NCBI GenBank assembly: GCA_016183815.1
Contig: JACPDW010000007.1
Location: forward strand, 124,001-188,000
Reading direction: 5' to 3'
From: Flavobacteriia bacterium
GTDB lineage: Bacteria > Bacteroidota > Bacteroidia > Flavobacteriales_D > Crocinitomicaceae
Length of the DNA stretch: 64,000 nucleotides
Shown: in pieces, positions 1 through 64,000 of the stretch
Layout: each line of letters starts with the position of its first letter
How positions within the stretch are numbered: the first letter of the stretch is position 1
Position numbers and translations under genes: made by a program
The notes under the pieces: model-generated
What the model saw: the letters and a program-made list of their open reading frames with translations, nothing else
Database searches by the model: none
What the model was told of the DNA's origin: nothing

Positions 1-743
1 TATTTAAAATAAAATTTTATTAATGAAATGTTTTCTAATAAGTCTTTAGAAAGAGTTTGATTTTGCATGATTTGACACAAACTTGTTATACTTTCTTTGG
101 TTTTTTTAATATACAATTGATTGTCTTCGATTTCTCCATTTTCTATTGGATTGTTTATGTGAAGTACTGAAATGTTGTTTTTTAATAACTCTAAACCAAA
201 CAAAGTGTCTTCATGTCCATATTGTTTAATTCTTTCATCAAAAGGATATTTTTGAAGAATGTTTTTTTTTACAAGAAAATTATTAGTCATAAAAGATAAA
301 TATGGAGATTTCCCTCTCTCTAAAACATCTTTACTTTCTCTTTGAATTCCATATTTCCATCGCAACAATTTATTTCTTTTTGGTTTAATTGGATTATAGT
401 TTCTTCCTCCACATACTACATTTGTTTGCTGATTAATATTGTCAATATAAAGTTTTAAAAAAAGAGAAGAAATAATTTTGGAATCACAATCCAAAAAAAG
501 TAGATAATCATATAAAGCATATTTTAGAAAAAGATTTCTAATTTTTGCTCGACCAATATTTTTAGTTAGTTCGATATAATTGTGCTTTTGGCAAATTATC
601 TGATTTGTTTCTTTAAAAAATTCAGAGCCATCGTCAATAATAATAATTTCAATATTAGTCTCTAAAGTCTTAATTTGTTTGTTTAACTCTTCTATCAAAG
701 AAGTTATATCGAAATTAAAAACAGGAATACAAATTGAAAGCAT
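1..743 (-). CDS. Family 2 glycosyltransferase (C-terminal part beyond window)
   Basis: The leftward frame opens with ATG at 743 (MLSICIPVFNFD) and runs off the left edge without a stop, giving about 247 residues. The early IIIIDDGS strand-loop and the later LFLDCDS (a DxD-type metal and nucleotide-sugar motif) mark the GT-A fold of family 2 glycosyltransferases. Such enzymes transfer a sugar from a nucleotide donor, usually in polysaccharide or lipopolysaccharide synthesis at the cytoplasmic membrane; the acceptor cannot be read from sequence. The ATG shares one base with the stop of the upstream transglycosylase gene, so the two are probably translationally coupled. Family assignment is firm, substrate unknown. 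Confidence 0.85.
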   Translation of the reverse strand, partial: MLSICIPVFNFDITSLIEELNKQIKTLETNIEIIIIDDGSEFFKETNQIICQKHNYIELTKNIGRAKIRNLFLKYALYDYLLFLDCDSKIISSLFLKLYIDNINQQTNVVCGGRNYNPIKPKRNKLLRWKYGIQRESKDVLERGKSPYLSFMTNNFLVKKNILQKYPFDERIKQYGHEDTLFGLELLKNNISVLHINNPIENGEIEDNQLYIKKTKESITSLCQIMQNQTLSKDLLENISLIKFYFK

Positions 744-2500
744 TATTTAACTCTTAACTTTTGACCTACTCTTATTTTATCAGGGTTAACCCCTGGGTTG
801 AGTTTTTGAAGTTCTGCTTGACTCATTTGATGTTTTTGTGCAACTCTATTGAATAAATCTCCTGAGCGAACGCTGTAATATTTGGGTTTATTTGTGTTAA
901 CTTTTGTTTCGTTTTCTTTTTTTGGTAACTCTTTTTTACTGTTTTTAGAGACAAGAATTTCTTTGCTTAATTGAATTTTAGTATATATCTGAAGTTTTTG
1001 GTCAACGTTTATAACAGAGGAATTTAAATTGTTCCATAACAACAAATCAGCGGTTTTTACTTTATATAAATTTGCTATGTTTTCAATTGTTTCATTTCTT
1101 TGTACAACATGATAAATAATAACTAAAGTGTCATAAGTAATGATTTGAATAACTGAATCACTTTTAGACATGTTTTTGGGCACTGAAGAGTTTTTGTTTA
1201 GTTCTTTTTCATTCAAAATAATTTTTAAATTTTTCCCATAACTTAGCTTATTTGAACGTAAACGATTCCATTTTTTAATATCATTAGTACTAACTTTATA
1301 TTTATAAGCAATTTTACTAATTGTTTCACCTTTTTTTACTTTATGATAAATTACAGATTGATCAATCAAATTGTCTTCTTCAAGAATTTTAGTGCTATCG
1401 TTTAATTGTGGTAATACTATTAAGGGAAGCGAAGGTGTGTTATACATTCTATTTTCAATAGCATATATAGAATCTTCTAAATCAATAAATTTTGAAATTT
1501 TGTTTCTAGGCAATAAAATACATTGTTTCGGATTACTTTCAGGAATTATTGTCTTTTTAAAAATAGGATTCAATTTTTTTATCTCTTCTAACTCGATTTG
1601 TAAAACAGAAGATATGCTTTCCATGTGTAATGTATTATTTATACAAACAGAATCTAGTTGGTTTTGATAATAAGGAATCTCCACTGGAAATAGTTTGTTT
1701 TCTTTATAATAAGTCATTAAATATGTTGCAGCAACAAAATTCGGCACATATCCTTGTGTTTCTCTTGGCAAAAACGGCCTAACCTCCCAATAGGTTTTTT
1801 TTCCTCCAGATCTTCTAATAGCTTTGTTCACATTTCCAGGCCCAGCATTATACGCAGCCAACGCCAAATTCCAATCCCCATAAATGTCAAATAATTTTTT
1901 TAAATACTTACATGCTGCTTCTGTTGATTTTATAGGATCCATCCTCTCATCAATATATGAATTTTCTGCTAGTCCATACATTTTTCCAGTACCGTACATA
2001 AATTGCCACAAACCCAAAGCACCAGCGGGGGATTTGACTTGCGGTCGTAATCCACTCTCTATAACAGATAAAAAGCGAAGTTCTTTTGGTAAATCATATT
2101 TGTTTAGGTATTCTTCATACAAATCAAAATATAATTTTGACCTTGACAAACAAATTCGAATAAAACTTCTTCTATTCTTTTGAAAAAAACGTATGGTCGT
2201 TAAATTAATAGGATTACAATCTAACTTATAACTACTTAGTAAGTTTAATTGATGGATTTGCTTACATATTTCTTCATCTGATAATTCAGGAATGATGGGG
2301 TCTTTTTCTAACTCATCTAAAATTTTTTGTTGTTCAGTTTTTTCTGAAAATTCTGCATAAAAATCTTCTATGCTTTTTTCCACCATTTGAATAAATGCTT
2401 GTGCACTCATTGTATCTTTAGCTCCAGATTTTGGTTTGCGAACTTGATTAAAGAGAACAGGTGAAATAAAAAGAAAAAAAAGACAAAAGTAAGTTTTCAT
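743..2500 (-). CDS. MltD-like membrane-bound lytic murein transglycosylase with LysM repeats
   Basis: A 585-residue exported protein. A hydrophobic N-terminus (about residues 3-18) acts as a signal sequence. An SLT (transglycosylase) domain at roughly 135-265 carries the likely catalytic Glu148 in SVIESGLRP and the typical GALGLWQFM and ALAAYNAGPGNV blocks. Three LysM peptidoglycan-binding repeats follow at about 383-430, 460-505 and 540-585, with the last one ending the protein. The family cleaves the glycan strand to 1,6-anhydromuropeptides during wall remodelling. The gene sits 3 bp after gatA and overlaps the next glycosyltransferase start by one base, so it lies inside a leftward operon with tatA and gatA. 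Confidence 0.92.
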   Translation of the reverse strand: MKTYFCLFFLFISPVLFNQVRKPKSGAKDTMSAQAFIQMVEKSIEDFYAEFSEKTEQQKILDELEKDPIIPELSDEEICKQIHQLNLLSSYKLDCNPINLTTIRFFQKNRRSFIRICLSRSKLYFDLYEEYLNKYDLPKELRFLSVIESGLRPQVKSPAGALGLWQFMYGTGKMYGLAENSYIDERMDPIKSTEAACKYLKKLFDIYGDWNLALAAYNAGPGNVNKAIRRSGGKKTYWEVRPFLPRETQGYVPNFVAATYLMTYYKENKLFPVEIPYYQNQLDSVCINNTLHMESISSVLQIELEEIKKLNPIFKKTIIPESNPKQCILLPRNKISKFIDLEDSIYAIENRMYNTPSLPLIVLPQLNDSTKILEEDNLIDQSVIYHKVKKGETISKIAYKYKVSTNDIKKWNRLRSNKLSYGKNLKIILNEKELNKNSSVPKNMSKSDSVIQIITYDTLVIIYHVVQRNETIENIANLYKVKTADLLLWNNLNSSVINVDQKLQIYTKIQLSKEILVSKNSKKELPKKENETKVNTNKPKYYSVRSGDLFNRVAQKHQMSQAELQKLNPGVNPDKIRVGQKLRVK

Positions 2501-2503
2501 AGT

Positions 2504-3919
2504 TTAGTCATTTCTAAACTTAACTAAATAGTTCGAAAAGGAAAACAATTCTTTTTCAAAAAAATTGTTAGCAACAACCTGAAGCCCAAAAGGAAAACCA
2601 TCTTTATCTTTAAATAGAGGTAATGAAATTGCTGGATTCCCTGATAAATTCGCATGAACTGTAAAAATATCTTGTAAATACATTTGAATAGGATCTTTTA
2701 CAGAGTTTATTTCAAATGCACTATTTGGAGTTGTTGGTGATAAAATAAAATCATTATTTGAAAAGATTTCTTTGGTTTTTTCTTTTATTATTCTTCTAAC
2801 TTGTTGTGCTTTTGTATAATAAGCATCATAAAATCCATGAGACAAAACAAAAGTTCCAGACATAATTCTTCTTTTTACTTCAATTCCAAAGCCCTCAGAA
2901 CGTGATTTTTTATACGTTTCTTCCACGCCAACAGCGTCTTTTGAACGATATCCATAATGAACTCCATCAAAACGCGAAAGGTTGGAAGATGCTTCCGCTG
3001 TTGTTAAAACATAATAAGTTGGAACTAACACATCTAAATAGGGAAAGGATATTTCATTGATTTCATGTCCCTCGTTTTTTAAATTATTTAAAAGGGAGGA
3101 AAAACTATTTTTTACATCCTCTGTCAGATGTTCGTTATGTAAAACTTCTTTAAAAACAGCTATTTTTTTCTTTTCAGTTTTTTCAAAAACAGAATATTTT
3201 TCAACTTGTTTTGATGAACAAGTACTATCAAGGCTGTCTTTTCCTGACATGATTTCTGTAACAAGAGCAGTGTCTTCCAATGTGTTGGCAAAGACACCAA
3301 TTTGATCAAAGGAAGAGGCGTATGCAATTAATCCAAAACGGCTAACTCTACCATAAGTAGGTTTAACACCAAATGTGCCTGTAAAAGAAGCGGGTTGTCG
3401 CACAGAACCTCCTGTGTCGCTACCCAAAGACACTGTACAAGTATTTGCTATAACTGCTGCTGCCGACCCCCCAGAAGAACCACCTGGAACTTTATTTAAG
3501 TTTAATGGGTTTTTTACATGTCCATAAGCGGAATTTTCATTCGAACTTCCCATCGCAAATTCATCACAATTTGTTCTGCCTATGACAATTGCATCTTCAT
3601 CAAGCAGTCTTTGAAGAGCCGTTGAAGTATATAAAGAACAAAAATTTTTAAGTATTTTGGAAGATGCAGATACCCGATGATCTTTATAACAAATATTGTC
3701 TTTTATTGCAATAACAAGCCCCGCCAATCGACCAGCTTGTTTGTTTTTAATCTTTTGATCCACTAATTTTGCTTGGGTTAAAATAGAATCTGAAAAGACT
3801 TCTAAAAAAATGTTACACTCTTTGTTTTTTTCAATATTTTGAAGATAATAGTGAACAATCTCCAATACAGAAACACCAGAAGTAATGGCATTTTTTACCT
3901 CAGCAAAATTTTTATACAT
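2504..3919 (-). CDS. gatA: Asp-tRNA(Asn)/Glu-tRNA(Gln) amidotransferase subunit A
   Basis: A 471-residue amidase-signature protein. It hydrolyses glutamine and passes ammonia to GatB, which amidates mischarged Glu-tRNA(Gln) or Asp-tRNA(Asn). The Lys-cisSer-Ser triad is visible: Lys73 in AIKDNICY, Ser148 in PGGSSGGSA and Ser172 in GSDTGGSVRQPA, with the same spacings as in characterised GatA proteins. Length is normal for the family. It follows tatA by 9 bp. The partner genes gatB and gatC are not in the window. A generic amidase is the only alternative and is less likely given the close overall match. Confidence 0.93.
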   Translation of the reverse strand: MYKNFAEVKNAITSGVSVLEIVHYYLQNIEKNKECNIFLEVFSDSILTQAKLVDQKIKNKQAGRLAGLVIAIKDNICYKDHRVSASSKILKNFCSLYTSTALQRLLDEDAIVIGRTNCDEFAMGSSNENSAYGHVKNPLNLNKVPGGSSGGSAAAVIANTCTVSLGSDTGGSVRQPASFTGTFGVKPTYGRVSRFGLIAYASSFDQIGVFANTLEDTALVTEIMSGKDSLDSTCSSKQVEKYSVFEKTEKKKIAVFKEVLHNEHLTEDVKNSFSSLLNNLKNEGHEINEISFPYLDVLVPTYYVLTTAEASSNLSRFDGVHYGYRSKDAVGVEETYKKSRSEGFGIEVKRRIMSGTFVLSHGFYDAYYTKAQQVRRIIKEKTKEIFSNNDFILSPTTPNSAFEINSVKDPIQMYLQDIFTVHANLSGNPAISLPLFKDKDGFPFGLQVVANNFFEKELFSFSNYLVKFRND

Positions 3920-3928
3920 AACGAAAAA

Positions 3929-4096
3929 CTATTCTTTGGTTTCGGGTTTTTCTTCTCCTTTTGTAGCGTCTTTAAACTCTTTAACACCTTTTCCTAACCC
4001 TCGCATTAATTCTGGGATTTTTTTACCTCCAAATAACAAAACAACAATAGCAATAATCAATATTATTTGAGGCCATCCAATAACTCCTAAAATCAT
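3929..4096 (-). CDS. tatA: Sec-independent translocase subunit TatA
   Basis: A 55-residue frame. ATG at 4096 starts [20 protein letters not shown], one transmembrane helix, followed by the [20 protein letters not shown] hinge and amphipathic helix that define TatA/TatE, then a short acidic-basic tail. TatA oligomers form the membrane passage for folded twin-arginine substrates. It is the first gene of the leftward run tatA-gatA-transglycosylase-glycosyltransferase, with a TAnnTTTG promoter element 20 bp before the start. TatB is distinguished by a longer tail, so TatA is preferred. tatC is not in the window. Confidence 0.93.
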
Positions 4097-4115
4097 AATT
4101 TATGTTTTAAAAAAG

Positions 4116-4123
4116 CAAAGTTA
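4116..4123 (-). promoter_or_regulatory. Bacteroidota -7 element for the tatA operon
   Basis: On the minus strand these bases read TAACTTTG, a match to the TAnnTTTG element used by the Bacteroidota primary sigma factor. It lies 20 bases before the tatA ATG. No clear -33 TTTG was found at the usual spacing. Confidence 0.55.
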
Positions 4124-4526
4124 AGCAAAAAAGTTGTATTGTCTTTTGTTTTTGTAAATAGTCTTTACAAGAAACTCCCAAAACACTTCGTTGTTCTTGT
4201 TTTTGAATCTTTTAATTTCTACAGTAAACATCTTAATTTCAAAAATTTAGAACATCTCGTCTTTGTGATTTTCTTACCAAAGAATAAAAAAGTATGTGTT
4301 TTCTTTTAGATACAAAATTAACATTTGTTCAGATTTACAAACTGTTTCAAAATACTTTTAAATAGTGAGATACAAACAGTTTTCCAAACTTTTCTCTATT
4401 CTATAATAACTAAATATTATAACTCCAAAGATTTAAAACACAACAAAACTTTTAAAAAGCAATACTAAATTTTGCACTAAAAATCTAAATTAATTTCAAG
4501 ACCTCTGCTTATTTTATAACATTCAT

Positions 4527-4534
4527 TAAATTTG
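4527..4534 (+). promoter_or_regulatory. Bacteroidota -7 element for the E1 dehydrogenase gene
   Basis: TAAATTTG matches TAnnTTTG. Transcription would begin near 4540, giving a leader of about 10 bases to the ATG at 4550 or about 42 bases to the ATG at 4583. The -33 region is weak. Confidence 0.5.
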
Positions 4535-4549
4535 TAGTTTATTTAGTTG

Positions 4550-6646
4550 ATGGAGAAAATCCTAAAGGTAAAAAATATAAACATGAATGAACAAGCGTCT
4601 AAAGATGTTTTGGAAAAAACATTTTTCAATATTTCTTTGGCTAGAGCTATTTCAGATATTTTAGAAGAGAATAAGGAAGTTACTTCAAAATACGTTCATG
4701 CAACATCAAGAGGACATGAAATTATTCAGTTGGCAGTAGGAATGAATCTTAAACCTCAAGATTGGGTTGCTCCATATTACCGTGATGATAGTATTTTATT
4801 AGGGATTGGAATTAAACCTTTTGAGTTGTTTTTACAGGTTTTTGCAAAAAAAGAAGATCCTTTTTCTGGTGGAAGAACCTATTATTGTCATCCTTCTTTG
4901 AAAAGAGACGATTTACCAAAAATTCCCCATCAATCCTCTGCCACTGGAATGCAGGCAATTCCAACTACAGGAGTAGCTATGGGAATTCAATATAAAGAGA
5001 AAAGAGGTCTATCTGATGATTACAAGGGTGAAAATCCAATCGTTGTTTGTTCTTTAGGTGATGCATCTTGTACTGAAGGAGAGGTTTCCGAAGCATTACA
5101 AATGGCAGCTTTAAAACAGTTTCCAATTATTTATTTAGTTCAAGATAATGGTTGGGACATCTCTGCTAATGCTAAAGAAACAAGAGCTCAAGACATTAGT
5201 TATTATGCAAAAGGATTTAATGGGATTGAAGTAAGAACAATTGATGGAACAAATTTTTACGAGTCTTTTTCTACCATCGATGAAGTTTTTCAAATAGTAA
5301 GAAAAGAAAGAAGGCCTTTTATCATTCATGCAAAAGTGCCTTTGTTGGGTCATCATACCTCAGGTGTTAGAAAAGAATGGTATAGAGACGACTTAGAGGA
5401 GGCCATGGAGAGAGATCCTTTACCAAAATTAAAAAAATTAATGCTTGAAAATGGTTTTGATACTACTGAGGTAAAAAAAATCGAGATACAAGCAAAAAAA
5501 ATAGTTGAAGCTGATTTTCTCAAGGCACTAAATGCTGAAGAGCCAGATATACAATCACTTAAAGATTTTATTTTTGCACCAGCTTCAATAACAGAAGAAA
5601 AAGGGCTAAGAGAACCATCTGGTAAAAAGAAAACGGTTATGGTTGACAATGCTCTTTTTGCAATGAGGGAAATATTAGAAAAACATCCAGAAGCTCTTTT
5701 TTATGGTCAAGATGTTGGTGGTCGTTTAGGTGGAGTTTTTCGTGAAGCGGCCACTTTAGCACAACGTTTTGGTGATGATCGAGTGTTTAATACACCAATT
5801 CAAGAAGCGTTTATAATCGGATCAACAGTAGGATTATCAGCGGTTGGATTAAAACCAATTGTAGAGGTTCAATTCGCTGATTATATCTGGCCTGGTCTAA
5901 ATCAATTGTTTACAGAGGTTAGCCGCTCCTATTATTTATCTAATGGAAAATGGCCTATTAGTTGTGTAATTCGTGTTCCAATTGGAACATACGGATCTGG
6001 AGGACCATATCATTCTTCAAGTGTAGAGTCAATTTTAACCAATATACGAGGAATTAAAGTAGTTTATCCTTCTAATGGAGCAGATCTTAAGGGTTTGCTG
6101 AAAAGTGCCTATTATGACCCAAATCCTGTAGTTGTTTTGGAACACAAAGGGTTGTATTGGTCTAAAATTTCAGGTACTGAACAAGCCATGACTTTAATTC
6201 CAGACGAAGAATACGTTTTTCCAATTGGAAAAGCTAAAACTATTTTAAAAGCAGAAAAAGAAAAAATTGTAGATGGAAAAACTTGTTTAATTGTCTGTTA
6301 CGGTCGTGGGGTTTATTGGGCTTTAGAAGCAGCAACACATTTTGTTGGAAAAATAGAAATCATTGATTTATGTTCCTTAAATCCAATTGACAATGATTAT
6401 ATTAACGAAAGAGTAAAAATTCATGGTAAAGTATTATTAATTACTGAAGAATCAATCGAAAATACATTTACTTTATCGCTTGCTGGAAAAATACAAAGGG
6501 ATAATTTTGAGTTTTTAGATGCAGCTATACAAATTGTTGGTTCTATTGATACACCTGCCATTCCATTAAACTCTTCGTTGGAAAAAGCTTTGCTTCCAAA
6601 TGCTGATAAGGTTAGAATTGAAATAGAAAAATTATTATCATTTTAA
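4550..6646 (+). CDS. Fused alpha/beta E1 component of a 2-oxoacid dehydrogenase (branched-chain type)
   Basis: One 698-residue protein carries both halves of a thiamine diphosphate E1 enzyme. The N-terminal half is E1-alpha, with GHEIIQLAVG, substrate-side YYRDDS and the cofactor block GDASCTEGE...QDNGW. From about residue 362 the E1-beta part follows (ALFYGQDVGGRLGG, NTPIQEAFIIG, VEVQFADYIWPGLNQ, VRVPIG). E1 decarboxylates a 2-oxoacid and acylates the E2 lipoyl arm; the sequence most resembles 2-oxoisovalerate dehydrogenase. Such fusions are common in Bacteroidota. The frame can be extended to TTG at 4547, but ATG 4550 or ATG 4583 (MNEQASKD) is more likely. The 3' end overlaps the convergent methyltransferase gene by 9 bp. 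Confidence 0.88.
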   Translation: MEKILKVKNINMNEQASKDVLEKTFFNISLARAISDILEENKEVTSKYVHATSRGHEIIQLAVGMNLKPQDWVAPYYRDDSILLGIGIKPFELFLQVFAKKEDPFSGGRTYYCHPSLKRDDLPKIPHQSSATGMQAIPTTGVAMGIQYKEKRGLSDDYKGENPIVVCSLGDASCTEGEVSEALQMAALKQFPIIYLVQDNGWDISANAKETRAQDISYYAKGFNGIEVRTIDGTNFYESFSTIDEVFQIVRKERRPFIIHAKVPLLGHHTSGVRKEWYRDDLEEAMERDPLPKLKKLMLENGFDTTEVKKIEIQAKKIVEADFLKALNAEEPDIQSLKDFIFAPASITEEKGLREPSGKKKTVMVDNALFAMREILEKHPEALFYGQDVGGRLGGVFREAATLAQRFGDDRVFNTPIQEAFIIGSTVGLSAVGLKPIVEVQFADYIWPGLNQLFTEVSRSYYLSNGKWPISCVIRVPIGTYGSGGPYHSSSVESILTNIRGIKVVYPSNGADLKGLLKSAYYDPNPVVVLEHKGLYWSKISGTEQAMTLIPDEEYVFPIGKAKTILKAEKEKIVDGKTCLIVCYGRGVYWALEAATHFVGKIEIIDLCSLNPIDNDYINERVKIHGKVLLITEESIENTFTLSLAGKIQRDNFEFLDAAIQIVGSIDTPAIPLNSSLEKALLPNADKVRIEIEKLLSF

Positions 6647-7357
6647 CAAAGATTTTCCAACAATAAAAATACAAGGGTTTTTTGTCAATACAAGGGTAGT
6701 TTTTTTCCATTCTTGAACAGATTTTCTTGTTATTCTTTCATTATTACAAGTTAAATTAACTGCCAAACACAATTGAGTATCGTTTTGTAAATTTTTAATG
6801 ATGTCATCAAACAAATGTTGATTTCTAAAGGGTGTTTCTATAAACAAGTGCGAACTATTATCAAGTTGTGTAATTTTTTCAATTTCTTTCAATTTTGCAA
6901 TTCTTTTGTACTGTTCTTTAGGCAAATAGCCATGAAAAGTGAAATTCTGACCATTTAATCCACTCGCCATTAAAGACAAAATAATGGAAGAAGGACCTAT
7001 GAGTGGTTTTACTTTTATTTCATTTTCATGAGCTTTTTCAACCAAAACAGCTCCAGGATCAGCAACACATGGAGTGCCAGCCTCAGAGAGTACACCAACA
7101 TCATTACCTTTCATCAGTTGACAAATTATATCTTCAATATTTTCTTGTTTGTTGTGCTTGTCTAATTGAAAAAATATACAATCATCAATTGGAAAATCTT
7201 TGTCAGCTTTTTTTAGAAGTCTTCTTGCAGATTTTATTTCTTCTATAGCAAAAACCCGAATAGACAAAATCTTATTAATGATTTCTAAAGGTAAAAAACC
7301 CTCTATACTCTCTTGCCCTAAAGTGTTTGGAATTAAATAAAGTACACCTTTTTTCAT
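6638..7357 (-). CDS. RsmI-like SAM-dependent methyltransferase (tetrapyrrole methylase fold)
   Basis: A 239-residue protein of the RsmI/tetrapyrrole methylase superfamily. LYLIPNTLGQ replaces the usual LYLVATPIGN start; the central GVLSEAGTPCVADPGA and LIGPSSIILSLMASGLNGQNF blocks are family hallmarks for SAM binding. True RsmI 2'-O-methylates C1402 of 16S rRNA. Bacteroidota often carry this divergent form as well as RsmI, so the exact target is uncertain and no gene symbol is given. It overlaps the phosphatase gene upstream by 4 bp (ATGA), indicating translational coupling. Confidence 0.8.
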   Translation of the reverse strand: MKKGVLYLIPNTLGQESIEGFLPLEIINKILSIRVFAIEEIKSARRLLKKADKDFPIDDCIFFQLDKHNKQENIEDIICQLMKGNDVGVLSEAGTPCVADPGAVLVEKAHENEIKVKPLIGPSSIILSLMASGLNGQNFTFHGYLPKEQYKRIAKLKEIEKITQLDNSSHLFIETPFRNQHLFDDIIKNLQNDTQLCLAVNLTCNNERITRKSVQEWKKTTLVLTKNPCIFIVGKSLLK

Positions 7358-7815
7358 TTCAAATATTTTTCAATTAATAAATTAGTTGCATCATCTAAAA
7401 TTTGATAGCAATTGTCGAAGTCTATTTTTGTGCCATAAAAAGGATCTGGAACTTCTTTCAAAGTTGGGTGTTTTATGTCTTCTAATAAAAGTTTAACTTT
7501 ATTATTCTCCACTTTACTTGATGATAATTTCAACACATTTAAATAATTATTTTTATCCATAACAAAAATTAAATCAAACAATTGAAAATCGTTTTTATTA
7601 AATTGACGGGCTCTAAGAAAGCTGATGTCTGTTCCTTTTTCAATAGCAGTGTCAATCATTCGATAATCAGGTGCTTCTCCTACATGATAATTAGCTGTTC
7701 CCGCTGAATCAATTTCTATATGAAGGTCTAATTCTTTGGCTTTTTTTCTTAATAAACCATCAGCCATAGGTGATCTACAAATATTTCCCAAACAGACAAA
7801 TAATATTTTTTTCAT
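7354..7815 (-). CDS. Low-molecular-weight protein-tyrosine phosphatase
   Basis: A 153-residue protein of normal family length. The P-loop CLGNICRS gives nucleophile Cys8 and Arg14, and the PDPFYG block near residue 123 supplies the general-acid aspartate. The enzyme dephosphorylates phosphotyrosine in the cytoplasm; in bacteria it often works with a tyrosine kinase of polysaccharide export, but no kinase lies here. It overlaps prmC by 4 bp and the RsmI-like gene by 4 bp, so the three form one translation-coupled operon. Confidence 0.92.
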   Translation of the reverse strand: MKKILFVCLGNICRSPMADGLLRKKAKELDLHIEIDSAGTANYHVGEAPDYRMIDTAIEKGTDISFLRARQFNKNDFQLFDLIFVMDKNNYLNVLKLSSSKVENNKVKLLLEDIKHPTLKEVPDPFYGTKIDFDNCYQILDDATNLLIEKYLK

Positions 7816-8705
7816 AAAATTGTTGGATTTTTATTTACAATCGCACATAACATCCTATATTTTCCTTGTAAGTCTTTTTTTAACTCTATTGAATCAAATA
7901 AAAGATTTTCTAATAGATTTTTACAATCTAAAGCAAAATTTTCATGAACCTCAAAAAACAATTGTCCTTCATGTTTTAAATATTTTTTAGCCAATAAACC
8001 AATGTGTTCATAAAACTTCAAAGGATTATTATCAGGGACAAATAATGCAATTTCTGGTTCAAAGTTTACAACTGTTGTGTCGAGTAAATGTTTTTCATTC
8101 ATTGGTATATAGGGAGGATTGCTTATCCATACATCAAAACTATTTTCTTGAAATGGGTAAGTTGAACTTAAAACATCTTGTTCTAAAAAAGTAATGTTAA
8201 GACCTAATTTTTCGGCGTTTTCTTTTGCTAAATTAAGAGTGTTCTTGTTAATATCTATTGCTGAAACTAAAGAATTAGGAAGTAAATATTTTAAAGAGAG
8301 TGCAATACAAGCTGAACCTGTTCCTAAATCTAATATACTTAATATTTGGGCGGATTCCTTTTGTTTATCAACAACCCATTTAACTAATTCTTCTGTTTCT
8401 GGTCTTGGGATTAATGCTCGAGAATCAATGTTTAATTCTAAATCTAAAAAATAACATTTTCCAATTATATATTGAAATGGTTCTTTATCTTTAAGTCGAT
8501 GTAGTATTTCATGAAAATAAAGAATATCTGATTCGGAAAATAATAAAGTGGTTTTTTCTAATAAATAATTTGTTTTGTCAATTTGTAAGCGATGAATAAC
8601 AATTTCCTTTAAAAAATATTCGATTTCTCTTAAAGAATAAATGTTTTCAAGACTATTATGAAAATAGTTTTTTATAGCTTGAAAGGAATTGGAGGAGAGG
8701 AACAT
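7812..8705 (-). CDS. prmC: Release factor glutamine N5-methyltransferase PrmC
   Basis: The enzyme methylates the glutamine of the GGQ motif in RF1 and RF2. The protein has an N-terminal helical substrate-binding part, then a Rossmann methyltransferase domain with the SAM loop ILDLGTGSACIALSL and the diagnostic SNPPYIP motif. The frame can be extended to a TTG at 8726, but that codon lies inside the terminator hairpin of the upstream rplY gene; ATG at 8705 (MFLSSNSFQAI) is therefore the start, giving 297 residues. It heads a coupled operon with the phosphatase and RsmI-like genes. prfA is not beside it here. Confidence 0.9.
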   Translation of the reverse strand: MFLSSNSFQAIKNYFHNSLENIYSLREIEYFLKEIVIHRLQIDKTNYLLEKTTLLFSESDILYFHEILHRLKDKEPFQYIIGKCYFLDLELNIDSRALIPRPETEELVKWVVDKQKESAQILSILDLGTGSACIALSLKYLLPNSLVSAIDINKNTLNLAKENAEKLGLNITFLEQDVLSSTYPFQENSFDVWISNPPYIPMNEKHLLDTTVVNFEPEIALFVPDNNPLKFYEHIGLLAKKYLKHEGQLFFEVHENFALDCKNLLENLLFDSIELKKDLQGKYRMLCAIVNKNPTIL

Positions 8706-8712
8706 ATAGTAT

Positions 8713-8747
8713 ATAAAAAATCCCAAACTTTTTTAAGGCCTGGGATT
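8713..8747 (-). terminator. Rho-independent terminator after rplY
   Basis: On the minus strand AATCCCA (8747-8741) and TGGGATT (8725-8719) form a 7-bp stem around a 15-base loop, followed by a run of Ts to about 8714. It sits 22 bp after the bL25 stop and just before the prmC start, so it separates prs-rplY from the prmC operon. Confidence 0.72.
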
Positions 8748-8768
8748 AACAATGGTTTATAAAGAGTT

Positions 8769-9350
8769 TTATTCTTCAGAATCGTCTTTATCCGCATCTT
8801 TAGAAGCTCCACGAGACATTCTAACAGCTACAACTACAGCATTTGCTGGTTCAAGAAATTGAAGACCATTTGCTTCTATACCACCAACTCTTATCGATTG
8901 ACCGATTCTTAAATTAGTGATGTCAATAGTGATAGCGTCTGGAAGATCTTTTGGCAAACCAACAACGGTTAATCTTCTAAAAACTTGTGCTAATTTACCT
9001 CCAGCCATCACACCTCTAGAATTTCCAGTAACTCTAACAGGCAAGCCAACTTTTACAGGTTTTGCATCGTTTAATTCATAAAAATCTACGTGACGAATGG
9101 TGTCTTTTATTGGATCTTGTTGCAAATCTTGAATAATGGCTTTTGATTTTTTACCTTCGATATCTAATTCAATCTGATATACTTCAGGAGTAAAAATTAA
9201 TTTTTCCATTGCCACACTTTTCACTGAAAAGTGTGTTTGACTTCCTTGACCATATAATACACAAGGGATTCTCCCCTCTGCTCTTAAGGCCTTCGCATCT
9301 TTTTTCCCTACGTTCGTGCGTAACGAACCGCTCAATTGTGCTACTTTCAT
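8769..9350 (-). CDS. rplY: 50S ribosomal protein bL25, long TL5/Ctc form
   Basis: A 193-residue protein with the 5S-rRNA-binding bL25 domain at the N-terminus (LSGSLRTNVGKKDAKALRAEGRIPCVLYG) and the C-terminal TL5-type beta domain (LPVRVTGNSRGVMAGGKL). It ends in an acidic tail (KDADKDDSEE), common in Bacteroidota versions. It follows prs by 18 bp in the same direction, a conserved pair, and is followed by a terminator. Confidence 0.94.
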   Translation of the reverse strand: MKVAQLSGSLRTNVGKKDAKALRAEGRIPCVLYGQGSQTHFSVKSVAMEKLIFTPEVYQIELDIEGKKSKAIIQDLQQDPIKDTIRHVDFYELNDAKPVKVGLPVRVTGNSRGVMAGGKLAQVFRRLTVVGLPKDLPDAITIDITNLRIGQSIRVGGIEANGLQFLEPANAVVVAVRMSRGASKDADKDDSEE

Positions 9351-9368
9351 TTATATTTATTTTATTGT

Positions 9369-10304
9369 TTACGAAATTATAAAATGTGAACTAATGGACT
9401 CATTATTCATCAAGTGAGTTATCACTTCTGCAAATAGTTCATGGGTTTGTAAAATTGTTATTTTTGAACAGGCTTTTTTTAATGGTATGGTATCTGTTAC
9501 GTATAGTTGGTTTAAAGCAGATTTTTCAATACGATCAATCGCAGGACCCGATAAAACCGCATGAGTACAAAACGCACGAACGCTTTTAGCCCCTTTTTCC
9601 ATAAATAAATTTGCAGCAGAGGTTAACGTTCCAGCTGTATCACACATGTCATCAACCAGGATAACGTCTTTACCCTCAACTTCACCAATTACTGTCATTT
9701 CAGCTACTTCATTTGGTCTTTTTCTATGTTTGTGACAAATTGCCAACCCTGTGTTTAGTTTTTTGGCATAAGAATTGGCTCTTTTAGTTCCACCTGCATC
9801 AGGAGCTGCCATTACTAAATTCCCATTATTTAACTTTGAAATAACTGGATAAAAAATAGTTGATGCATATAAGTGGTCAACGGGTACTTCAAAAAAACCT
9901 TGGATTTGGTCAGCATGTAAATCCATTGTGATGATTCTATTAACACCAGCAGCCGTTAACATATTTGCAACCAATTTTGCACCAATTGCTACTCTGGGCT
10001 TGTCTTTTCTATCTTGTCGTGCATAACCTAGATATGGAATAACAGCAATGATTTTTCGTGCAGATGCTCTTTTCGCCGCATCTATCATTAATAATAATTC
10101 CATAAGATTATCGCTAGGTGCAATAGTTGATTGAATAATAAAAACATCTTGACCCCTAACCGTTTCTTCTAAAGAAGGCTCAAACTCACCATCACTAAAC
10201 TCCACAACATTTGAAACTCCAAGATTTGTACCAAATGACTTAGCAATACGTAATGCGATGTCTATTGAAGCACGACCAGAAAAAATTTTTATGCCTTGAG
10301 CCAT
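9369..10304 (-). CDS. prs: Ribose-phosphate pyrophosphokinase
   Basis: The enzyme makes PRPP from ribose 5-phosphate and ATP, feeding purine, pyrimidine, histidine and NAD synthesis. Visible signatures are KIFSGRASIDIALRIA, DGEFEPSLEETVRG, the MDLHADQIQGFF block and the PRPP loop VILVDDMCDTAGTLT. The frame can be extended to TTG at 10325, but that codon overlaps the promoter; ATG at 10304 gives 311 residues, the usual length. A good promoter lies just upstream, and rplY follows by 18 bp. Confidence 0.94.
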   Translation of the reverse strand: MAQGIKIFSGRASIDIALRIAKSFGTNLGVSNVVEFSDGEFEPSLEETVRGQDVFIIQSTIAPSDNLMELLLMIDAAKRASARKIIAVIPYLGYARQDRKDKPRVAIGAKLVANMLTAAGVNRIITMDLHADQIQGFFEVPVDHLYASTIFYPVISKLNNGNLVMAAPDAGGTKRANSYAKKLNTGLAICHKHRKRPNEVAEMTVIGEVEGKDVILVDDMCDTAGTLTSAANLFMEKGAKSVRAFCTHAVLSGPAIDRIEKSALNQLYVTDTIPLKKACSKITILQTHELFAEVITHLMNNESISSHFIIS

Positions 10305-10322
10305 GAGGAAAATTTGAGGTTG

Positions 10323-10354
10323 CAAAGATAAGTAAATTATAAAAATATAACAAG
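10323..10354 (-). promoter_or_regulatory. Promoter of prs-rplY
   Basis: On the minus strand CTTG (10354-10351) is followed after 20 bases by TATCTTTG (10330-10323), close to the TTTG-N19-TAnnTTTG consensus of Bacteroidota. The ATG is at 10304, so the leader would be only about 10-15 bases. Confidence 0.68.
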
Positions 10355-10425
10355 TAAAAAAAGAAAAATTGACACTGAATTATTTATTCTAAAACCAAAA
10401 TGTAAAATTTCATTAATTTTATCTC

Positions 10426-11220
10426 ATGTTAATGTTCAAAAACAAGGTTTGTTGGGTAACGGGTGCTTCTTCTGGAATTGGAAAAGAATTGTGTATTCAA
10501 TTATCTAAAGCCGGAGCAAAAGTAATTCTTTCTTCAAGAAATGAGGAAGGTTTGTTAAATGTTCTTTCCGAAATGCAATCTCCATCCGAGCATTATGTTT
10601 TGCCATTAAATTTAGAAAAAAATGAAGAGTTTGATGAAAAAACGAAGAAGATTATAAATAAATATGGCGAACTGCATTTTCTTTTTAATAACGGAGGAAT
10701 AAGTCAACGTGCAAGTGCTTTTGATACAGAAGAACAAGTTATAAGAAAAATAATGGAAGTTAATTTTTTTGGGCAAGTTTTATTATCAAAAGCCGTTTTA
10801 CCATTTTTTAGGCAACAAAAAATGGGTCATTTTGTTATTTTGTCTTCTATTTCTGGAAAATTCGGTTTTTTTCTGCGTTCGACATATAGTGCGAGCAAAC
10901 ACGCTTTACATGGTTATTTTGAAAGTCTTGCATTGGAAGAAAATCACAATAACATAAAAGTTACTTTGGTTTGTCCTGGAAAAATCAACACTCCAATCTC
11001 ATTAAATGCTTTAAAATCAGACGGAAAATTTCACGGAGAAATGGACGATAATCAAAGTGGTGGAATGGATGTAACACATTGCGTAAATAAAATATTACTT
11101 GCTGTTCAAAAACAAAAAAAAGAGGATTTAATTGGAGGAAAAGAAATCTGGGCAGTATATATCAAAAGATTTTTACCTGCTTTGTTTTGGAAAATTATAA
11201 GAAAACAGAAAGCCGTTTAA
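10426..11220 (+). CDS. Short-chain dehydrogenase/reductase
   Basis: A 264-residue classical SDR. The NAD(P)-binding TGASSGIG lies at about 10-17, the NNGG structural motif near 89, and the catalytic set is the SSIS serine followed by YSASK (Tyr and Lys). SDR enzymes oxidise or reduce alcohols, ketones or lipids with NAD(P)H; the substrate is not evident. Its C-terminus is basic and moderately hydrophobic (LPALFWKIIRKQK), suggesting membrane association. The gene stands alone, divergent from prs and convergent with the helicase gene with a 5-bp gap. Confidence 0.88.
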   Translation: MLMFKNKVCWVTGASSGIGKELCIQLSKAGAKVILSSRNEEGLLNVLSEMQSPSEHYVLPLNLEKNEEFDEKTKKIINKYGELHFLFNNGGISQRASAFDTEEQVIRKIMEVNFFGQVLLSKAVLPFFRQQKMGHFVILSSISGKFGFFLRSTYSASKHALHGYFESLALEENHNNIKVTLVCPGKINTPISLNALKSDGKFHGEMDDNQSGGMDVTHCVNKILLAVQKQKKEDLIGGKEIWAVYIKRFLPALFWKIIRKQKAV

Positions 11221-11225
11221 TCCTG

Positions 11226-14200
11226 CTAAAATAAATAGTCTAAACTCCATTTTCTTTCTTTCATTACAACATCAAAAACATAAAACTCTCTCGCGTTTTT
11301 AATACTTTTAAATGGCTGAAAAATTTGAATTATGTTTTTTTCTACTTTAATTTCAAGTGGATAGGGAATAAAAGTGGATTTTATTGATTCTTTATTTAAA
11401 GCTAAATCTAACAAGTACAGACGAAATAAATTAACTGATTCATTACAACTAATTGGAAAATCATTTGGATTTACACTGGTATATAAATAAATTTGCTCTT
11501 TTGCTCTTGTAAACAACACGTTCAATCTTTTAGCACCAGACAGATGATTTAAAGGGCCAAAATGTTGATAAAATTTTCCGTTTTCATCTTTTCCATAAGC
11601 AAAACTTATCAAAAGCACATCACACTCTTCGCCTTGTACTTGTTCCAATGATTTAAAAAACAAAGTGTTTTTTTTCATTTTTAGCAGTAAAACGTTTTGT
11701 TCTTCAGCTGATAAAAGGGAAAAAACACAAGACAATTGTTGTTCAGAAAAACAAACGACACCAATTTTTTTTTCGCTAAACAAAAACCCTTTAAGGCGAG
11801 TGGACAATTCTTTGGCTTCATTTATATTTTGTCTATTTTCATAAACCCCATCTTGACAAAAAGTCCATTGAATTGCTTGTTTTTCAATTGGAAAAGAGGG
11901 ATATACTAACAATTCATTTTGATAAAAATGTTGATTTGAAAACTGAATTAACGAGGGATTTTTACTTCTATAATGATGTCTTAAGCGAATTTTTTTTAAA
12001 TAATAAGAGGATTGATGTAACAAATCAATTGAAGATGTTTTGCCTTTAAAATAAGAAGATGGAGACATTTGATGTTCATCTCCAGCAACTACGACTTTTT
12101 TTGATCGAAATAGTGCTCCGATTGCCCTTGGTAAAAGCATTTGGGAAGACTCATCAATCAATAAATACTCAAAAAAAGAAGTTTGAAGAGGGAAATTTTT
12201 AGAAACCATTGAAGAGGTAGATAAAAAAATAGGACATAAAATTTCAATCCACAATTTAGCATCACTTTGCAATAACTCTTTTATTCCTTTATGTGCTTTT
12301 TGTTTTGAAAATTCTTTAACTAATATTTTTTTCCCATCTTTTAGTTTTTGTTTTAACTCTTTTTCCGTTGGTGACAATTGTGCAGAAGGTTTTCTTAAAA
12401 CAGAATGAAATTCATTCATTTTTTGCACTTTTTTCTGAATTATTTCATTGATTAAGTGGTTTTTTTCATTTTCTGTTTCTGTTGAAATTGCATCAAATTG
12501 TTTTCTCAAACTTTCAGAATTTATAGAAGTAAATTGTGGAAAAAGAACTTGTAAATTCAACCATTCTTTTTTAATCACCATATTATCAATTTCTTCAATA
12601 GAAAAATTTTTTCTTATACAAGCTAAAACAGAGGAATGAATAGATTGAAAGGTTGATGAATGTTCAAATAAAATAGAAAAATGTTGTATAAAATTTTCGA
12701 GTACCTCTTTTATTTCTGTATTTGGTTCTAAGTAAAACAATAAAGAAAGATTTTGCTCTAAATTTTTGATTTTTTGACTGTTTTCACTAATTTTTTTCCT
12801 TTTTATTGGATCCATATCAATAATCGTACTCCAAAGATTACTTGGAAAACAATCTATTTGCTTACAAACTTGAAGAACAAAAAATCCTTCTTTCTTTGGC
12901 TCGGTGATTCCTAAAGAAAATAGTTTTTGTTCCATTTTTAGAACTTTTTCATGTATTTTTAAATATTGAAGAGTATTTTTACATAAAAGAGTTAAATCTA
13001 TTTGAGTATCTTTTAAATATTTTTTATATTTTCTTTTAACAAAAAAAAGATTTAATGGGTTTTTGTTTTTTAAATCTGAAGATATTGATTCTAGCAAACT
13101 AATACTCGGTGTGTTTTTCCAATGTTTAATTTCTTCTTTCCATAACTCTAATTCTTTGTCAACCTTTTGCCATTTTAGTAATTCATTTATAAGATTGTTA
13201 CGCTTTGTTTCTGTTAACAATAGCTGAAAATAAGCTTTTTTATGCTCATTTTGATAAAGTTGAGTATAAATAGAGTTTTTAACTAAGCTTTTAACGTCTT
13301 CAATTTTATCAATTGGTATATGTTCATTGATTTCACAAAAATTTGTATAAATTGTTTGAAGTTGATGAAACACTTCTGTTGAGTTTTCTTTGTGTAATTT
13401 TATTTTAATAAAAGAAAATAAAGGAAAAAGAGAAGGATTATTTTTATGAATTTGTAAGGCTTCCTTCATATATTTCCAATTTGAATAGGAAGGCAAATCG
13501 TTTAAAAAAGGAGCTTTAATATAAGCGGTAGTTTTTTCTAATTCTACTAAATATTTAATAGTATAATGTTTAAAAAGGTCTTGTTGTTGATACCAGTCGA
13601 AAAAAAGTTGTAATTGATGAAGTTTGGTGGGAATTTGTGAGTAATAAACGTTTATTGAAGTAGTCTGTTGTTTTTCTAAAAACTTCCAATTGCTTTTAAG
13701 TTTTTCAATAAATTCTGAATTTTTTGTATTATAATGGGAGATAAAAACAAAACGGTCTAAAGAAAAATCTTTCATTTTATTATAAATAACCTCTAAAGCA
13801 GTCTTTTTTTCAGCTAACATTAATTGTTTACCACCACAATGTAAAAGTTTTCCAAGTATTGAACACAATAAATGGGATTTTCCTGTCCCCGGAGGACCTT
13901 GAACAATGACAGAGTTATTTTCAATTTGATTTAACACTTCAAGTTGATCGGGGTCAATTCTAGCTAAATTTTTAGCATCAAATTTTGTATAAATTTTTTC
14001 ATTTTTTTCTTCATTTCCTAAAATGACCTCTAATATTGAAGACTTTTTTTCACTACTGGAAATTTCTTCTAACTCTTTCAAAATTTCATATCTATGGTAA
14101 TGGAAATTTCCAATTGATGTCGAAGATTCGGTATAAAAAGGAAATTGTTGCTCTTTTAAAAAATTTAAAAATCTATTCAACTCCTCTTCCGCTTCGTTTT

Positions 14201-14639
14201 TGGATTGCGAAAGGAATTCTAAGGAAAATTCTTTTTTTAAAGTTGCTAATAGAAAGGGGTTTAAGAAAAATTGATTTTGATTAAATGAACATTTAAACGT
14301 CTCATTAAATTTTTGATAACTAAAACGTAATGGATATAAAACAATTGGACTTTTAAACTCGTTTTTCTCTACTGTCCAAATTAAATGATGTGAAGCGATA
14401 CACAAAGGGTGGATGTCGTAATTTTTTTTTTGTTTAATGGCATAATGAAATATTTTTTTCACTAATGCGTTGCTTTGTATTTCAAAATCAGAAGTTTCAG
14501 GCAATTTATTTAAAGAAAAGACCTCTTTCGTGTTACTTTTTAAATTGATAAGAATATCATTTGATGATACAGACATTAATTCTTCAATAAAACCATTGAT
14601 AGTTAAACATGAGGTGTTATTAATTGAAGAATTATTCAT
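11226..14639 (-). CDS. Superfamily 1 DNA/RNA helicase-like AAA protein
   Basis: An 1137-residue protein with a split SF1 (UPF1/Dna2-like) helicase core. Walker A is GPPGTGKSHLL at about 250, the DEAD-like motif II is LLIDESSQM near 830, motif III is VVAGDEHQMSPSS near 850, and motif VI is NVLFTRAKEQIYLYTS near 1045. About 550 residues rich in charged and predicted coiled-coil segments sit between motif I and motif II. The N-terminal 200 residues match nothing I recognise. It probably remodels DNA or RNA using ATP; no nuclease motif is seen. It follows purE by 27 bp in a leftward run, although the functions look unrelated. Confidence 0.75.
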   Translation of the reverse strand: MNNSSINNTSCLTINGFIEELMSVSSNDILINLKSNTKEVFSLNKLPETSDFEIQSNALVKKIFHYAIKQKKNYDIHPLCIASHHLIWTVEKNEFKSPIVLYPLRFSYQKFNETFKCSFNQNQFFLNPFLLATLKKEFSLEFLSQSKNEAEEELNRFLNFLKEQQFPFYTESSTSIGNFHYHRYEILKELEEISSSEKKSSILEVILGNEEKNEKIYTKFDAKNLARIDPDQLEVLNQIENNSVIVQGPPGTGKSHLLCSILGKLLHCGGKQLMLAEKKTALEVIYNKMKDFSLDRFVFISHYNTKNSEFIEKLKSNWKFLEKQQTTSINVYYSQIPTKLHQLQLFFDWYQQQDLFKHYTIKYLVELEKTTAYIKAPFLNDLPSYSNWKYMKEALQIHKNNPSLFPLFSFIKIKLHKENSTEVFHQLQTIYTNFCEINEHIPIDKIEDVKSLVKNSIYTQLYQNEHKKAYFQLLLTETKRNNLINELLKWQKVDKELELWKEEIKHWKNTPSISLLESISSDLKNKNPLNLFFVKRKYKKYLKDTQIDLTLLCKNTLQYLKIHEKVLKMEQKLFSLGITEPKKEGFFVLQVCKQIDCFPSNLWSTIIDMDPIKRKKISENSQKIKNLEQNLSLLFYLEPNTEIKEVLENFIQHFSILFEHSSTFQSIHSSVLACIRKNFSIEEIDNMVIKKEWLNLQVLFPQFTSINSESLRKQFDAISTETENEKNHLINEIIQKKVQKMNEFHSVLRKPSAQLSPTEKELKQKLKDGKKILVKEFSKQKAHKGIKELLQSDAKLWIEILCPIFLSTSSMVSKNFPLQTSFFEYLLIDESSQMLLPRAIGALFRSKKVVVAGDEHQMSPSSYFKGKTSSIDLLHQSSYYLKKIRLRHHYRSKNPSLIQFSNQHFYQNELLVYPSFPIEKQAIQWTFCQDGVYENRQNINEAKELSTRLKGFLFSEKKIGVVCFSEQQLSCVFSLLSAEEQNVLLLKMKKNTLFFKSLEQVQGEECDVLLISFAYGKDENGKFYQHFGPLNHLSGAKRLNVLFTRAKEQIYLYTSVNPNDFPISCNESVNLFRLYLLDLALNKESIKSTFIPYPLEIKVEKNIIQIFQPFKSIKNAREFYVFDVVMKERKWSLDYLF

Positions 14640-14666
14640 TTGAAGGAAAAAGCCCTAAAAAAAGAA

Positions 14667-15143
14667 TTATATGTTTTTATTGTTTTGGAGGACTTGTTTA
14701 GTTTGATTTTCCCTAAAAGCGATTAAATTATTTTGTATCGTTTTGTCTTGGACACTTAAAATCTGTACAGCTAATAAACCGGCATTTTTAGCAGCATTTA
14801 AAGCTACTGTTGCGACAGGAATTCCATTAGGCATTTGCAAAATCGATAAAATGCTGTCCCAACCATCAATAGAATTTGAAGATTTAATTGGTACGCCAAT
14901 CACGGGTAAAACCGTGAGGGAAGCGGTCATTCCTGGTAAATGTGCAGCTCCACCTGCTCCTGCAATAATGACTTTGACTCCTCTATCAATGGCCGTTTTG
15001 GCATATTCAACCATCCACTCTGGAGTACGATGTGCTGAAACGATTTGTACTTCGTAAGGAATAGAAAAACTTTTTAACACCTCAACGGCTTCTTGCATAA
15101 TTGGCAAATCGGATTTACTGCCCATAATCACTCCAACTTTCAT
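14667..15143 (-). CDS. purE: N5-carboxyaminoimidazole ribonucleotide mutase
   Basis: A 158-residue class I Pur[14 protein letters not shown] opens the protein, [14 protein letters not shown] carries the catalytic histidine region, and [14 protein letters not shown] and LPVIGVPI are standard. It shifts the carboxylate of N5-CAIR to give CAIR in purine synthesis. It starts 2 bp after the LiaF-like gene stop, inside a leftward run. purK, its usual partner, is not in the window. Confidence 0.95.
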
Positions 15144-15145
15144 CC

Positions 15146-15889
15146 CTATCTTCTTTTTGAATGATTACTTAAATCTATACCCCCAAACATACAAGTACCT
15201 TTTAAAATAAGGATTTTTTTTGAAATTTCTTCACTGTTTCGAAGCATTCTTTTGTCTTCCACTCCACCAAAAATTGAACTCACTTCAGATTTAATCTCCC
15301 ATTCTGGGGGTAAAACAATGGTAACACCTGAAAAAAAACAACCGATATCTAAACTGGCACTTTCTTCAATATTTGCTTGAGTAAAATCAATTTCAATACC
15401 AGCAAAAATAGCAGAAACAGAACCTGTTACAAAATTTTTAGAATAAATTTTTTTGTTTATGCTTCCAAAAATGGAAGAACTTTCAAAAATGGAATCTTTC
15501 CAATCAGCTGTAGGATTATGTATATCTTTCTTTTTCGAGAATTGAAATGTTTTAAGAACAATGTAAACCCCTACTAAAATAATCAGCGAAGGCCATATAA
15601 TTCGAGGTTTAATTAAATCAGGATAATAATCTCTTAATAAAAATACGCATCCAATAAGTATTAAAACATACGCACTAAAACTTTTCATTGAATGTTTGAC
15701 CAAAAGCACTATTCCAGAAAAAATTAATATCAATTCCCAAGAACGAAAAATTTTAGGGATTTCAATGTCTAACTGATCAAGCAACAAAACTGTTCCAAAA
15801 AAGATTATAAACAATCCTGTTAATAATTTGGCGAAAGTATATTTTCCTTCTACTCTCGTCAATCTTTTTTCGTTTTCATATTTATTCAT
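15146..15889 (-). CDS. LiaF-like membrane protein (LiaI/LiaF transmembrane region plus cell-wall stress domain)
   Basis: A 247-residue protein with four closely packed hydrophobic helices between about residues 18 and 115 and a soluble C-terminal beta-rich part. That part has [42 protein letters not shown] and MFGGIDLSN, the glycine-bracketed repeats of LiaF/DUF2154-like domains. In Firmicutes LiaF controls a cell-envelope stress kinase; in Bacteroidota the role is unproven. It begins 3 bp after the giant sensor protein's stop, so envelope sensing together with that protein is a reasonable inference. Confidence 0.75.
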
Positions 15890-15892
15890 AAT

Positions 15893-18800
15893 TTAAAATT
15901 TAAGTCCTACAATGAAGAAATTATTTGGGTAAAGGTCAAATTTAATACTTTTTTCTGTAAAAGTTTTGAGAAGTATTAATTGTTCATTTATTGAACTGTT
16001 TTTATTTTCTTTAAAAAAACTGATTAATTTTGGCATATCAACTTTTTTATTTTCTTTAAAATTTTGACCATTAAAAAATCCTCCTGAAATTAAAATCATA
16101 TATTCTGTTTTATGAAATTTCAACTCATAGGTGTGGTACTTTGAAAAAGTAGCGTGTGGAAGCTCAAAAAGTCTTTTTGTTTCGCCTTTCTGTACAATGA
16201 TATCACCACTTCTATTACTTAAAAATTGTCCTCCGGCAGTTGAATATTTAATGTTTTTATTTTTTTTATCAAATTGAATGATTTGAATTTCTAGTTCCAA
16301 TTTGTTTTTCAAAATATAATCAAGGGTTAAATAATGAATACATTTTTTTTCCAATTCAATTAAAATATTTCCAGAATCTTCTACTTTTTCAGTTTGTATA
16401 ATTTGATTTAAAAAACCACAAATCAATGCTGAAACAAAACTCGATTGAATAGGTGAATTTACAAAACTACAAATTGACATATAAACCGTTGAAAAAGTTT
16501 TTTCTATGTGATAAAAATCAGACATTATTTCACTCTGATTAAAAAGAATTTTTTCAAATTGTTCAAATTCTGCTTGATAAACTTCTTCATTATTTTTGTG
16601 AACAGTAATTAACTCTTTTAAACTGTTTTGTAAAATGTTATATTTTTTTTGCAACTGATTGTTTCTTTCCAACAAATAAAAATCTGAACTTAAATCTTTT
16701 GCTCTACATAAAAACTTTTTTATATGTTTTGTGTTTTCTTCTTCAAAAATCAAATGACTATTTAACTCAATTAACTTTTTTTCGCCATTTTTATCAATAC
16801 AAAAAACCTCTTTAGTTGTTTCTAAAGTCTTCTCTTTAAATTGTTTTTCATAAAAAGACTTGATAGATTCTTTTTCGTTTGGCATTAATAACATAAATGA
16901 GCTTATTTTGTTCGTTTGTTCATTAAATCCAAAGAATTTTTTAAAAAAAGAGTTGCTATTTATTATATTTCCATAAATATCGACTTCAAAAACAAGTTCA
17001 TTTTTACTTTCATATAATAAAGTGTTTTGTTTTTCTGCAATTATTTGTTTACTAATGTTTTGTCCTAATAACACATGTTGATTTTTATTAATTCTATAAA
17101 TTGTCCACTCAATCCATATCAGTTTGTTTAGTTTTGTTTGAAAAGCGACTATAATTTTTTTATTTTCAATTATATTTTGATTAAAGATCTGCGACTCATT
17201 GCTTTTTTTATCAATAAATTGATTCAATTCTGAGATGGATGAATTAAATAAATTGATGGATTTATTTCCTAATAAAGCAATAAAACTTTCACTCAAAAAT
17301 TTGATTTTAAATCTATCATCAAATGAAAAAGCAAAAAACTTACCTTTATTAATTAAAAAAGTCACAAATAAAAGTTTGTGTAATGATTCATTTCTTATAT
17401 ATGTGCTAAAAATTGATATACAAAGTGATACAATAACTGCAAGTAAAAATAGTATTTTATCATAAAAAGTATTCTCCAAAAGATAAACAAAACTGCAACT
17501 TATGATGATTTGCAAAGAACTAAAAATTATTAATTCGCTCAAATTTTTTATTGCTAATGGAATTATTGCAGAACAAAGACAAAGTATAATTAAATAATAG
17601 GGGTGTATGTTTGATATATATAAACATAAATAAGCATGAATAATCACTAAATACACCGCTATTTTTAAACTATTATTTTTTATGTTTTTCCATGGGTGGT
17701 GGACAAAAGACAAACCACATAAAAGTAACAACAAAAAGGATAAAAAAGCATTAAGTGTATAATTGTTAATAATCGTTTTATCCAAATTTGAACTAAAATA
17801 ATAAATAAATGTGGTTGAAATCCAACCGAATAATAAAAATAAAGTACGGGTTAGGTTTGATATTTCAACATCATAAACTTCAACGTTTTTTAAAAAAGTA
17901 AAAGATTTTGTTTTGTCTAAAAAATATAAATTTACAAAGGCCACCACCAAAATAATTAGAATTAAAAACCAATTACTTTTCCAAAAAGGCAAGTTGTTTT
18001 TAATAATTAATGAAGATATTTCGCTAAAATGAACGCCATCATAACTAGATTTTACTTCAAAAATATAATCTTTGTCATTTAAATTAGTTAAAAATATTTC
18101 GTTTTCTTTGGATAAAGAAGTCCAATTTTCAACTTTACCTTTTAAACGATAAGAATATTTTACTCCTTTAAATTTGGGATTTACGGAAACAAAATGGAGT
18201 TGAATCAACTCTTCCTCTCCTTTTGAATCTTTGGCATTTTTTAATTTATTAATTGAAATTAAAGGTGGAGGTGGGACAAAAGACAATGAAAATATTTTTG
18301 GATTTATCATATATAACCCTTCAATAGTTCCAATAAAGATTAAATCATTACTTTGAAAAGAGGACCGCATGTGTGTTTCATAACCATCAAATCCATTTTC
18401 TTTTGAGTATTGAACAGAGTATTCAATTTCACCCAAATTATTAATTTTTATTCTATTTAATCCTTTGTTTGTTCCTAACCAAAGGTGGCCCGTTTTATCT
18501 GAATTTAATGTATAAAAAAGATTTGAATTAAATAAATTATTGTCTTTATAAAATTTATATTTCTCTTCTTTTGAAATAAAAATCAAACTTTTACCAGAAC
18601 TAAACCAATAGTTGTTAAACTTGTCTTTTACAGAAACCCCAGAATAACCTCTTGGATATTTTGTGATTTTTTTTAATTGAATAATACTATTGTCATTTAT
18701 AGAGTAAACAAACAATCCAATGTTAGAGCCAAAATATATTTTATTTTTAAAGGGGTTGAATTGAGCAGTATAAAAATGGGAAGCAATTCCAGATTCAACT

Positions 18801-20107
18801 ATGTGTTTAGTTTTATTTTTGCTAAACTCGTAAAGTCCTTTTCCATCAATACAATAAAAAAGTTTGTCATTTACAGAAAATATAAATATGACTTTTTCTT
18901 TGATGTTTAAAAAAGGTTTAAAAACGCCTTTTTCATAAAAAACAAGACCATGATTGCTAGCAAATATAATTTTGTTTTGATAAGTACATTGGCCATAAAT
19001 TCTTAATGAAAAAGTTGTAAAACTTTTATTTCTAAAAGTTCCTGTATAAGTTTTTCCATTAAAATCACTAATAAACACCTCATTTTTTTCATTCCTATAA
19101 ATAAAAGAAATTAAAGGATTTTGATAAACAGAATGAAGTTGAATTTTTGAAATTGGTTCTTGTGATATTTTTATTAAACCCAAATTTGAACTACACGCCC
19201 AAAAATCATCATTTTTATCAATAAAAACAGAATTAATATTCAGATTTTTTTCTTTATAATTTATTGGTATTTGTGTTAATTTTTGTTCTTTAATGTAAAA
19301 AAAATGATTTAATGAATCAACAAGAATCAATTTGTCATTTTTAATAAAAACGGATTTAATGCTTTCCATTTTTGGGTGTAAAAAATTAGACACCCGAATT
19401 TGACTTTTTTCTTTGTATTTATCTATTTTAATAGAATATTTTTTGTTTGTTTTTGGGTCGTAAAAATGTAAAGCTTCATTATCTTTAGAAATAAAAGAAA
19501 AACGCACCTTTTTATCAACCTCCAACCAAGTATTTAATGTGTGAATTTTATTGTTAAAAACAACAAGTGCTTCTTGATCAAACAAAATAAAAAGATGAGA
19601 TTGATGTTCAACAATTTGAATTGGAGCTTTTGAAATTGAATTTTTGAAATTGTATGTTGAAATGATTTTGTCTTGATTACATAATCTAATTCCTAAATTT
19701 CCTATTAAAACATAATTATTTTCAAACGGAATAATGGAATAAAACTCTCCTAAATAATCAACAGGAAATTCAATTCTTTGATACTTGTTTTTTGAAAACT
19801 TGTAATATCCAGCATATCTAGATGAAAAATAAATATCATTTTTTTTAATTGAAATGTTACTTACATGATGTTCGTCTTGACCTCCAATATTTTTTGGTGT
19901 AATAAATTGAATGCCATCAAATTTTTGTATTCCAGCTCCTTCTGTTCCAACCCATAAATATCCATTTTCATCTTGTTCTATTGAACTGATATCAGACAAA
20001 TTGAGACCTTGTTTGTGATTAAAATTTTGAAATGTAAATAATTGGGAAAACAAATAGGTATTTAAACCAAAATAAAAAAACAAAAATATTAAAAGATATT
20101 TCAACAT
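15893..20107 (-). CDS. Propeller/membrane/PAS sensor with a degenerate SpoIIE-like phosphatase domain
   Basis: A 1404-residue envelope sensor. After a signal sequence (1-21) come repeats of the two-component-regulator propeller type (YLWVGTEGAGIQKFDG near 50; HLWLGTNKGLNRI near 545) and a Y_Y_Y-like beta domain. Then about eight transmembrane helices (roughly 710-920), two PAS-like segments, a coiled coil and a C-terminal PP2C/SpoIIE-like domain from about 1180. In active relatives the last domain has GDFYW, DCTGHG, SDG and DD. Here I read SDFYH (1196-1200), CSFVNS (1213-1218), SGG (1341-1343) and NN (1395-1396), so most metal-binding aspartates are missing. I infer a non-catalytic signalling output. 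First gene of the leftward run. Confidence 0.75.
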   Translation of the reverse strand: MLKYLLIFLFFYFGLNTYLFSQLFTFQNFNHKQGLNLSDISSIEQDENGYLWVGTEGAGIQKFDGIQFITPKNIGGQDEHHVSNISIKKNDIYFSSRYAGYYKFSKNKYQRIEFPVDYLGEFYSIIPFENNYVLIGNLGIRLCNQDKIISTYNFKNSISKAPIQIVEHQSHLFILFDQEALVVFNNKIHTLNTWLEVDKKVRFSFISKDNEALHFYDPKTNKKYSIKIDKYKEKSQIRVSNFLHPKMESIKSVFIKNDKLILVDSLNHFFYIKEQKLTQIPINYKEKNLNINSVFIDKNDDFWACSSNLGLIKISQEPISKIQLHSVYQNPLISFIYRNEKNEVFISDFNGKTYTGTFRNKSFTTFSLRIYGQCTYQNKIIFASNHGLVFYEKGVFKPFLNIKEKVIFIFSVNDKLFYCIDGKGLYEFSKNKTKHIVESGIASHFYTAQFNPFKNKIYFGSNIGLFVYSINDNSIIQLKKITKYPRGYSGVSVKDKFNNYWFSSGKSLIFISKEEKYKFYKDNNLFNSNLFYTLNSDKTGHLWLGTNKGLNRIKINNLGEIEYSVQYSKENGFDGYETHMRSSFQSNDLIFIGTIEGLYMINPKIFSLSFVPPPPLISINKLKNAKDSKGEEELIQLHFVSVNPKFKGVKYSYRLKGKVENWTSLSKENEIFLTNLNDKDYIFEVKSSYDGVHFSEISSLIIKNNLPFWKSNWFLILIILVVAFVNLYFLDKTKSFTFLKNVEVYDVEISNLTRTLFLLFGWISTTFIYYFSSNLDKTIINNYTLNAFLSFLLLLLCGLSFVHHPWKNIKNNSLKIAVYLVIIHAYLCLYISNIHPYYLIILCLCSAIIPLAIKNLSELIIFSSLQIIISCSFVYLLENTFYDKILFLLAVIVSLCISIFSTYIRNESLHKLLFVTFLINKGKFFAFSFDDRFKIKFLSESFIALLGNKSINLFNSSISELNQFIDKKSNESQIFNQNIIENKKIIVAFQTKLNKLIWIEWTIYRINKNQHVLLGQNISKQIIAEKQNTLLYESKNELVFEVDIYGNIINSNSFFKKFFGFNEQTNKISSFMLLMPNEKESIKSFYEKQFKEKTLETTKEVFCIDKNGEKKLIELNSHLIFEEENTKHIKKFLCRAKDLSSDFYLLERNNQLQKKYNILQNSLKELITVHKNNEEVYQAEFEQFEKILFNQSEIMSDFYHIEKTFSTVYMSICSFVNSPIQSSFVSALICGFLNQIIQTEKVEDSGNILIELEKKCIHYLTLDYILKNKLELEIQIIQFDKKNKNIKYSTAGGQFLSNRSGDIIVQKGETKRLFELPHATFSKYHTYELKFHKTEYMILISGGFFNGQNFKENKKVDMPKLISFFKENKNSSINEQLILLKTFTEKSIKFDLYPNNFFIVGLKF

Positions 20108-20263
20108 TTAATCAAATATTAAGCACTAAAATAATTAATTTTTATTTAATTATGGTAAAAATAATAATTCTATAGAATTTCAAAAATTAAAATTTTATAT
20201 ATAATACAGTTGTCTTTTGTATTTTTCGTTGCCGGTTCAGGTAATTTTTACACATATTATTTG

Positions 20264-20271
20264 TAATTTTG
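20264..20271 (+). promoter_or_regulatory. Bacteroidota -7 element for gcvP
   Basis: TAATTTTG matches TAnnTTTG and ends 18 bases before the gcvP ATG at 20290. No convincing -33 box. No glycine riboswitch structure was recognised in the 180-bp divergent gap. Confidence 0.5.
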
Positions 20272-20289
20272 ACAAAAATTTTATAAAAA

Positions 20290-23154
20290 ATGGAATTTAT
20301 TCACAGACACATCGGAAACAACGAAAGCGAACAGCAACAAATGTTAGACAAACTCTCTTGTAATCAAATAAGTGATTTAATTGAAAAAACCGTTCCTTCG
20401 GATATTTTTTTAAAAAATGAATTGAAAATAAACAAAGCAATGACTGAAGATGAGTATTTAATTCATATTCAAAAAATTGCAAGTAAAAATAAAGTTTTTA
20501 AATCAATGATTGGATTGGGATATAATGAAACCATTGTGCCTTCTGTAATATTGAGAAATGTATTAGAAAATCCAGGATGGTACACAGCTTATACCCCATA
20601 TCAAGCTGAAATTTCACAAGGTCGATTAGAGGCCTTGTTGAATTTTCAAACCATGATTTTGGATTTAACAAAAATGGACATTGCCAACGCTTCTCTTTTA
20701 GATGAAGGAACTGCCGCTGCTGAAGCAATGATAATGATGTTTAATTCAAGAACAAGACAACAACAAAAAGAAAACATAAATAAGTTTTTTGTATCAGAAA
20801 ATATTTTCCCTCAAAACATTGAAGTTTTGAAAGGAAGAGCAAAAAACTTAAAAATCGAATTAATTATTGATGATGAACAAAAGATTCAACTTGACGAGTC
20901 TTATTTTGGTGCAATTATACAATATCCAGACGCTTTTGGGAAATTGTATTCTCCAAAATCATTGATTCAAAACTGGAAAGAAAAAGAAATTCAAGTTGCT
21001 TTAATTGCTGATATTATGGCACTTGTTCTGCTAAAAGCTCCCGGCGAAATGAATGCTGATGTAGTGTTGGGCTCTACTCAACGCTTCGGTGTTCCTATGG
21101 GTTTTGGTGGGCCTCACGCCGCTTTTTTTGCTTGTAAAGAAGAGTATAAAAGAAACATTCCCGGTAGAATTATTGGGGTTTCTAAAGATGCTGATGATCA
21201 ATTGGCTTTAAGAATGGCTTTACAGACTAGAGAACAACATATCAAAAGAGATAAAGCAACTTCAAACATTTGTACGGCACAAGCTTTGTTAGCAGTAATG
21301 GCAAGTATGTACGCAGTTTATCATGGACCAAAAGAATTGAAAAATATCGCTAACTCTATTCATAATATTGCTGCAAATACAGCCAATGTATTAACTCTTT
21401 TAGGTTATCAACTTCAGAACAAAGACTTTTTTGACACTTTGCATGTTATTGTTCCTCAAGGAAAAACAACTTCTGAATTAAAAAAAATCTCTGAAAATAA
21501 AGGGTATAATTTTAGATATATCAACGAAAAAGAATTCACGCTTTCATTTGCAGAAGGTTTTGATGAAAAAGATTTTAGAACTCTATCTGAAATTTTTTCA
21601 AATTTTGTGGGAATGGAAATTGATAAACTCGATTTTAATTTTTCTTATTCTATTGAAAAACAATTTTTAAGAAACGACGAAATTTTGACTCATCCAACTT
21701 TTAATTCTTATCATACAGAATCTAAAATGATGAGGTATTTAAAAAGACTAGAAAACAAAGATTTATCTCTTGTACATAGTATGATTTCTTTAGGGTCTTG
21801 TACTATGAAATTGAATGCTGCAAGTGAGATGATGCCCATTAGTCTTCCTGCTTTTGCAAACATTCATCCTTTTGCACCCAAAGATCAAGTACAAGGATAT
21901 ATACAGATGATTGAAGAATTAGAAAAAGACCTTTGTGAGATAACTGGATTTCATTCTGTTTCTTTACAACCAAATTCAGGAGCTCAAGGAGAATACGCAG
22001 GATTGATGGTAATTAAAGCTTTTCATGAATCTCGTGGTGATTTTGATAGAGTTCATTTTATAATCCCTTCATCTGCACACGGTACAAATCCAGCTTCTGC
22101 TGTTATGGCAGGTTTTGAAGTAGTAATTACTCCTTGCGATGAAAATGGGAACATTAACATCTCCGAATTAAAGAAAAAAGCTGAGGAATATAGTACAACT
22201 TTAGCGGGTATTATGATTACTTATCCTTCAACTCATGGAGTATATGAAGAAGGAATTAAAGAAATAACTTCCATTGTTCACCAATTTGGCGGTCAAGTGT
22301 ATATGGATGGAGCAAACATGAATGCACAAGTTGGTTTAACTAATCCCGGAAATATTGGTGCAGATGTATGCCATTTAAATCTTCATAAAACTTTTGCCAT
22401 TCCTCATGGTGGTGGAGGCCCCGGCATGGGACCAATAGGTGTTGCTCAACATTTGTCTCCTTTTTTACCAGGAAATCCATTTGTGAATTGTGGGGGAGAA
22501 AAACCCATATATGCTGTTTCTTCGGCTCCATATGGCAGTGCCTCAATTCTTTTAATTTCTTATGGATATATCAAAATGTTAGGTGCTAATGGATTAAAAA
22601 AAGCAACTGAAAACGCAATTTTAAATGCAAATTATCTAAAAGAATGTTTGAAAAATTATTATCCAATTTTATATACAGGGAAAAACGACACCGTTGCACA
22701 TGAGTTAATTTTAGATTGTAGAGAGTTTAAAAAAACAGCAGATGTAGAAGTGGCTGATATTGCCAAACGTTTAATTGATTATGGTTTTCATGCTCCTACA
22801 GTATCTTTTCCTGTTGCTGGCACTCTAATGATTGAGCCAACAGAAAGTGAAGATAAGGCAGAATTAGATCGTTTTGTTTTGGCTATGATTCAAATTCGTC
22901 AAGAAATTAAAGAAATTGAAGATGGAATTTATAATACAACAAATAATGTGTTAAAAAATTCGCCTCACAATGCCCAATGTATTATAAAAAATGAATGGAA
23001 TTATCCATATAGTCCACAAAAAGCCGCTTATCCTGTTGAATATTTAACAGAAAGTAAATATTGGGTACCAGTAAGAAGAGTGGACAACGCTTTTGGGGAT
23101 AGAAACTTAATTTGTTCTTGTCCAAGTGTTGACAGCTATCTTATTTCTAATTAA
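20290..23154 (+). CDS. gcvP: Glycine dehydrogenase (aminomethyl-transferring), P protein of glycine cleavage
   Basis: A 954-residue full-length fused P protein. It decarboxylates glycine with pyridoxal phosphate and passes the aminomethyl group to the lipoyl H protein. The N-terminal half has MIGLGYNETIVPSVI and YTAYTPYQAEISQGRLEALL. The C-terminal half has GSCTMKLNAASEMMP, the PLP lysine Lys700 in LNLHKTFAIPHGGGGPG, and MIEPTESE. The gene is followed 6 bp later by obgE. gcvH and gcvT are not in the window, as is usual in this phylum where the three genes are dispersed. Confidence 0.96.
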   Translation: MEFIHRHIGNNESEQQQMLDKLSCNQISDLIEKTVPSDIFLKNELKINKAMTEDEYLIHIQKIASKNKVFKSMIGLGYNETIVPSVILRNVLENPGWYTAYTPYQAEISQGRLEALLNFQTMILDLTKMDIANASLLDEGTAAAEAMIMMFNSRTRQQQKENINKFFVSENIFPQNIEVLKGRAKNLKIELIIDDEQKIQLDESYFGAIIQYPDAFGKLYSPKSLIQNWKEKEIQVALIADIMALVLLKAPGEMNADVVLGSTQRFGVPMGFGGPHAAFFACKEEYKRNIPGRIIGVSKDADDQLALRMALQTREQHIKRDKATSNICTAQALLAVMASMYAVYHGPKELKNIANSIHNIAANTANVLTLLGYQLQNKDFFDTLHVIVPQGKTTSELKKISENKGYNFRYINEKEFTLSFAEGFDEKDFRTLSEIFSNFVGMEIDKLDFNFSYSIEKQFLRNDEILTHPTFNSYHTESKMMRYLKRLENKDLSLVHSMISLGSCTMKLNAASEMMPISLPAFANIHPFAPKDQVQGYIQMIEELEKDLCEITGFHSVSLQPNSGAQGEYAGLMVIKAFHESRGDFDRVHFIIPSSAHGTNPASAVMAGFEVVITPCDENGNINISELKKKAEEYSTTLAGIMITYPSTHGVYEEGIKEITSIVHQFGGQVYMDGANMNAQVGLTNPGNIGADVCHLNLHKTFAIPHGGGGPGMGPIGVAQHLSPFLPGNPFVNCGGEKPIYAVSSAPYGSASILLISYGYIKMLGANGLKKATENAILNANYLKECLKNYYPILYTGKNDTVAHELILDCREFKKTADVEVADIAKRLIDYGFHAPTVSFPVAGTLMIEPTESEDKAELDRFVLAMIQIRQEIKEIEDGIYNTTNNVLKNSPHNAQCIIKNEWNYPYSPQKAAYPVEYLTESKYWVPVRRVDNAFGDRNLICSCPSVDSYLISN

Positions 23155-23160
23155 TTTTAA

Positions 23161-24165
23161 ATGTCTTCAGATAATTTCGTTGATTACGTAAAAATCCATT
23201 GTACTTCTGGAAATGGAGGGGCAGGTTCTACTCATTTTAGAAGAGAAAAATACATTCCAAAAGGAGGTCCTGACGGTGGTGATGGTGGTCGAGGAGGTCA
23301 TGTGATTTTGAGAGGAAACAAACAACTATGGACACTTTTACATCTTAAATACACCAAACACATTAAAGCCAGTCATGGAATTAGAGGGAGTGGTAATTTG
23401 AAAACAGGTGCTCAAGGAACTGATGTATATATTGAAGTTCCAATTGGAACAGTTGTTAGAGATTCAGAAAGCAATGAAATTTTATTTGAAATTAATGAGG
23501 ATAAAGAAGAAAAAATTCTCTTGAAAGGAGGCAAAGGTGGTTTGGGCAATAACCATTTTAAATCACCAACCAACCAAAGTCCAAAATATGCTCAACCGGG
23601 TGAACAAGGTTTAGAAGAATGGAAAATTTTAGAATTAAAAATTTTAGCAGACATTGGATTAGTAGGATTTCCCAACGCTGGTAAAAGCACTTTGCTTTCC
23701 GTTATTACCGATGCAAAACCCGAAATAGCAGATTATCCTTTTACTACTTTGAGACCAAATCTCGGCATTGTTAAATATAGAGATTATCGTTCGTTTGTTG
23801 TCGCTGATATACCTGGAATCATAGAGGGTGCTTCTAAAGGTAAGGGGCTTGGCTATAGGTTTTTACGTCATATCGAGAGAAACTCTATTTTACTTTTCCT
23901 AATTTCTTCTGAATCAGAAGATTATTTAAAAGAATATCAGATTTTACTAAAAGAACTAGAAAATTATAATCCTGATTTATTGCTAAAAGACAGAGTTATA
24001 GCTATCACAAAAGCAGATTTATTAGAGGATGAAAAACGAAAAGAATGTGCCATTTCTCTTAAAAAATATCCACATTTATTTATATCTTCAGTTACTCAAG
24101 AAGGTTTAACTGAATTGAAAGATGCACTTTGGAAAAAATTAAATACTGATGGAGAAATTAATTGA
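23161..24165 (+). CDS. obgE: GTPase Obg/CgtA
   Basis: A 334-residue GTPase of 50S ribosome assembly. The glycine-rich Obg domain fills about 1-158 ([26 protein letters not shown]). The G domain follows with P-loop GFPNAGKST near 166, switch block [17 protein letters not shown] and TKAD. It stops after the G domain; the variable OCT domain is absent, as often in Bacteroidota. It lies 6 bp after gcvP and overlaps the PAP2 gene by 17 bp, so the three are probably cotranscribed. Confidence 0.95.
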
Positions 24166-24727
24166 CATAGATAGACAGATTGTATTATTCATTAATGGAG
24201 CAAATAATCCATTTATTGATGAACTAATGTGGCAAATTTCTGGAAGATTAATTTGGATTCCTCTCTATTTACTTATATTCTTTTTAGCGTATAAAAAATT
24301 TGGTTGGAGACTGGCAGTCTTTTATGCAGTATTTACCTTTAGTTGTTTCGCTTTTTCTGATTTATTAAGTAACCAAATAAAATATGTTTTTGAACGATTA
24401 AGACCTTCACATAATGAGTTTTTTAACGGCAAATTACATTTGTATCAAATTTCAAGAAAAGAATTTTATACAGGTGGGTCTTTTGGTTTTGTTTCCTCTC
24501 ATGCAAGCAATTTTTTTACATTATCTTTCAGTTTTTTTCTAATATTAGGTAAAACTTATCCAAAAATGAAATATATTCTTTTTATTATTTCAGCACTTGT
24601 CTGTTATTCAAGAATATATTTAGGGGTTCATTATTTATCTGACATTATTGGAGGAGCAATTGTGGGGACTTTTATTGCCTTTATTTTTCATCGTTTTGTT
24701 TGGAAAAAAATGTTTAAAAATATTTAA
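24149..24727 (+). CDS. PAP2-family membrane phosphatase
   Basis: A 192-residue integral membrane protein with about five hydrophobic helices. The phosphatase signature is present in order: [10 protein letters not shown] (Lys-x6-Arg-Pro), SSHASN in place of PSGH with its histidine kept, and [16 protein letters not shown] (Arg, His and Asp of motif 3). Members dephosphorylate undecaprenyl pyrophosphate or phosphatidic acid outside the cytoplasmic membrane; which one applies here is open. The start lies inside the obgE 3' end, an overlap of 17 bp in another frame. There is no visible terminator in the 126 bp downstream. Confidence 0.9.
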
Positions 24728-24853
24728 GTCTGCTAAAAAAGTCATAAAAATTCAGATTAGAATAGTTTAATTTGATCGAGTTTCAAATAGATGTGCTCCA
24801 TTTACTGAAAATTCTAATAATTCTACAACTGTAAATAAAGATAATACGAAAAC

Positions 24854-27760
24854 CTATTCCTTCACCACTTTTACCATTTCAGTTCCCAAATCCGTTTTTA
24901 CTTCCATAAAATACAAGCCATTTGGTACATCTGAAAGATTTACTTTAATTTCTTTTCCGTATAAATTAGCTTTTTCTAAAACGATTTGACCTGAAATGTT
25001 TAATAAATTGTAAGAAATTTGTTTTTGATAAGTTGAAAATGAAAGCGTTGTTTCTTGTTTTGTTGGATTTGGATAAACTTTGATTCCTGTTTTGGTTTTG
25101 CTTAGTTGCGTTAATGAATTTGTTGGTTCAAAAGTTCGTCTTTGCACTTTATGTGAAGTTTCATTTGTGATGATTGGTTCATTAAAATCAAAGTAAATAT
25201 CTGCATCATTGCTTAATAAAGTTCCATTTGGTAAATTTGGTTTTTGTTTCACACGATAAGATAAGAATCCATGACTTGCAACTTCATTGGTAGTACTATC
25301 TGGCAATAAAATATTTGGAAATGTCCATTCCATAACTCTTGGACCATACATTCTGAAATTATAATCGTGACTCGCACTTCCTGGTATAACAGAGAAAATA
25401 TCAAAATCCAAATCTAAGGTATCTCTCACCACAATATTAAATGCTGTATCTGTTCCTGTATTTTGAAAACGAATCAAATATTCAATGTCTTGATTGGGTA
25501 AGACTTCGTGTTCAGTTCCTAAACCATAAGGTGTTCCTTTTTTGTCGTTGGGGTCATAACTTCCAGTTACTACTCCACAATAAATATCTTTCACAGGATC
25601 GGCATCATCTTGTGGAAAAACATTCACCAATTCTGGAGTCCAGTTACCTGGATTACAATTCTCTACATGTGCATTTGGATGTGAATTCCCAGGATGTAAG
25701 GGATGTTGATCGGCTTCTAAAATCCAAGTTTGACCTGTTCCTAAAAATACGTAAGTATAGGTTTCTTCTCCTAACAATTTAATGGAATCCAATAAATAAG
25801 GTACTCCATCAATGTAAATGCGAACTGGACTGTAACATTCCATATCGCCACCGTCTAATTCACCAGAATTCGTAATCGTAAAATAAATGGAATCATTGGC
25901 ACACCAACCTTCTACGCTCAAACTAGAATGATCCCAAGGTAAGGTACAAGGCATAATTTCTCCAGATGGAGGTGTTGGAATCGTATCTAAAACACAATCT
26001 GCCACTGGATATAAATTGGTTTCCAAACACAAAGTTAAACCTAATGGTGCATCGCAATTTACTTGCGTGGAAATGGTATAATTCACACATTCTCCCGGGT
26101 ACAAAGTGTCATGTTGAAAGCGATATTGGTTATTTCCTAAATTCGTGTAAGGCAAACTTGCGTTTTCGAAAATCAAATTAGGATCCAGTTCCACGATGGA
26201 ATAAGCGTTTGGTAAAATACCTGTAGCATCGTATTCGTTGCAAGCTTGCACAAAAATTTGTTGATTGGTAAAACATGGTCGCATGAATGGCATATTGACT
26301 GAAATTGTAGGAGCAGGACAAGGATTATTGGCAACCATCCCAAAACTTGGGGCAATAGTTAAAGAATCAGGGTGAACAACCGTAAAACTTTGTGTTATAG
26401 GGCAAGTAGGAGTCCAGTTGGTGTTGGAAGTATCGATGGTGATGGTGTAGTTGCCAGCTGGGAGGGAATCGAGATACCAAAAACCACTATTGTTGGTTTG
26501 TAAAACAATATTGCCTTGAGTTATAAGCAAATGTCTGTTTGGTATACCTTGTTCACCTATATCTTTCACACAGTTTTCATTGAAATCTAAAAACATATAG
26601 CCTTTAATCCCTTTAATTCCAGTAGGTTGTTGAACTTCACATAATTGAATGGTTTGAACGGGGATATTTCTATCTGTATTAGTACCATCGCCTAATTGAC
26701 CTCGTGAATTCCTTCCACAAGACCAAAGTGTAGCTTCATCTTTCAAGGCAATGGTATGATATCCTCCTCCCGAAATAGCAGTAATTCCTGTTAGATTGCT
26801 TATTTGTACAGGTATATTTCTATTAGTGTTAGTACCATCGCCTAATTGTCCATAGGCATTAAAACCCCAAGACCAAACTGTACCATCATTTTTCAAGGCT
26901 AATGTATGATTCGACCCCGCTGTGACAGCAATAATTTCAGTTAGATTGCTAACTAGTAAAGGTATGTTACTACCCCAATTGTTAAGCCCATCGCCTATCT
27001 GACCAAAATCATCCGATCCCCAAGACCAAACTGTACCATCATTTTTCAAGGCTACGGTATGTTTGTCTCCTCCAGCAATTGCAATAACTCCTATTAGGTT
27101 GCTAACTTGTACAGGAGTATTTCTATCAATATAAGTTCCATCGCCTAATTGACCATACCAATTATGTCCCCATGCCCAAATCGTACCATCATCCTTCAGA
27201 GCCAAGGAATGATCATCTCCTCCGGCTATTGCTATAACTCCTGTTAAATTGTTTACCTGTACTGGTGTAGCACTATTAATGTTAGTCCCATCACCTAATT
27301 GACCATACCAATTATATCCCCAAGACCATACCGTTCCGTCATTTTTTAGTACTATGGTATGGTTCAAAGCCCCAGCAATAGCAACAACTCCAGTCAAGTT
27401 AATTACTTGAACAGGGGTGTTACTTTGATTAGTAGTACCATTCCCTAATTGACCTTGCGAATTATATCCCCAAGCCCATACCGTACCGTCGTTTTTCAAA
27501 GCAATTGTGTGATCCAATCCCCTTGTAATTGCTACAACCATAGTTAGATCACTTACTACTATTGGTGTACTTCTATCAATGTTAGTTCCATCACCTAATT
27601 GACCATGCCAATTATTTCCCCACGCTAGTACTGTTCCATCTGTGCAAATTGACATGGAATGCTCCCCTCCTGCCGAAATTGTTTGTGCAAAAGAATGGGA
27701 AGCTATTACACAAAAAACACCAAAGAAAATGCTTTTAAAGAGTAAAATTTGGTTTTTCAT
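24854..27760 (-). CDS. Secreted RCC1-repeat protein with T9SS type A sorting domain
   Basis: A 968-residue surface or secreted protein. A signal peptide ([20 protein letters not shown], cleaved near SFA-Q) leads into seven RCC1-type repeats of about 51 residues ([16 protein letters not shown] and variants, roughly 27-375), enough to close one seven-bladed propeller. An SdrD B/carboxypeptidase-like domain follows ([20 protein letters not shown]), then a DUF11-like region with [11 protein letters not shown] (about 730-870). It ends in a T9SS type A domain with [15 protein letters not shown] and a basic VKVVKE end. RCC1 propellers mediate protein contacts; in this setting the ligand is unknown. 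The coding DNA looks less AT-rich than its neighbours. Confidence 0.86.
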
Positions 27761-27915
27761 ATGATATTACTTTTTAATTAAGACTCTTTTTTTTCAAAAG
27801 ACCCCTAAAAGAATTTAAAATATAAACGTAAATAATTACAAATTAGTTGCATTTACCTTAAAATGAATTTTCAAAAAATATGCGTATTATTTTCAAAACA
27901 ATGGCAAAAATCATT

Positions 27916-29079
27916 TTATAGCTCTTTCACCTCTTCCCAACCCACCAAATTCATTACCTTCTCAAAACTTAAATTTTCAGTTCCTGCGTTCACTAACAAT
28001 CCTCCATCTTGTCTAAAAACTTTTTGAAACCATTTCAAGTTTCTTAGTTGTTCTTTGTTAAATTTGGATGTTGCTTTTATTTCTACTGGTAGATAAGAAA
28101 CTTCCTTTTCAATAACTAAATCCACCTCATTTCCGATACTGTCTCTAAAGAAATACAAATTCCCATCTTGTTGTTTGTTTTTTCTGTTTTTAGTAACTTC
28201 AGCTAAAATAAAATTTTCAAATATTGCACCATAATTGTTGCTTTTTTCTAAGCTTTCAATGGATTTTATACCCAATAAAGAGCAAAGTACACCTGTATCA
28301 TAAAAATACAACTTTGGTGATTTTATTACCCGTTTGTTAAAATTTGGATGCAAAGGTGCTAAACGAAAAACAATATAACTACTTTCCAACACTCCTAACC
28401 ATGCTTCAATCGTTTTAACATCTACTCCAATATCTTTGGAAATCGAACTCACATTTAACAATTGCCCCGCTCGACCAGCACAAATTTTTAAAAACTTATG
28501 AAAAACTAAAATGTTTCCAATGTTTCTTATTTGTCGAACATCTCTTTCGATGTAAGTTTTTATGTAGTTTTCAGTCCAGCGTTTATAACTCGATTTTTTC
28601 GTAACAATTGCAGGATAAAATCCTTCCAGAATGTGTTGCAAAAGGGAACGGTTTAAATTGTTATCTTTTATTTCTTGTAAAGTAAATGGAAGTAATTCAA
28701 TATATCCCACTCGTCCAGCTAAAGATTGAGAAATAGAGGTTTGCATCAAAAAATTATTGCTGCCAGACAATACAAATTGGTTGTTTTCACTTTTATTGTC
28801 AACAATTCCCTGCAAATAATTAAATAATATTGGTACATTTTGTACTTCATCTAAAATTGCACCTTTTTTATATTGATTTAAGAATGCTCGTGGGTTTTCT
28901 ATTACTTTTATTAAAACATCAGGGTCTTCCAAAGAAACATACGATTTTTCTGGGAATGCTAATTTACAAAGTGTTGTTTTTCCTGCTTGCCGAGGTCCTG
29001 TAACACATACAATTTTAAATTCATCGGCTACTTGTTTAGCTTCTTCTATTAATGCACGAAATAAAGTAGTATTTTCCAT
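27916..29079 (-). CDS. ATP-binding protein, AAA_14/DUF4143 family
   Basis: A 387-residue protein. Walker A is GPRQAGKTTLC near residue 29, Walker B is GAILDEVQN near 94, and SGSNNFLM with LAGRVGYIELLPFT is the family sensor region. The C-terminal DUF4143 part contains KLYFYDTGVLCSLLG and the nuclease-like strand EVDLVIEKEVSYLPVEIKATSKF (Glu-Asp then Glu-Val-Lys), resembling a restriction-endonuclease fold. These proteins are common accessory genes in Bacteroidota with unsettled function. The gene stands alone with its own promoter, between the RCC1 gene and the HEPN-like pair. Confidence 0.85.
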   Translation of the reverse strand: MENTTLFRALIEEAKQVADEFKIVCVTGPRQAGKTTLCKLAFPEKSYVSLEDPDVLIKVIENPRAFLNQYKKGAILDEVQNVPILFNYLQGIVDNKSENNQFVLSGSNNFLMQTSISQSLAGRVGYIELLPFTLQEIKDNNLNRSLLQHILEGFYPAIVTKKSSYKRWTENYIKTYIERDVRQIRNIGNILVFHKFLKICAGRAGQLLNVSSISKDIGVDVKTIEAWLGVLESSYIVFRLAPLHPNFNKRVIKSPKLYFYDTGVLCSLLGIKSIESLEKSNNYGAIFENFILAEVTKNRKNKQQDGNLYFFRDSIGNEVDLVIEKEVSYLPVEIKATSKFNKEQLRNLKWFQKVFRQDGGLLVNAGTENLSFEKVMNLVGWEEVKEL

Positions 29080-29102
29080 AATTCCAAATATACAATTTAT
29101 TG

Positions 29103-29110
29103 CAAATGTA
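29103..29110 (-). promoter_or_regulatory. Bacteroidota -7 element for the AAA/DUF4143 gene
   Basis: On the minus strand these bases read TACATTTG (TAnnTTTG), 23 bases before the ATG at 29079. A second match, TATATTTG at 29092-29085, would leave almost no leader, so the upstream one is preferred. Confidence 0.45.
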
Positions 29111-29332
29111 GGAATAAATTCTAAAAATACAAAATATTGTAAAAATGGTAATCAACTCCATATATGTAAATAATTGCAAATTAGGGGATTGTTAGACTTA
29201 TAATTCCCATTATTTGGCTGTATTTCAGCACATAATGTTTTCTATTTCGTGATTTTTAGGTTTAAAAGATATCTTTAAAGTTTAAATTAAAAAGCTCATC
29301 TATTTTAGATTTCGAAAAATAATTATGAAAAA

Positions 29333-29740
29333 TCACAAAGCAATATCTTCACAATACTCTTCAATTGCTTCCAGATTTTTATAACATTCGTTTGCAATTT
29401 CTTTTGAGCAAATGTAAGTACTATATCTTGCAGTCCAACATAATTCTTTTAAAGAAGTAAAACCATCAATAACGTTATTATCTTCAATGTGTTCTTCAAC
29501 TAAAGATAAAAGTAAACCATGTTTTGTATAATCTCTTGTATCATGAAAATATTTATCGAAGTTGTCGTATTTTTTCATTTTACCTGTTTGTGGATTTTCA
29601 TAGGTTTCAGGGAACAAATAACTTTGCATAAAGTGTAGTGCAGAATAATACGCAGTAGTAATTACCCAATCATTAAATAGACCAAAATCTTTAATAAATT
29701 TACAAGCTTCTTTGTTATGTTTAGCGTGAATTCGGCTCAT
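29333..29740 (-). CDS. HEPN-like protein (possible RNase toxin)
   Basis: A 135-residue all-helical protein. The WVITTAYYSALHFMQSYLF helix resembles the first core helix of HEPN domains, and Arg69-x4-His74 (RDYTKH) fits the R-x4-6-H motif that forms the RNase site in active HEPN toxins. A second possible family mark is ARYSTY near 108. HEPN proteins usually pair with a nucleotidyltransferase-like or other antitoxin. Here the start overlaps the upstream 157-residue gene by 20 bp, so the two are surely coexpressed. Domain call is by pattern only; a non-catalytic HEPN protein remains possible. Confidence 0.5.
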   Translation of the reverse strand: MSRIHAKHNKEACKFIKDFGLFNDWVITTAYYSALHFMQSYLFPETYENPQTGKMKKYDNFDKYFHDTRDYTKHGLLLSLVEEHIEDNNVIDGFTSLKELCWTARYSTYICSKEIANECYKNLEAIEEYCEDIAL

Positions 29741-30194
29741 AAGAAAAAGTATATCCTTCGCTTAAAATTAGATTAAAGTTTGTCTCACCAATTTCTGGCA
29801 TTATCAAGCATTCAAATTGAAAATCATTTGAATTTACCGCTTTTTTTTCTTCCCTAATTAGCTTGTAAACATCTTTTCTCACAGCACTAAGATATGTTTC
29901 TTCACTAACTATAAATAATAACTCAAAAGTTTTTAAATCTCTTGGTTTTAAAAACAATTTACTACTTTTAAAATTTAGCTTAGAAAATTCATTAAAAAGA
30001 CGCTCTGCAATTTTAGTAACTTTATCTACATTTGAGATAAAAAAAGTTTTAATTGCTGTTTCCTTTGCATCCATTCCTTTTTTAAATCCCTCATGATAAG
30101 CTTTTTTTCTTTCTACTTCAAAAGATTCATTCTTCCAATTTGGATTTACAATTTCATTTAAAAGTTGGTCTTGAAACACTTGGATATTATGCAT
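29721..30194 (-). CDS. Uncharacterised partner of the HEPN-like protein (possible antitoxin)
   Basis: A 157-residue protein that I do not recognise by family. It has a charged helical N-terminal half (residues 1-85) and an alternating strand-helix-strand second half (FELLFIVSEETYLSAV, then FQFECLIMPE). That layout recalls a small nucleotidyltransferase-like antitoxin fold, but the catalytic GS and DxD residues are not seen. It begins at ATG 30194 and overlaps the HEPN-like gene by 20 bp. Position as first gene of a two-gene unit fits an antitoxin, which is inference. Confidence 0.45.
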   Translation of the reverse strand: MHNIQVFQDQLLNEIVNPNWKNESFEVERKKAYHEGFKKGMDAKETAIKTFFISNVDKVTKIAERLFNEFSKLNFKSSKLFLKPRDLKTFELLFIVSEETYLSAVRKDVYKLIREEKKAVNSNDFQFECLIMPEIGETNFNLILSEGYTFSYEPNSR

Positions 30195-30364
30195 AATTAA
30201 TATGCTAAATTACAATAATTTTTTCTAAAACAAAAATTAATTACAAATTTTTTCAAATAAGTGGAATACCATTTTTGCAAAAAAACCTTTTTGTTTTCAC
30301 AACAAAGGGCATATTTTAGATGATTAATCCTTAAATTGCTTTGAGTAAACTTTGTGTTTAAATC

Positions 30365-32752
30365 CTACCCACTGCACATTTCACATGAATCTGGATTATC
30401 AAGTGAGCAAGAAACTTCTGCCTGTATTTGTTCTATACTTTTTACATTTAAAGGAGAATCAATTTCTGTTGAAACTTGATTAATATTTTTATCAACGGTG
30501 AATTTAATCGCATCTGTAGCTGCTTTGGTGCGCAAGTAGTACATTCCTGTTTTTAAACCTTTTTTCCAACCGTAGAAGTGCATTGAAGTCAATTTCGCGA
30601 AGTTGGCATTTTCCATGAAAATATTCAAAGATTGGGATTGACAGATGTATGCTCCACGATCTGCTGCTTGTTCAATAATGGCTTTTTGAGAGATTTCCCA
30701 CGCCGTTTTGTACAGTTCTTTGATGTATGCAGGAATTTCTGGTATGTTTTGCACAGAACCATTTGAAACCATCAATTTTTGACGCATCTCTTTGTTCCAC
30801 AAACCTTCTTTCACTAAGTCTTTTAATAAATGTTTGTTCACAATGATAAATTCCCCAGAAAGCACTCTTCTTGTATAAACATTAGAGGTATAAGGTTCAA
30901 AACATTCATTGTTTCCTAAAATTTGTGCTGTTGAAGCAGTAGGCATTGGTGCCAATAAAAGTGAATTACGTACACCATATTGTTTCACTTCCTCTTTTAA
31001 AATATCCCATTCCCATCTCGGACTTGGTGTAACACCCCACATATCGAATTGAAAAATTCCTTTAGATGTTGGAGAACCTTCGAAAGATTCGTATGTCCCT
31101 TCTACTTTCGCTAAATCTTTAGAAGCGGTCATTGCTGCATAATAGATAGTCTCAAATATATCTCGATTTAATGTTTTGGCCTCTTCTGATTCAAAAGGAT
31201 AACGCATTAAAATAAAAGCATCTGCTAATCCTTGAACGCCTAATCCTATTGGTCGATGGCGCAAATTGGAATTTTTTGCCTCTTCTACTGGGTAATAATT
31301 ATTATCGATGATTCTATTTAAATTTATGGTGGCTTGGTAGGTAACTTCAAACAATTTATCAAAATCAAAGCTTGCATTTTCATTGACAAATTTTGGTAAT
31401 GCAAGTGATGCTAAATTACACACAGCAATTTCATCTGGAGCTGTATATTCTATTATCTCTGTACATAAATTAGACGATTTAATTGTGCCTAAATTTTGTT
31501 GATTTGATTTCGCATTTGCCGCATCTTTGTATAGCATATAAGGCGTCCCTGTTTCAATTTGTGATTCTAAAATTTTGAACCATAAATCCTGTGCTTTAAT
31601 TGTTTTTCTTCCTTTTCCTTCTTCTTCGTATTTTAGATACAATTGTTCAAACGCTTCACTATGTGTATCAGACAATCCTGGGCACTCGTGAGGACACATT
31701 AATGTCCAATCGCCATTACTCTCCACTCTTTTCATAAACAAGTCTGGAATCCATAGAGCGTAAAACAAATCTCTTGCCCTTTGTTCTTCTTTCCCGTGAT
31801 TTTTTTTGAGGTCTAGAAAATCAAAAATATCAGCATGCCACGGTTCAATATACATTGCAAAAGAACCCTTTCTTTTTCCACCACCTTGGTCAACATAACG
31901 AGCAGTATCGTTAAACACTCTTAACATAGGTACTATACCATTTGAAGTGCCGTTTGTTCCTTTGATATAGGACCCCGTTGCTCTAATATCATGCATTGCC
32001 AATCCAATTCCTCCAGCTGATTGTGAAATTTTTGCACAGGATTTTAAAGTTTCATAAATGCCATCAATACTGTCTTCTTTCATTGTTAATAAAAAACAAG
32101 AGGACATCTGTGGTTTTGGAGTTCCAGCGTTAAAAAGTGTTGGTGTCGCGTGAGTAAACCAGCCCTCAGACATAAAATTATATGTTTTAATGGCCGCGTC
32201 AATATCGTTTTTATGAATTCCAATAGCCACTCTCATCAACATTTGTTGTGGTCGTTCTGCAATTTTTCCGTTAATTTTTAACAAATAAGAACGTGTTAAT
32301 GTTTTGAATCCAAAATAATCGTAACGAAAGTCTCTATCATAGATAATACTTGAATCTAAAGTTTCCTTGTTTTTTGAGATTATTTGATGAACATCTTCAG
32401 CAATAAGAGAAGCCGCTTGTCCTGTTTTTGGATCAATAAAATGATATAAATCGTCCATTACTTCGGAAAAAGATTTTTTCGTTTCCTTATGTAAATTAGA
32501 TACAGCAATTCTTGACGCTAAAAGAGCATAATCGGGGTGATCAATAGTTTTTGCGGCGGCAACTTCAGCGGCTAAATTATCTAATTCAGTAGTTAACACA
32601 CCATCAAAAATCCCTTCTATCACCTTCATAGCTACGGCCTCTGGAGAAACTAAAGAGTCTAATCCATAACACATTTTCATAATTCGAGCAGTGATTTTAT
32701 CAAATTTCACCACTTCTTTTCTTCCATCTCTTTTAACTACATACATACTCAT
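30365..32752 (-). CDS. nrdA: Class I ribonucleoside-diphosphate reductase, alpha subunit
   Basis: A 795-residue catalytic subunit that reduces ribonucleoside diphosphates to deoxy forms. An ATP-cone ([20 protein letters not shown]) occupies the first 90 residues, allowing dATP feedback. The catalytic core shows [18 protein letters not shown] with the active-site cysteine, NLASL, and [20 protein letters not shown]. The C-terminal CEMC pair is the shuttle dithiol read by thioredoxin or glutaredoxin. It follows nrdB by 28 bp in an operon. Confidence 0.96.
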
Positions 32753-32780
32753 CTTTTCCTATTTTTAATGTTTATTTTAT

Positions 32781-33755
32781 TTAAAAATCTTCGTCTAAGC
32801 TAAAGGATTGATCTTCCTTATTTGACATAACTCCTGATTTTTGGTATTCTGCTACTCTTTTTTCAAAAAAATTTGTTTTTCCTTGGATTGAAATCATATC
32901 CATAAAATCGAAAGGGTTGCTGACATTATATACTTTTTCATTGCCCAACTCAATTAATAATCTATCTGCAACAAATTCAATATATTGAGCCATTAAATCA
33001 CTATTCATTCCAATAAGTTTTACTGGTAAAGCATCAATAATAAACTCTTTTTCAATACTTACAGCGTCTGTAATGATTTTCTGTACTTGCTCTTTAGGCA
33101 ACTTATTTATTACATGATTATTATACAATAAACAAGCAAAATCACAATGTAAACCTTCGTCACGAGAAATAAGTTCATTTGAAAAAGACAAACCAGGCAT
33201 TAAACCACGTTTTTTTAACCAAAAAATCGAACAAAAAGAACCAGAAAAAAAGATTCCTTCTACAGCTGCAAAGGCAATTAAACGCTCGGCAAAACTACCT
33301 TCTTCAATCCAACGCAAAGCCCAATCAGCTTTTTTCTTCACACAATCTAAATTATCTATTGCATTAAACAAATAATTTTTATCTGCAGTATCTTTAATGT
33401 AAGTATCAATTAATAAAGAATAGGTTTCAGAATGGATATTTTCAATAGTAACTTGAAAACCATAGAAAAATTTTGCTTCCGTATATTGAACTTCTGATAA
33501 AAAATTTTCAGCCAAATTTTCGTTAACAATACCATCAGATGCAGCAAAAAACGCTAAAATATGTTTGATAAAGTGTCGTTCATTATCGTTCAATTTGTTT
33601 TCCCAATCGATTATATCTGGACTTAAATCTATTTCTTCGGCAGTCCAAAAACTTGCTTCAGCTCTTTTATAAAATTGCCAAATGTCATTGTGTTGAATTG
33701 GAAATAAAACAAATCTGTTATTGTTTTTCTCTAATATGGGTTCTTCTGCGTTCAT
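32781..33755 (-). CDS. nrdB: Class Ia ribonucleoside-diphosphate reductase, beta subunit
   Basis: A 324-residue diiron radical subunit. Metal ligands and the radical site are visible: Asp74 (ASDGIV), Glu105 and His108 with Tyr112 in ENIHSETY, and the second half-site DEGLHCDF. A tyrosine at position 112 implies a conventional tyrosyl radical. nrdB precedes nrdA by 28 bp, the reverse of the enterobacterial order but usual in this phylum. The 435-bp region upstream may carry the promoter and an operator-like inverted repeat. Confidence 0.96.
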
Positions 33756-34190
33756 TACTCACTCTTTTTTTTACAATATTTTCCCTCTTCAAGACTTTTA
33801 TCTCTTGATTAAGTTTTAAATCGCTATAAATCTGTCTCTTATACTCTTGTTTCCACGTAAACAAGAACTCAGTTTAAACTTAAACGTTTTTTCTGTTTGG
33901 AGAGTACAAAATTTGTAAAAAATTTAAAACCTTACAAGTCTATTTTTGGTGTTTATTCTTTCTTTTTTAGTTTAAATTTGTCGAAATCCTTTGCTTTCAA
34001 TTGTTTTCTGTTTTATCAACAGAAATAAAAAGATATTCACATAAAAAAAATAGTCTTTTATCGTATGATTAAATGTATTAATCAAAGAATTGAAAACAAA
34101 GCGTTTGATAAATTTTTGTTAAATTTACTTTAATAATATAAAGTTTTCAACGTATATTTGAATTGTTTTAAACATTAGATTGTTATTTAT
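33756..34190. promoter_or_regulatory. Divergent nrdB/comF intergenic region with an inverted repeat
   Basis: No coding frame is supported. A perfect 7-bp inverted repeat, CTTGTTT and AAACAAG with a 6-base spacer, lies at 33846-33865, about 90 bp upstream of nrdB; it could be an operator, but it does not look like an NrdR box. TAAATTTG at 33973-33980 is a second promoter-like element facing comF. I see no cobalamin riboswitch features. Confidence 0.4.
34153..34160 (+). promoter_or_regulatory. Bacteroidota -7 element for the comF-like gene
   Basis: TATATTTG matches TAnnTTTG and lies 30 bases before the ATG at 34191. No good -33 box at the usual spacing. Confidence 0.45.
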
Positions 34191-34925
34191 ATGGCATTTG
34201 ATTTTAGATTGTTCATAAACAGTACTTTTAAAACCTATTGGAAAGACCTTGTTCATTTGGTGTATCCTTCACTTTGCATCATTTGTGAAAAGGAATTAAG
34301 CATTTATGAAGAGCAATTTTGTTCTTTTTGTTTTGAAGAATTAAAATATTCTGGTTTAGAAAATTATACTAATGAGAGTAAATTGGATAAATTATTTTGG
34401 GGAAGAATTCCAATTCAGCATACTTTTTCTCTATTGATTTTCGATAAAAAAGGGAGTACACAAAAAATTGTTCATCCTATTAAATATAAAAACAGAAAAG
34501 ATTTAGCCGTTTATTTGGGCACCTTAATTGGTGAAAAAATTAAAAACTCTCCAATCTCTTATACTGAATTGGATTTTTTAGTGCCTATTCCTTTACATAT
34601 AAATAAAAGATTCACTCGTGGTTACAATCAAAGTGAGGAATTAGCAAAAGGAATTTCTGCCCTTTTAAGTGTTCGTGTAGATACTCAATTTTTAATTCGT
34701 GTTAAAAATGCAGAAAGCCAAACTAAAAAAAGTAAATTTTTACGTTGGGACAATATCCAAGAGTCTTTTCAAGTGAAAAAAGGAATAAAAACCCCTATTA
34801 CTCATATTGCATTAGTTGATGATGTCATCACAACGGGTTCTACTTTAGAAACTTGCGTACAAGTTATATTAAAAGAGTATCCTTCCTGTAAAATTAGTTT
34901 GTTTTCTTTGGCTTTTGTGAAATAA
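34191..34925 (+). CDS. ComF-family phosphoribosyltransferase-like protein
   Basis: A 244-residue ComF-type protein. The N-terminal cysteines CIIC and CSFC form a zinc finger; the C-terminal phosphoribosyltransferase fold has the PRPP loop ALVDDVITTGSTLE. FVPIPLHINKRFTRGYNQSE is the typical central block (here with LVPIPLH). ComF takes part in DNA uptake and recombination in competent species; elsewhere the role is unclear. The gene is alone, convergent with the BNR protein 11 bp downstream. Confidence 0.9.
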   Translation: MAFDFRLFINSTFKTYWKDLVHLVYPSLCIICEKELSIYEEQFCSFCFEELKYSGLENYTNESKLDKLFWGRIPIQHTFSLLIFDKKGSTQKIVHPIKYKNRKDLAVYLGTLIGEKIKNSPISYTELDFLVPIPLHINKRFTRGYNQSEELAKGISALLSVRVDTQFLIRVKNAESQTKKSKFLRWDNIQESFQVKKGIKTPITHIALVDDVITTGSTLETCVQVILKEYPSCKISLFSLAFVK

Positions 34926-34936
34926 GTATTTTATTT

Positions 34937-37492
34937 TCAATCAAAGTTATTTTCAATCTTACTTTCTTTTTTTAAGATAATTTTAGCCTTTTTTGGAAGT
35001 TTTTCAACTCCATACCAGTTTTTTTTACATAAATTAGTCAAAACTGCATTGTCTAAACTCAAAGTACTACCTTTTTCTAATATTATTTTACTCATTGCAG
35101 GCATTGAAAAAGTTCCATTTTCAAGTTTTAAGGTTTGATTTTTTATTATTTTAATGTTATTTTCAAATGTTTTATTTCCTATAAAAACAGTTTCTTTGTT
35201 AATTTCAATAAATGTTTTTTGTTTGCAAATTTCCATTTCATCAACAAGATTTGTTCTCCATATTCCAAAACCAAAAGTGGAACAATACAAATTGTTTTCG
35301 CAATAATTAATTTCCAAATCAGTAACAAGACACACTGGCAAATTTTCATTGAAACAAATCCATCCATTTTCTGGATAAATTTCATCATTGGTATAAAAAA
35401 TTCCCACTTCGGTAGCTAAATAAAGAGCACCTTTAATCCCTTTTTGACTCAAAATTTTATGTACTGCAAAAGGAGGTAAGTTTTTGGAATAATCCTCCCA
35501 TGTTGTACCATTATCTGTTGATTTAATGATTCTCATTTGACCATTATAAGGATAAACTAAACTGTCTATTTGCATTAGTTGTTCTGTGCCTACATATAGG
35601 ATTTGGCTATCATTTTTATCTATTTCAACACAAGACAAAGCGAGCCATCTTGGCACAACTGCTGGTAAATTTTGGGTTAAATCTCGCCATTTTTTTTCGC
35701 CATTTTTTTTCTCTCCAATGCTAATCAGTAAATAAGTCTTATTTAACTCTTCACTCCATGTTGGTCCAAGATAGGCAACTAAAATTTTATTGGTATCAAT
35801 ATCAGAAATAGCAATATCTTTAATAGGAGTGTTTTTATCCACCGAAAAATCCTCGGAAAAAGAAGATATTTTTCTCCATTTAATTTTTTCTCCTTTGCTT
35901 TTCCAAATATCATGGTAGCCAATGATATAACTTCCGTCATCAAATTGTTTAAAAGGTCTTAAACCGTTTCCAATACTCTCTGGTGGAGAAATATTTTCTG
36001 TTATTTTCCAATGATTTAGTTTTTTTTGGTATTTTCTAACTTTTAATTGTGATGGATCACAACAAAAGGGTTGAGCATATATTATTTCATTGTTGTTTTT
36101 ATCTACCAAAGCTTCTGAACCATCATTTGTTAACTGTGGTGAATGCCATTTGCCATCATAAATTGCAATGTCATTGTCCTGAGTACCACCAACAAGTAAC
36201 TCGTTAGTAGAATTTGCTGTTCCTAATGCAATAAACTGTTTTATGTTTAATCCAACACCATTTTTATTTGACCAAGTTTTCCCACAATTCATTGAAAAAG
36301 AGACACCTCCATCATTTCCTGAAAGTAACCAATCCATTGAATCAGATGAATGAATGACTTTAAGAAATCTACAATCAATATGTTGATTTTTGGTGTTTTG
36401 AAAAAAAGTTTTGCCACCATCTTTAGAACTATGAACAAAATAAGCTCCTACATAAAGATGATCATATTGTTTAGACAACTCCAATTCTTGTTTATAATAT
36501 CCTGCACCACTAAAAGTCAATTCATTAATAACGTTCCAATTTTGACCTAAATCATTTGTTGATAAAATAAAATTTTGATTGTTTTTTTTATTTTCTTCAT
36601 AATAAGTTCCTGAAATATAAAAGGAATTTGGGTATTTGTTGCTTGTTGCTATTCTTATTCTATCGCTTTTATATTTTTCATTTATATTGATTTTAATCCA
36701 AGTTTTTCCATTATCTTTTGTTAAAAAAACCAAACTTTGTTCCAGTTCTTTTCTGTTCCCAGAATAATCTGTTGAAATCAGCCAAACTTTAGGATTTTCT
36801 AGTGATTGTTCAATATCAACAATGTTTCTGCATTTATCTCCAGGGTGAAAGGGATTTAAACCAATTGAAGAGGGTAAAGTAAATAGTAAAGTCCAGTTTT
36901 TTTCTATTTTATTAAATCGGTATAATTGATCGTTTTGAGCAAGCCATAAAAAATCAGGGTTGGAATAATCTTGGCTAAGTTTTAAAGATAAATTGTCTTT
37001 TTTTAGTCCGTTTGGCCCAATGTTTGTCCATGTTTTTCCCTCATTTTCCGACATCAAAACGCCACATCCAAATTTACTTCCATATCCAGAATTAAAACCT
37101 GTTGCAACAAATAGAGTTTTGGGATTAGAAAAATCAACACAAATGTCGTTTATTCCTAATCCATGCCATTTTAATTGGTCTGTACAACTTTTCCAGACAG
37201 GGATTGAGTCAAAAAAATTTGTTGTTTTATAAACACCACCTGTATTACTTCCTATATAAACTATTTGTTGGTTTTTTGGGTGGACAGCAAGAGAAGAAAT
37301 AAATCCAACATTCGGAGTAGATGAAGGAATATCTTGAAAAGGCCCTAAAGACTCCCAATGAGGAATAGCCAATTGTTGAATCCCACTTGGACAGATTGAC
37401 ACCATTGGAAATGATTGATCTTGAGCTAAATATTTTTGTGAAACAATACAAACTAAAGAAAAAAGTATTACAATAAAAGCACTTTTATTCAT
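34937..37492 (-). CDS. Secreted BNR/sortilin-like propeller protein
   Basis: An 851-residue exported protein. A signal peptide (MNKSAFIVILFSLVCIVSQK) is followed by many Asp-box turns of the BNR/VPS10 kind, such as SENEGKTWTNIG, TKDNGKTWIKI, STNDLGQNWNVI and STDNGTTWEDYS. These are beta-propeller repeats found in sialidase-like and glycosidase-like proteins, but I see no catalytic signature. About 100 residues at the end look beta-helical (LENGTFSMPAMSKIILEKG) and no T9SS type A ending is clear. The frame can be extended to TTG at 37498; ATG at 37492 is the more natural start. Confidence 0.78.
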   Translation of the reverse strand: MNKSAFIVILFSLVCIVSQKYLAQDQSFPMVSICPSGIQQLAIPHWESLGPFQDIPSSTPNVGFISSLAVHPKNQQIVYIGSNTGGVYKTTNFFDSIPVWKSCTDQLKWHGLGINDICVDFSNPKTLFVATGFNSGYGSKFGCGVLMSENEGKTWTNIGPNGLKKDNLSLKLSQDYSNPDFLWLAQNDQLYRFNKIEKNWTLLFTLPSSIGLNPFHPGDKCRNIVDIEQSLENPKVWLISTDYSGNRKELEQSLVFLTKDNGKTWIKININEKYKSDRIRIATSNKYPNSFYISGTYYEENKKNNQNFILSTNDLGQNWNVINELTFSGAGYYKQELELSKQYDHLYVGAYFVHSSKDGGKTFFQNTKNQHIDCRFLKVIHSSDSMDWLLSGNDGGVSFSMNCGKTWSNKNGVGLNIKQFIALGTANSTNELLVGGTQDNDIAIYDGKWHSPQLTNDGSEALVDKNNNEIIYAQPFCCDPSQLKVRKYQKKLNHWKITENISPPESIGNGLRPFKQFDDGSYIIGYHDIWKSKGEKIKWRKISSFSEDFSVDKNTPIKDIAISDIDTNKILVAYLGPTWSEELNKTYLLISIGEKKNGEKKWRDLTQNLPAVVPRWLALSCVEIDKNDSQILYVGTEQLMQIDSLVYPYNGQMRIIKSTDNGTTWEDYSKNLPPFAVHKILSQKGIKGALYLATEVGIFYTNDEIYPENGWICFNENLPVCLVTDLEINYCENNLYCSTFGFGIWRTNLVDEMEICKQKTFIEINKETVFIGNKTFENNIKIIKNQTLKLENGTFSMPAMSKIILEKGSTLSLDNAVLTNLCKKNWYGVEKLPKKAKIILKKESKIENNFD

Positions 37493-37534
37493 GTTCAATT
37501 GATAAAATAAATTGTTTTATAACTGAATTATCCT

Positions 37535-38356
37535 TTAAGACGTCATAAAGCTTAATATCGAATCTGCCTTAGACAAACTTTGTGCATTCACGCAAAGGAC
37601 AGGTATATGAGCAGAATTTACGATGATGTTTTGTACAAATTTTTCAAAAATTGGAAGTAAGGAATCAGAATAATAAGTAAGAGCGATTAAATCTGCTTTT
37701 ATTTCTTTTGAATAGTCAATTATACATGTCTCAAATTCACTTTTTGATAGATTTTTTAATACAAATTCATGTTTAACATTATTTTCTATCAAGTGTTTTT
37801 TTGCCATAATAATCCCTGTATTTTCTTGATGTTTTTCAAACTCATCTTCATGGACTCTACCTAAAAGGTGAATTTCTGCTTGGTTAATTTTTGATAATTG
37901 AGTAATAATTCTTAAAACTTGCATGCTTTTTCTTTCGATGGAATAGGGCATAACAATTTTATTGATTTTAGAAATTTCACATTCTTCTTGCATTACTATA
38001 AAAGGCACGGTAGAATTTCTAATAATTTTCACAGAATTACTTCCAAACATTTTTTGTAGAAAATCCACTCCATGAGTACCCATTACTACCAAATCAACAC
38101 CGTGATATCCTGCTATTTTTCCAATATCATTTAAAAAATCCCCTACTACAACGTGAGCTGAAATGAGTACGTTTTTTGGTAATATTAGCCCTTTAACGAA
38201 TGTTCGTAAATGGAGCTCTTTTTCTTGAATTTGTTCTTTTTCTTGAACAAAATGTAAAATAAAAATTTCCGCTCCATCGGGTATTGATAAGTTTAATGCT
38301 TGTTGAATAGCGTTTTTGCTTACTGGAGAAAAATCAAAAGGTATTAAAAGTTTCAT
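37535..38356 (-). CDS. Tandem-domain universal stress protein (UspA family)
   Basis: A 273-residue protein with two Usp domains. The first (1-140) opens with LLIPFDFSPVSKNAIQQAL and has the nucleotide-binding block MGTHGVDFLQKMFGSNS. The second (about 148-273) starts KIVMPYSIERKSMQVL and lacks the same glycine block. Such proteins bind ATP or AMP and support stress survival. It is last in the leftward operon DUF983-thioredoxin-Usp, 18 bp after the thioredoxin stop. Confidence 0.9.
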   Translation of the reverse strand: MKLLIPFDFSPVSKNAIQQALNLSIPDGAEIFILHFVQEKEQIQEKELHLRTFVKGLILPKNVLISAHVVVGDFLNDIGKIAGYHGVDLVVMGTHGVDFLQKMFGSNSVKIIRNSTVPFIVMQEECEISKINKIVMPYSIERKSMQVLRIITQLSKINQAEIHLLGRVHEDEFEKHQENTGIIMAKKHLIENNVKHEFVLKNLSKSEFETCIIDYSKEIKADLIALTYYSDSLLPIFEKFVQNIIVNSAHIPVLCVNAQSLSKADSILSFMTS

Positions 38357-38374
38357 GCTACTAAAGTAAACAAA

Positions 38375-38674
38375 TTACTTTAAATTGGATTTGATTTTAT
38401 GCAAAAAAGTGTTAAAATCCATTCCACCACTCTGTCTCCACAACATTTCTCCATTTTGAAATAATACAAAAGTCGGAACACCTTTTACTTTAAATTGATT
38501 TGCTACGGCTTGATTTTTATCTACATCAACTTTTAAAATCCTAATTTGCTCTCCCATATCCTTTTTTACTTTGTCCAATATCGGCATCATGGTTTGACAA
38601 GGCCCGCACCACGTTGCAAAAAAATCAACTAAAGTAGGGGTTGGGGAAGAAATAATGTCTTTAAACTTGCTCAT
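38375..38674 (-). CDS. trxA: Thioredoxin
   Basis: A 99-residue classical thioredoxin. The redox pair is Cys23 and Cys26 in ATWCGPC, the cis-proline is in VKGVPTFVLF, and the buried-acid region DVDKNQ is present. It reduces protein disulfides and may supply electrons to the nrdAB reductase. It overlaps the DUF983 gene by 14 bp and precedes a UspA gene, an arrangement that suggests redox and stress coupling. Other thioredoxin paralogs are likely elsewhere, so the symbol is by type only. Confidence 0.9.
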   Translation of the reverse strand: MSKFKDIISSPTPTLVDFFATWCGPCQTMMPILDKVKKDMGEQIRILKVDVDKNQAVANQFKVKGVPTFVLFQNGEMLWRQSGGMDFNTFLHKIKSNLK

Positions 38675-39053
38675 GTGTTTGTTTATTAAATTGTTTATGC
38701 TTTGTAAAAAAATTCATCCAAATTAATCGACCTTTTCTAAAAGTAATTGGTACCATTAAAAGTAAAACCAATACTATAGAAAGAATACTTATCCAAACAT
38801 TTAAATTTGAAAAAAAAACATGTAAAAAAATATAGGTAAACAATGAGAAAAAAACAGAAAGTGCGTAATTAACATACATAGCTCCGTACCAAAACCCTGG
38901 CTCTAATTCATATTTATGTCCACAGTTTGAACACTTGTCGTGCATTTTATCAAAGGTCTTAAGATTATAAATCTTTTTATTTAGAAACACATCTCCACTC
39001 AAACAAGCGGGACATTTTTCTTTAAATACACTTTTAATAAAAGAAGATTTCAT
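38661..39053 (-). CDS. DUF983 small membrane protein
   Basis: A 130-residue protein. Two CxxC pairs, CPACLSGD near residue 14 and CSNCGHKYELEPGFWYGAMY near 41, form a zinc-ribbon followed by two transmembrane helices (about 62-105), the DUF983 pattern. Function is unknown; it is common in Bacteroidota and alphaproteobacteria. The frame extends to TTG at 39083, but that codon lies upstream of the TAACTTTG promoter element, so ATG at 39053 is chosen. It leads the operon with thioredoxin and Usp. Confidence 0.85.
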   Translation of the reverse strand: MKSSFIKSVFKEKCPACLSGDVFLNKKIYNLKTFDKMHDKCSNCGHKYELEPGFWYGAMYVNYALSVFFSLFTYIFLHVFFSNLNVWISILSIVLVLLLMVPITFRKGRLIWMNFFTKHKQFNKQTHEQV

Positions 39054-39061
39054 TTTTACTA

Positions 39062-39069
39062 CAAAGTTA
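39062..39069 (-). promoter_or_regulatory. Bacteroidota -7 element for DUF983-trxA-usp
   Basis: On the minus strand these bases read TAACTTTG, a TAnnTTTG match, 8 bases before the chosen ATG at 39053; the leader would be very short. No good -33 element. Confidence 0.5.
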
Positions 39070-39417
39070 CTGCTCTTTAACAAAAAAATATGTAACTTAA
39101 TTTACAAAGAACAACATTAACCTGAGTTCGATGGTAAAATTGAAATTCAGATTAATATAAAGAACTGTTAAACAAAGAGTTTAATCGAAAATTTGACGTA
39201 CTAAATGAGAGTAAGAAACGAAGTATAACTGGTTTTTATAAAAAGTTAAAATAAAATTTGTAATGAATTTGTGCATTATTTATCAAAATAATACCCTAAA
39301 GCGGAAACGACTTCAACTATTACAACAAAAGTCATTTGTAAATAGAACAAATTACTACAGAAAAATCACAAATAATTATGAAAACCCATAATAAATACTC
39401 GTGGCATAGCAAAGCTC

Positions 39418-39482
39418 TTGTCAACACTGGCTTATCTCGCTACTCAACTTCGTTTCACGCGATTAGGCCTTATATGTTAGCT
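39418..39482 (+). repeat. attC-like imperfect palindrome at the left edge of the island
   Basis: The arm AACACTGG-CTTATCTCGC (39423-39440) can pair with GCGATTAGGCCTTATATGTT (39459-39478) with bulges, around an 18-base loop. The right end is GTTAGCT, close to the GTTRRRY core of integron attC sites; the left core GTCAAC is weaker. About 65 bp total, within attC size range. This is structure read by eye, without a covariance-model score. Confidence 0.42.
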
Positions 39483-40500
39483 GTAGGTTTTCTTCTGTCG
39501 AGTTGTTCTAAATTTTTCTAATGCAAGTCTGTTTTATAGAAATAAATATATAAATTTGTCAACGATGAGCAAAGATAAAATAGACGGGAATGACTTTAAA
39601 ATAAAGTTTGATGGTCAACAGCACCAAGTTGATGCAAACGTGCTTGTTGGCAGTCTAATACATACTACAACAATTGTCCAAGAAGTTAATAAATACTTGA
39701 ATAGTGGTAAGAAGATTGAAATAAAAGTCAAAGCACTTGAAAAGGGTAGTTTCCTTTGTCATATTGAACTTGTTGAAACTACCCTAGATACTTTAAAGAA
39801 TTTACTTACAAAGGATAATATTGATGTCGGGGCCGCAATTGTTGGAACAGTTGTCGAACTGATTGATTTAAAGAAATTTTTAAAAGGCAAGAAAGCAAAA
39901 GAAGTTCAACAACAAGGAGATAAAACTAAAATTGTCAACAAGGATGGCAATGTTATAATTATCGAAAATGCAACCTTTAATATTTATGAGCATAGTCCGG
40001 TTGTAAAAGATGCCTTAGCTCAAAATTTTGATGTTTTAAATAATGACCCTGCAATTACTGGGTTTGAGATTACTGATAAAAATGAAAAAGCACTTGTAAG
40101 GGTTGATAAAAGTGAGTTTATTGATTTATCTCAGAAGTCAGAGGAAGTTGAAGAGGGAGAGAGGAAAATTGTCGAGGCGGCAACAGTAAATGTTGTCCGT
40201 GTATCTTTTGAGGAAAATCTAAAGTGGGATTTTTATTACAGAGGAATTAAAATATCTGCAAAAATAGCAGACCCATCATTTTATGAGTTAATTGATAAAG
40301 GTGAAGCATTTGCAAAAGGTGATGTTTTAGAAGTCGAACTACAAATAAATCAAAAGTTCGATGAAAGCGTTAATACTTTTGTAACTAAATCATATCAGGT
40401 TAATAAAATTGTTAGACACCTGTCAAGAAACGAACAGCAAAAAATAAACTTTAAGTCTGAAGAGTAGTTGTTGCCGTGTCGTCCGAAACTTACAGCTAAC
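39476..40500. repeat. 15-bp inverted repeats bracketing the 300-residue island gene
   Basis: GTTAGCTGTAGGTTT at 39476-39490 and AAACTTACAGCTAAC at 40486-40500 are inverted copies matching at 14 of 15 positions. They enclose exactly one gene. The repeats share the GTTAGC core with the palindromes at 39418 and 42261. They may be cassette boundaries or the ends of a small mobile unit. Confidence 0.6.
39565..40467 (+). CDS. Uncharacterised 300-residue island protein
   Basis: I do not recognise this protein. From ATG at 39565 (MSKDKIDGND) it has 300 residues, no signal peptide and no clear membrane helix. The N-terminal third has a helix followed by beta strands (IEIKVKALEKGSFLCHIELV) and a lone hydrophobic stretch DVGAAIVGTVVELIDL. 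The middle is charged and the C-terminal 90 residues look beta-rich (WDFYYRGIKISAKI). The GSF strand motif recalls hypothetical proteins from mobile elements, a weak similarity. The longer frame to TTG 39556 overlaps the promoter. Codons are less AT-rich than those of neighbours, consistent with transfer. Confidence 0.7.
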   Translation: MSKDKIDGNDFKIKFDGQQHQVDANVLVGSLIHTTTIVQEVNKYLNSGKKIEIKVKALEKGSFLCHIELVETTLDTLKNLLTKDNIDVGAAIVGTVVELIDLKKFLKGKKAKEVQQQGDKTKIVNKDGNVIIIENATFNIYEHSPVVKDALAQNFDVLNNDPAITGFEITDKNEKALVRVDKSEFIDLSQKSEEVEEGERKIVEAATVNVVRVSFEENLKWDFYYRGIKISAKIADPSFYELIDKGEAFAKGDVLEVELQINQKFDESVNTFVTKSYQVNKIVRHLSRNEQQKINFKSEE

Positions 40501-40795
40501 GGCAGTTCCCCAATTTGTCGGGATAAACTGTCTAAAAACCTCCATTTATTATTTAATTCAACTCAAAAATAAGCAAATATTTACATTTTAACCCACTTTT
40601 TTAAAATAATTTTGTGTATTCATGAATATTATTTTGTCAAAAAAAATTGTTCTAAATGTATTAAAATCGTTTTTCAGAACTAAAAAATAAAAACCAAAAT
40701 CTTTTAGGTAGTTTTTTGAACATATTTTGAGCAAGAATAATGAAAATGTAATCGGTTTTAGAAAATGAGCTACAAATTCCCTAAGATAAAAAAGG

Positions 40796-40947
40796 TGCTA
40801 ACTTCAGCCAATTTCCTTGAACACCGAGTAAATCGACAAAAGCTGTAAGAGCCAAACAGTAATGCAAGAAAAAAGCGATGAAGAATCATCAACTTCATCG
40901 CTTTTTTTTATAGCTTTTGTCGACTACTCGGATAAATGTTACCAGCA
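40796..40947. repeat. Large nested palindrome, attC-like, enclosing a terminator
   Basis: Outer cores are TGCTAAC (40796-40802) and GTTACCAGCA (40938-40947), which pair imperfectly. Inside, 40824-40844 (starting CCGAGTA, ending ACAAAAGCT) is an inverted copy of 40912-40931 with only a one-base length change and one substitution. The centre is an 11-bp-plus hairpin followed by a T run. The total of about 150 bp is at the large end for attC sites such as those of vibrios. It could equally be a relic of a small transposable element. Confidence 0.5.
40869..40907. terminator. Bidirectional Rho-independent terminator
   Basis: AAGCGATGAAG (40873-40883) pairs with CTTCATCGCTT (40893-40903) around a 9-base loop. 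A-runs precede the stem and T-runs follow, so it can end transcription from both strands: the rightward 300-residue gene and the leftward 86-residue gene. Confidence 0.75.
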
Positions 40948-40951
40948 GTTA

Positions 40952-41212
40952 TTATTTTTTCATTAATAGTCCAAAAATGAGTCCAATTGCACCTTGTTTA
41001 CCAATTGTGTTTAAGAGCAATTGAAGGTCACTTGTCATTAAACCTAATTTAGAAGCCATAGAAATATTTGCTCTACCATTAAGAAATTCTTGAAGTGAGC
41101 TTGTCATTACTCCAAGTTTTCCTGCTGTCCCGATGTCCGCAATACCTTGAGATAAATTGCGAACATTAGAGGTTAGTAGTCCAGTTTTCATTGCTATTGA
41201 AAGTTCGCTCAT
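40952..41212 (-). CDS. Small protein with three 23-residue repeats
   Basis: An 86-residue protein of unknown family. Three copies of a 23-residue unit are exact in period: Gly11, Gly34 and Gly57 and the Thr-Ser pairs at 14-15, 37-38 and 60-61 align (TGLLTS, LGVMTS, LGLMTS). Each unit should form amphipathic helices. The end, AIGLIFGLLMKK, is hydrophobic with a basic tail. It begins 1 bp after the stop of the 340-residue membrane protein gene and is surely cotranscribed with it. A self-assembling or membrane-active partner is a plausible inference. Confidence 0.65.
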   Translation of the reverse strand: MSELSIAMKTGLLTSNVRNLSQGIADIGTAGKLGVMTSSLQEFLNGRANISMASKLGLMTSDLQLLLNTIGKQGAIGLIFGLLMKK

Positions 41213-41213
41213 A

Positions 41214-42236
41214 TTATACTGTTGTTATGTTATTAATGTCTTGAATTATAGCTGCTTCTTTTGGAGTTAGATTTTCGAATTTGTAATCCAAAATTAGCTT
41301 ACCAAAGTTCCTTCTGAAAATTTGAAAATCAGGAGCCTTGCTTATGGAGTCGTAAAGCTCAAATTTGTTTTCTCTATTTTTCATCGCATTGTTAATTGTG
41401 AAATAGATATCTTCTTTTTCAGCAAATTGAGATTTACAAAAGGCCGCTACATATTGGTTAATTTCGCTAATTGATTTTGCTATTGTCATTTGTAGAGTTG
41501 CGTTAAAAAAATCGGAAACAGATTTTAAAACATCATTCTTGAAAGCATTGGAAAAATTATCTGGGAGTGATTTAAGAAATTTTGGTTTTATATCAAGGTC
41601 CATAAATGAAAGGTCCGAGAAATGTTGGAAAAATAGTGTTAGATAAGCTGAGTAACCATCATCCTTTTCATCTAATTGAAGAAACGCTTCTTTTATTTTT
41701 GGGAAATGTTCTTTTTCAAGGTCTCTGCTCGCTAAGTTGCTAAACAAATTATCAATGTCTTCCGGAACAGAAATTAATCTGTCAATCATTTGGTTTGATT
41801 CTTCATTTCTAATCAACTTATATAGACCTGTTGTATCCTTCGTAATCTTGTCACCAAGTGCTTCTAAATCTTGCTTAATTTGAATGTTTTTCTGAAGTAA
41901 CAATTCACTATCCGTTTTCATAGCTTTGACATTTTTTTCAATTCTAGCAACATAAATACTTAAGCCGATACTGAAAATTGCTATAATTATTCCGAATATT
42001 CCAATGAAGTTGGAAGAAGCGCTTAGCTCTGCGGAAACACCGTCAAAAGCAGTATCAAGCATACCTGTCTGTCCATTTATTTGTTCACCCTGGTATTGTT
42101 GTCGGCTTTTGATTTCTGTGATTTCTTCCTTTAAGTTAGAAACCTCTTTTTCCAAAGAATCGATGCTTGTCTTAGGTTTAGCATCTGAATAATTGCTAAT
42201 AATTATCAAAATGAAGAATAGAATTAGTTTTTTCAT
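41214..42236 (-). CDS. Uncharacterised membrane-anchored coiled-coil protein
   Basis: A 340-residue protein. The N-terminus MKKLILFFILIIISNYSDA looks like a signal peptide, followed by a coiled coil (about 25-50, LEKEVSNLKEEITEIKSRQQ). A transmembrane helix spans about 75-97 (FIGIFGIIIAIFSIGLSIYV), a second coiled region about 98-140, then a 200-residue helical domain I cannot identify. If the first segment is cleaved, the C-terminal domain is cytoplasmic. Followed after 1 bp by the 86-residue repeat gene. Pairing of a membrane-tethered helical protein with a small repeat protein on an island recalls defence or toxin pairs, without direct evidence. Confidence 0.65.
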   Translation of the reverse strand: MKKLILFFILIIISNYSDAKPKTSIDSLEKEVSNLKEEITEIKSRQQYQGEQINGQTGMLDTAFDGVSAELSASSNFIGIFGIIIAIFSIGLSIYVARIEKNVKAMKTDSELLLQKNIQIKQDLEALGDKITKDTTGLYKLIRNEESNQMIDRLISVPEDIDNLFSNLASRDLEKEHFPKIKEAFLQLDEKDDGYSAYLTLFFQHFSDLSFMDLDIKPKFLKSLPDNFSNAFKNDVLKSVSDFFNATLQMTIAKSISEINQYVAAFCKSQFAEKEDIYFTINNAMKNRENKFELYDSISKAPDFQIFRRNFGKLILDYKFENLTPKEAAIIQDINNITTV

Positions 42237-42801
42237 ATTTGTGTCCTTTTTTATACTTGCTGCTAACTTAATTATATCCTTACTAAAGGTAATCTTACTT
42301 AACTCACGTTTGTTAGCTAACCCAACCTTTTGTAAGGTTTATTTTGACAAATATATTAAAGTTTTACAACATATCAAATGGAGAAATAATATTTCTGATG
42401 TTATTTGCTTACATGAGTGTAAATCTCTGTTGTTCTGCTACTTGAGTGCCCTTAAAGCTCTTGAATAAACCGAAAATCTGTACCATTTTCGAATATATGT
42501 GAAGAATATAAAACAAGTAAATATTTTGCAGTTTGGATATTTAATAGTTATCAAAGACATTTCAATTTATTCAAAGTTAAGAACATAATTTTAAATAAAA
42601 AATAAAAATAGGTTGTTCGATATTGTTTTTGAAGTAATACCGAATACTATTAATTTTAATCAGGAATATTTAATAATTGTATTTGGTATTAATTCAAAAA
42701 ATTTAAAATTTTAGTTTATTTTTATAAATTATTAAGTATTTGTTTCGTTTTACTAATTTTAAACATTGTTTAAACAGAATAATTAAGCAAATAGTAATCT
42801 T
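42237..42801. other. Non-coding right flank of the island
   Basis: About 565 bp with no supported gene. The left part holds the attC-like element at 42261-42318. From about 42480 onward it is extremely AT-rich and resembles the ordinary chromosomal gaps of this window. I find no TAnnTTTG element at a sensible distance from the kinase start. Confidence 0.5.
42261..42318. repeat. attC-like element at the right edge of the island
   Basis: TGCTAAC (42261-42267) and GTTAGCT (42312-42318) are inverted cores 44 bases apart, about 58 bp in all, with an inner TTAC...GTAA pairing near 42280-42292. The cores match those of the left-edge palindrome. The arms between cores pair poorly, so this is a weaker candidate. 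Confidence 0.35.
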
Positions 42802-44361
42802 TTGAAAAAAAGTAATTTATATTCAAACAAGTTAAGGTGGAAATTAAGTTTTTTAGCTTTTGCCATTATATTAATTGGATTTTCCTTGTTTTTTTCAAAC
42901 AAAATTGTTTCAAAAGTAAGCGAAAGAGAAAAAGATAGGGTAAAAAACTGGGCAGAATCAATTAAGAAAAAAGTAGAGTTAGTGCGTTTAACAAATTCAA
43001 CATTTTCTCGACTTAGAGCTAAAGAAAGAAAAGAAATGGAATTGTGGATTGAAGCTACAAAAGAAATTTCTAAACCTGTAACGGATGAGTTTTATCAAGA
43101 CTATACTTTTCCTTTAAAAATAATCGATCAAAATAAAGATATTCCTGTCATTTTAATGGATCAAAATAAAAGTATTTCAGGTCATATAAATCTTGATTTT
43201 GACACCTCTTTTTTCAGACTGAAACATCCTAAATTTACTAAAAAAAGAATATTAACCTTGTTTGAAGATTCTCTTCGTATATTAGCACAAAGCTGGAGGA
43301 ATAAAAATCCTTCTTTTACAATTGAAGTCTATCCAGGTTTATTTATGAGCTATTTCTATACCGACTCTAAGAACATCTATCGTCTTGAAAAAGAAAGAGA
43401 TTCCTTGATTCAAGCTTTTAATAAAGAGATAATTAGTGAAGATAAATTAGTACCTGTATTACTTTTAAGTAAAGATTTTGATTCAGTGATTGCAAGTAAT
43501 CTACCTTTATTTAAAATTAAAACAGACAAAAAAGGAATACAAGAATTTATAAAAAATAAAACTCCACTTCCTATTGAGTTTAGTGAATTGCATAGTAGTT
43601 GGTTGTTTTACGATAACAGTTTGGAAATAAAACAATTACAATATTTTCCTTATATTCAATTTCTTTTAATTGGTTTGTTTATTTTAATTGGTTACATTGT
43701 TTTTAGTACGTTTAGAAAGGCCGAACAAAATCAAGTTTGGGCTGGTATGGCTAAAGAAACAGCTCATCAACTGGGAACGCCAATTTCTTCTTTGTTAGCT
43801 TGGTTAGAATGGTTAAAAAATGAAAATATTAAACCAGAAATTATAGAAGAAATGAAAAAAGATTTAGACCGGTTGGAATTAGTAAGTAGTCGATTTTCGA
43901 AAATAGGTAGTGAAGCCATATTAATTGAAAAAGATATTATTGAAAGTATAGAACAAGTCACAGAATATTTGAAAAGCAGAATAAGTTCAAAAATTGATAT
44001 TTCTATTATAAAAAATGAAAACACAATACTTTTTCCTCATAATAAAGAATTGCTTCAATGGGTTATCGAAAATTTAATTAAAAATGCAGTAGATGCTATA
44101 CAAAAAAATGGTTTTATAAATATAGTTATAACTAAGCAATTAAAACAACTTACTATTGATGTTATTGATAATGGTAAAGGTATTCCAAAGAAAGAATTAA
44201 ACAAAGTTTTTTCTCCTGGATTTACAACAAAAAAAAGAGGGTGGGGTCTTGGTTTGTCTCTTGTAAAACGAATAATTGAAGAGTACCATAAAGGAAAAAT
44301 ATTTGTATTAGACAGTCAAGTAGGTAAAGGCACAAGTTTCAGAATTATTTTATATTTTTAA
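42802..44361 (+). CDS. Membrane sensor histidine kinase
   Basis: A 519-residue kinase. Two transmembrane helices (about 13-33 and 286-308) bound a periplasmic sensor of about 250 residues that I cannot name. The kinase core has the H-box AKETAHQLGTPISSLLAWLEW, N-box ENLIKNAVDAIQ, G1 DNGKGIP, F-box FSPGFTTKKRGWGLGLSL. The HQLGTP H-box is typical of a Bacteroidota subgroup. The start is TTG at 42802; the first internal ATG would delete the first helix. No response regulator is adjacent; an NADH dehydrogenase gene follows 3 bp later, so they are cotranscribed and respiration or redox may be the signal. Confidence 0.88.
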   Translation: MKKSNLYSNKLRWKLSFLAFAIILIGFSLFFSNKIVSKVSEREKDRVKNWAESIKKKVELVRLTNSTFSRLRAKERKEMELWIEATKEISKPVTDEFYQDYTFPLKIIDQNKDIPVILMDQNKSISGHINLDFDTSFFRLKHPKFTKKRILTLFEDSLRILAQSWRNKNPSFTIEVYPGLFMSYFYTDSKNIYRLEKERDSLIQAFNKEIISEDKLVPVLLLSKDFDSVIASNLPLFKIKTDKKGIQEFIKNKTPLPIEFSELHSSWLFYDNSLEIKQLQYFPYIQFLLIGLFILIGYIVFSTFRKAEQNQVWAGMAKETAHQLGTPISSLLAWLEWLKNENIKPEIIEEMKKDLDRLELVSSRFSKIGSEAILIEKDIIESIEQVTEYLKSRISSKIDISIIKNENTILFPHNKELLQWVIENLIKNAVDAIQKNGFINIVITKQLKQLTIDVIDNGKGIPKKELNKVFSPGFTTKKRGWGLGLSLVKRIIEEYHKGKIFVLDSQVGKGTSFRIILYF

Positions 44362-44364
44362 AAA

Positions 44365-45609
44365 ATGAAAAAAAAGATTGTTGTAGTTGGTGCTGGTTTT
44401 GCAGGAATTTCTTTTATTCAAAAAATAGACTTTTCTTTGTATGATGTAACTCTTATTGATAAACTAAACCACCATCAATTTCAACCTTTATTTTATCAAG
44501 TTGCAAGTTCGCAAATCGAACCTTCAAGTATTTCTTTTCCAATTAGAAATATCTTTAGGAAAATTAAAAATTTACATATAATTATGTCAGAAGTACTACA
44601 AGTAAATTCTGAAGAAAATAAATTAATCTGTGATTATGGCACGCTTTCTTACGATATATTAGTGCTGGCTTTAGGTGGTAAAACACAATTTTATAACAAC
44701 AAATCCATTGAATCACAAGCATTTACACTAAAATCAACTTATGATGCAATACGAATTAGAAATCATATTTTAGAATTATTTGAAGAAATTAATCGCGATA
44801 AAAATATCAAAAAAGCCGCTAATTTCAACTTCGTTATAGTAGGTGGAGGCGCAACAGGAGTTGAAACAGCTGGTGCATTTGCAGAAATTAAAAAATTTAT
44901 TTTACCGAAAGACTTTAAAGAAATACCTTATGATAAAATTAAAATTTATTTAATAGAGGGTGGAAAAAGTTGTCTTGGAAACATGAGTTTAAAAGCTCAA
45001 AAATATTCTGAAATATATCTTAAAAAATTAGGGGTTGAAATCATTTATAATGAGCTTGTTACGGATTACAAAGAAGATATTGTTTACTTAAAAAGTGGGT
45101 CAAAAATTCCAAGTAAAACATTAATTTGGGCAGCTGGAATAACTGCTAACCAATTGAAAGGGTTCCAAGAAGAGCAGTATTCAGGTGGAAATCGTTTGAT
45201 CTGCAATCGAAACAATCTTGTTACTGGTGAAACTAATATATATGCATTGGGAGATATGTGTTATATGAAAACGCCAAAATATCCAAAAGGACACCCACAA
45301 GTTGCGAATGTCGCAATAAATCAAGCTAAAAATCTTGCTAAAAATTTAAACAAACTGTCTTTAAACAAGCAACTTAAAGATTTTGAATACAAAGATTTAG
45401 GTTCTATGGCTACGATAGGGAAAAATAAAGCGGTGGTGGATTTTTCATTTATTCAACTCAAAGGATATATTGCTTGGTTAATCTGGATGTTTCTACATTT
45501 AATGTTAATTTTAAGTGTAAGAAATAAATTAGTAATTTTTATCAATTGGGCATGGAATTACTTCAAAAACGACAGTTCGTTACGGTTAATATTAAAAAGT
45601 AAAAAGTAA
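44365..45609 (+). CDS. ndh: Type II NADH:quinone oxidoreductase (NDH-2)
   Basis: A 414-residue FAD enzyme that oxidises NADH and reduces quinone without pumping ions. FAD loop VVGAGFAGISFIQ at the N-terminus, the NAD loop VIVGGGATGVETAGAFAEI near 155, and the FAD-closing block YALGDMCYMKTPKYPKGHPQVANVA near 292 are in order. A hydrophobic C-terminal stretch (YIAWLIWMFLHLMLILSV) anchors it to the membrane face. The last codons and the stop are written in the AAAAAGT tandem repeat that follows. It is cotranscribed with the kinase upstream. Confidence 0.9.
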   Translation: MKKKIVVVGAGFAGISFIQKIDFSLYDVTLIDKLNHHQFQPLFYQVASSQIEPSSISFPIRNIFRKIKNLHIIMSEVLQVNSEENKLICDYGTLSYDILVLALGGKTQFYNNKSIESQAFTLKSTYDAIRIRNHILELFEEINRDKNIKKAANFNFVIVGGGATGVETAGAFAEIKKFILPKDFKEIPYDKIKIYLIEGGKSCLGNMSLKAQKYSEIYLKKLGVEIIYNELVTDYKEDIVYLKSGSKIPSKTLIWAAGITANQLKGFQEEQYSGGNRLICNRNNLVTGETNIYALGDMCYMKTPKYPKGHPQVANVAINQAKNLAKNLNKLSLNKQLKDFEYKDLGSMATIGKNKAVVDFSFIQLKGYIAWLIWMFLHLMLILSVRNKLVIFINWAWNYFKNDSSLRLILKSKK

Positions 45610-45663
45610 AAAGTAAAAAGTAAAAAGTAAAAAGTAAAAAGTAAAAAGTAAAAAGTAAAAAGT
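45594..45663. repeat. Tandem heptamer, ten copies of AAAAAGT
   Basis: Seventy bases of perfect AAAAAGT repeat. The first copies encode the last residues and stop of the NADH dehydrogenase gene; the rest fills the gap before the convergent methyltransferase gene stop at 45677. Because the stop is in the second copy, changes in copy number should not alter the protein. Confidence 0.97.
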
Positions 45664-45676
45664 AAAAAAAATTTAA

Positions 45677-46555
45677 TTATTTTTCTTTTTTAAATACATA
45701 AATAAGTGATGAATATTCCTTTGATTTTTTGGCTTTCCAATTGGATAAAAAACCTATTTTGAAAGCATTTAATTTGTTTCCTTTTCGATATTTTTCAGAA
45801 AGTAAAGAAACATAATAGCTGTCCCATTTCATTGGCAAAGTTTTGATTAAATGTAAACCATGTTTTTTAGCAATATTAATCATATCTTTTTGTTGAAAAT
45901 GATAAAGATGACGAGGAACATCATAAGCAGCCCAAAAGTTTTGGTAATATTGTGCATCAAAAGAATTCATATTTGGAACCGCAACAATCCAAATTCCATT
46001 CTCTTTTAATATTCTTATCAGTTCAACGATAGTTTTATCAAGACTATACACATGTTCTAATACATGCCACATAGTAATAACATCAAATGACTCATTACTG
46101 AAATTAAATATATCGTTGGGGGAGCTTAATTCCAGATTAAAATTATTAAGGGCGAATTTTTTTGCTTCTTCATCTGGCTCTATTCCACAAACATTAAATG
46201 CTTTTTTTTTACATTCATTTAAAAAATGCCCTGTTCCTGCTCCGTAATCCAAAATGTTTTTATCATTAGTTAGTTTTTGTATTAAACAAACTTTTCTTTT
46301 TAAAGTCATTTTTCTAACTATATGATAAATTCTATAGACAATGTTTTTTTTCGTAACAGAATGAGAAATGTATTCATCGCTTTTATAGTATTTATACAAT
46401 TCATACTCATTTGGTGTTGGATTAGTAAAATGAAAATGGCATGAATTACAACAATCAATACTAAAAGTTTCGTTAGTTAACATAAAATCTTTAACGCTAA
46501 ATTTAGTTGTAATTTTATCTACTAAACAAATGGGGCATTTTTCTTTATTTTCCAT
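45677..46555 (-). CDS. Class I SAM-dependent methyltransferase with N-terminal zinc-finger
   Basis: A 292-residue protein. CPICLVD and CNSCHFHFTNP form a four-cysteine finger at the N-terminus, followed by a Rossmann methyltransferase domain with ILDYGAGTGHFLNECK and DVITMWHVLEHVYSLD. This layout is that of C-methyltransferase-like proteins linked to sugar or polysaccharide modification; the acceptor is unknown. It is the last gene of the DUF4175-ybeY-mnmG cluster, 36 bp after mnmG, with a parS-like site in the gap. Confidence 0.85.
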   Translation of the reverse strand: MENKEKCPICLVDKITTKFSVKDFMLTNETFSIDCCNSCHFHFTNPTPNEYELYKYYKSDEYISHSVTKKNIVYRIYHIVRKMTLKRKVCLIQKLTNDKNILDYGAGTGHFLNECKKKAFNVCGIEPDEEAKKFALNNFNLELSSPNDIFNFSNESFDVITMWHVLEHVYSLDKTIVELIRILKENGIWIVAVPNMNSFDAQYYQNFWAAYDVPRHLYHFQQKDMINIAKKHGLHLIKTLPMKWDSYYVSLLSEKYRKGNKLNAFKIGFLSNWKAKKSKEYSSLIYVFKKEK

Positions 46556-46577
46556 ATAATTTTATACTCTCTCAAAA

Positions 46578-46593
46578 TGTTTCACGTGAAACT
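46578..46593. other. parS-like ParB binding site
   Basis: TGTTTCACGTGAAACT matches the bacterial parS consensus TGTTTCACGTGAAACA at 15 of 16 positions. It overlaps the last two bases of the mnmG stop region and lies between mnmG and the methyltransferase gene. A perfect copy lies at the other end of mnmG. Confidence 0.8.
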
Positions 46594-48463
46594 ATTTTCC
46601 TAAATAAACTAACAAAACAGAAATATCACTGGGCGAAATTCCACTAATTCTTGATGCTTGTCCAATTGTTTCAGGTTTAATTTTATTTAATTTTTCCTTT
46701 GCCTCTATGCTTAAAGAATACATTAAAGTGTAATCTATTTCAATCGGGATTTTAACTTTTTCTAGTCTTTCAATTTTTCCTGCATATTCGGATTCTCGAG
46801 ATAAATAACCTTGATACTTAACTAAAATTTCTGTTTGTTCGGGGATATCAGGGTGAATTTTTTGATAGTGTTCTTTTTGATTTTTTACCTCAAAATTCAT
46901 CTCGGCTAAATCGTGTAAAGTAATGTTCGGACGACTTAAAATAAGGTCTGCTTTAATTTGTTGTTTCAACAAACTACTATCCTTTTTATTTAATATAGAA
47001 TTGGCTTCTAATGGTGAAATTCCTTTTTCCTTCAAAAACTTTAAAAACATGGATGTTCCATTGAGCTTATTTTTAACTTTGTTGCTTTCTTTTTCAGATT
47101 GTAAACCTAATTCAAATGCTTTTGGAGTTAGTCTTAAATCGGCATTATCCTGCCTTAATAACAATCTAAATTCCGCACGACTTGTAAACATACGATAAGG
47201 TTCTTCAGTCCCTTTTGTTATTAAATCATCTATTAAAACACCAATATATGCATCAGATCTTGACAAAACAAAAGGTGTTTTTTGATGAGCTTTTTGATGG
47301 GCATTAATACCAGCCATTAAACCTTGGCAAGCGGCTTCTTCGTAACCCGTTGTACCATTTATTTGACCGGCAAGAAACAAAGAGTTTAAGATTTTTGTTT
47401 CTAATGAGGATTTTAATTGGGTTGGGGGGAAATAATCATATTCTATAGCATATCCAGGTCTAAACATTTTTACATTTTCAAAACCAGGCAATGTTTTTAA
47501 GGCGTAATATTGAATTTCTTCTGGCAAAGAAGATGAAAATCCATTTAAATAAATTTCGATTGTATTTCTGCCTTCTGGCTCAACAAACAATTGATGTCTG
47601 TCTCGTTCAGCAAAACGATTTATTTTATCTTCGATACTCGGACAATAACGTGGTCCAACACTTTTAATTGTTCCATTAAACATTGGCGAACGATCAAATC
47701 CCGTTTTTAAAATGTCGTGAGTTTTTGGACTTGTGTAAACAATATGACAAGGTAATTGATTTTCTATTGGCTTAGTTTCAGTAAAACTAAATTTTGAAGG
47801 ACTTTCGTCTCCCAATTGAATTTCCATTTTAGAATAATCAAGAGACCTACCATCAATGCGAGGTGGTGTTCCTGTTTTCATTCTTCCAGCATCAAATCCA
47901 AACTTAATAAGCGCTTCAGTCAAACCAAGTACGTTTTTTTCACCTATTCTACCTCCTCCAAATTGTTTTGTTCCTATATGTATTGTACCATTTAGAAATG
48001 TGCCATTTGTTAAAACAACAGTTGTCGAAAAAATTTTTATTCCCATTTGAGTTATTACGCCTAATACAGTAAAGTCTTCAACAATTAAATCTATTACAGT
48101 GTCTTGCCAAAAATCAACATTTGGATTTGATTCTAACAACAACATCCATTCTTCTGAAAATCGAAAACGATCATTTTGTGTTCGTGGAGACCACATCGCA
48201 GGGCCTTTTGAACGATTTAACATTCTAAACTGAATAGCACTTTTGTCTGATACTATTCCGCTTCCACCTCCTAAAGCATCGATTTCACGGACAATTTGCC
48301 CTTTTGCCACCCCTCCCATTGCTGGATTACAACTCATTTGAGCAATAGTATTTCTGTTCATTGTAATCAACAAGACTTTACTACCCAGCTTTGCGGCAGA
48401 CAATGCGGCTTCGCAACCAGCATGACCAGCTCCAACAACTATAATATCGTATTTAGGTAGCAT
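46592..48463 (-). CDS. mnmG: tRNA uridine-5-carboxymethylaminomethyl modification enzyme MnmG
   Basis: A 623-residue FAD protein that, with MnmE, installs cmnm5 at the wobble uridine. FAD loop [19 protein letters not shown] and [23 protein letters not shown] open the protein; [10 protein letters not shown]-like [33 protein letters not shown] and [20 protein letters not shown] are diagnostic. The C-terminal helical domain ends with [18 protein letters not shown]. Both ends of the gene touch parS-like sites. In many bacteria mnmG (gidA) is an origin-proximal gene, which fits. Confidence 0.97.
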
Positions 48464-48471
48464 TTTATAAA

Positions 48472-48487
48472 TGTTTCACGTGAAACA
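48472..48487. other. parS ParB binding site, perfect consensus
   Basis: TGTTTCACGTGAAACA, identical to the consensus 16-mer, in the 27-bp gap between ybeY and mnmG. ParB spreads from such sites to organise the origin region and load SMC. parA and parB are not in the window. Confidence 0.9.
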
Positions 48488-48490
48488 AAA

Positions 48491-48910
48491 TTAAGAAGAA
48501 AAAAGTTGTAGGTATTCATTTTCCTTATTTCGCATTATGTGTTGATCAACCTTTGTTTTGTCTTTATATCCACAACAATGCAAAAGTCCGTGTAAACAAA
48601 CACGATAAAATTCGATTAAAATGGGCACTTTGTATTTTTTTGCGTTTTCAATTATTCTATCTGTACTTATATACATTTCAAGGTTTAAATTGCTATTGTT
48701 AGAATAATCAAAAGTTATAATGTCGGTATAATAATCGTGATTTAGATGTTCTTTATTAATTTTTAAAAGTCCCTCATCCGAACACAAATAGATAATCAAA
48801 TTGGAAATGTTTTTTCCTTCTTTATTTGCTAAGAATCGAAGATTGTTATAAAGTAATTTCTTTTTAAATTTATAAGAAAAATCAGCGTCGAGTTGCTGAA
48901 CTTTAAGCAT
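48491..48910 (-). CDS. ybeY: Endoribonuclease YbeY (rRNA maturation)
   Basis: A 139-residue metalloprotein for 16S rRNA 3'-end maturation. The motif reads HGLLHCCGYKD; the first two zinc histidines are kept, while the third position, a histidine in the HGxLHxxGYDH form, is aspartate, as I recall for Bacteroidota relatives. The upstream EMYISTDRI strand and HDYYTDIITF block fit the family. The frame extends to TTG at 48949, inside the ATPase gene; ATG at 48910 overlaps that gene by 8 bp and is preferred. Confidence 0.88.
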   Translation of the reverse strand: MLKVQQLDADFSYKFKKKLLYNNLRFLANKEGKNISNLIIYLCSDEGLLKINKEHLNHDYYTDIITFDYSNNSNLNLEMYISTDRIIENAKKYKVPILIEFYRVCLHGLLHCCGYKDKTKVDQHIMRNKENEYLQLFSS

Positions 48911-49319
48911 AGTTAAAGAATATTTTTGTGGTTTTTCCTTGGTTTTCAAAAATCAACTCATCAGATAAATTTCTTATTAAAAAAATTCCTCTTCCATTTT
49001 CCTTTTCAATGTTTTCAGGTGAGGTTGGGTCTGGTATGTTGTTGAAATTAAAACCCTCTCCTTTATCATATACACTAAATCCAATTCTTGATCCGTTATC
49101 AGTAACTTCAATTAGTACAGGAGACTCTTTGACAAAACAATTTCCATGAATTATAGCATTATTAACCGCTTCTGTTACTGCTATTAAAATATTTCCATAA
49201 ATTTCTTCATTGATTTTTAGTTTATCACAAACTCTGTCGATTAAAGACTCAACTAAAGAAATGTTTTTTAATTCTGATGGGATCTCAAGTGTTTCTATTG
49301 TATTGGATTCTGCAATCAT
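48903..49319 (-). CDS. RsbW-like ATP-binding protein (anti-sigma-type HATPase)
   Basis: A 138-residue stand-alone GHKL domain. ILIAVTEAVNNAIIHGN is the N-box, DKGEGFNF the G1-like motif and NGRGIFLIRNL the G2 lid. The RsbW/SpoIIAB family phosphorylates an STAS anti-anti-sigma protein or binds a sigma factor. No STAS gene or SpoIIE phosphatase is adjacent. It sits between DUF4175 and ybeY with an 8-bp overlap to ybeY, a gene order I believe is conserved in flavobacteria. The partner is unknown. Confidence 0.85.
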   Translation of the reverse strand: MIAESNTIETLEIPSELKNISLVESLIDRVCDKLKINEEIYGNILIAVTEAVNNAIIHGNCFVKESPVLIEVTDNGSRIGFSVYDKGEGFNFNNIPDPTSPENIEKENGRGIFLIRNLSDELIFENQGKTTKIFFNYA

Positions 49320-49338
49320 TCTTAAGCATTTAGTATAT

Positions 49339-52300
49339 CTATTGCATTAGATGAAAATACTCATTGGCTTTATCCTTATAATATTTGTAATAATTTGGAT
49401 CTACCGAATAAAGTTGTTCAATCTGTTGCAATTTTTTCTGATTATACTCATTTATTCGATTAAGGTTACTAAAATTTTCATTTTTTCCTGATTTTGATTC
49501 TCTTTTTTCTTCAAACCCTCTTTCCATAAGTGCTTTTTCACTTTCTAATAAACGCGTTAAAATATCTTTTTGTCTTTTGATTAAATCTTTGTTAAATTGT
49601 TTGTTTATTAAGTCTTTTTCTTGCTGTTCTAATTCATTGATAAGCGGATTTAATTGATTTCCTTTGCCTTTTCCTTCTTTATTCAATTCATTTCTAATTT
49701 GTTCTAATTTTTGTCTTATTGCGGTTTGTTCTGCTGCCATTTTAGCAATTTCCTTATTTCCTAAACCAAGCATATTCATGCCATTTTCAGAAGGTTTACT
49801 CCCTGGCTTTTCACCTGGCTTACTTCCTCCTTCTTTTTGACCTTTTTGCATCTGTTCTAATTGTTTTTTTAACATGCTTTTCATGTCTTGTGAGTCAGAA
49901 TCCGATGGTTTACTGTTTTTACCCCCTGGTTTGTTACAAGACCCACCGCCAGAAGAGGAAGATTGCATACTTGCTTGCATTTGTTGTAAACTCTCATTTA
50001 ATAATAAAGCCAAATTATTATAAGATGTCATTACGTATTGAAGGTGGGTACCAATTTGTTTTTTACGATGTTCGTCTATATTTTCTGTGGCTTGTTTAAA
50101 ATTGATTTTGATTTCGTTTAATTCTTTGTTTATAAAGGATGCTATTTTAGGTTGACGAAAAGCTAAAGCGTTTAAACTGTCTTCAACAATTTTAGTGTCG
50201 TCAATTATTTTTCTTTGTTTTTTTGCTAATTTCCGATAAAAAGGATCTTTGGTATTTACTTTTGAAAAAGAATTCATAATGTTTTCTTGTTCAAAACTTA
50301 AAATCATAAGAGATTCTAAAATTTGACGAATAGAATTCATATCTTCTTCTTGTTGTTGCTTGTTTGCGTCGTTTTGTAATGTTTCTAATTCATTCGATAA
50401 CTGTTTTAATTTTTCACTTGCGTTTTTTTGATTTTCGGAGGCCTTTTTATTTTTGTTTTTATCTAAATTATTTTGGCTTTGTTCCATCTCATTGGAAATT
50501 TCATTTTTTAAATCCTCTTGATTGCCGAGATTCATAGGCGACTTTAAATCCTCATTTAATTGCTTAATTTCATTTAAATCCTTTTTTAATTCGTCAAATT
50601 TTTTATTTAATTCTTCTTGTTTCTTTTTGGCCTCATCAGAAGTTATTTTATTCTGTTCAGTTTGATTTTTTAACTCTTCTTGTTTCTTTTCTAATTCTTT
50701 AATTTCTTTAATAGCATCCTCCAGTTTTTCATTGACTTGCAAACGTTTCATCATTTCCATACTTCTGTCTAGTTGCTTCTTAATGTCCTCAGATTTCATT
50801 TCTAAAAGCTCATTTTCTTGCTGGTTGATTTGCTGATTATTCTTTAATAATTCTTCCAACTTTTTGAACAAATCCATTAATTCTTGATCCATGATTTGAT
50901 TGAGTAATTCTTGTAACTCTTCTTGTTTTTCTAATAATTCTAAATCTGTTTTACTCAATTGATTTTTTTCATTGTTACTTTCTTGCCATTGCTGTTGTAT
51001 CTTATCCAACTCTTTATTCATTTCATTATATTGCTGTTGGATGTTTTGTAAAGCATTTGATTTTTCCCAATTGGACTGTTTATTGTTTAATGCCTCTTTT
51101 TTAAACTCTTTAATGTCCTTGTTTAAATTTGCACTTTTTTTGATAAGTTGATCTATCTGATTTTTAATATTTTCTTGTTCATTGTCTCTCTGTTCATTGA
51201 GTTCATCTAATGTAGGTAATTCGTATTTGAACATTTCTGATTTGCTTGACTTTGCTCCATTAACCCCATCATTATCTAAAACAACGAAAAAATATTCGAT
51301 TTTATCTTCTACTTTTAGAGTATCTCGACCAAAATCATAAGCAAAAGAAAATTTTGATGTTGTTCCTTCTTTTGTATCTAATTTAACTTTGTATTGTTTT
51401 GATTTTCCGTCTTTTGAAATAATATTATATTTAAAAAACATTGAACTAAAGCCATAATCATCAGAAATTTCTCCTTCAAAAAAACGTAATGTTTTACTTA
51501 TACTGTCTTTTTCTTCTTTTACAAGTATAGATGGATATTGGTCTTTTTGAACATCAAATTTATAAGAAGAAGTATCTGCTGATTGTATAAACTTATTTTT
51601 TAAAATGACTTTTAAGAAATCCGATTCAACAAAACGTTTTGTAAACTGAATGTTCTCCTTTGTAAAAAATTCACTTTTTTGATTTTTAAAGTTAAATAAA
51701 ACTTCTTTACTGTTTTTTGAATTGACTTTAAAATTTATTTTTGTTCCCTCTGGAATATACAAATCTCCGACATTTTGAATAAGTTCATCTTTTTTCCCTG
51801 TATATTGAGGGTAATCCAAAAAAGCTGAAAATATTTGAATTCCTGATTTTGGAATTACTTCAACAGTATATTTCTTAGAAGAATAACCATCTGATTCAAA
51901 AGAGATTATAGTATTATTCTTTAATTTTTTTAAAGAAAACGCAAAGGAAAGTCTAGATTTCTTTTTCATCAAATATTTTCCTTTTTCTGTAACTAAATAT
52001 ACTTTATTAGGAATATATTTACCAAAAACACTTACATCAACGGAAAAATCGCTGTCTTCCAATGTAGTTAATTTTGAGTTATTTAATTGAAATTTAAACG
52101 GCGACTCAGGAATAAATTCTGTTTGAAAAAAAACTACTCTTTTTGTTCCTTCTTTAATAAATGATGGATAAAAAATAAATAAAAGTAGAAAAAAACAAAC
52201 TAAAGGCAATAAATATTTAAAATATTTAAAGTGAACTTTATATTGAATTCCATCTAAAAAAGGAATTAATTTTAACTTTTCTGAACGTTGTTGAACACTA

Positions 52301-52692
52301 GCTGCCAATAATTCAAAATTGCTGTGATTTTTATCATTTACTTCGTGGTATAATTGTAAAGTATTCAACAAAGTATCTGAAACTTCGGGAAAAAATCTTC
52401 CAATAATAACAGCTGCTTGATTTCTTGAAATTCCTTTGGAAAATGAAAATAATTTACTTAGAGGAATTATAATCAGTTTGATTAATACAAAACCGTTAGC
52501 CGCAATAAATAAGAAAAAAAGAATTGTTCTAAGCCAAATTGAAAAATGAATTAAGTTTTCTAAACTTATCACAAGTAAATAGGAAAAAATAAAAAAAATA
52601 CTGATTAATAAAACTCCTTTAAATAAAAGATTTTTATAATATTTTTTAATAAAAGAATCTATTTGTTGAATTAAAACCTCATAGGAATTCAT
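49339..52692 (-). CDS. DUF4175-family large membrane protein with long coiled coil
   Basis: An 1117-residue protein. Three membrane helices lie near the N-terminus (about 22-45, 52-75 and 158-175), followed by beta-sandwich-like repeats (about 190-480). A very long Gln/Glu/Lys/Asn-rich coiled coil runs from about 490 to 780, and a low-complexity Gly/Ser/Lys stretch (SSSGGGSCNKPGGKNSKP) near 925. The layout matches DUF4175 proteins of Bacteroidota, whose function is unknown. It is first in the leftward cluster with the RsbW-like gene, ybeY and mnmG. No promoter of the TAnnTTTG type is obvious. Confidence 0.82.
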   Translation of the reverse strand: MNSYEVLIQQIDSFIKKYYKNLLFKGVLLISIFFIFSYLLVISLENLIHFSIWLRTILFFLFIAANGFVLIKLIIIPLSKLFSFSKGISRNQAAVIIGRFFPEVSDTLLNTLQLYHEVNDKNHSNFELLAASVQQRSEKLKLIPFLDGIQYKVHFKYFKYLLPLVCFFLLLFIFYPSFIKEGTKRVVFFQTEFIPESPFKFQLNNSKLTTLEDSDFSVDVSVFGKYIPNKVYLVTEKGKYLMKKKSRLSFAFSLKKLKNNTIISFESDGYSSKKYTVEVIPKSGIQIFSAFLDYPQYTGKKDELIQNVGDLYIPEGTKINFKVNSKNSKEVLFNFKNQKSEFFTKENIQFTKRFVESDFLKVILKNKFIQSADTSSYKFDVQKDQYPSILVKEEKDSISKTLRFFEGEISDDYGFSSMFFKYNIISKDGKSKQYKVKLDTKEGTTSKFSFAYDFGRDTLKVEDKIEYFFVVLDNDGVNGAKSSKSEMFKYELPTLDELNEQRDNEQENIKNQIDQLIKKSANLNKDIKEFKKEALNNKQSNWEKSNALQNIQQQYNEMNKELDKIQQQWQESNNEKNQLSKTDLELLEKQEELQELLNQIMDQELMDLFKKLEELLKNNQQINQQENELLEMKSEDIKKQLDRSMEMMKRLQVNEKLEDAIKEIKELEKKQEELKNQTEQNKITSDEAKKKQEELNKKFDELKKDLNEIKQLNEDLKSPMNLGNQEDLKNEISNEMEQSQNNLDKNKNKKASENQKNASEKLKQLSNELETLQNDANKQQQEEDMNSIRQILESLMILSFEQENIMNSFSKVNTKDPFYRKLAKKQRKIIDDTKIVEDSLNALAFRQPKIASFINKELNEIKINFKQATENIDEHRKKQIGTHLQYVMTSYNNLALLLNESLQQMQASMQSSSSGGGSCNKPGGKNSKPSDSDSQDMKSMLKKQLEQMQKGQKEGGSKPGEKPGSKPSENGMNMLGLGNKEIAKMAAEQTAIRQKLEQIRNELNKEGKGKGNQLNPLINELEQQEKDLINKQFNKDLIKRQKDILTRLLESEKALMERGFEEKRESKSGKNENFSNLNRINEYNQKKLQQIEQLYSVDPNYYKYYKDKANEYFHLMQ

Positions 52693-52801
52693 AGATGTTC
52701 TAGTTGAAAAAGCTAAATTACAAATATTAAGCCAAAGAATGTAGGAATAAATTTTAAAAAATGTTAATTGTCAAATCAATAAAAGAAAAATAATCCAATC
52801 T

Positions 52802-54811
52802 CTACCTCACCACTTGCACCCATCCTTTTTCTTTGATTGGAAAATCGTTTTTAGTTAGTATTCCACTCGAAGGGTTGTCTGGTAGCAATAATTCTTCTTT
52901 TAATTCGATAGAAAGAGTGTAATAATAAGTACCTTCAATGGCATCACGACTTCCTCCTTTGGAGCCTTTTCCTCCCCCTTTATCCCCCTCCAAAGGGGGA
53001 AATGTTGTGCCATCCCACAAAGCAACAAATCCTTTGCCTGTATTAGTGCCTCGTGCAACCAAATTACCCCAACGGTTGAAAATTTCATAAGAAATCTCTA
53101 CTTCATTACTCACATTGATACCAAAAATATCATTCTTATTGTCTGAGTTGGGTGTAAAAATATTTGGCACAGAAAAGGAAAAATTATCATACACTTTTAT
53201 TTTTAAGGAAAAGGAGTCTATACAACTTTCATCGTATTGCCAAGCATAAAGCGTTACGTTGTACAAACCCGAACTATCAAAAGTAAAGGAACTTAAATCT
53301 GTATAAACATTTTCATTGATTTTCCATTGGTAGTTGGTGGCATAGGTGCTTTGATTATCAAAGTAAACTTCTATTTCTTCTTTTATAATATTGGGTTGAT
53401 ACACATAATTTGCTTGTGTTAAATTTTGCTCTGGAACAAATATAATAGTGTCTATAAAACAGTTGTACTCATCATACAATTTTAGGGAATGAAACCCTGA
53501 AGAAAGTTGAGTAAATTCTCCAACTTGTGTTTGAGAAAAAGTATCTATTGAAAAGGAACTCACATTGTTTACTTGAGAGAATAAAATAGAACCATTGGAT
53601 GTGCCACAATCACTTGCTGATATTTGAATAGTAGGAGTAAATTTTGGCTCAGGCAGCACATTTATTTTGATGGGACGCACTACCGAACAGCTATCATTGT
53701 TCCAAATTTGTACGGTTAACAGTGTACTTTTATCTCCTGTAAAAACAGGATTTGGACAATTTGTACAACTCAACACTTCTGCTGCCTTTGTTGACGAACC
53801 ATCAGCCAACCAAGTGTAACTCTGACCACCACTAGCAAAGAGAGGCAAAGGGCTGTTGGGGCATATGGTACTGTCTTTGGACACTTGAACATCAAAAGGT
53901 TGACAGGGGGTGGAGTAGGTAAGGAAAAATCCAGTATAAACATTTTCATGTACACCAGAGTTTTGCCATTTCATCGACCAATTTAGAGAATTCATATTAA
54001 TAAGGTATTCAGAAATATCTGCTAGAGCATCAGAGTTGTTCATTAAGTTGTCTGGGGTATCATCATCAAGTCCAAAAAGTTCATTATTTTGATAATAAAA
54101 GTGTCCTCTAGACCCAAATTCCCATTGAATATTAACATTGTCTGCTCCTCCAATTAAACCAATATTTGAGTTTTCTACAAAAACATAGCTTCCGTCATTT
54201 AAAATTGGAGAATTTATAATATCAGTGTACAATGAAAATCCGAAAGGATAATTAATATTTATTGGATTAAAAGAAATAAAATAATCATTTTGAATTTGAT
54301 TTAAATTTTGATTATTAAAACACAACACAACGTTTAAATGATTTAAATTTTCATTTTCATATATAATAAATATTCCAAAATTTCTAAAAGAACATATTTG
54401 TGAACAATTTGCATTTATTTGTTCAGGAATTGTTATAAAATGTGATTGAATATTTTGATAATATTGTGTAATATCTTTAAAAAAAATAGATCCTTTATAC
54501 AAATTGGTAAATTGAGTTAAAAAAAAATCTTCACTTATAACATTTTCAGCATTAATTGGTATATTAATATCATCTAAAATAATTTTTATATCATTTGGAG
54601 AATTTATGCTTTCATAAAAAAGATATACTTTAGAAATAAAACTGCCTGGTTCAATATATGTATCAAAAGTTCCGCTACCATGACTCAGTCCCGTCGAAAA
54701 GCCAGCAAAACAAACTCCACCTTTAATAATATTTTCATAAAATTTTATTTGACTATTAACGTTTATATTAAATATGGTAATTAAAATTAAAATTTTATTT
54801 TTTAAAAACAT
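52802..54811 (-). CDS. Secreted protein with gliding-motility/T9SS type B C-terminal domain
   Basis: A 669-residue exported protein (signal MFLKNKILILITIFNINVNS). The N-terminal 290 residues resemble nothing I can name (GTFDTYIEPGSFISKVYLFY and DDDTPDN); PKD-like or cysteine-containing repeats follow (CPNSPLPLFASGGQSYTW; CTNCPNPVFTGD). The last 110 residues are a CHU_C-type domain with VPNIFTPNSDNKNDIFGI and FNRWGNLV, ending in KGWVQVVR, used for type IX export. An insertion disrupts this domain (next entry). The TTG at 54814 was rejected in favour of ATG 54811. It overlaps the XRE gene by 17 bp, so the regulator probably controls it. Confidence 0.85.
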   Translation of the reverse strand: MFLKNKILILITIFNINVNSQIKFYENIIKGGVCFAGFSTGLSHGSGTFDTYIEPGSFISKVYLFYESINSPNDIKIILDDINIPINAENVISEDFFLTQFTNLYKGSIFFKDITQYYQNIQSHFITIPEQINANCSQICSFRNFGIFIIYENENLNHLNVVLCFNNQNLNQIQNDYFISFNPININYPFGFSLYTDIINSPILNDGSYVFVENSNIGLIGGADNVNIQWEFGSRGHFYYQNNELFGLDDDTPDNLMNNSDALADISEYLINMNSLNWSMKWQNSGVHENVYTGFFLTYSTPCQPFDVQVSKDSTICPNSPLPLFASGGQSYTWLADGSSTKAAEVLSCTNCPNPVFTGDKSTLLTVQIWNNDSCSVVRPIKINVLPEPKFTPTIQISASDCGTSNGSILFSQVNNVSSFSIDTFSQTQVGEFTQLSSGFHSLKLYDEYNCFIDTIIFVPEQNLTQANYVYQPNIIKEEIEVYFDNQSTYATNYQWKINENVYTDLSSFTFDSSGLYNVTLYAWQYDESCIDSFSLKIKVYDNFSFSVPNIFTPNSDNKNDIFGINVSNEVEISYEIFNRWGNLVARGTNTGKGFVALWDGTTFPPLEGDKGGGKGSKGGSRDAIEGTYYYTLSIELKEELLLPDNPSSGILTKNDFPIKEKGWVQVVR
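52946..53001 (-). repeat. In-frame palindromic G/C-rich insertion in a T9SS domain
   Basis: On the plus strand TCCCCCT and AGGGGGA (52983-53000) form a hairpin in an otherwise AT-rich gene, with a second smaller palindrome CTCC-TTT-GGAG nearby. In the protein it inserts about 17 residues, FPPLEGDKGGGKGSKGG, between WDGTT and AIEGTYYY, where the family is normally continuous. It keeps the frame. Confidence 0.62.
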
Positions 54812-55151
54812 CAACTATACCTTTTAAATATTCAATTTCTTCTTCTTGTTTTTTTATGATTTTTTTGTATAATTCCTCAATTTTGTTGTTTGCATTATTA
54901 ATTACTTTTCCATTTCCGATTTGACTATAATTAACATTTTCGAAGTGATTATTGTTTGATTCTGGTAATAATTTTTTTGTTTCAACATCCAAAATTTCTG
55001 CTATCTGTTGTAATCGATCTACTTTAATTTGAACTTCATTATTTTCAATTTTACTATATGCTCTTTGAGAAATGTTAAGTAAATCAGCGATTTCTTCTTG
55101 TTTTATTTTTTTTTCTAAACGAAATTTTCTAATTTTTTCTCCTGTATTCAT
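54795..55151 (-). CDS. XRE-family transcriptional regulator
   Basis: A 118-residue regulator. A helix-turn-helix of the Cro/C1 type covers about 4-60 (EKIRKFRLEKKIKQEEIADLL, ISQRAYSKIENNEVQIKVDRL). The C-terminal 50 residues are a coiled coil (IEELYKKIIKKQEEEIEYL), likely for dimer or tetramer formation. The frame extends to GTG at 55193, inside the promoter; ATG at 55151 (MNTGEKIRKF) is chosen. It precedes and overlaps the type B secreted protein gene and diverges from the 1299-residue T9SS protein gene, with a palindrome upstream that may be its operator. Confidence 0.87.
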   Translation of the reverse strand: MNTGEKIRKFRLEKKIKQEEIADLLNISQRAYSKIENNEVQIKVDRLQQIAEILDVETKKLLPESNNNHFENVNYSQIGNGKVINNANNKIEELYKKIIKKQEEEIEYLKGIVDVFKK

Positions 55152-55167
55152 TTTATTTTTATTTAAA

Positions 55168-55181
55168 GTTCTATATAGAAC
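55168..55181. promoter_or_regulatory. Perfect 14-bp palindrome, probable operator of the XRE regulator
   Basis: GTTCTATATAGAAC is a perfect palindrome lying between the TAAATTTG promoter element and the XRE start codon, just downstream of the expected transcription start. Its size and position suit autorepression by a dimeric HTH protein. Confidence 0.55.
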
Positions 55182-55192
55182 AAAATCTATCA

Positions 55193-55200
55193 CAAATTTA
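55193..55200 (-). promoter_or_regulatory. Bacteroidota -7 element for the XRE/type B operon
   Basis: The minus strand reads TAAATTTG (TAnnTTTG), 41 bases before the ATG at 55151. Transcription would start near 55187, six bases before the palindrome. Confidence 0.55.
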
Positions 55201-55243
55201 AAAAATAATTTTTAAATTGCGTTAAATTTTAATTTAATTTATT

Positions 55244-58200
55244 ATGAAACACATATTTTTATCGTTAAGTTTAATTCTGCTGTGGAGTTTTAAACTATAT
55301 TGTCAAAATCCAGCTATTATTTTGGCTCCAAATTATTTATTAATTTCAGGAGGAAATACAATTCCCCTCCCCACACCAGAAGGTGGTTATGATGGCTCAA
55401 CGGCAACGAGGGCACAAAACATTCAATTAGATAAAGACAACAACCTTTTGTTTTTTATAATAGATAATACGATTTACAACAAAAATGGAAATATCATTGA
55501 TTTTTTACAAGTGCCATTATCTAGTCAGTTTTTTTTAGGATATGAAGAAATAGCCGTGTTTCCAAAGCCAGATGATTGTAATAAGTTTTACATCATTACA
55601 ACAGGAAAAAATAATGGTATTTACCATTCCGGATATTTTGAATTGGATTTTACAAACGCTGGTGAAGAAATGCTTACTCCAACTTTAAGCTATGGACAAC
55701 AATTTAAGGATATTTTACCCGAATTTGACCCAACAGAAGATTTTAATTTTAATGCAGGAAAACATGCAGGTACTTTAATGGCAGTTTCTAGAGAAAGAGA
55801 AGATAAATCACGCTTTATTTTTATTTCCAATGGTTACACAATTTTTAGATTTAAATCAACTATATCTGGTATAGTTTATGATAATTTTTACTATTCTCTT
55901 CCAGAAGCAAGCTTTAATCAATTGAGTTTGAGAGCTGAAATGGAATTAATTTCTTTATCTGATGGCACTTATCGTTTAGCTACTTCTTTTATAGGTGGAG
56001 ATATTCCTGGGGGATTAGGACTATATACCAGTTTATCAATTCTTGAGTTAAACATTAATGGTGATTTAATTGAAGATCACCTTTTAGGTTTCTCTTTTTC
56101 ATATACTCCTTATACAGAAATTAGAGGATTAGAATTTTCACCTGATGGTTCAAAATTATATCTAACTACAACAATTACAGATCATTGGAGTTTTGGTTTA
56201 AATTATGTAGATATGAACAATATTTCTGCAGGTATTATTGGCTTAGATTACCCCAACCATGAAGACTTTCAACATTCTCATATTGAAACAAATATGAATG
56301 GGAACCTGTATTTTGTTAACCAAAACAAAATGGCTTTATTGAGTAATCCTAACACTCCTTCCTCGTTAAATTGGAACAACAATTATTTGAATATTAACTA
56401 CAATTATACGGCTTATTTTGAAGATGAAAATCCAGAAATTGTATTTTCGGCTTTTATATTACAAGACCAAATAGATGGAATGGATTACAACAGTGCTATT
56501 AATTTTGGATATGATAAAACAACTTATACGGCTTTAGCATCGGCTACTTGGCAACCAAATACAGTATCAATTCCAAACAACAATCCTCTTACCACAACAA
56601 CTAATAACACCGTTTACATTGAAAACGAGTTAATCATTCCAGCGGGAAAAACAATAACAATAAAAAATATGATTCTAAAATTTCACCCTCAAGCTAAATT
56701 AACCATTGAAAAAAGTGAAGTTTCAGGCATTAATGGAGGGAAATTAATTTTAGACAATTCTACTCTTACTGTAGATACAAGATGCAAAGATGAAATGTGG
56801 CAAGGAGTAACCGTTAATGGAATGGGAAGCAATTATGTGCATAGCTTAACTCAAACCTTACATGCTACTTTAATCATGGAAAACAATTCAGTTATATCCA
56901 ATGCAAGAATTGGTGCTTATTCTTATTTTGGTGGTATTGTTAGAACGTTGAATTCCAAGTTTATTAATAATCAAGTTAGCTGTTTTCTTTTTGGATTTGT
57001 ACCACAACCTGAATATCCAAATTTATGTAGATTTGAAAAAACAGAATTTACTTGGAATAATGATATAAAGTTTGATCAAGAAAGTTCTACGCCAATGCAT
57101 ATAGCAATGTCATTCTTTTCAGGAGTGCAAATTATCAATAATAAATTTAAAAATGGTATAACTAACAATACCATACAGCATTTTAATAAAGGAATTGGGG
57201 TAAATTCTGTATCTTCATCTTTTAGTTTAAAATCTTCTTGTAATGACAATTCGGACAATAATTGCCCATTAAGTAAAAAAAATACTTTTGAAAATTTTGA
57301 TTTTGCAGTTCGTGTTGACAATCTTTTTTGGATACAAAGTACATTTATAGCGGACTTTTGTGATATTAAAAATTGCAATTGTGGAATATATGTAAATCTA
57401 TCAAAAAATGAACAAATTACAAGAAATTTTATAGCTGTAAGAGAAAAACCAATTGATAATCAAGATCTTTTAATCAATCAAACGTATGGCATTGTATTAC
57501 AAAATACAAGTGGTTTTACAGTTGAAGAAAATTTTATAACAAATTTCAATAATGCAAACATTGATAACGACAATACAAATACTTTTGGAATTGTAATTAG
57601 AAATTCAGGGGTAAATAACAATAGGATTTATAAAAATAGTTTTAAAAATCTTCGAGTAGGTACACAAGCGGAGGGTTTGAATGGAAATGTAAGCTACAAA
57701 ATTCCTACAAGACCAGAATTTAGTGGCTTGCAATGGTTATGTAATTTATTTGTAAATCAAATAACTTTATACGATATTGGAGTATATGAAGGAATTGTCC
57801 GAGAAGAACAAGGATCAATGTCAAACCCAACAGGCAATCGTTTTTCACTGAATCAATTAAGTGAACCTTCTGAACACGACATAAGACTAAATCATGCCAC
57901 AGATATTGATGAGTATCCAGACATGAAGTATTATCATTATAATTCATTTAATCACATTCCTAATAGTTATACTTCTAATTCGTATGATTATGTAGAACCT
58001 ACTAATAGTTTGTTAACTTATTCTCAAAGTAATTGTCCAAGTAATTTCAATATTCAAGGCCCTAGTCCTCATGGAAAAAGTACAACATTGGGTGTTTTAA
58101 TACAAGATTTAATGCAAACATGGATAAATGGAGATTCAGAAACACTAGTGAATTTTATTCATACTCAACAAGACAAAGGAATAATTAAAGAAGAATTATT

Positions 58201-59143
58201 AAAATATTCTCCCTATTTATCTGAAAGAATCATTCATGCTTATTTAGATAAAAATCCAAATAACAATGATGCTAAAGATGTTTTGATTGCAAATTCTGCT
58301 TTAACGAATAGTGTTAAAGAACGTATAAATGGAATGACTATTCCTAATGGAATGAAAAAACTTATTTCTGATGCTCAAGTTGGGGTTTCACCAAGGGAAA
58401 TGTTGTGGTCTGAAATATCTATGTTACAATCTGAAAAAGAATACTTTCAAAACAAATATTTTAATGAACTTGAGTTAAATCCAAATTTTGAAGATTCACT
58501 TACTAATGAATTAGAAAATTTAGAAGATCTTAGTAGTAAAAAAGTATTATTAGATTTCTATATCCTTAAAGAAAATACTCAAAAAATTAATCAATTAGAA
58601 AGTTTTTTGATAGAAAATGGAGTGTCTCAAGAATACATTCAATTAGCACATTTAAGAAAAAACCTTAAAAACTATTCAAGCGTTAAAGAAGCTTTTGAAC
58701 AAGATACAACATTAGAAGTTACATTAACTAATTTTTCAACATTTGAAAATGATATTGAAACAAGTAGTATTGCAAAAAATATTTTGAAAATGAAAAATAA
58801 TAATTTTTACATTGAACCTTTTACCCCAATCGAAATTTTTAGAGGTGGAAATTATAATAAACAAAAAGAAAATGTAAAAATTCAATACAATTCAAACTGT
58901 TCTCAAATCTATCCCAACCCGAGTACAGGAAGTTTTATTGTGGATTTAGTCAATGAACCTTTAGGTTCACTAGAAATTGAAATTTTAGATCTTTCTGGAA
59001 AATTGGTTTATTCACGTTCATTTGAAAACTCTAATAGTCAAAGCATTCAGCTTAATGGAATTGCAAATGGAATGTATTTAGTAAACATCAAACACAACGA
59101 ATCCATTTTTGAAACACAAAAATTAGAGATAAGAAATAAATAA
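55244..59143 (+). CDS. Large secreted beta-helix protein with T9SS type A sorting domain
   Basis: A 1299-residue exported protein (signal MKHIFLSLSLILLWSFKLYC). The N-terminal 400 residues have propeller-like turns (LRGLEFSPDGSKLYLTTT-type; here IRGLEFSPDGSKLYLT). From about 455 a right-handed parallel beta-helix is likely, with repeated short strands and Asn turns (ITIKNMILKFHP, LDNSTLTV, NNRIYKNSFKNLRVG). A helical section follows (about 960-1180), then the T9SS type A domain: IYPNPSTGSFIVDL, LSGKLVYSRSF, IANGMYLVNI. Probably a surface protein; ligand and activity are unknown. Divergent from the XRE operon, followed by a good terminator. Confidence 0.86.
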   Translation: MKHIFLSLSLILLWSFKLYCQNPAIILAPNYLLISGGNTIPLPTPEGGYDGSTATRAQNIQLDKDNNLLFFIIDNTIYNKNGNIIDFLQVPLSSQFFLGYEEIAVFPKPDDCNKFYIITTGKNNGIYHSGYFELDFTNAGEEMLTPTLSYGQQFKDILPEFDPTEDFNFNAGKHAGTLMAVSREREDKSRFIFISNGYTIFRFKSTISGIVYDNFYYSLPEASFNQLSLRAEMELISLSDGTYRLATSFIGGDIPGGLGLYTSLSILELNINGDLIEDHLLGFSFSYTPYTEIRGLEFSPDGSKLYLTTTITDHWSFGLNYVDMNNISAGIIGLDYPNHEDFQHSHIETNMNGNLYFVNQNKMALLSNPNTPSSLNWNNNYLNINYNYTAYFEDENPEIVFSAFILQDQIDGMDYNSAINFGYDKTTYTALASATWQPNTVSIPNNNPLTTTTNNTVYIENELIIPAGKTITIKNMILKFHPQAKLTIEKSEVSGINGGKLILDNSTLTVDTRCKDEMWQGVTVNGMGSNYVHSLTQTLHATLIMENNSVISNARIGAYSYFGGIVRTLNSKFINNQVSCFLFGFVPQPEYPNLCRFEKTEFTWNNDIKFDQESSTPMHIAMSFFSGVQIINNKFKNGITNNTIQHFNKGIGVNSVSSSFSLKSSCNDNSDNNCPLSKKNTFENFDFAVRVDNLFWIQSTFIADFCDIKNCNCGIYVNLSKNEQITRNFIAVREKPIDNQDLLINQTYGIVLQNTSGFTVEENFITNFNNANIDNDNTNTFGIVIRNSGVNNNRIYKNSFKNLRVGTQAEGLNGNVSYKIPTRPEFSGLQWLCNLFVNQITLYDIGVYEGIVREEQGSMSNPTGNRFSLNQLSEPSEHDIRLNHATDIDEYPDMKYYHYNSFNHIPNSYTSNSYDYVEPTNSLLTYSQSNCPSNFNIQGPSPHGKSTTLGVLIQDLMQTWINGDSETLVNFIHTQQDKGIIKEELLKYSPYLSERIIHAYLDKNPNNNDAKDVLIANSALTNSVKERINGMTIPNGMKKLISDAQVGVSPREMLWSEISMLQSEKEYFQNKYFNELELNPNFEDSLTNELENLEDLSSKKVLLDFYILKENTQKINQLESFLIENGVSQEYIQLAHLRKNLKNYSSVKEAFEQDTTLEVTLTNFSTFENDIETSSIAKNILKMKNNNFYIEPFTPIEIFRGGNYNKQKENVKIQYNSNCSQIYPNPSTGSFIVDLVNEPLGSLEIEILDLSGKLVYSRSFENSNSQSIQLNGIANGMYLVNIKHNESIFETQKLEIRNK

Positions 59144-59168
59144 ACTTATATCTGAAAACCAATCTAAG

Positions 59169-59197
59169 ACCCGAAGAAAGAAAACTTCGGGTTTTAA
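59169..59197 (+). terminator. Rho-independent terminator after the T9SS type A gene
   Basis: ACCCGAAG (59169-59176) and CTTCGGGT (59185-59192) form an 8-bp stem with an 8-base loop, followed by TTTAATTTTT. It lies 26 bp after the stop codon. Confidence 0.82.
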
Positions 59198-59254
59198 TTT
59201 TTAACCTTAGCTGATTTTTTCCCTGATTTCTTTCAAATAAATACAAAATGCGAC

Positions 59255-59262
59255 TATCTTTG
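59255..59262 (+). promoter_or_regulatory. Bacteroidota -7 element for gltX-folB
   Basis: TATCTTTG (TAnnTTTG), 16 bases before the gltX ATG. A TTTC at 59231-59234, 20 bases upstream, is a near match to the -33 box. The preceding terminator isolates this transcription unit. Confidence 0.62.
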
Positions 59263-59278
59263 CAATAAAATTAAATTT

Positions 59279-60805
59279 ATGTCAACAGTACGTGTGCGTT
59301 TTGCACCATCGCCAACTGGTCCATTACATATAGGTGGGGTGAGAACAGCTTTATATAACTATTTATTTGCAAAAAAAAATAAAGGTGTTTTCATTATTCG
59401 AATAGAAGATACGGATCAAACACGTTTTGTTGAAGGTACTCAAAACTATATTTTAGATGCATTAAAATGGTGTGGTATCCGTCCTGATGAAGGTCCAAAT
59501 GTAGGTGGAAACTATGGTCCTTATGTACAATCTGAAAGAAAAGATCTTTATCGTCAATATGTTGAACAATTAGTAAAAGAAGAAAAAGCGTATTATGCTT
59601 TCGATACAGAAGATGAATTAAACGATGTAAGAGAGAAAGCCAAACAAATGGGAATGCCTAACTGGCAATACAATAGTGTTACCAGAACTACCTTAAAAAA
59701 TTCTTTAAGTCTTTCTCAAGACGATGTACAAAAAAAATTGTCATTGGGAGAACCTTATGTAATAAGAATAAAAATTCCTAGAAACAAAGAAATTCGCTTT
59801 GAAGACAAAATAAGAGGATGGGTTGTTGTAAATAGCAATAATATAGATGATAAAGTGTTGTTTAAAAGTGATGGAATGCCAACCTATCATTTAGCCAATA
59901 TTGTTGACGACCATTTAATGGAAATCACTCACGTTATAAGAGGAGAAGAATGGTTACCTTCAGCACCTTTGCATGTATTATTGTATGAAGCTTTTGGTTG
60001 GGACAGACCAGAATTTGCTCATTTACCTTTGTTATTAAGACCTGATGGAAATGGAAAATTATCTAAAAGAGATGGAGATCGCTTAGGTTTCCCGGTGTTC
60101 CCATGTAATTGGCATACAAAGGAAGGGGAATTGTATTCAGGGTATAGAGAAAATGGATATTTTCCTGAAGCATTTATCAATATGTTAGCGTTTTTAGGTT
60201 GGAATCCAGGCACAAAACAAGAGTTGTTTTCTTTGGAAGAATTGGTTGATTCCTTTTCTTTAGAGAGAGTTGGAAAAGCGGGAGCAAAATTCGATGCAGA
60301 TAAAACAAAATGGTTTCAACAACAATATTTAAGAAAAAAAACGAATGAGGAGTTGGCAGACCTTTTATCGCAATATTTAAATGAAAATATCGAAAAAAGT
60401 AAATTAATCTCCATTTGTTCTCTTATTAAAGAACGAGCAACTTTTGTAAAAGATATTTTAACAGAAGGTGATTATTTGTTAAAAAACCCTGTTGTTTTTG
60501 ATGAACAAGTTATTCAAAAAAAATGGACAGAACAAAGTTCCGTTTTATTGAACGAATGGAAAGACAAACTAAATTCTATCAATGAATTTAATTCAAATGA
60601 AATCGAGAAAAATTTTAAATCCTTTCTAGAAGAAAAACAATTGTCTATCGGTCAATTTTTACCTTTGTTTAGATTATTAATTACTGGAAAACCTTCTGGT
60701 CCAAGTATGTTTGAGATTTGTACTTTTTTAGGACAAATAGAATGTATAGAAAGAATGGAAAACAATATGAAAACCATTACAACTCTTTTCGCAAATATAA
60801 ATTAA
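59279..60805 (+). CDS. gltX: Glutamyl-tRNA synthetase
   Basis: A 508-residue class I synthetase. The HIGH-type motif reads PSPTGPLHIGGVRTALYNYL and the KMSKS-type motif GKLSKRDGDRLGFP. EDTDQTRF and IRGEEWLPSAPLHVLLY are family blocks. Because gatA is also in this genome, this enzyme is probably non-discriminating and also charges tRNA(Gln), though that is inference. folB follows 10 bp later in the same direction. Confidence 0.96.
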   Translation: MSTVRVRFAPSPTGPLHIGGVRTALYNYLFAKKNKGVFIIRIEDTDQTRFVEGTQNYILDALKWCGIRPDEGPNVGGNYGPYVQSERKDLYRQYVEQLVKEEKAYYAFDTEDELNDVREKAKQMGMPNWQYNSVTRTTLKNSLSLSQDDVQKKLSLGEPYVIRIKIPRNKEIRFEDKIRGWVVVNSNNIDDKVLFKSDGMPTYHLANIVDDHLMEITHVIRGEEWLPSAPLHVLLYEAFGWDRPEFAHLPLLLRPDGNGKLSKRDGDRLGFPVFPCNWHTKEGELYSGYRENGYFPEAFINMLAFLGWNPGTKQELFSLEELVDSFSLERVGKAGAKFDADKTKWFQQQYLRKKTNEELADLLSQYLNENIEKSKLISICSLIKERATFVKDILTEGDYLLKNPVVFDEQVIQKKWTEQSSVLLNEWKDKLNSINEFNSNEIEKNFKSFLEEKQLSIGQFLPLFRLLITGKPSGPSMFEICTFLGQIECIERMENNMKTITTLFANIN

Positions 60806-60815
60806 TTTTTACGAT

Positions 60816-61175
60816 TTGAAAAACATTATTTCAGTAAATAAAATTAAGCTTTTTGCATTTCATGGTTGTATGACAGAAGAGCGAAATATTGGTGGACATT
60901 ACGAAGTCAATGTTAAACTAACGTGTGATTTTATAAAGGCGGCAAAAAATGATGATTTAAATGAAACGATAGATTATGTCGTAGTAAATAAGATTGTAAA
61001 AGAAGAGATGAGTATTCCTTCAAAACTTATCGAACATGTGGCTTTTCGAATAATTACACGCTTTAAAAATGAACTTAAAACAATAGAAAGCGTTTTTATT
61101 GAAATTGTAAAAATTTGTCCTCCAATACAAGGAGATGTAGAGAGTGTTTCTGTAGTAATAGAGGAAAAATTTTGA
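60816..61175 (+). CDS. folB: Dihydroneopterin aldolase
   Basis: A 119-residue folate-pathway enzyme converting dihydroneopterin to 6-hydroxymethyl-dihydropterin. Visible blocks are KLFAFHGCMTEERNIGGHYEV near 11, LNETIDYVVV near 49 and LIEHVAFRI near 75, with the catalytic lysine likely in KICPPI. The start is TTG at 60816 (TTG AAA AAC ATT); no suitable ATG lies nearby. The tRNA-Cys promoter overlaps its 3' end. Confidence 0.92.
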   Translation: MKNIISVNKIKLFAFHGCMTEERNIGGHYEVNVKLTCDFIKAAKNDDLNETIDYVVVNKIVKEEMSIPSKLIEHVAFRIITRFKNELKTIESVFIEIVKICPPIQGDVESVSVVIEEKF

Positions 61176-61201
61176 TTTTTAAAAAAATTTAATTATTTTT
61201 G
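61171..61201 (+). promoter_or_regulatory. Promoter of tRNA-Cys
   Basis: TTTG at 61171-61174 followed after exactly 19 bases by TATTTTTG at 61194-61201, the best match to TTTG-N19-TAnnTTTG in the window. It lies 11 bases before the tRNA and overlaps the folB stop codon. Confidence 0.78.
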
Positions 61202-61212
61202 TGCCTGCAAAT

Positions 61213-61284
61213 GGTTTCGTGGCCGAGAGGCTTAGGCAACGGTCTGCAAAACCGTCTACAGCGGTTCGAATCCGCTCGAAACCT
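61213..61284 (+). tRNA. tRNA-Cys (anticodon GCA)
   Basis: All four arms can be drawn: acceptor GGTTTCG/CGAAACC, D-stem GCC/GGC, anticodon stem ACGGT/ACCGT around CTGCAAA, and T-arm AGCGG-TTCGAAT-CCGCT. The anticodon GCA and discriminator base T73 identify cysteine. The 3' CCA is not encoded. Length 72 bases, with the short variable loop CTAC. Confidence 0.97.
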
Positions 61285-61286
61285 CA

Positions 61287-61322
61287 AAAAACACCTTTCT
61301 AACAGATTGGTGTTTTTTTTTG
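61287..61322 (+). terminator. Rho-independent terminator after tRNA-Cys
   Basis: AAAACACC (61287-61294) pairs with GGTGTTTT (61309-61316) around a 14-base loop, followed by further Ts. It also lies just beyond the convergent anti-sigma-like gene. Confidence 0.75.
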
Positions 61323-61341
61323 CAAAAATTTATGTGTGTTT

Positions 61342-62184
61342 TTAATAAACTATTTGTAGATAACTACTTTTTGAAATTGAATCACCGTTTTCATCTTTGG
61401 CAGTGAAAAAGTATAAGTATCTTCCTGCTGCGACTTTTGTGTTGTCTAACATAAGTCCATCCCATTTGAAGTCCGCTTGACTACTTTTATAAATCACTTG
61501 ATTCTGACTGTTTAAAATAGTAATTGAAAAGTCTGAAACTTTTGTTTTCCAATCAAATTCAAAATAGTCGTTATTTCCGTCATTATTTGGTGAAAATATA
61601 TTTGGAAAATGAGTTAAATTCTCGTTTTTTTGTTGGTGATCATTTTGAGGAACAATTTTATTTGTGTTTTCTTGTTTGATAAGGGATTTATTCTCTTGGA
61701 TAGGAATTGAACTAGTTATTTCTTTGTTTTTTTCAGTAGTTGAAATATATTCATAATTACTGTTTTCTTGAAGAATTACTTTTTGATCTTCTATAAAATT
61801 ATCTTTGGACAATTGGATTTTTTCAACATTTGGATTTTCTTTTTCCTTGTTTTCTAATGATTTTATTTCCAAATATTTTATTTCCTCTTTTTTAGTTTGT
61901 ACAATATTTGATTTAATTTCATTGGATTTAAGCAATTCATTTTTTACTAAAAAAGCTTTTTGTTCTTTTTTATTAAAATAGTTGTAAGTAAAAATTGAAG
62001 TTGTTACAATTGCTATGGATGAACTTGTAAAGATAATCCACTTGCTATTAGAAAGAATCCAGTTTTTAAACCAAAAAGTTTTTGTAATAGACGCAGAAAT
62101 TGATTGAAACAAAAGAGGATCAACAGGAACTTCCTGTTTTTTCATTTGTTCAATTAAATCGTCTAAAAAATCCTTTTCTTTCAT
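61342..62184 (-). CDS. Membrane anti-sigma-like protein fused to a gliding-motility/T9SS C-terminal domain
   Basis: A 280-residue single-pass protein. Residues 1-48 (KDFLDDLIEQMKKQEVPVDP) resemble the cytoplasmic N-terminus of Bacteroidota ECF anti-sigma factors. One transmembrane helix lies at about 48-69 (WIIFTSSSIAIVTTSIFTYN). A Lys/Glu/Asn-rich periplasmic linker runs to about 190. The last 85 residues are a CHU_C-type domain (HFPNIFSPNNDGNNDYFEFD, LNSQNQVIY, FKWDGLMLDNTKVAAGRYLY). It starts 14 bp after the sigma gene stop. The fusion suggests that periplasmic sensing, perhaps of type IX export or envelope state, controls the sigma factor. Confidence 0.78.
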   Translation of the reverse strand: MKEKDFLDDLIEQMKKQEVPVDPLLFQSISASITKTFWFKNWILSNSKWIIFTSSSIAIVTTSIFTYNYFNKKEQKAFLVKNELLKSNEIKSNIVQTKKEEIKYLEIKSLENKEKENPNVEKIQLSKDNFIEDQKVILQENSNYEYISTTEKNKEITSSIPIQENKSLIKQENTNKIVPQNDHQQKNENLTHFPNIFSPNNDGNNDYFEFDWKTKVSDFSITILNSQNQVIYKSSQADFKWDGLMLDNTKVAAGRYLYFFTAKDENGDSISKSSYLQIVY

Positions 62185-62198
62185 TTTATATTAATTAA

Positions 62199-62765
62199 TC
62201 AAATCTTTAACGATTCCCATAATTCTATTTTCTTTTTTAAATAAGCTCTAGCCCTAAAAAATTGCGATTTTGATGTTTCTTCACTTATTGAAAGTTTTTC
62301 AGCTATTTCTTTATGAGAATACCCTTCGATTGCAAATAAATTAAAAATCAATTGGTATCCTTTTGGCATGGAATGAATCATTTTCAACAAAACATCAGCG
62401 TTAATTTTTTCAATTACTGTTTCTTCTTTTGAAAAAACATGAAAAGAATCATTTAGTTCCAAATTAAACAAATCGCTTTTGTTTTTTCTTAAAAAATCCA
62501 AGGCAGTATTCACAACAATTTTTCTTATCCATGCTTCAAAAACGCTATCAATATTAAAATCTTTCAAATGAGAAAAAATTTTAATGAACGAGTCTTGTAA
62601 TACATCTTCCGCATTGTCTTTGTCCTTACAATATCTAAGACAAACGAACATCATTTTAGGGGCAAACTTGTCAAACAACTTTTTTTGAGCTAAGGAATTT
62701 CCTTTGATACTTTCTTCTATCAAAGTTTTATCGTCCATATTTGCTCTATTGTTAATAAGACTCAT
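62199..62765 (-). CDS. ECF-family RNA polymerase sigma factor
   Basis: A 188-residue sigma-70 family protein. Region 2 covers about 30-95 (KMMFVCLRYCKDKDNAEDVLQDSFIKIF, FEAWIRKIVVNTALDFLRKN). Region 4 covers about 128-185 (MPKGYQLIFNLFAIEGYSHKEIAEKLSISEETSKSQFFRARAYLKKK). Region 3 is missing, as in ECF types. It directs transcription of its own regulon; targets are not evident. A MDDKTLIEE start at residue 10 is a possible alternative. It precedes the membrane anti-sigma-like gene by 14 bp and diverges from the TlpA-like gene. Confidence 0.93.
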   Translation of the reverse strand: MSLINNRANMDDKTLIEESIKGNSLAQKKLFDKFAPKMMFVCLRYCKDKDNAEDVLQDSFIKIFSHLKDFNIDSVFEAWIRKIVVNTALDFLRKNKSDLFNLELNDSFHVFSKEETVIEKINADVLLKMIHSMPKGYQLIFNLFAIEGYSHKEIAEKLSISEETSKSQFFRARAYLKKKIELWESLKI

Positions 62766-62822
62766 TTTTTGTTAAAAAAGTTGCATTTAAAAATAAAAAA
62801 TTAATTTAGCTAAAAATTTTTG

Positions 62823-64000
62823 ATGCGAATTTTATTTTTTTTTCTATGTTTTTTTCTGTTTATAAGTTCTAACTCTTCTGCTCAAAAATTGCCCAAAGTT
62901 AAAAAAGGAAAATGGAATGCACACTTACAACTTACAGAAAGTGTACTTTTACCAGTTCGATTAGAAATAAATCAGAATAAATCCGAGGTTCAATTTTTTA
63001 TACATAATGCAAACGAAAAAATCATTTTAAACCAAAACACTTCTTTGGAAAACAATGATAGTCTTCAATTTGAATTTCCAAATTTTTCATCCTATTTAAA
63101 AGTCAAAATCAATTCTTCTAAAAATCTTTCTGGTTATTGGTATAATTTAAATAAAAACAATAATTATCGAATTCCCTTTTATGCAAGTTATAGCTCTGTT
63201 GATACAATTTGTAATTACAAAGATACATTAGCAATTAGTGGAAAATGGAAAACGCTTTTTAGTCCGAATACTAAAAATGAAGAAAAGGCTGTTGGGCTCT
63301 TTTCAAACGAAAAAAACAATAAAATAATAGGTACATTTTTAACTGAAACGGGTGATTATCGTTTTTTAGAAGGTAAAAATTGTCAATCTTCTTTTTATTT
63401 AAGTTGTTTTGATGGTTCACACGCTTTTCTTTTTACTGGACAAGTTAAAAACGATGAAATCAGTGGTGTTTTTTATTCTGGAATTCATTATCAATGTAAT
63501 TGGAAAGCAAGTAAAAATATGTCTTTTGAACTGAGAAATCCAGATTCAATCACCTATATAAAAAAAAGCTTACCTTTTCAATTTGAACTAAAAGATTTAA
63601 TGGGTCAACCATTTAGTTTTCCAAATGAAAATACACAAAACAAAGTAAACATTATACAAATTATGGGAACCTGGTGTCCGAATTGTGTAGATGAGAGTAA
63701 ATTTTTTAAAGAATTACAGGAAAAATATAAAAATAAAGGATTACAAATCATCTCTGTGGCTTATGAAACACCAGAAAATTTTGAAAAACAAGTGTCTATG
63801 GTACAAAAAATGAAAGAAAAATTAAAATTAGATTTTATTTTTTTAATCGGTGGGCAGGCAAATAAAAATGTTGCTTCTGAGCAATTTTCCATGTTAAATA
63901 CTATATGTTCATTTCCAACAAGTATAATTGTTAACAAAAAAGGGGAGGTTGTAAAAATTCACACAGGTTTTAATGGTCCAGGTACAGGAGATATTTATCT
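62823..64000 (+). CDS. TlpA-like thioredoxin-fold protein (3' part beyond window)
   Basis: ATG at 62823 starts a lipoprotein-less signal peptide (MRILFFFLCFFLFISSNSSA), followed by a beta-rich N-terminal domain of about 240 residues. The thioredoxin domain has the redox pair Cys285 and Cys288 in TWCPNCVDES, then VNKKGEVVKIHTGF. The frame runs open to the right edge (393 residues so far). TlpA/ResA-like proteins reduce or oxidise disulfides in the periplasm. The frame is divergent from the ECF sigma gene with 57 bp between start codons. Confidence 0.85.
   Translation, partial: MRILFFFLCFFLFISSNSSAQKLPKVKKGKWNAHLQLTESVLLPVRLEINQNKSEVQFFIHNANEKIILNQNTSLENNDSLQFEFPNFSSYLKVKINSSKNLSGYWYNLNKNNNYRIPFYASYSSVDTICNYKDTLAISGKWKTLFSPNTKNEEKAVGLFSNEKNNKIIGTFLTETGDYRFLEGKNCQSSFYLSCFDGSHAFLFTGQVKNDEISGVFYSGIHYQCNWKASKNMSFELRNPDSITYIKKSLPFQFELKDLMGQPFSFPNENTQNKVNIIQIMGTWCPNCVDESKFFKELQEKYKNKGLQIISVAYETPENFEKQVSMVQKMKEKLKLDFIFLIGGQANKNVASEQFSMLNTICSFPTSIIVNKKGEVVKIHTGFNGPGTGDIY

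Follow-up and report, generated by a model that had tools for sequence, protein, structure and literature searches.

Is a SpoIIE-type receptor still a phosphatase once its output domain has lost the metal-binding aspartates and, if it is not, how could it still serve the cell? This question is raised by a large sensor gene in the window (the whole stretch of 64,000 nucleotides analysed here), whose product the initial annotation had described as a pseudophosphatase that binds a partner, coupled to a propeller sensor, eight membrane helices and PAS-like domains. The window sits on contig C13 of a 3.24 Mb genome.

Layout, relatives and descent of the receptor

The coordinates and length given for the gene were reproduced exactly, without any internal stop (Table 1). 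Next to it lie a LiaF-like gene, purE and gcvP. The propeller sensor was recognized in the 1404-aa protein by Pfam Reg_prop (E 4.6e-10), with Y_Y_Y scoring slightly below the cut-off, and the PAS-like domains, weak by Pfam, were recovered as an NCBIfam sensory_box match with E 3.6e-8. A membrane part is also present, but the annotated count of eight helices was not borne out, since about six distinct strong hydropathy peaks were observed.

Table 1. Features of the sensor gene and its product (window coordinates)
Feature	Position	Strand	Basis
Whole sensor gene, 1404 aa	15893..20107	(-)	open frame, zero internal stops
Residues 20-705: Reg_prop propeller repeats and Y_Y_Y-like domain	17993..20050	(-)	Pfam
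Residues 706-915: membrane part	17363..17992	(-)	hydropathy peaks 712-903
Residues 916-1140: two PAS-like regions, eroded	16688..17362	(-)	sensory_box match at 1029-1126
Residues 1141-1180: linker ahead of phosphatase domain, conserved motif gone	16568..16687	(-)	conserved columns
Residues 1181-1404: SpoIIE/PPM-derived domain, 224 residues	15896..16567	(-)	ortholog profile, predicted fold
Asp1197, single metal-site Asp left	16517..16519	(-)	residue check, ortholog alignment
Residues 1213-1218: CSFVNS replacing xDCTGH	16454..16471	(-)	residue check, ortholog alignment
Residues 1341-1343: SGG replacing S/T-D-G	16079..16087	(-)	residue check, ortholog alignment
Residues 1395-1396: NN replacing DD	15920..15925	(-)	residue check, ortholog alignment

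Pfam SpoIIE (PF07228) matched 16 other places in the genome; the window protein was not listed even at E 10, a search in which the HMMER filters discard most weak matches. Fifteen of these 16 domains carry all the aspartates and the remaining one, on contig C22, stops before the DD motif. With an ortholog profile the output domain of the window protein was detected at 97 bits (E 1.9e-30). A scan of genome contigs gave one locus, L017, of different architecture and with an intact SpoIIE domain.

Among 240 genomes of the family, matches at E <= 1e-40 were found in 65 including this one, that is in 64 of the 239 others, and within the genus in 4 of 5 genomes, this one included. The output domain was readable in 62 of the 64, G100 and G166 matching solely outside the domain. 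Identity to these orthologous receptors is 24-38% over most of the length, and the two scanned with Pfam (L019 and L022) display Reg_prop, Y_Y_Y-like, PAS and SpoIIE domains in the same order. No long match outside the bacterial family occurred among 59 relatives; a viral sequence scan returned zero relatives and a PHROGs search 0 families.

The window gene descends vertically from a SiaA-type SpoIIE receptor. Its product groups with the three congeners, with a support of 100, in a tree built from the sensor and membrane half. In a domain tree including the 16 in-genome places, the output domain falls into the congener clade (96/93), on a branch of 6.7 under the mixture model; since this branch is very long, the placing of the domain carries some risk of artefact. 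The domain also retains the congener motif SKY[NH][TS]Y. A domain swap by recombination with a paralogue was rejected on the basis of this grouping and this motif. As for the neighbourhood, 9 of the 12 loci compared have obg and a PAP2-like gene close to the orthologue, 2/12 a LiaF-like gene and 2/12 purE; these loci were picked by hand and not at random.

Metal site of the output domain

The residues singled out in the initial annotation lie exactly where it had put them: at positions 1197, 1214, 1342, 1395 and 1396 the window protein reads D, S, G, N and N, respectively. Residue counts were obtained from 63 orthologous loci of 62 other genomes (G004 being split over two contigs). Asp is present at 1197 and at 1214 in 63/63 loci, at 1395 and at 1396 in 61/61, and at 1342 in 60 of the 61 loci reaching that position, the single Asn being that of L076. 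Judged from this alignment, the loss of the aspartates is confined to the window protein among the family orthologues read.

These positions correspond to the metal ligands of the characterized enzymes. Parts of PMC5468089 give D628, D746, D795 and the carbonyl of G629 as those of SpoIIE, and parts of PMC7647112 describe three aspartates and a carbonyl of SiaA that bind M1 and M2, D600 that binds M3, and D604 and D534 nearby. Glu1273, the sole further acid retained in the metal region of the window protein, aligns with SiaA D534 (orthologues: E in 54/62, D in 8/62), and the position of SiaA D604 is occupied by N (orthologues: D in 51/61, K in 10/61).

An alignment placing other acidic residues in the metal site would speak against the annotated loss, and was looked for. 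Up to the C-terminus, the last strand shows no gap in the alignment, so that no shift bringing Asp1391 into the site is needed. An alternative alignment rescuing the metal site was rejected, this strand being collinear and no acid being found at 1214, 1342 or 1395-1396. We consider it very improbable that the output domain retains an enzymatic function, whether with a rearranged metal site or through another reaction. Asp1197 and Glu1273 have persisted, as has, by prediction, the fold, but S, G, N and other non-acidic residues stand at three of the four acidic positions and in the CTGHG stretch, and no compensating acid appears in the alignment. Beside the active site, the DQFGG stretch has become NGQNF. 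The NKK that follows it is retained and falls, in the alignment, on G611/F612 of SiaA, which are predicted to contact SiaC; this weakens the case for a complete loss of the substrate-docking loop.

Since the metal ligands are lost, the domain should not be a phosphatase. The pseudophosphatase proposed initially thus finds strong support in the ortholog alignment, and we consider with high confidence, on sequence grounds, that the output domain is a dead enzyme.

The domain is nevertheless predicted to keep the SpoIIE/PPM fold. An AlphaFold2 model of middling confidence (pLDDT 70.5, pTM 0.74) was built from an alignment that itself favours the PPM fold, its 12 other members being SpoIIE homologues reading DC[TS]GHG. 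Its best structural match was SiaA-PP2C (6k4e_B; Z 22.1, rmsd 3.6, 219 residues aligned), followed by Rv1364c, SpoIIE and RssB. At the sequence level, a phmmer search of the PDB with the window domain alone gave nothing related (best E 3.7), while 22 orthologous domains retrieved SiaA at E 3.5e-43.

Conserved outer half and eroded cytoplasmic half

We further compared the parts of the receptor at conserved columns, taking those with at least 90% conservation across 56 other rows. The conservation, tree and simulation sets exclude L076 (Asn at 1342) and the partial rows L093-L097, and count L098 as the end of L020. The propeller part keeps 55/61 of these columns (57, 58 and 57 of 61 in the congeners) and the membrane part 9/9. 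The first PAS region keeps 7/15 and the second 6/20. None of 12 is kept in the linker (congeners 12/12, 12/12 and 11/12), whose alignment, adjoined by a short gap, is the least certain part. The output domain keeps 16/47 (congeners 44/47, 45/47 and 42/49). The initial statement that the fold signature is otherwise kept around the altered sites was thus half right: the predicted fold is kept, but 31/47 conserved domain columns are changed.

Identities follow the same division. Between the window protein and its congeners they amount to 37-41% in the propeller, 35-41% in the membrane part and 21-26% in the output domain, compared with 41-54%, 55-60% and 45-57%, respectively, among the congeners themselves. 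The membrane part is intermediate, and the outer half is therefore not wholly untouched. The path length to the outgroup L022 is 2.38 for the sensor and membrane half (2.11-2.27 in congeners) and 5.13 for residues 1026-1404 (1.56-1.86 in congeners). Taken together, the alignments indicate an erosion wider than the active site, which includes both PAS regions and the linker, next to a sensor and membrane half that is congener-like at conserved columns.

Such an erosion could reflect a gene in decay, the whole receptor being lost with its output end going first by chance. The terminal branch that the cytoplasmic part has in its tree (2.9; congeners 0.34-0.79) and the branch of the output domain in the mixture-model tree would agree with this. 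We regard it as improbable, however, as the 1404 codons are free of stops and frameshifts, the outer half keeps nearly all its conserved columns in the propeller and all of them in the membrane part, and third-position GC is alike in the two halves (0.172 and 0.178).

The constraint on the output domain was assessed by simulation. A congener domain was drifted randomly, stops being forbidden, to the distance of the window domain from the outgroup or from L019, with 200 runs each. Stop codons were met in 400/400 runs, at least 7 in the outgroup-matched set and at least 10 in the L019-matched set; unconstrained drift would therefore not leave an open frame. Hydrophobic core columns are kept at 53/61 in the window domain, compared with means of 46.8 (3/200 runs as high) and 44.6 (0/200) in the two sets. 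The conserved polar columns of the active site are kept at 7/26, and values as low or lower were reached in 32/200 and 106/200 runs. On the ortholog profile, the window domain scores 91.1 bits and the congener domains 283-285; the runs gave means of 70.6 (maximum 108.7, outgroup-matched) and 41.8 (maximum 76.5). In earlier bit-score runs at 26% identity to the start, 91.1 was reached in 0/200 and 0/200, and runs at 50% identity gave means of 99.6 and 104.8. By these counts the frame and the hydrophobic core seem to be under constraint, unlike the active site, whereas the bit scores do not discriminate; we take this as an indication and not as proof, because the simulation is simple (a single substitution model, with a living congener as start).

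The same data bear on the main rival to a receptor acting by contact, namely a kept sensor with an idle output, in which the outer half would have its own job and the inner half would be tolerated, drifting under weak constraint. The outer half could then bind a ligand, support another envelope process or act as a damping copy in a receptor complex. The joint erosion of the cytoplasmic parts, PAS regions and linker included, fits such a state, as do the polar active-site columns, no better kept than by neutral drift. Sensors of this kind are also dispensable, since the congener genome G001 has no orthologue and 1 SpoIIE domain, compared with 12-16 in the other four. Nevertheless, the frame is open to its last codon, core hydrophobicity lies above nearly all simulations and the PAS region is still matched by sensory_box. 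We therefore consider an idle output rather unlikely, though clearly less so than decay.

A possible contact role and comparison with known systems

The reading that we favour, with modest confidence, is that of a non-catalytic membrane receptor that would act via protein contact, through a PPM domain that is folded but free of metal. The ancestral SiaA-type receptor combined a propeller sensor, a membrane part, PAS domains and a linker with a PPM phosphatase. Along this lineage, the metal site of the output domain and the conserved linker were lost, the sensor and membrane half staying under ordinary constraint, and the receptor would now work as an adaptor, scaffold or decoy through contact, as RssB does with its PPM fold. 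Signalling, if any, would probably proceed by protein contact because the working parts of the enzyme are lost; we infer both this mechanism and the continued function.

Several observations weigh against it. In related phosphatases the linker relays signals and switches them, as described in parts of PMC12143880. Since this element has lost its conserved residues here, the usual coupling of sensor to domain is doubtful, and it is this loss that counts most heavily against an ordinary signalling role of the output domain. In addition, the profile score of the window domain falls within the outgroup-matched neutral range and well below the congener scores, the membrane part shows a lower identity than congeners have among themselves, the search for a partner gave none, and the fold model is of middling confidence and built on SpoIIE homologues. 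We also considered that the protein might pair with an active paralogue via its linker; the lost linker motif makes such a heterodimer less likely.

The initial annotation further proposed that the domain binds a partner, an STAS protein in particular. Nothing found supports this: the linker has lost its conserved residues, and DQFGG beside the active site is altered. The genome has 2 STAS places and one HATPase_c_2 match over the cut-off, the latter inside the window at 48903-49319; no link of these places to the window gene was found. SiaC and DUF6272, which we take to be the SiaB kinase family, have 3 places each. On contig C29, DUF6272 and SiaC genes come directly after the gene of a PAS-GAF-SpoIIE sensor of 1227 aa. 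The window gene is not adjacent to SiaB/SiaC genes, this row lying elsewhere, beside another SpoIIE sensor, and neither the SiaC/DUF6272 set nor the STAS set was found tied to it today. SiaC, the substrate of SiaA according to parts of PMC7647112, is more likely than STAS as the ancestral target, because SiaA is the closest to the orthologous domains among solved structures.

One of the closest known systems is SiaA of Pseudomonas aeruginosa (PDB 6k4e), the best match both of the orthologous domains and of the fold predicted for the window domain. The sensor part of SiaA is not known to be a propeller. SiaA residues D474, D600, D604 and DD correspond to S, G, N and NN in the window protein, and D457 alone is kept (numbers derived from the ortholog-SiaA alignment with an offset of 362). 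SiaA is described in parts of PMC7647112 as an active Mg/Mn phosphatase of SiaC, whereas the window domain has a single metal-site aspartate left. The orthologous propeller-PAS-SpoIIE receptors share the domain order but keep DCTGHG, S/T-DG and DD.

Parts of PMC5468089 and PMC7226468 present RssB of Escherichia coli as an adaptor without phosphatase activity, whose PPM fold, lacking the active-site residues, serves protein contact. Among the fold matches of the window domain model, RssB chains rank near the top. RssB is a soluble response regulator, an adaptor for sigma-S and ClpXP, and belongs to a separate lineage, whereas the window protein is a membrane receptor with a putative contact role. 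TAB1, a eukaryotic PP2C pseudophosphatase, likewise has an inactive PP2C fold acting by binding (PMC13358185, in part); its chains match the window domain model with Z 14.3, but its partners are others and its loss is independent. The window domain is, like these two pseudophosphatases, of PPM descent and lacks the metal-binding residues, apart from Asp1197.

PPM pseudophosphatases as such are already known, and pseudoenzymes of this fold have been discussed as intermediates toward new functions (PMC5468089, in part). Among the papers listed by literature searches, none dealt with a comparable inactive SpoIIE receptor; the bacterial PPM pseudoenzyme met there is the soluble RssB. The window protein may, as a tentative proposal that we hold less firmly than the contact role itself, be a transmembrane, non-enzymatic pseudo-PPM receptor, a membrane-bound counterpart of RssB derived from a SiaA-type phosphatase converted in one species with its sensor unchanged. 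Because catalysis is lost in one lineage and kept in its relatives, with the sensor conserved, a comparison with the congeners could show directly how an enzyme turns into a contact module. With regard to the known receptors, a SpoIIE-type architecture alone does not warrant the assignment of a phosphatase.

SpoIIE domains and metal-site variation among relatives

The SpoIIE content of the genus is uneven: a single domain was counted in G001, one of its five genomes, whereas the other four carry 12-16. A search of these five genomes found no orthologue of the sensor in G001. In L076, the orthologous locus in another genome of the family, the S/T-DG motif reads TNG, with the remaining metal residues all present.

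Other genes of the source genome

The RsbW-like gene overlaps the next small ORF (48491-48949) and is followed by an mnmG-like gene. A second SpoIIE sensor ends at ...GPDSLKFRTGR, short of the DD motif; its tandem neighbour is intact, and the translated DNA adjoining it contains stretches that resemble each other.

Features of the source genome
Feature	Coordinates	Contig	Arrangement
RsbW-like HATPase_c_2 gene	window 48903-49319		
Second SpoIIE sensor, 710 aa	L173:1093-3222	C22, about 84.1-86.2 kb	
PAS-GAF-SpoIIE sensor, DUF6272 protein, SiaC protein	L171:619-5331	C29	same strand, consecutive

A candidate Sia pathway

The PAS-GAF-SpoIIE, DUF6272 and SiaC row forms a candidate SiaA-SiaB-SiaC set of this bacterium, the pathway in which the SpoIIE-type phosphatase SiaA acts on SiaC.
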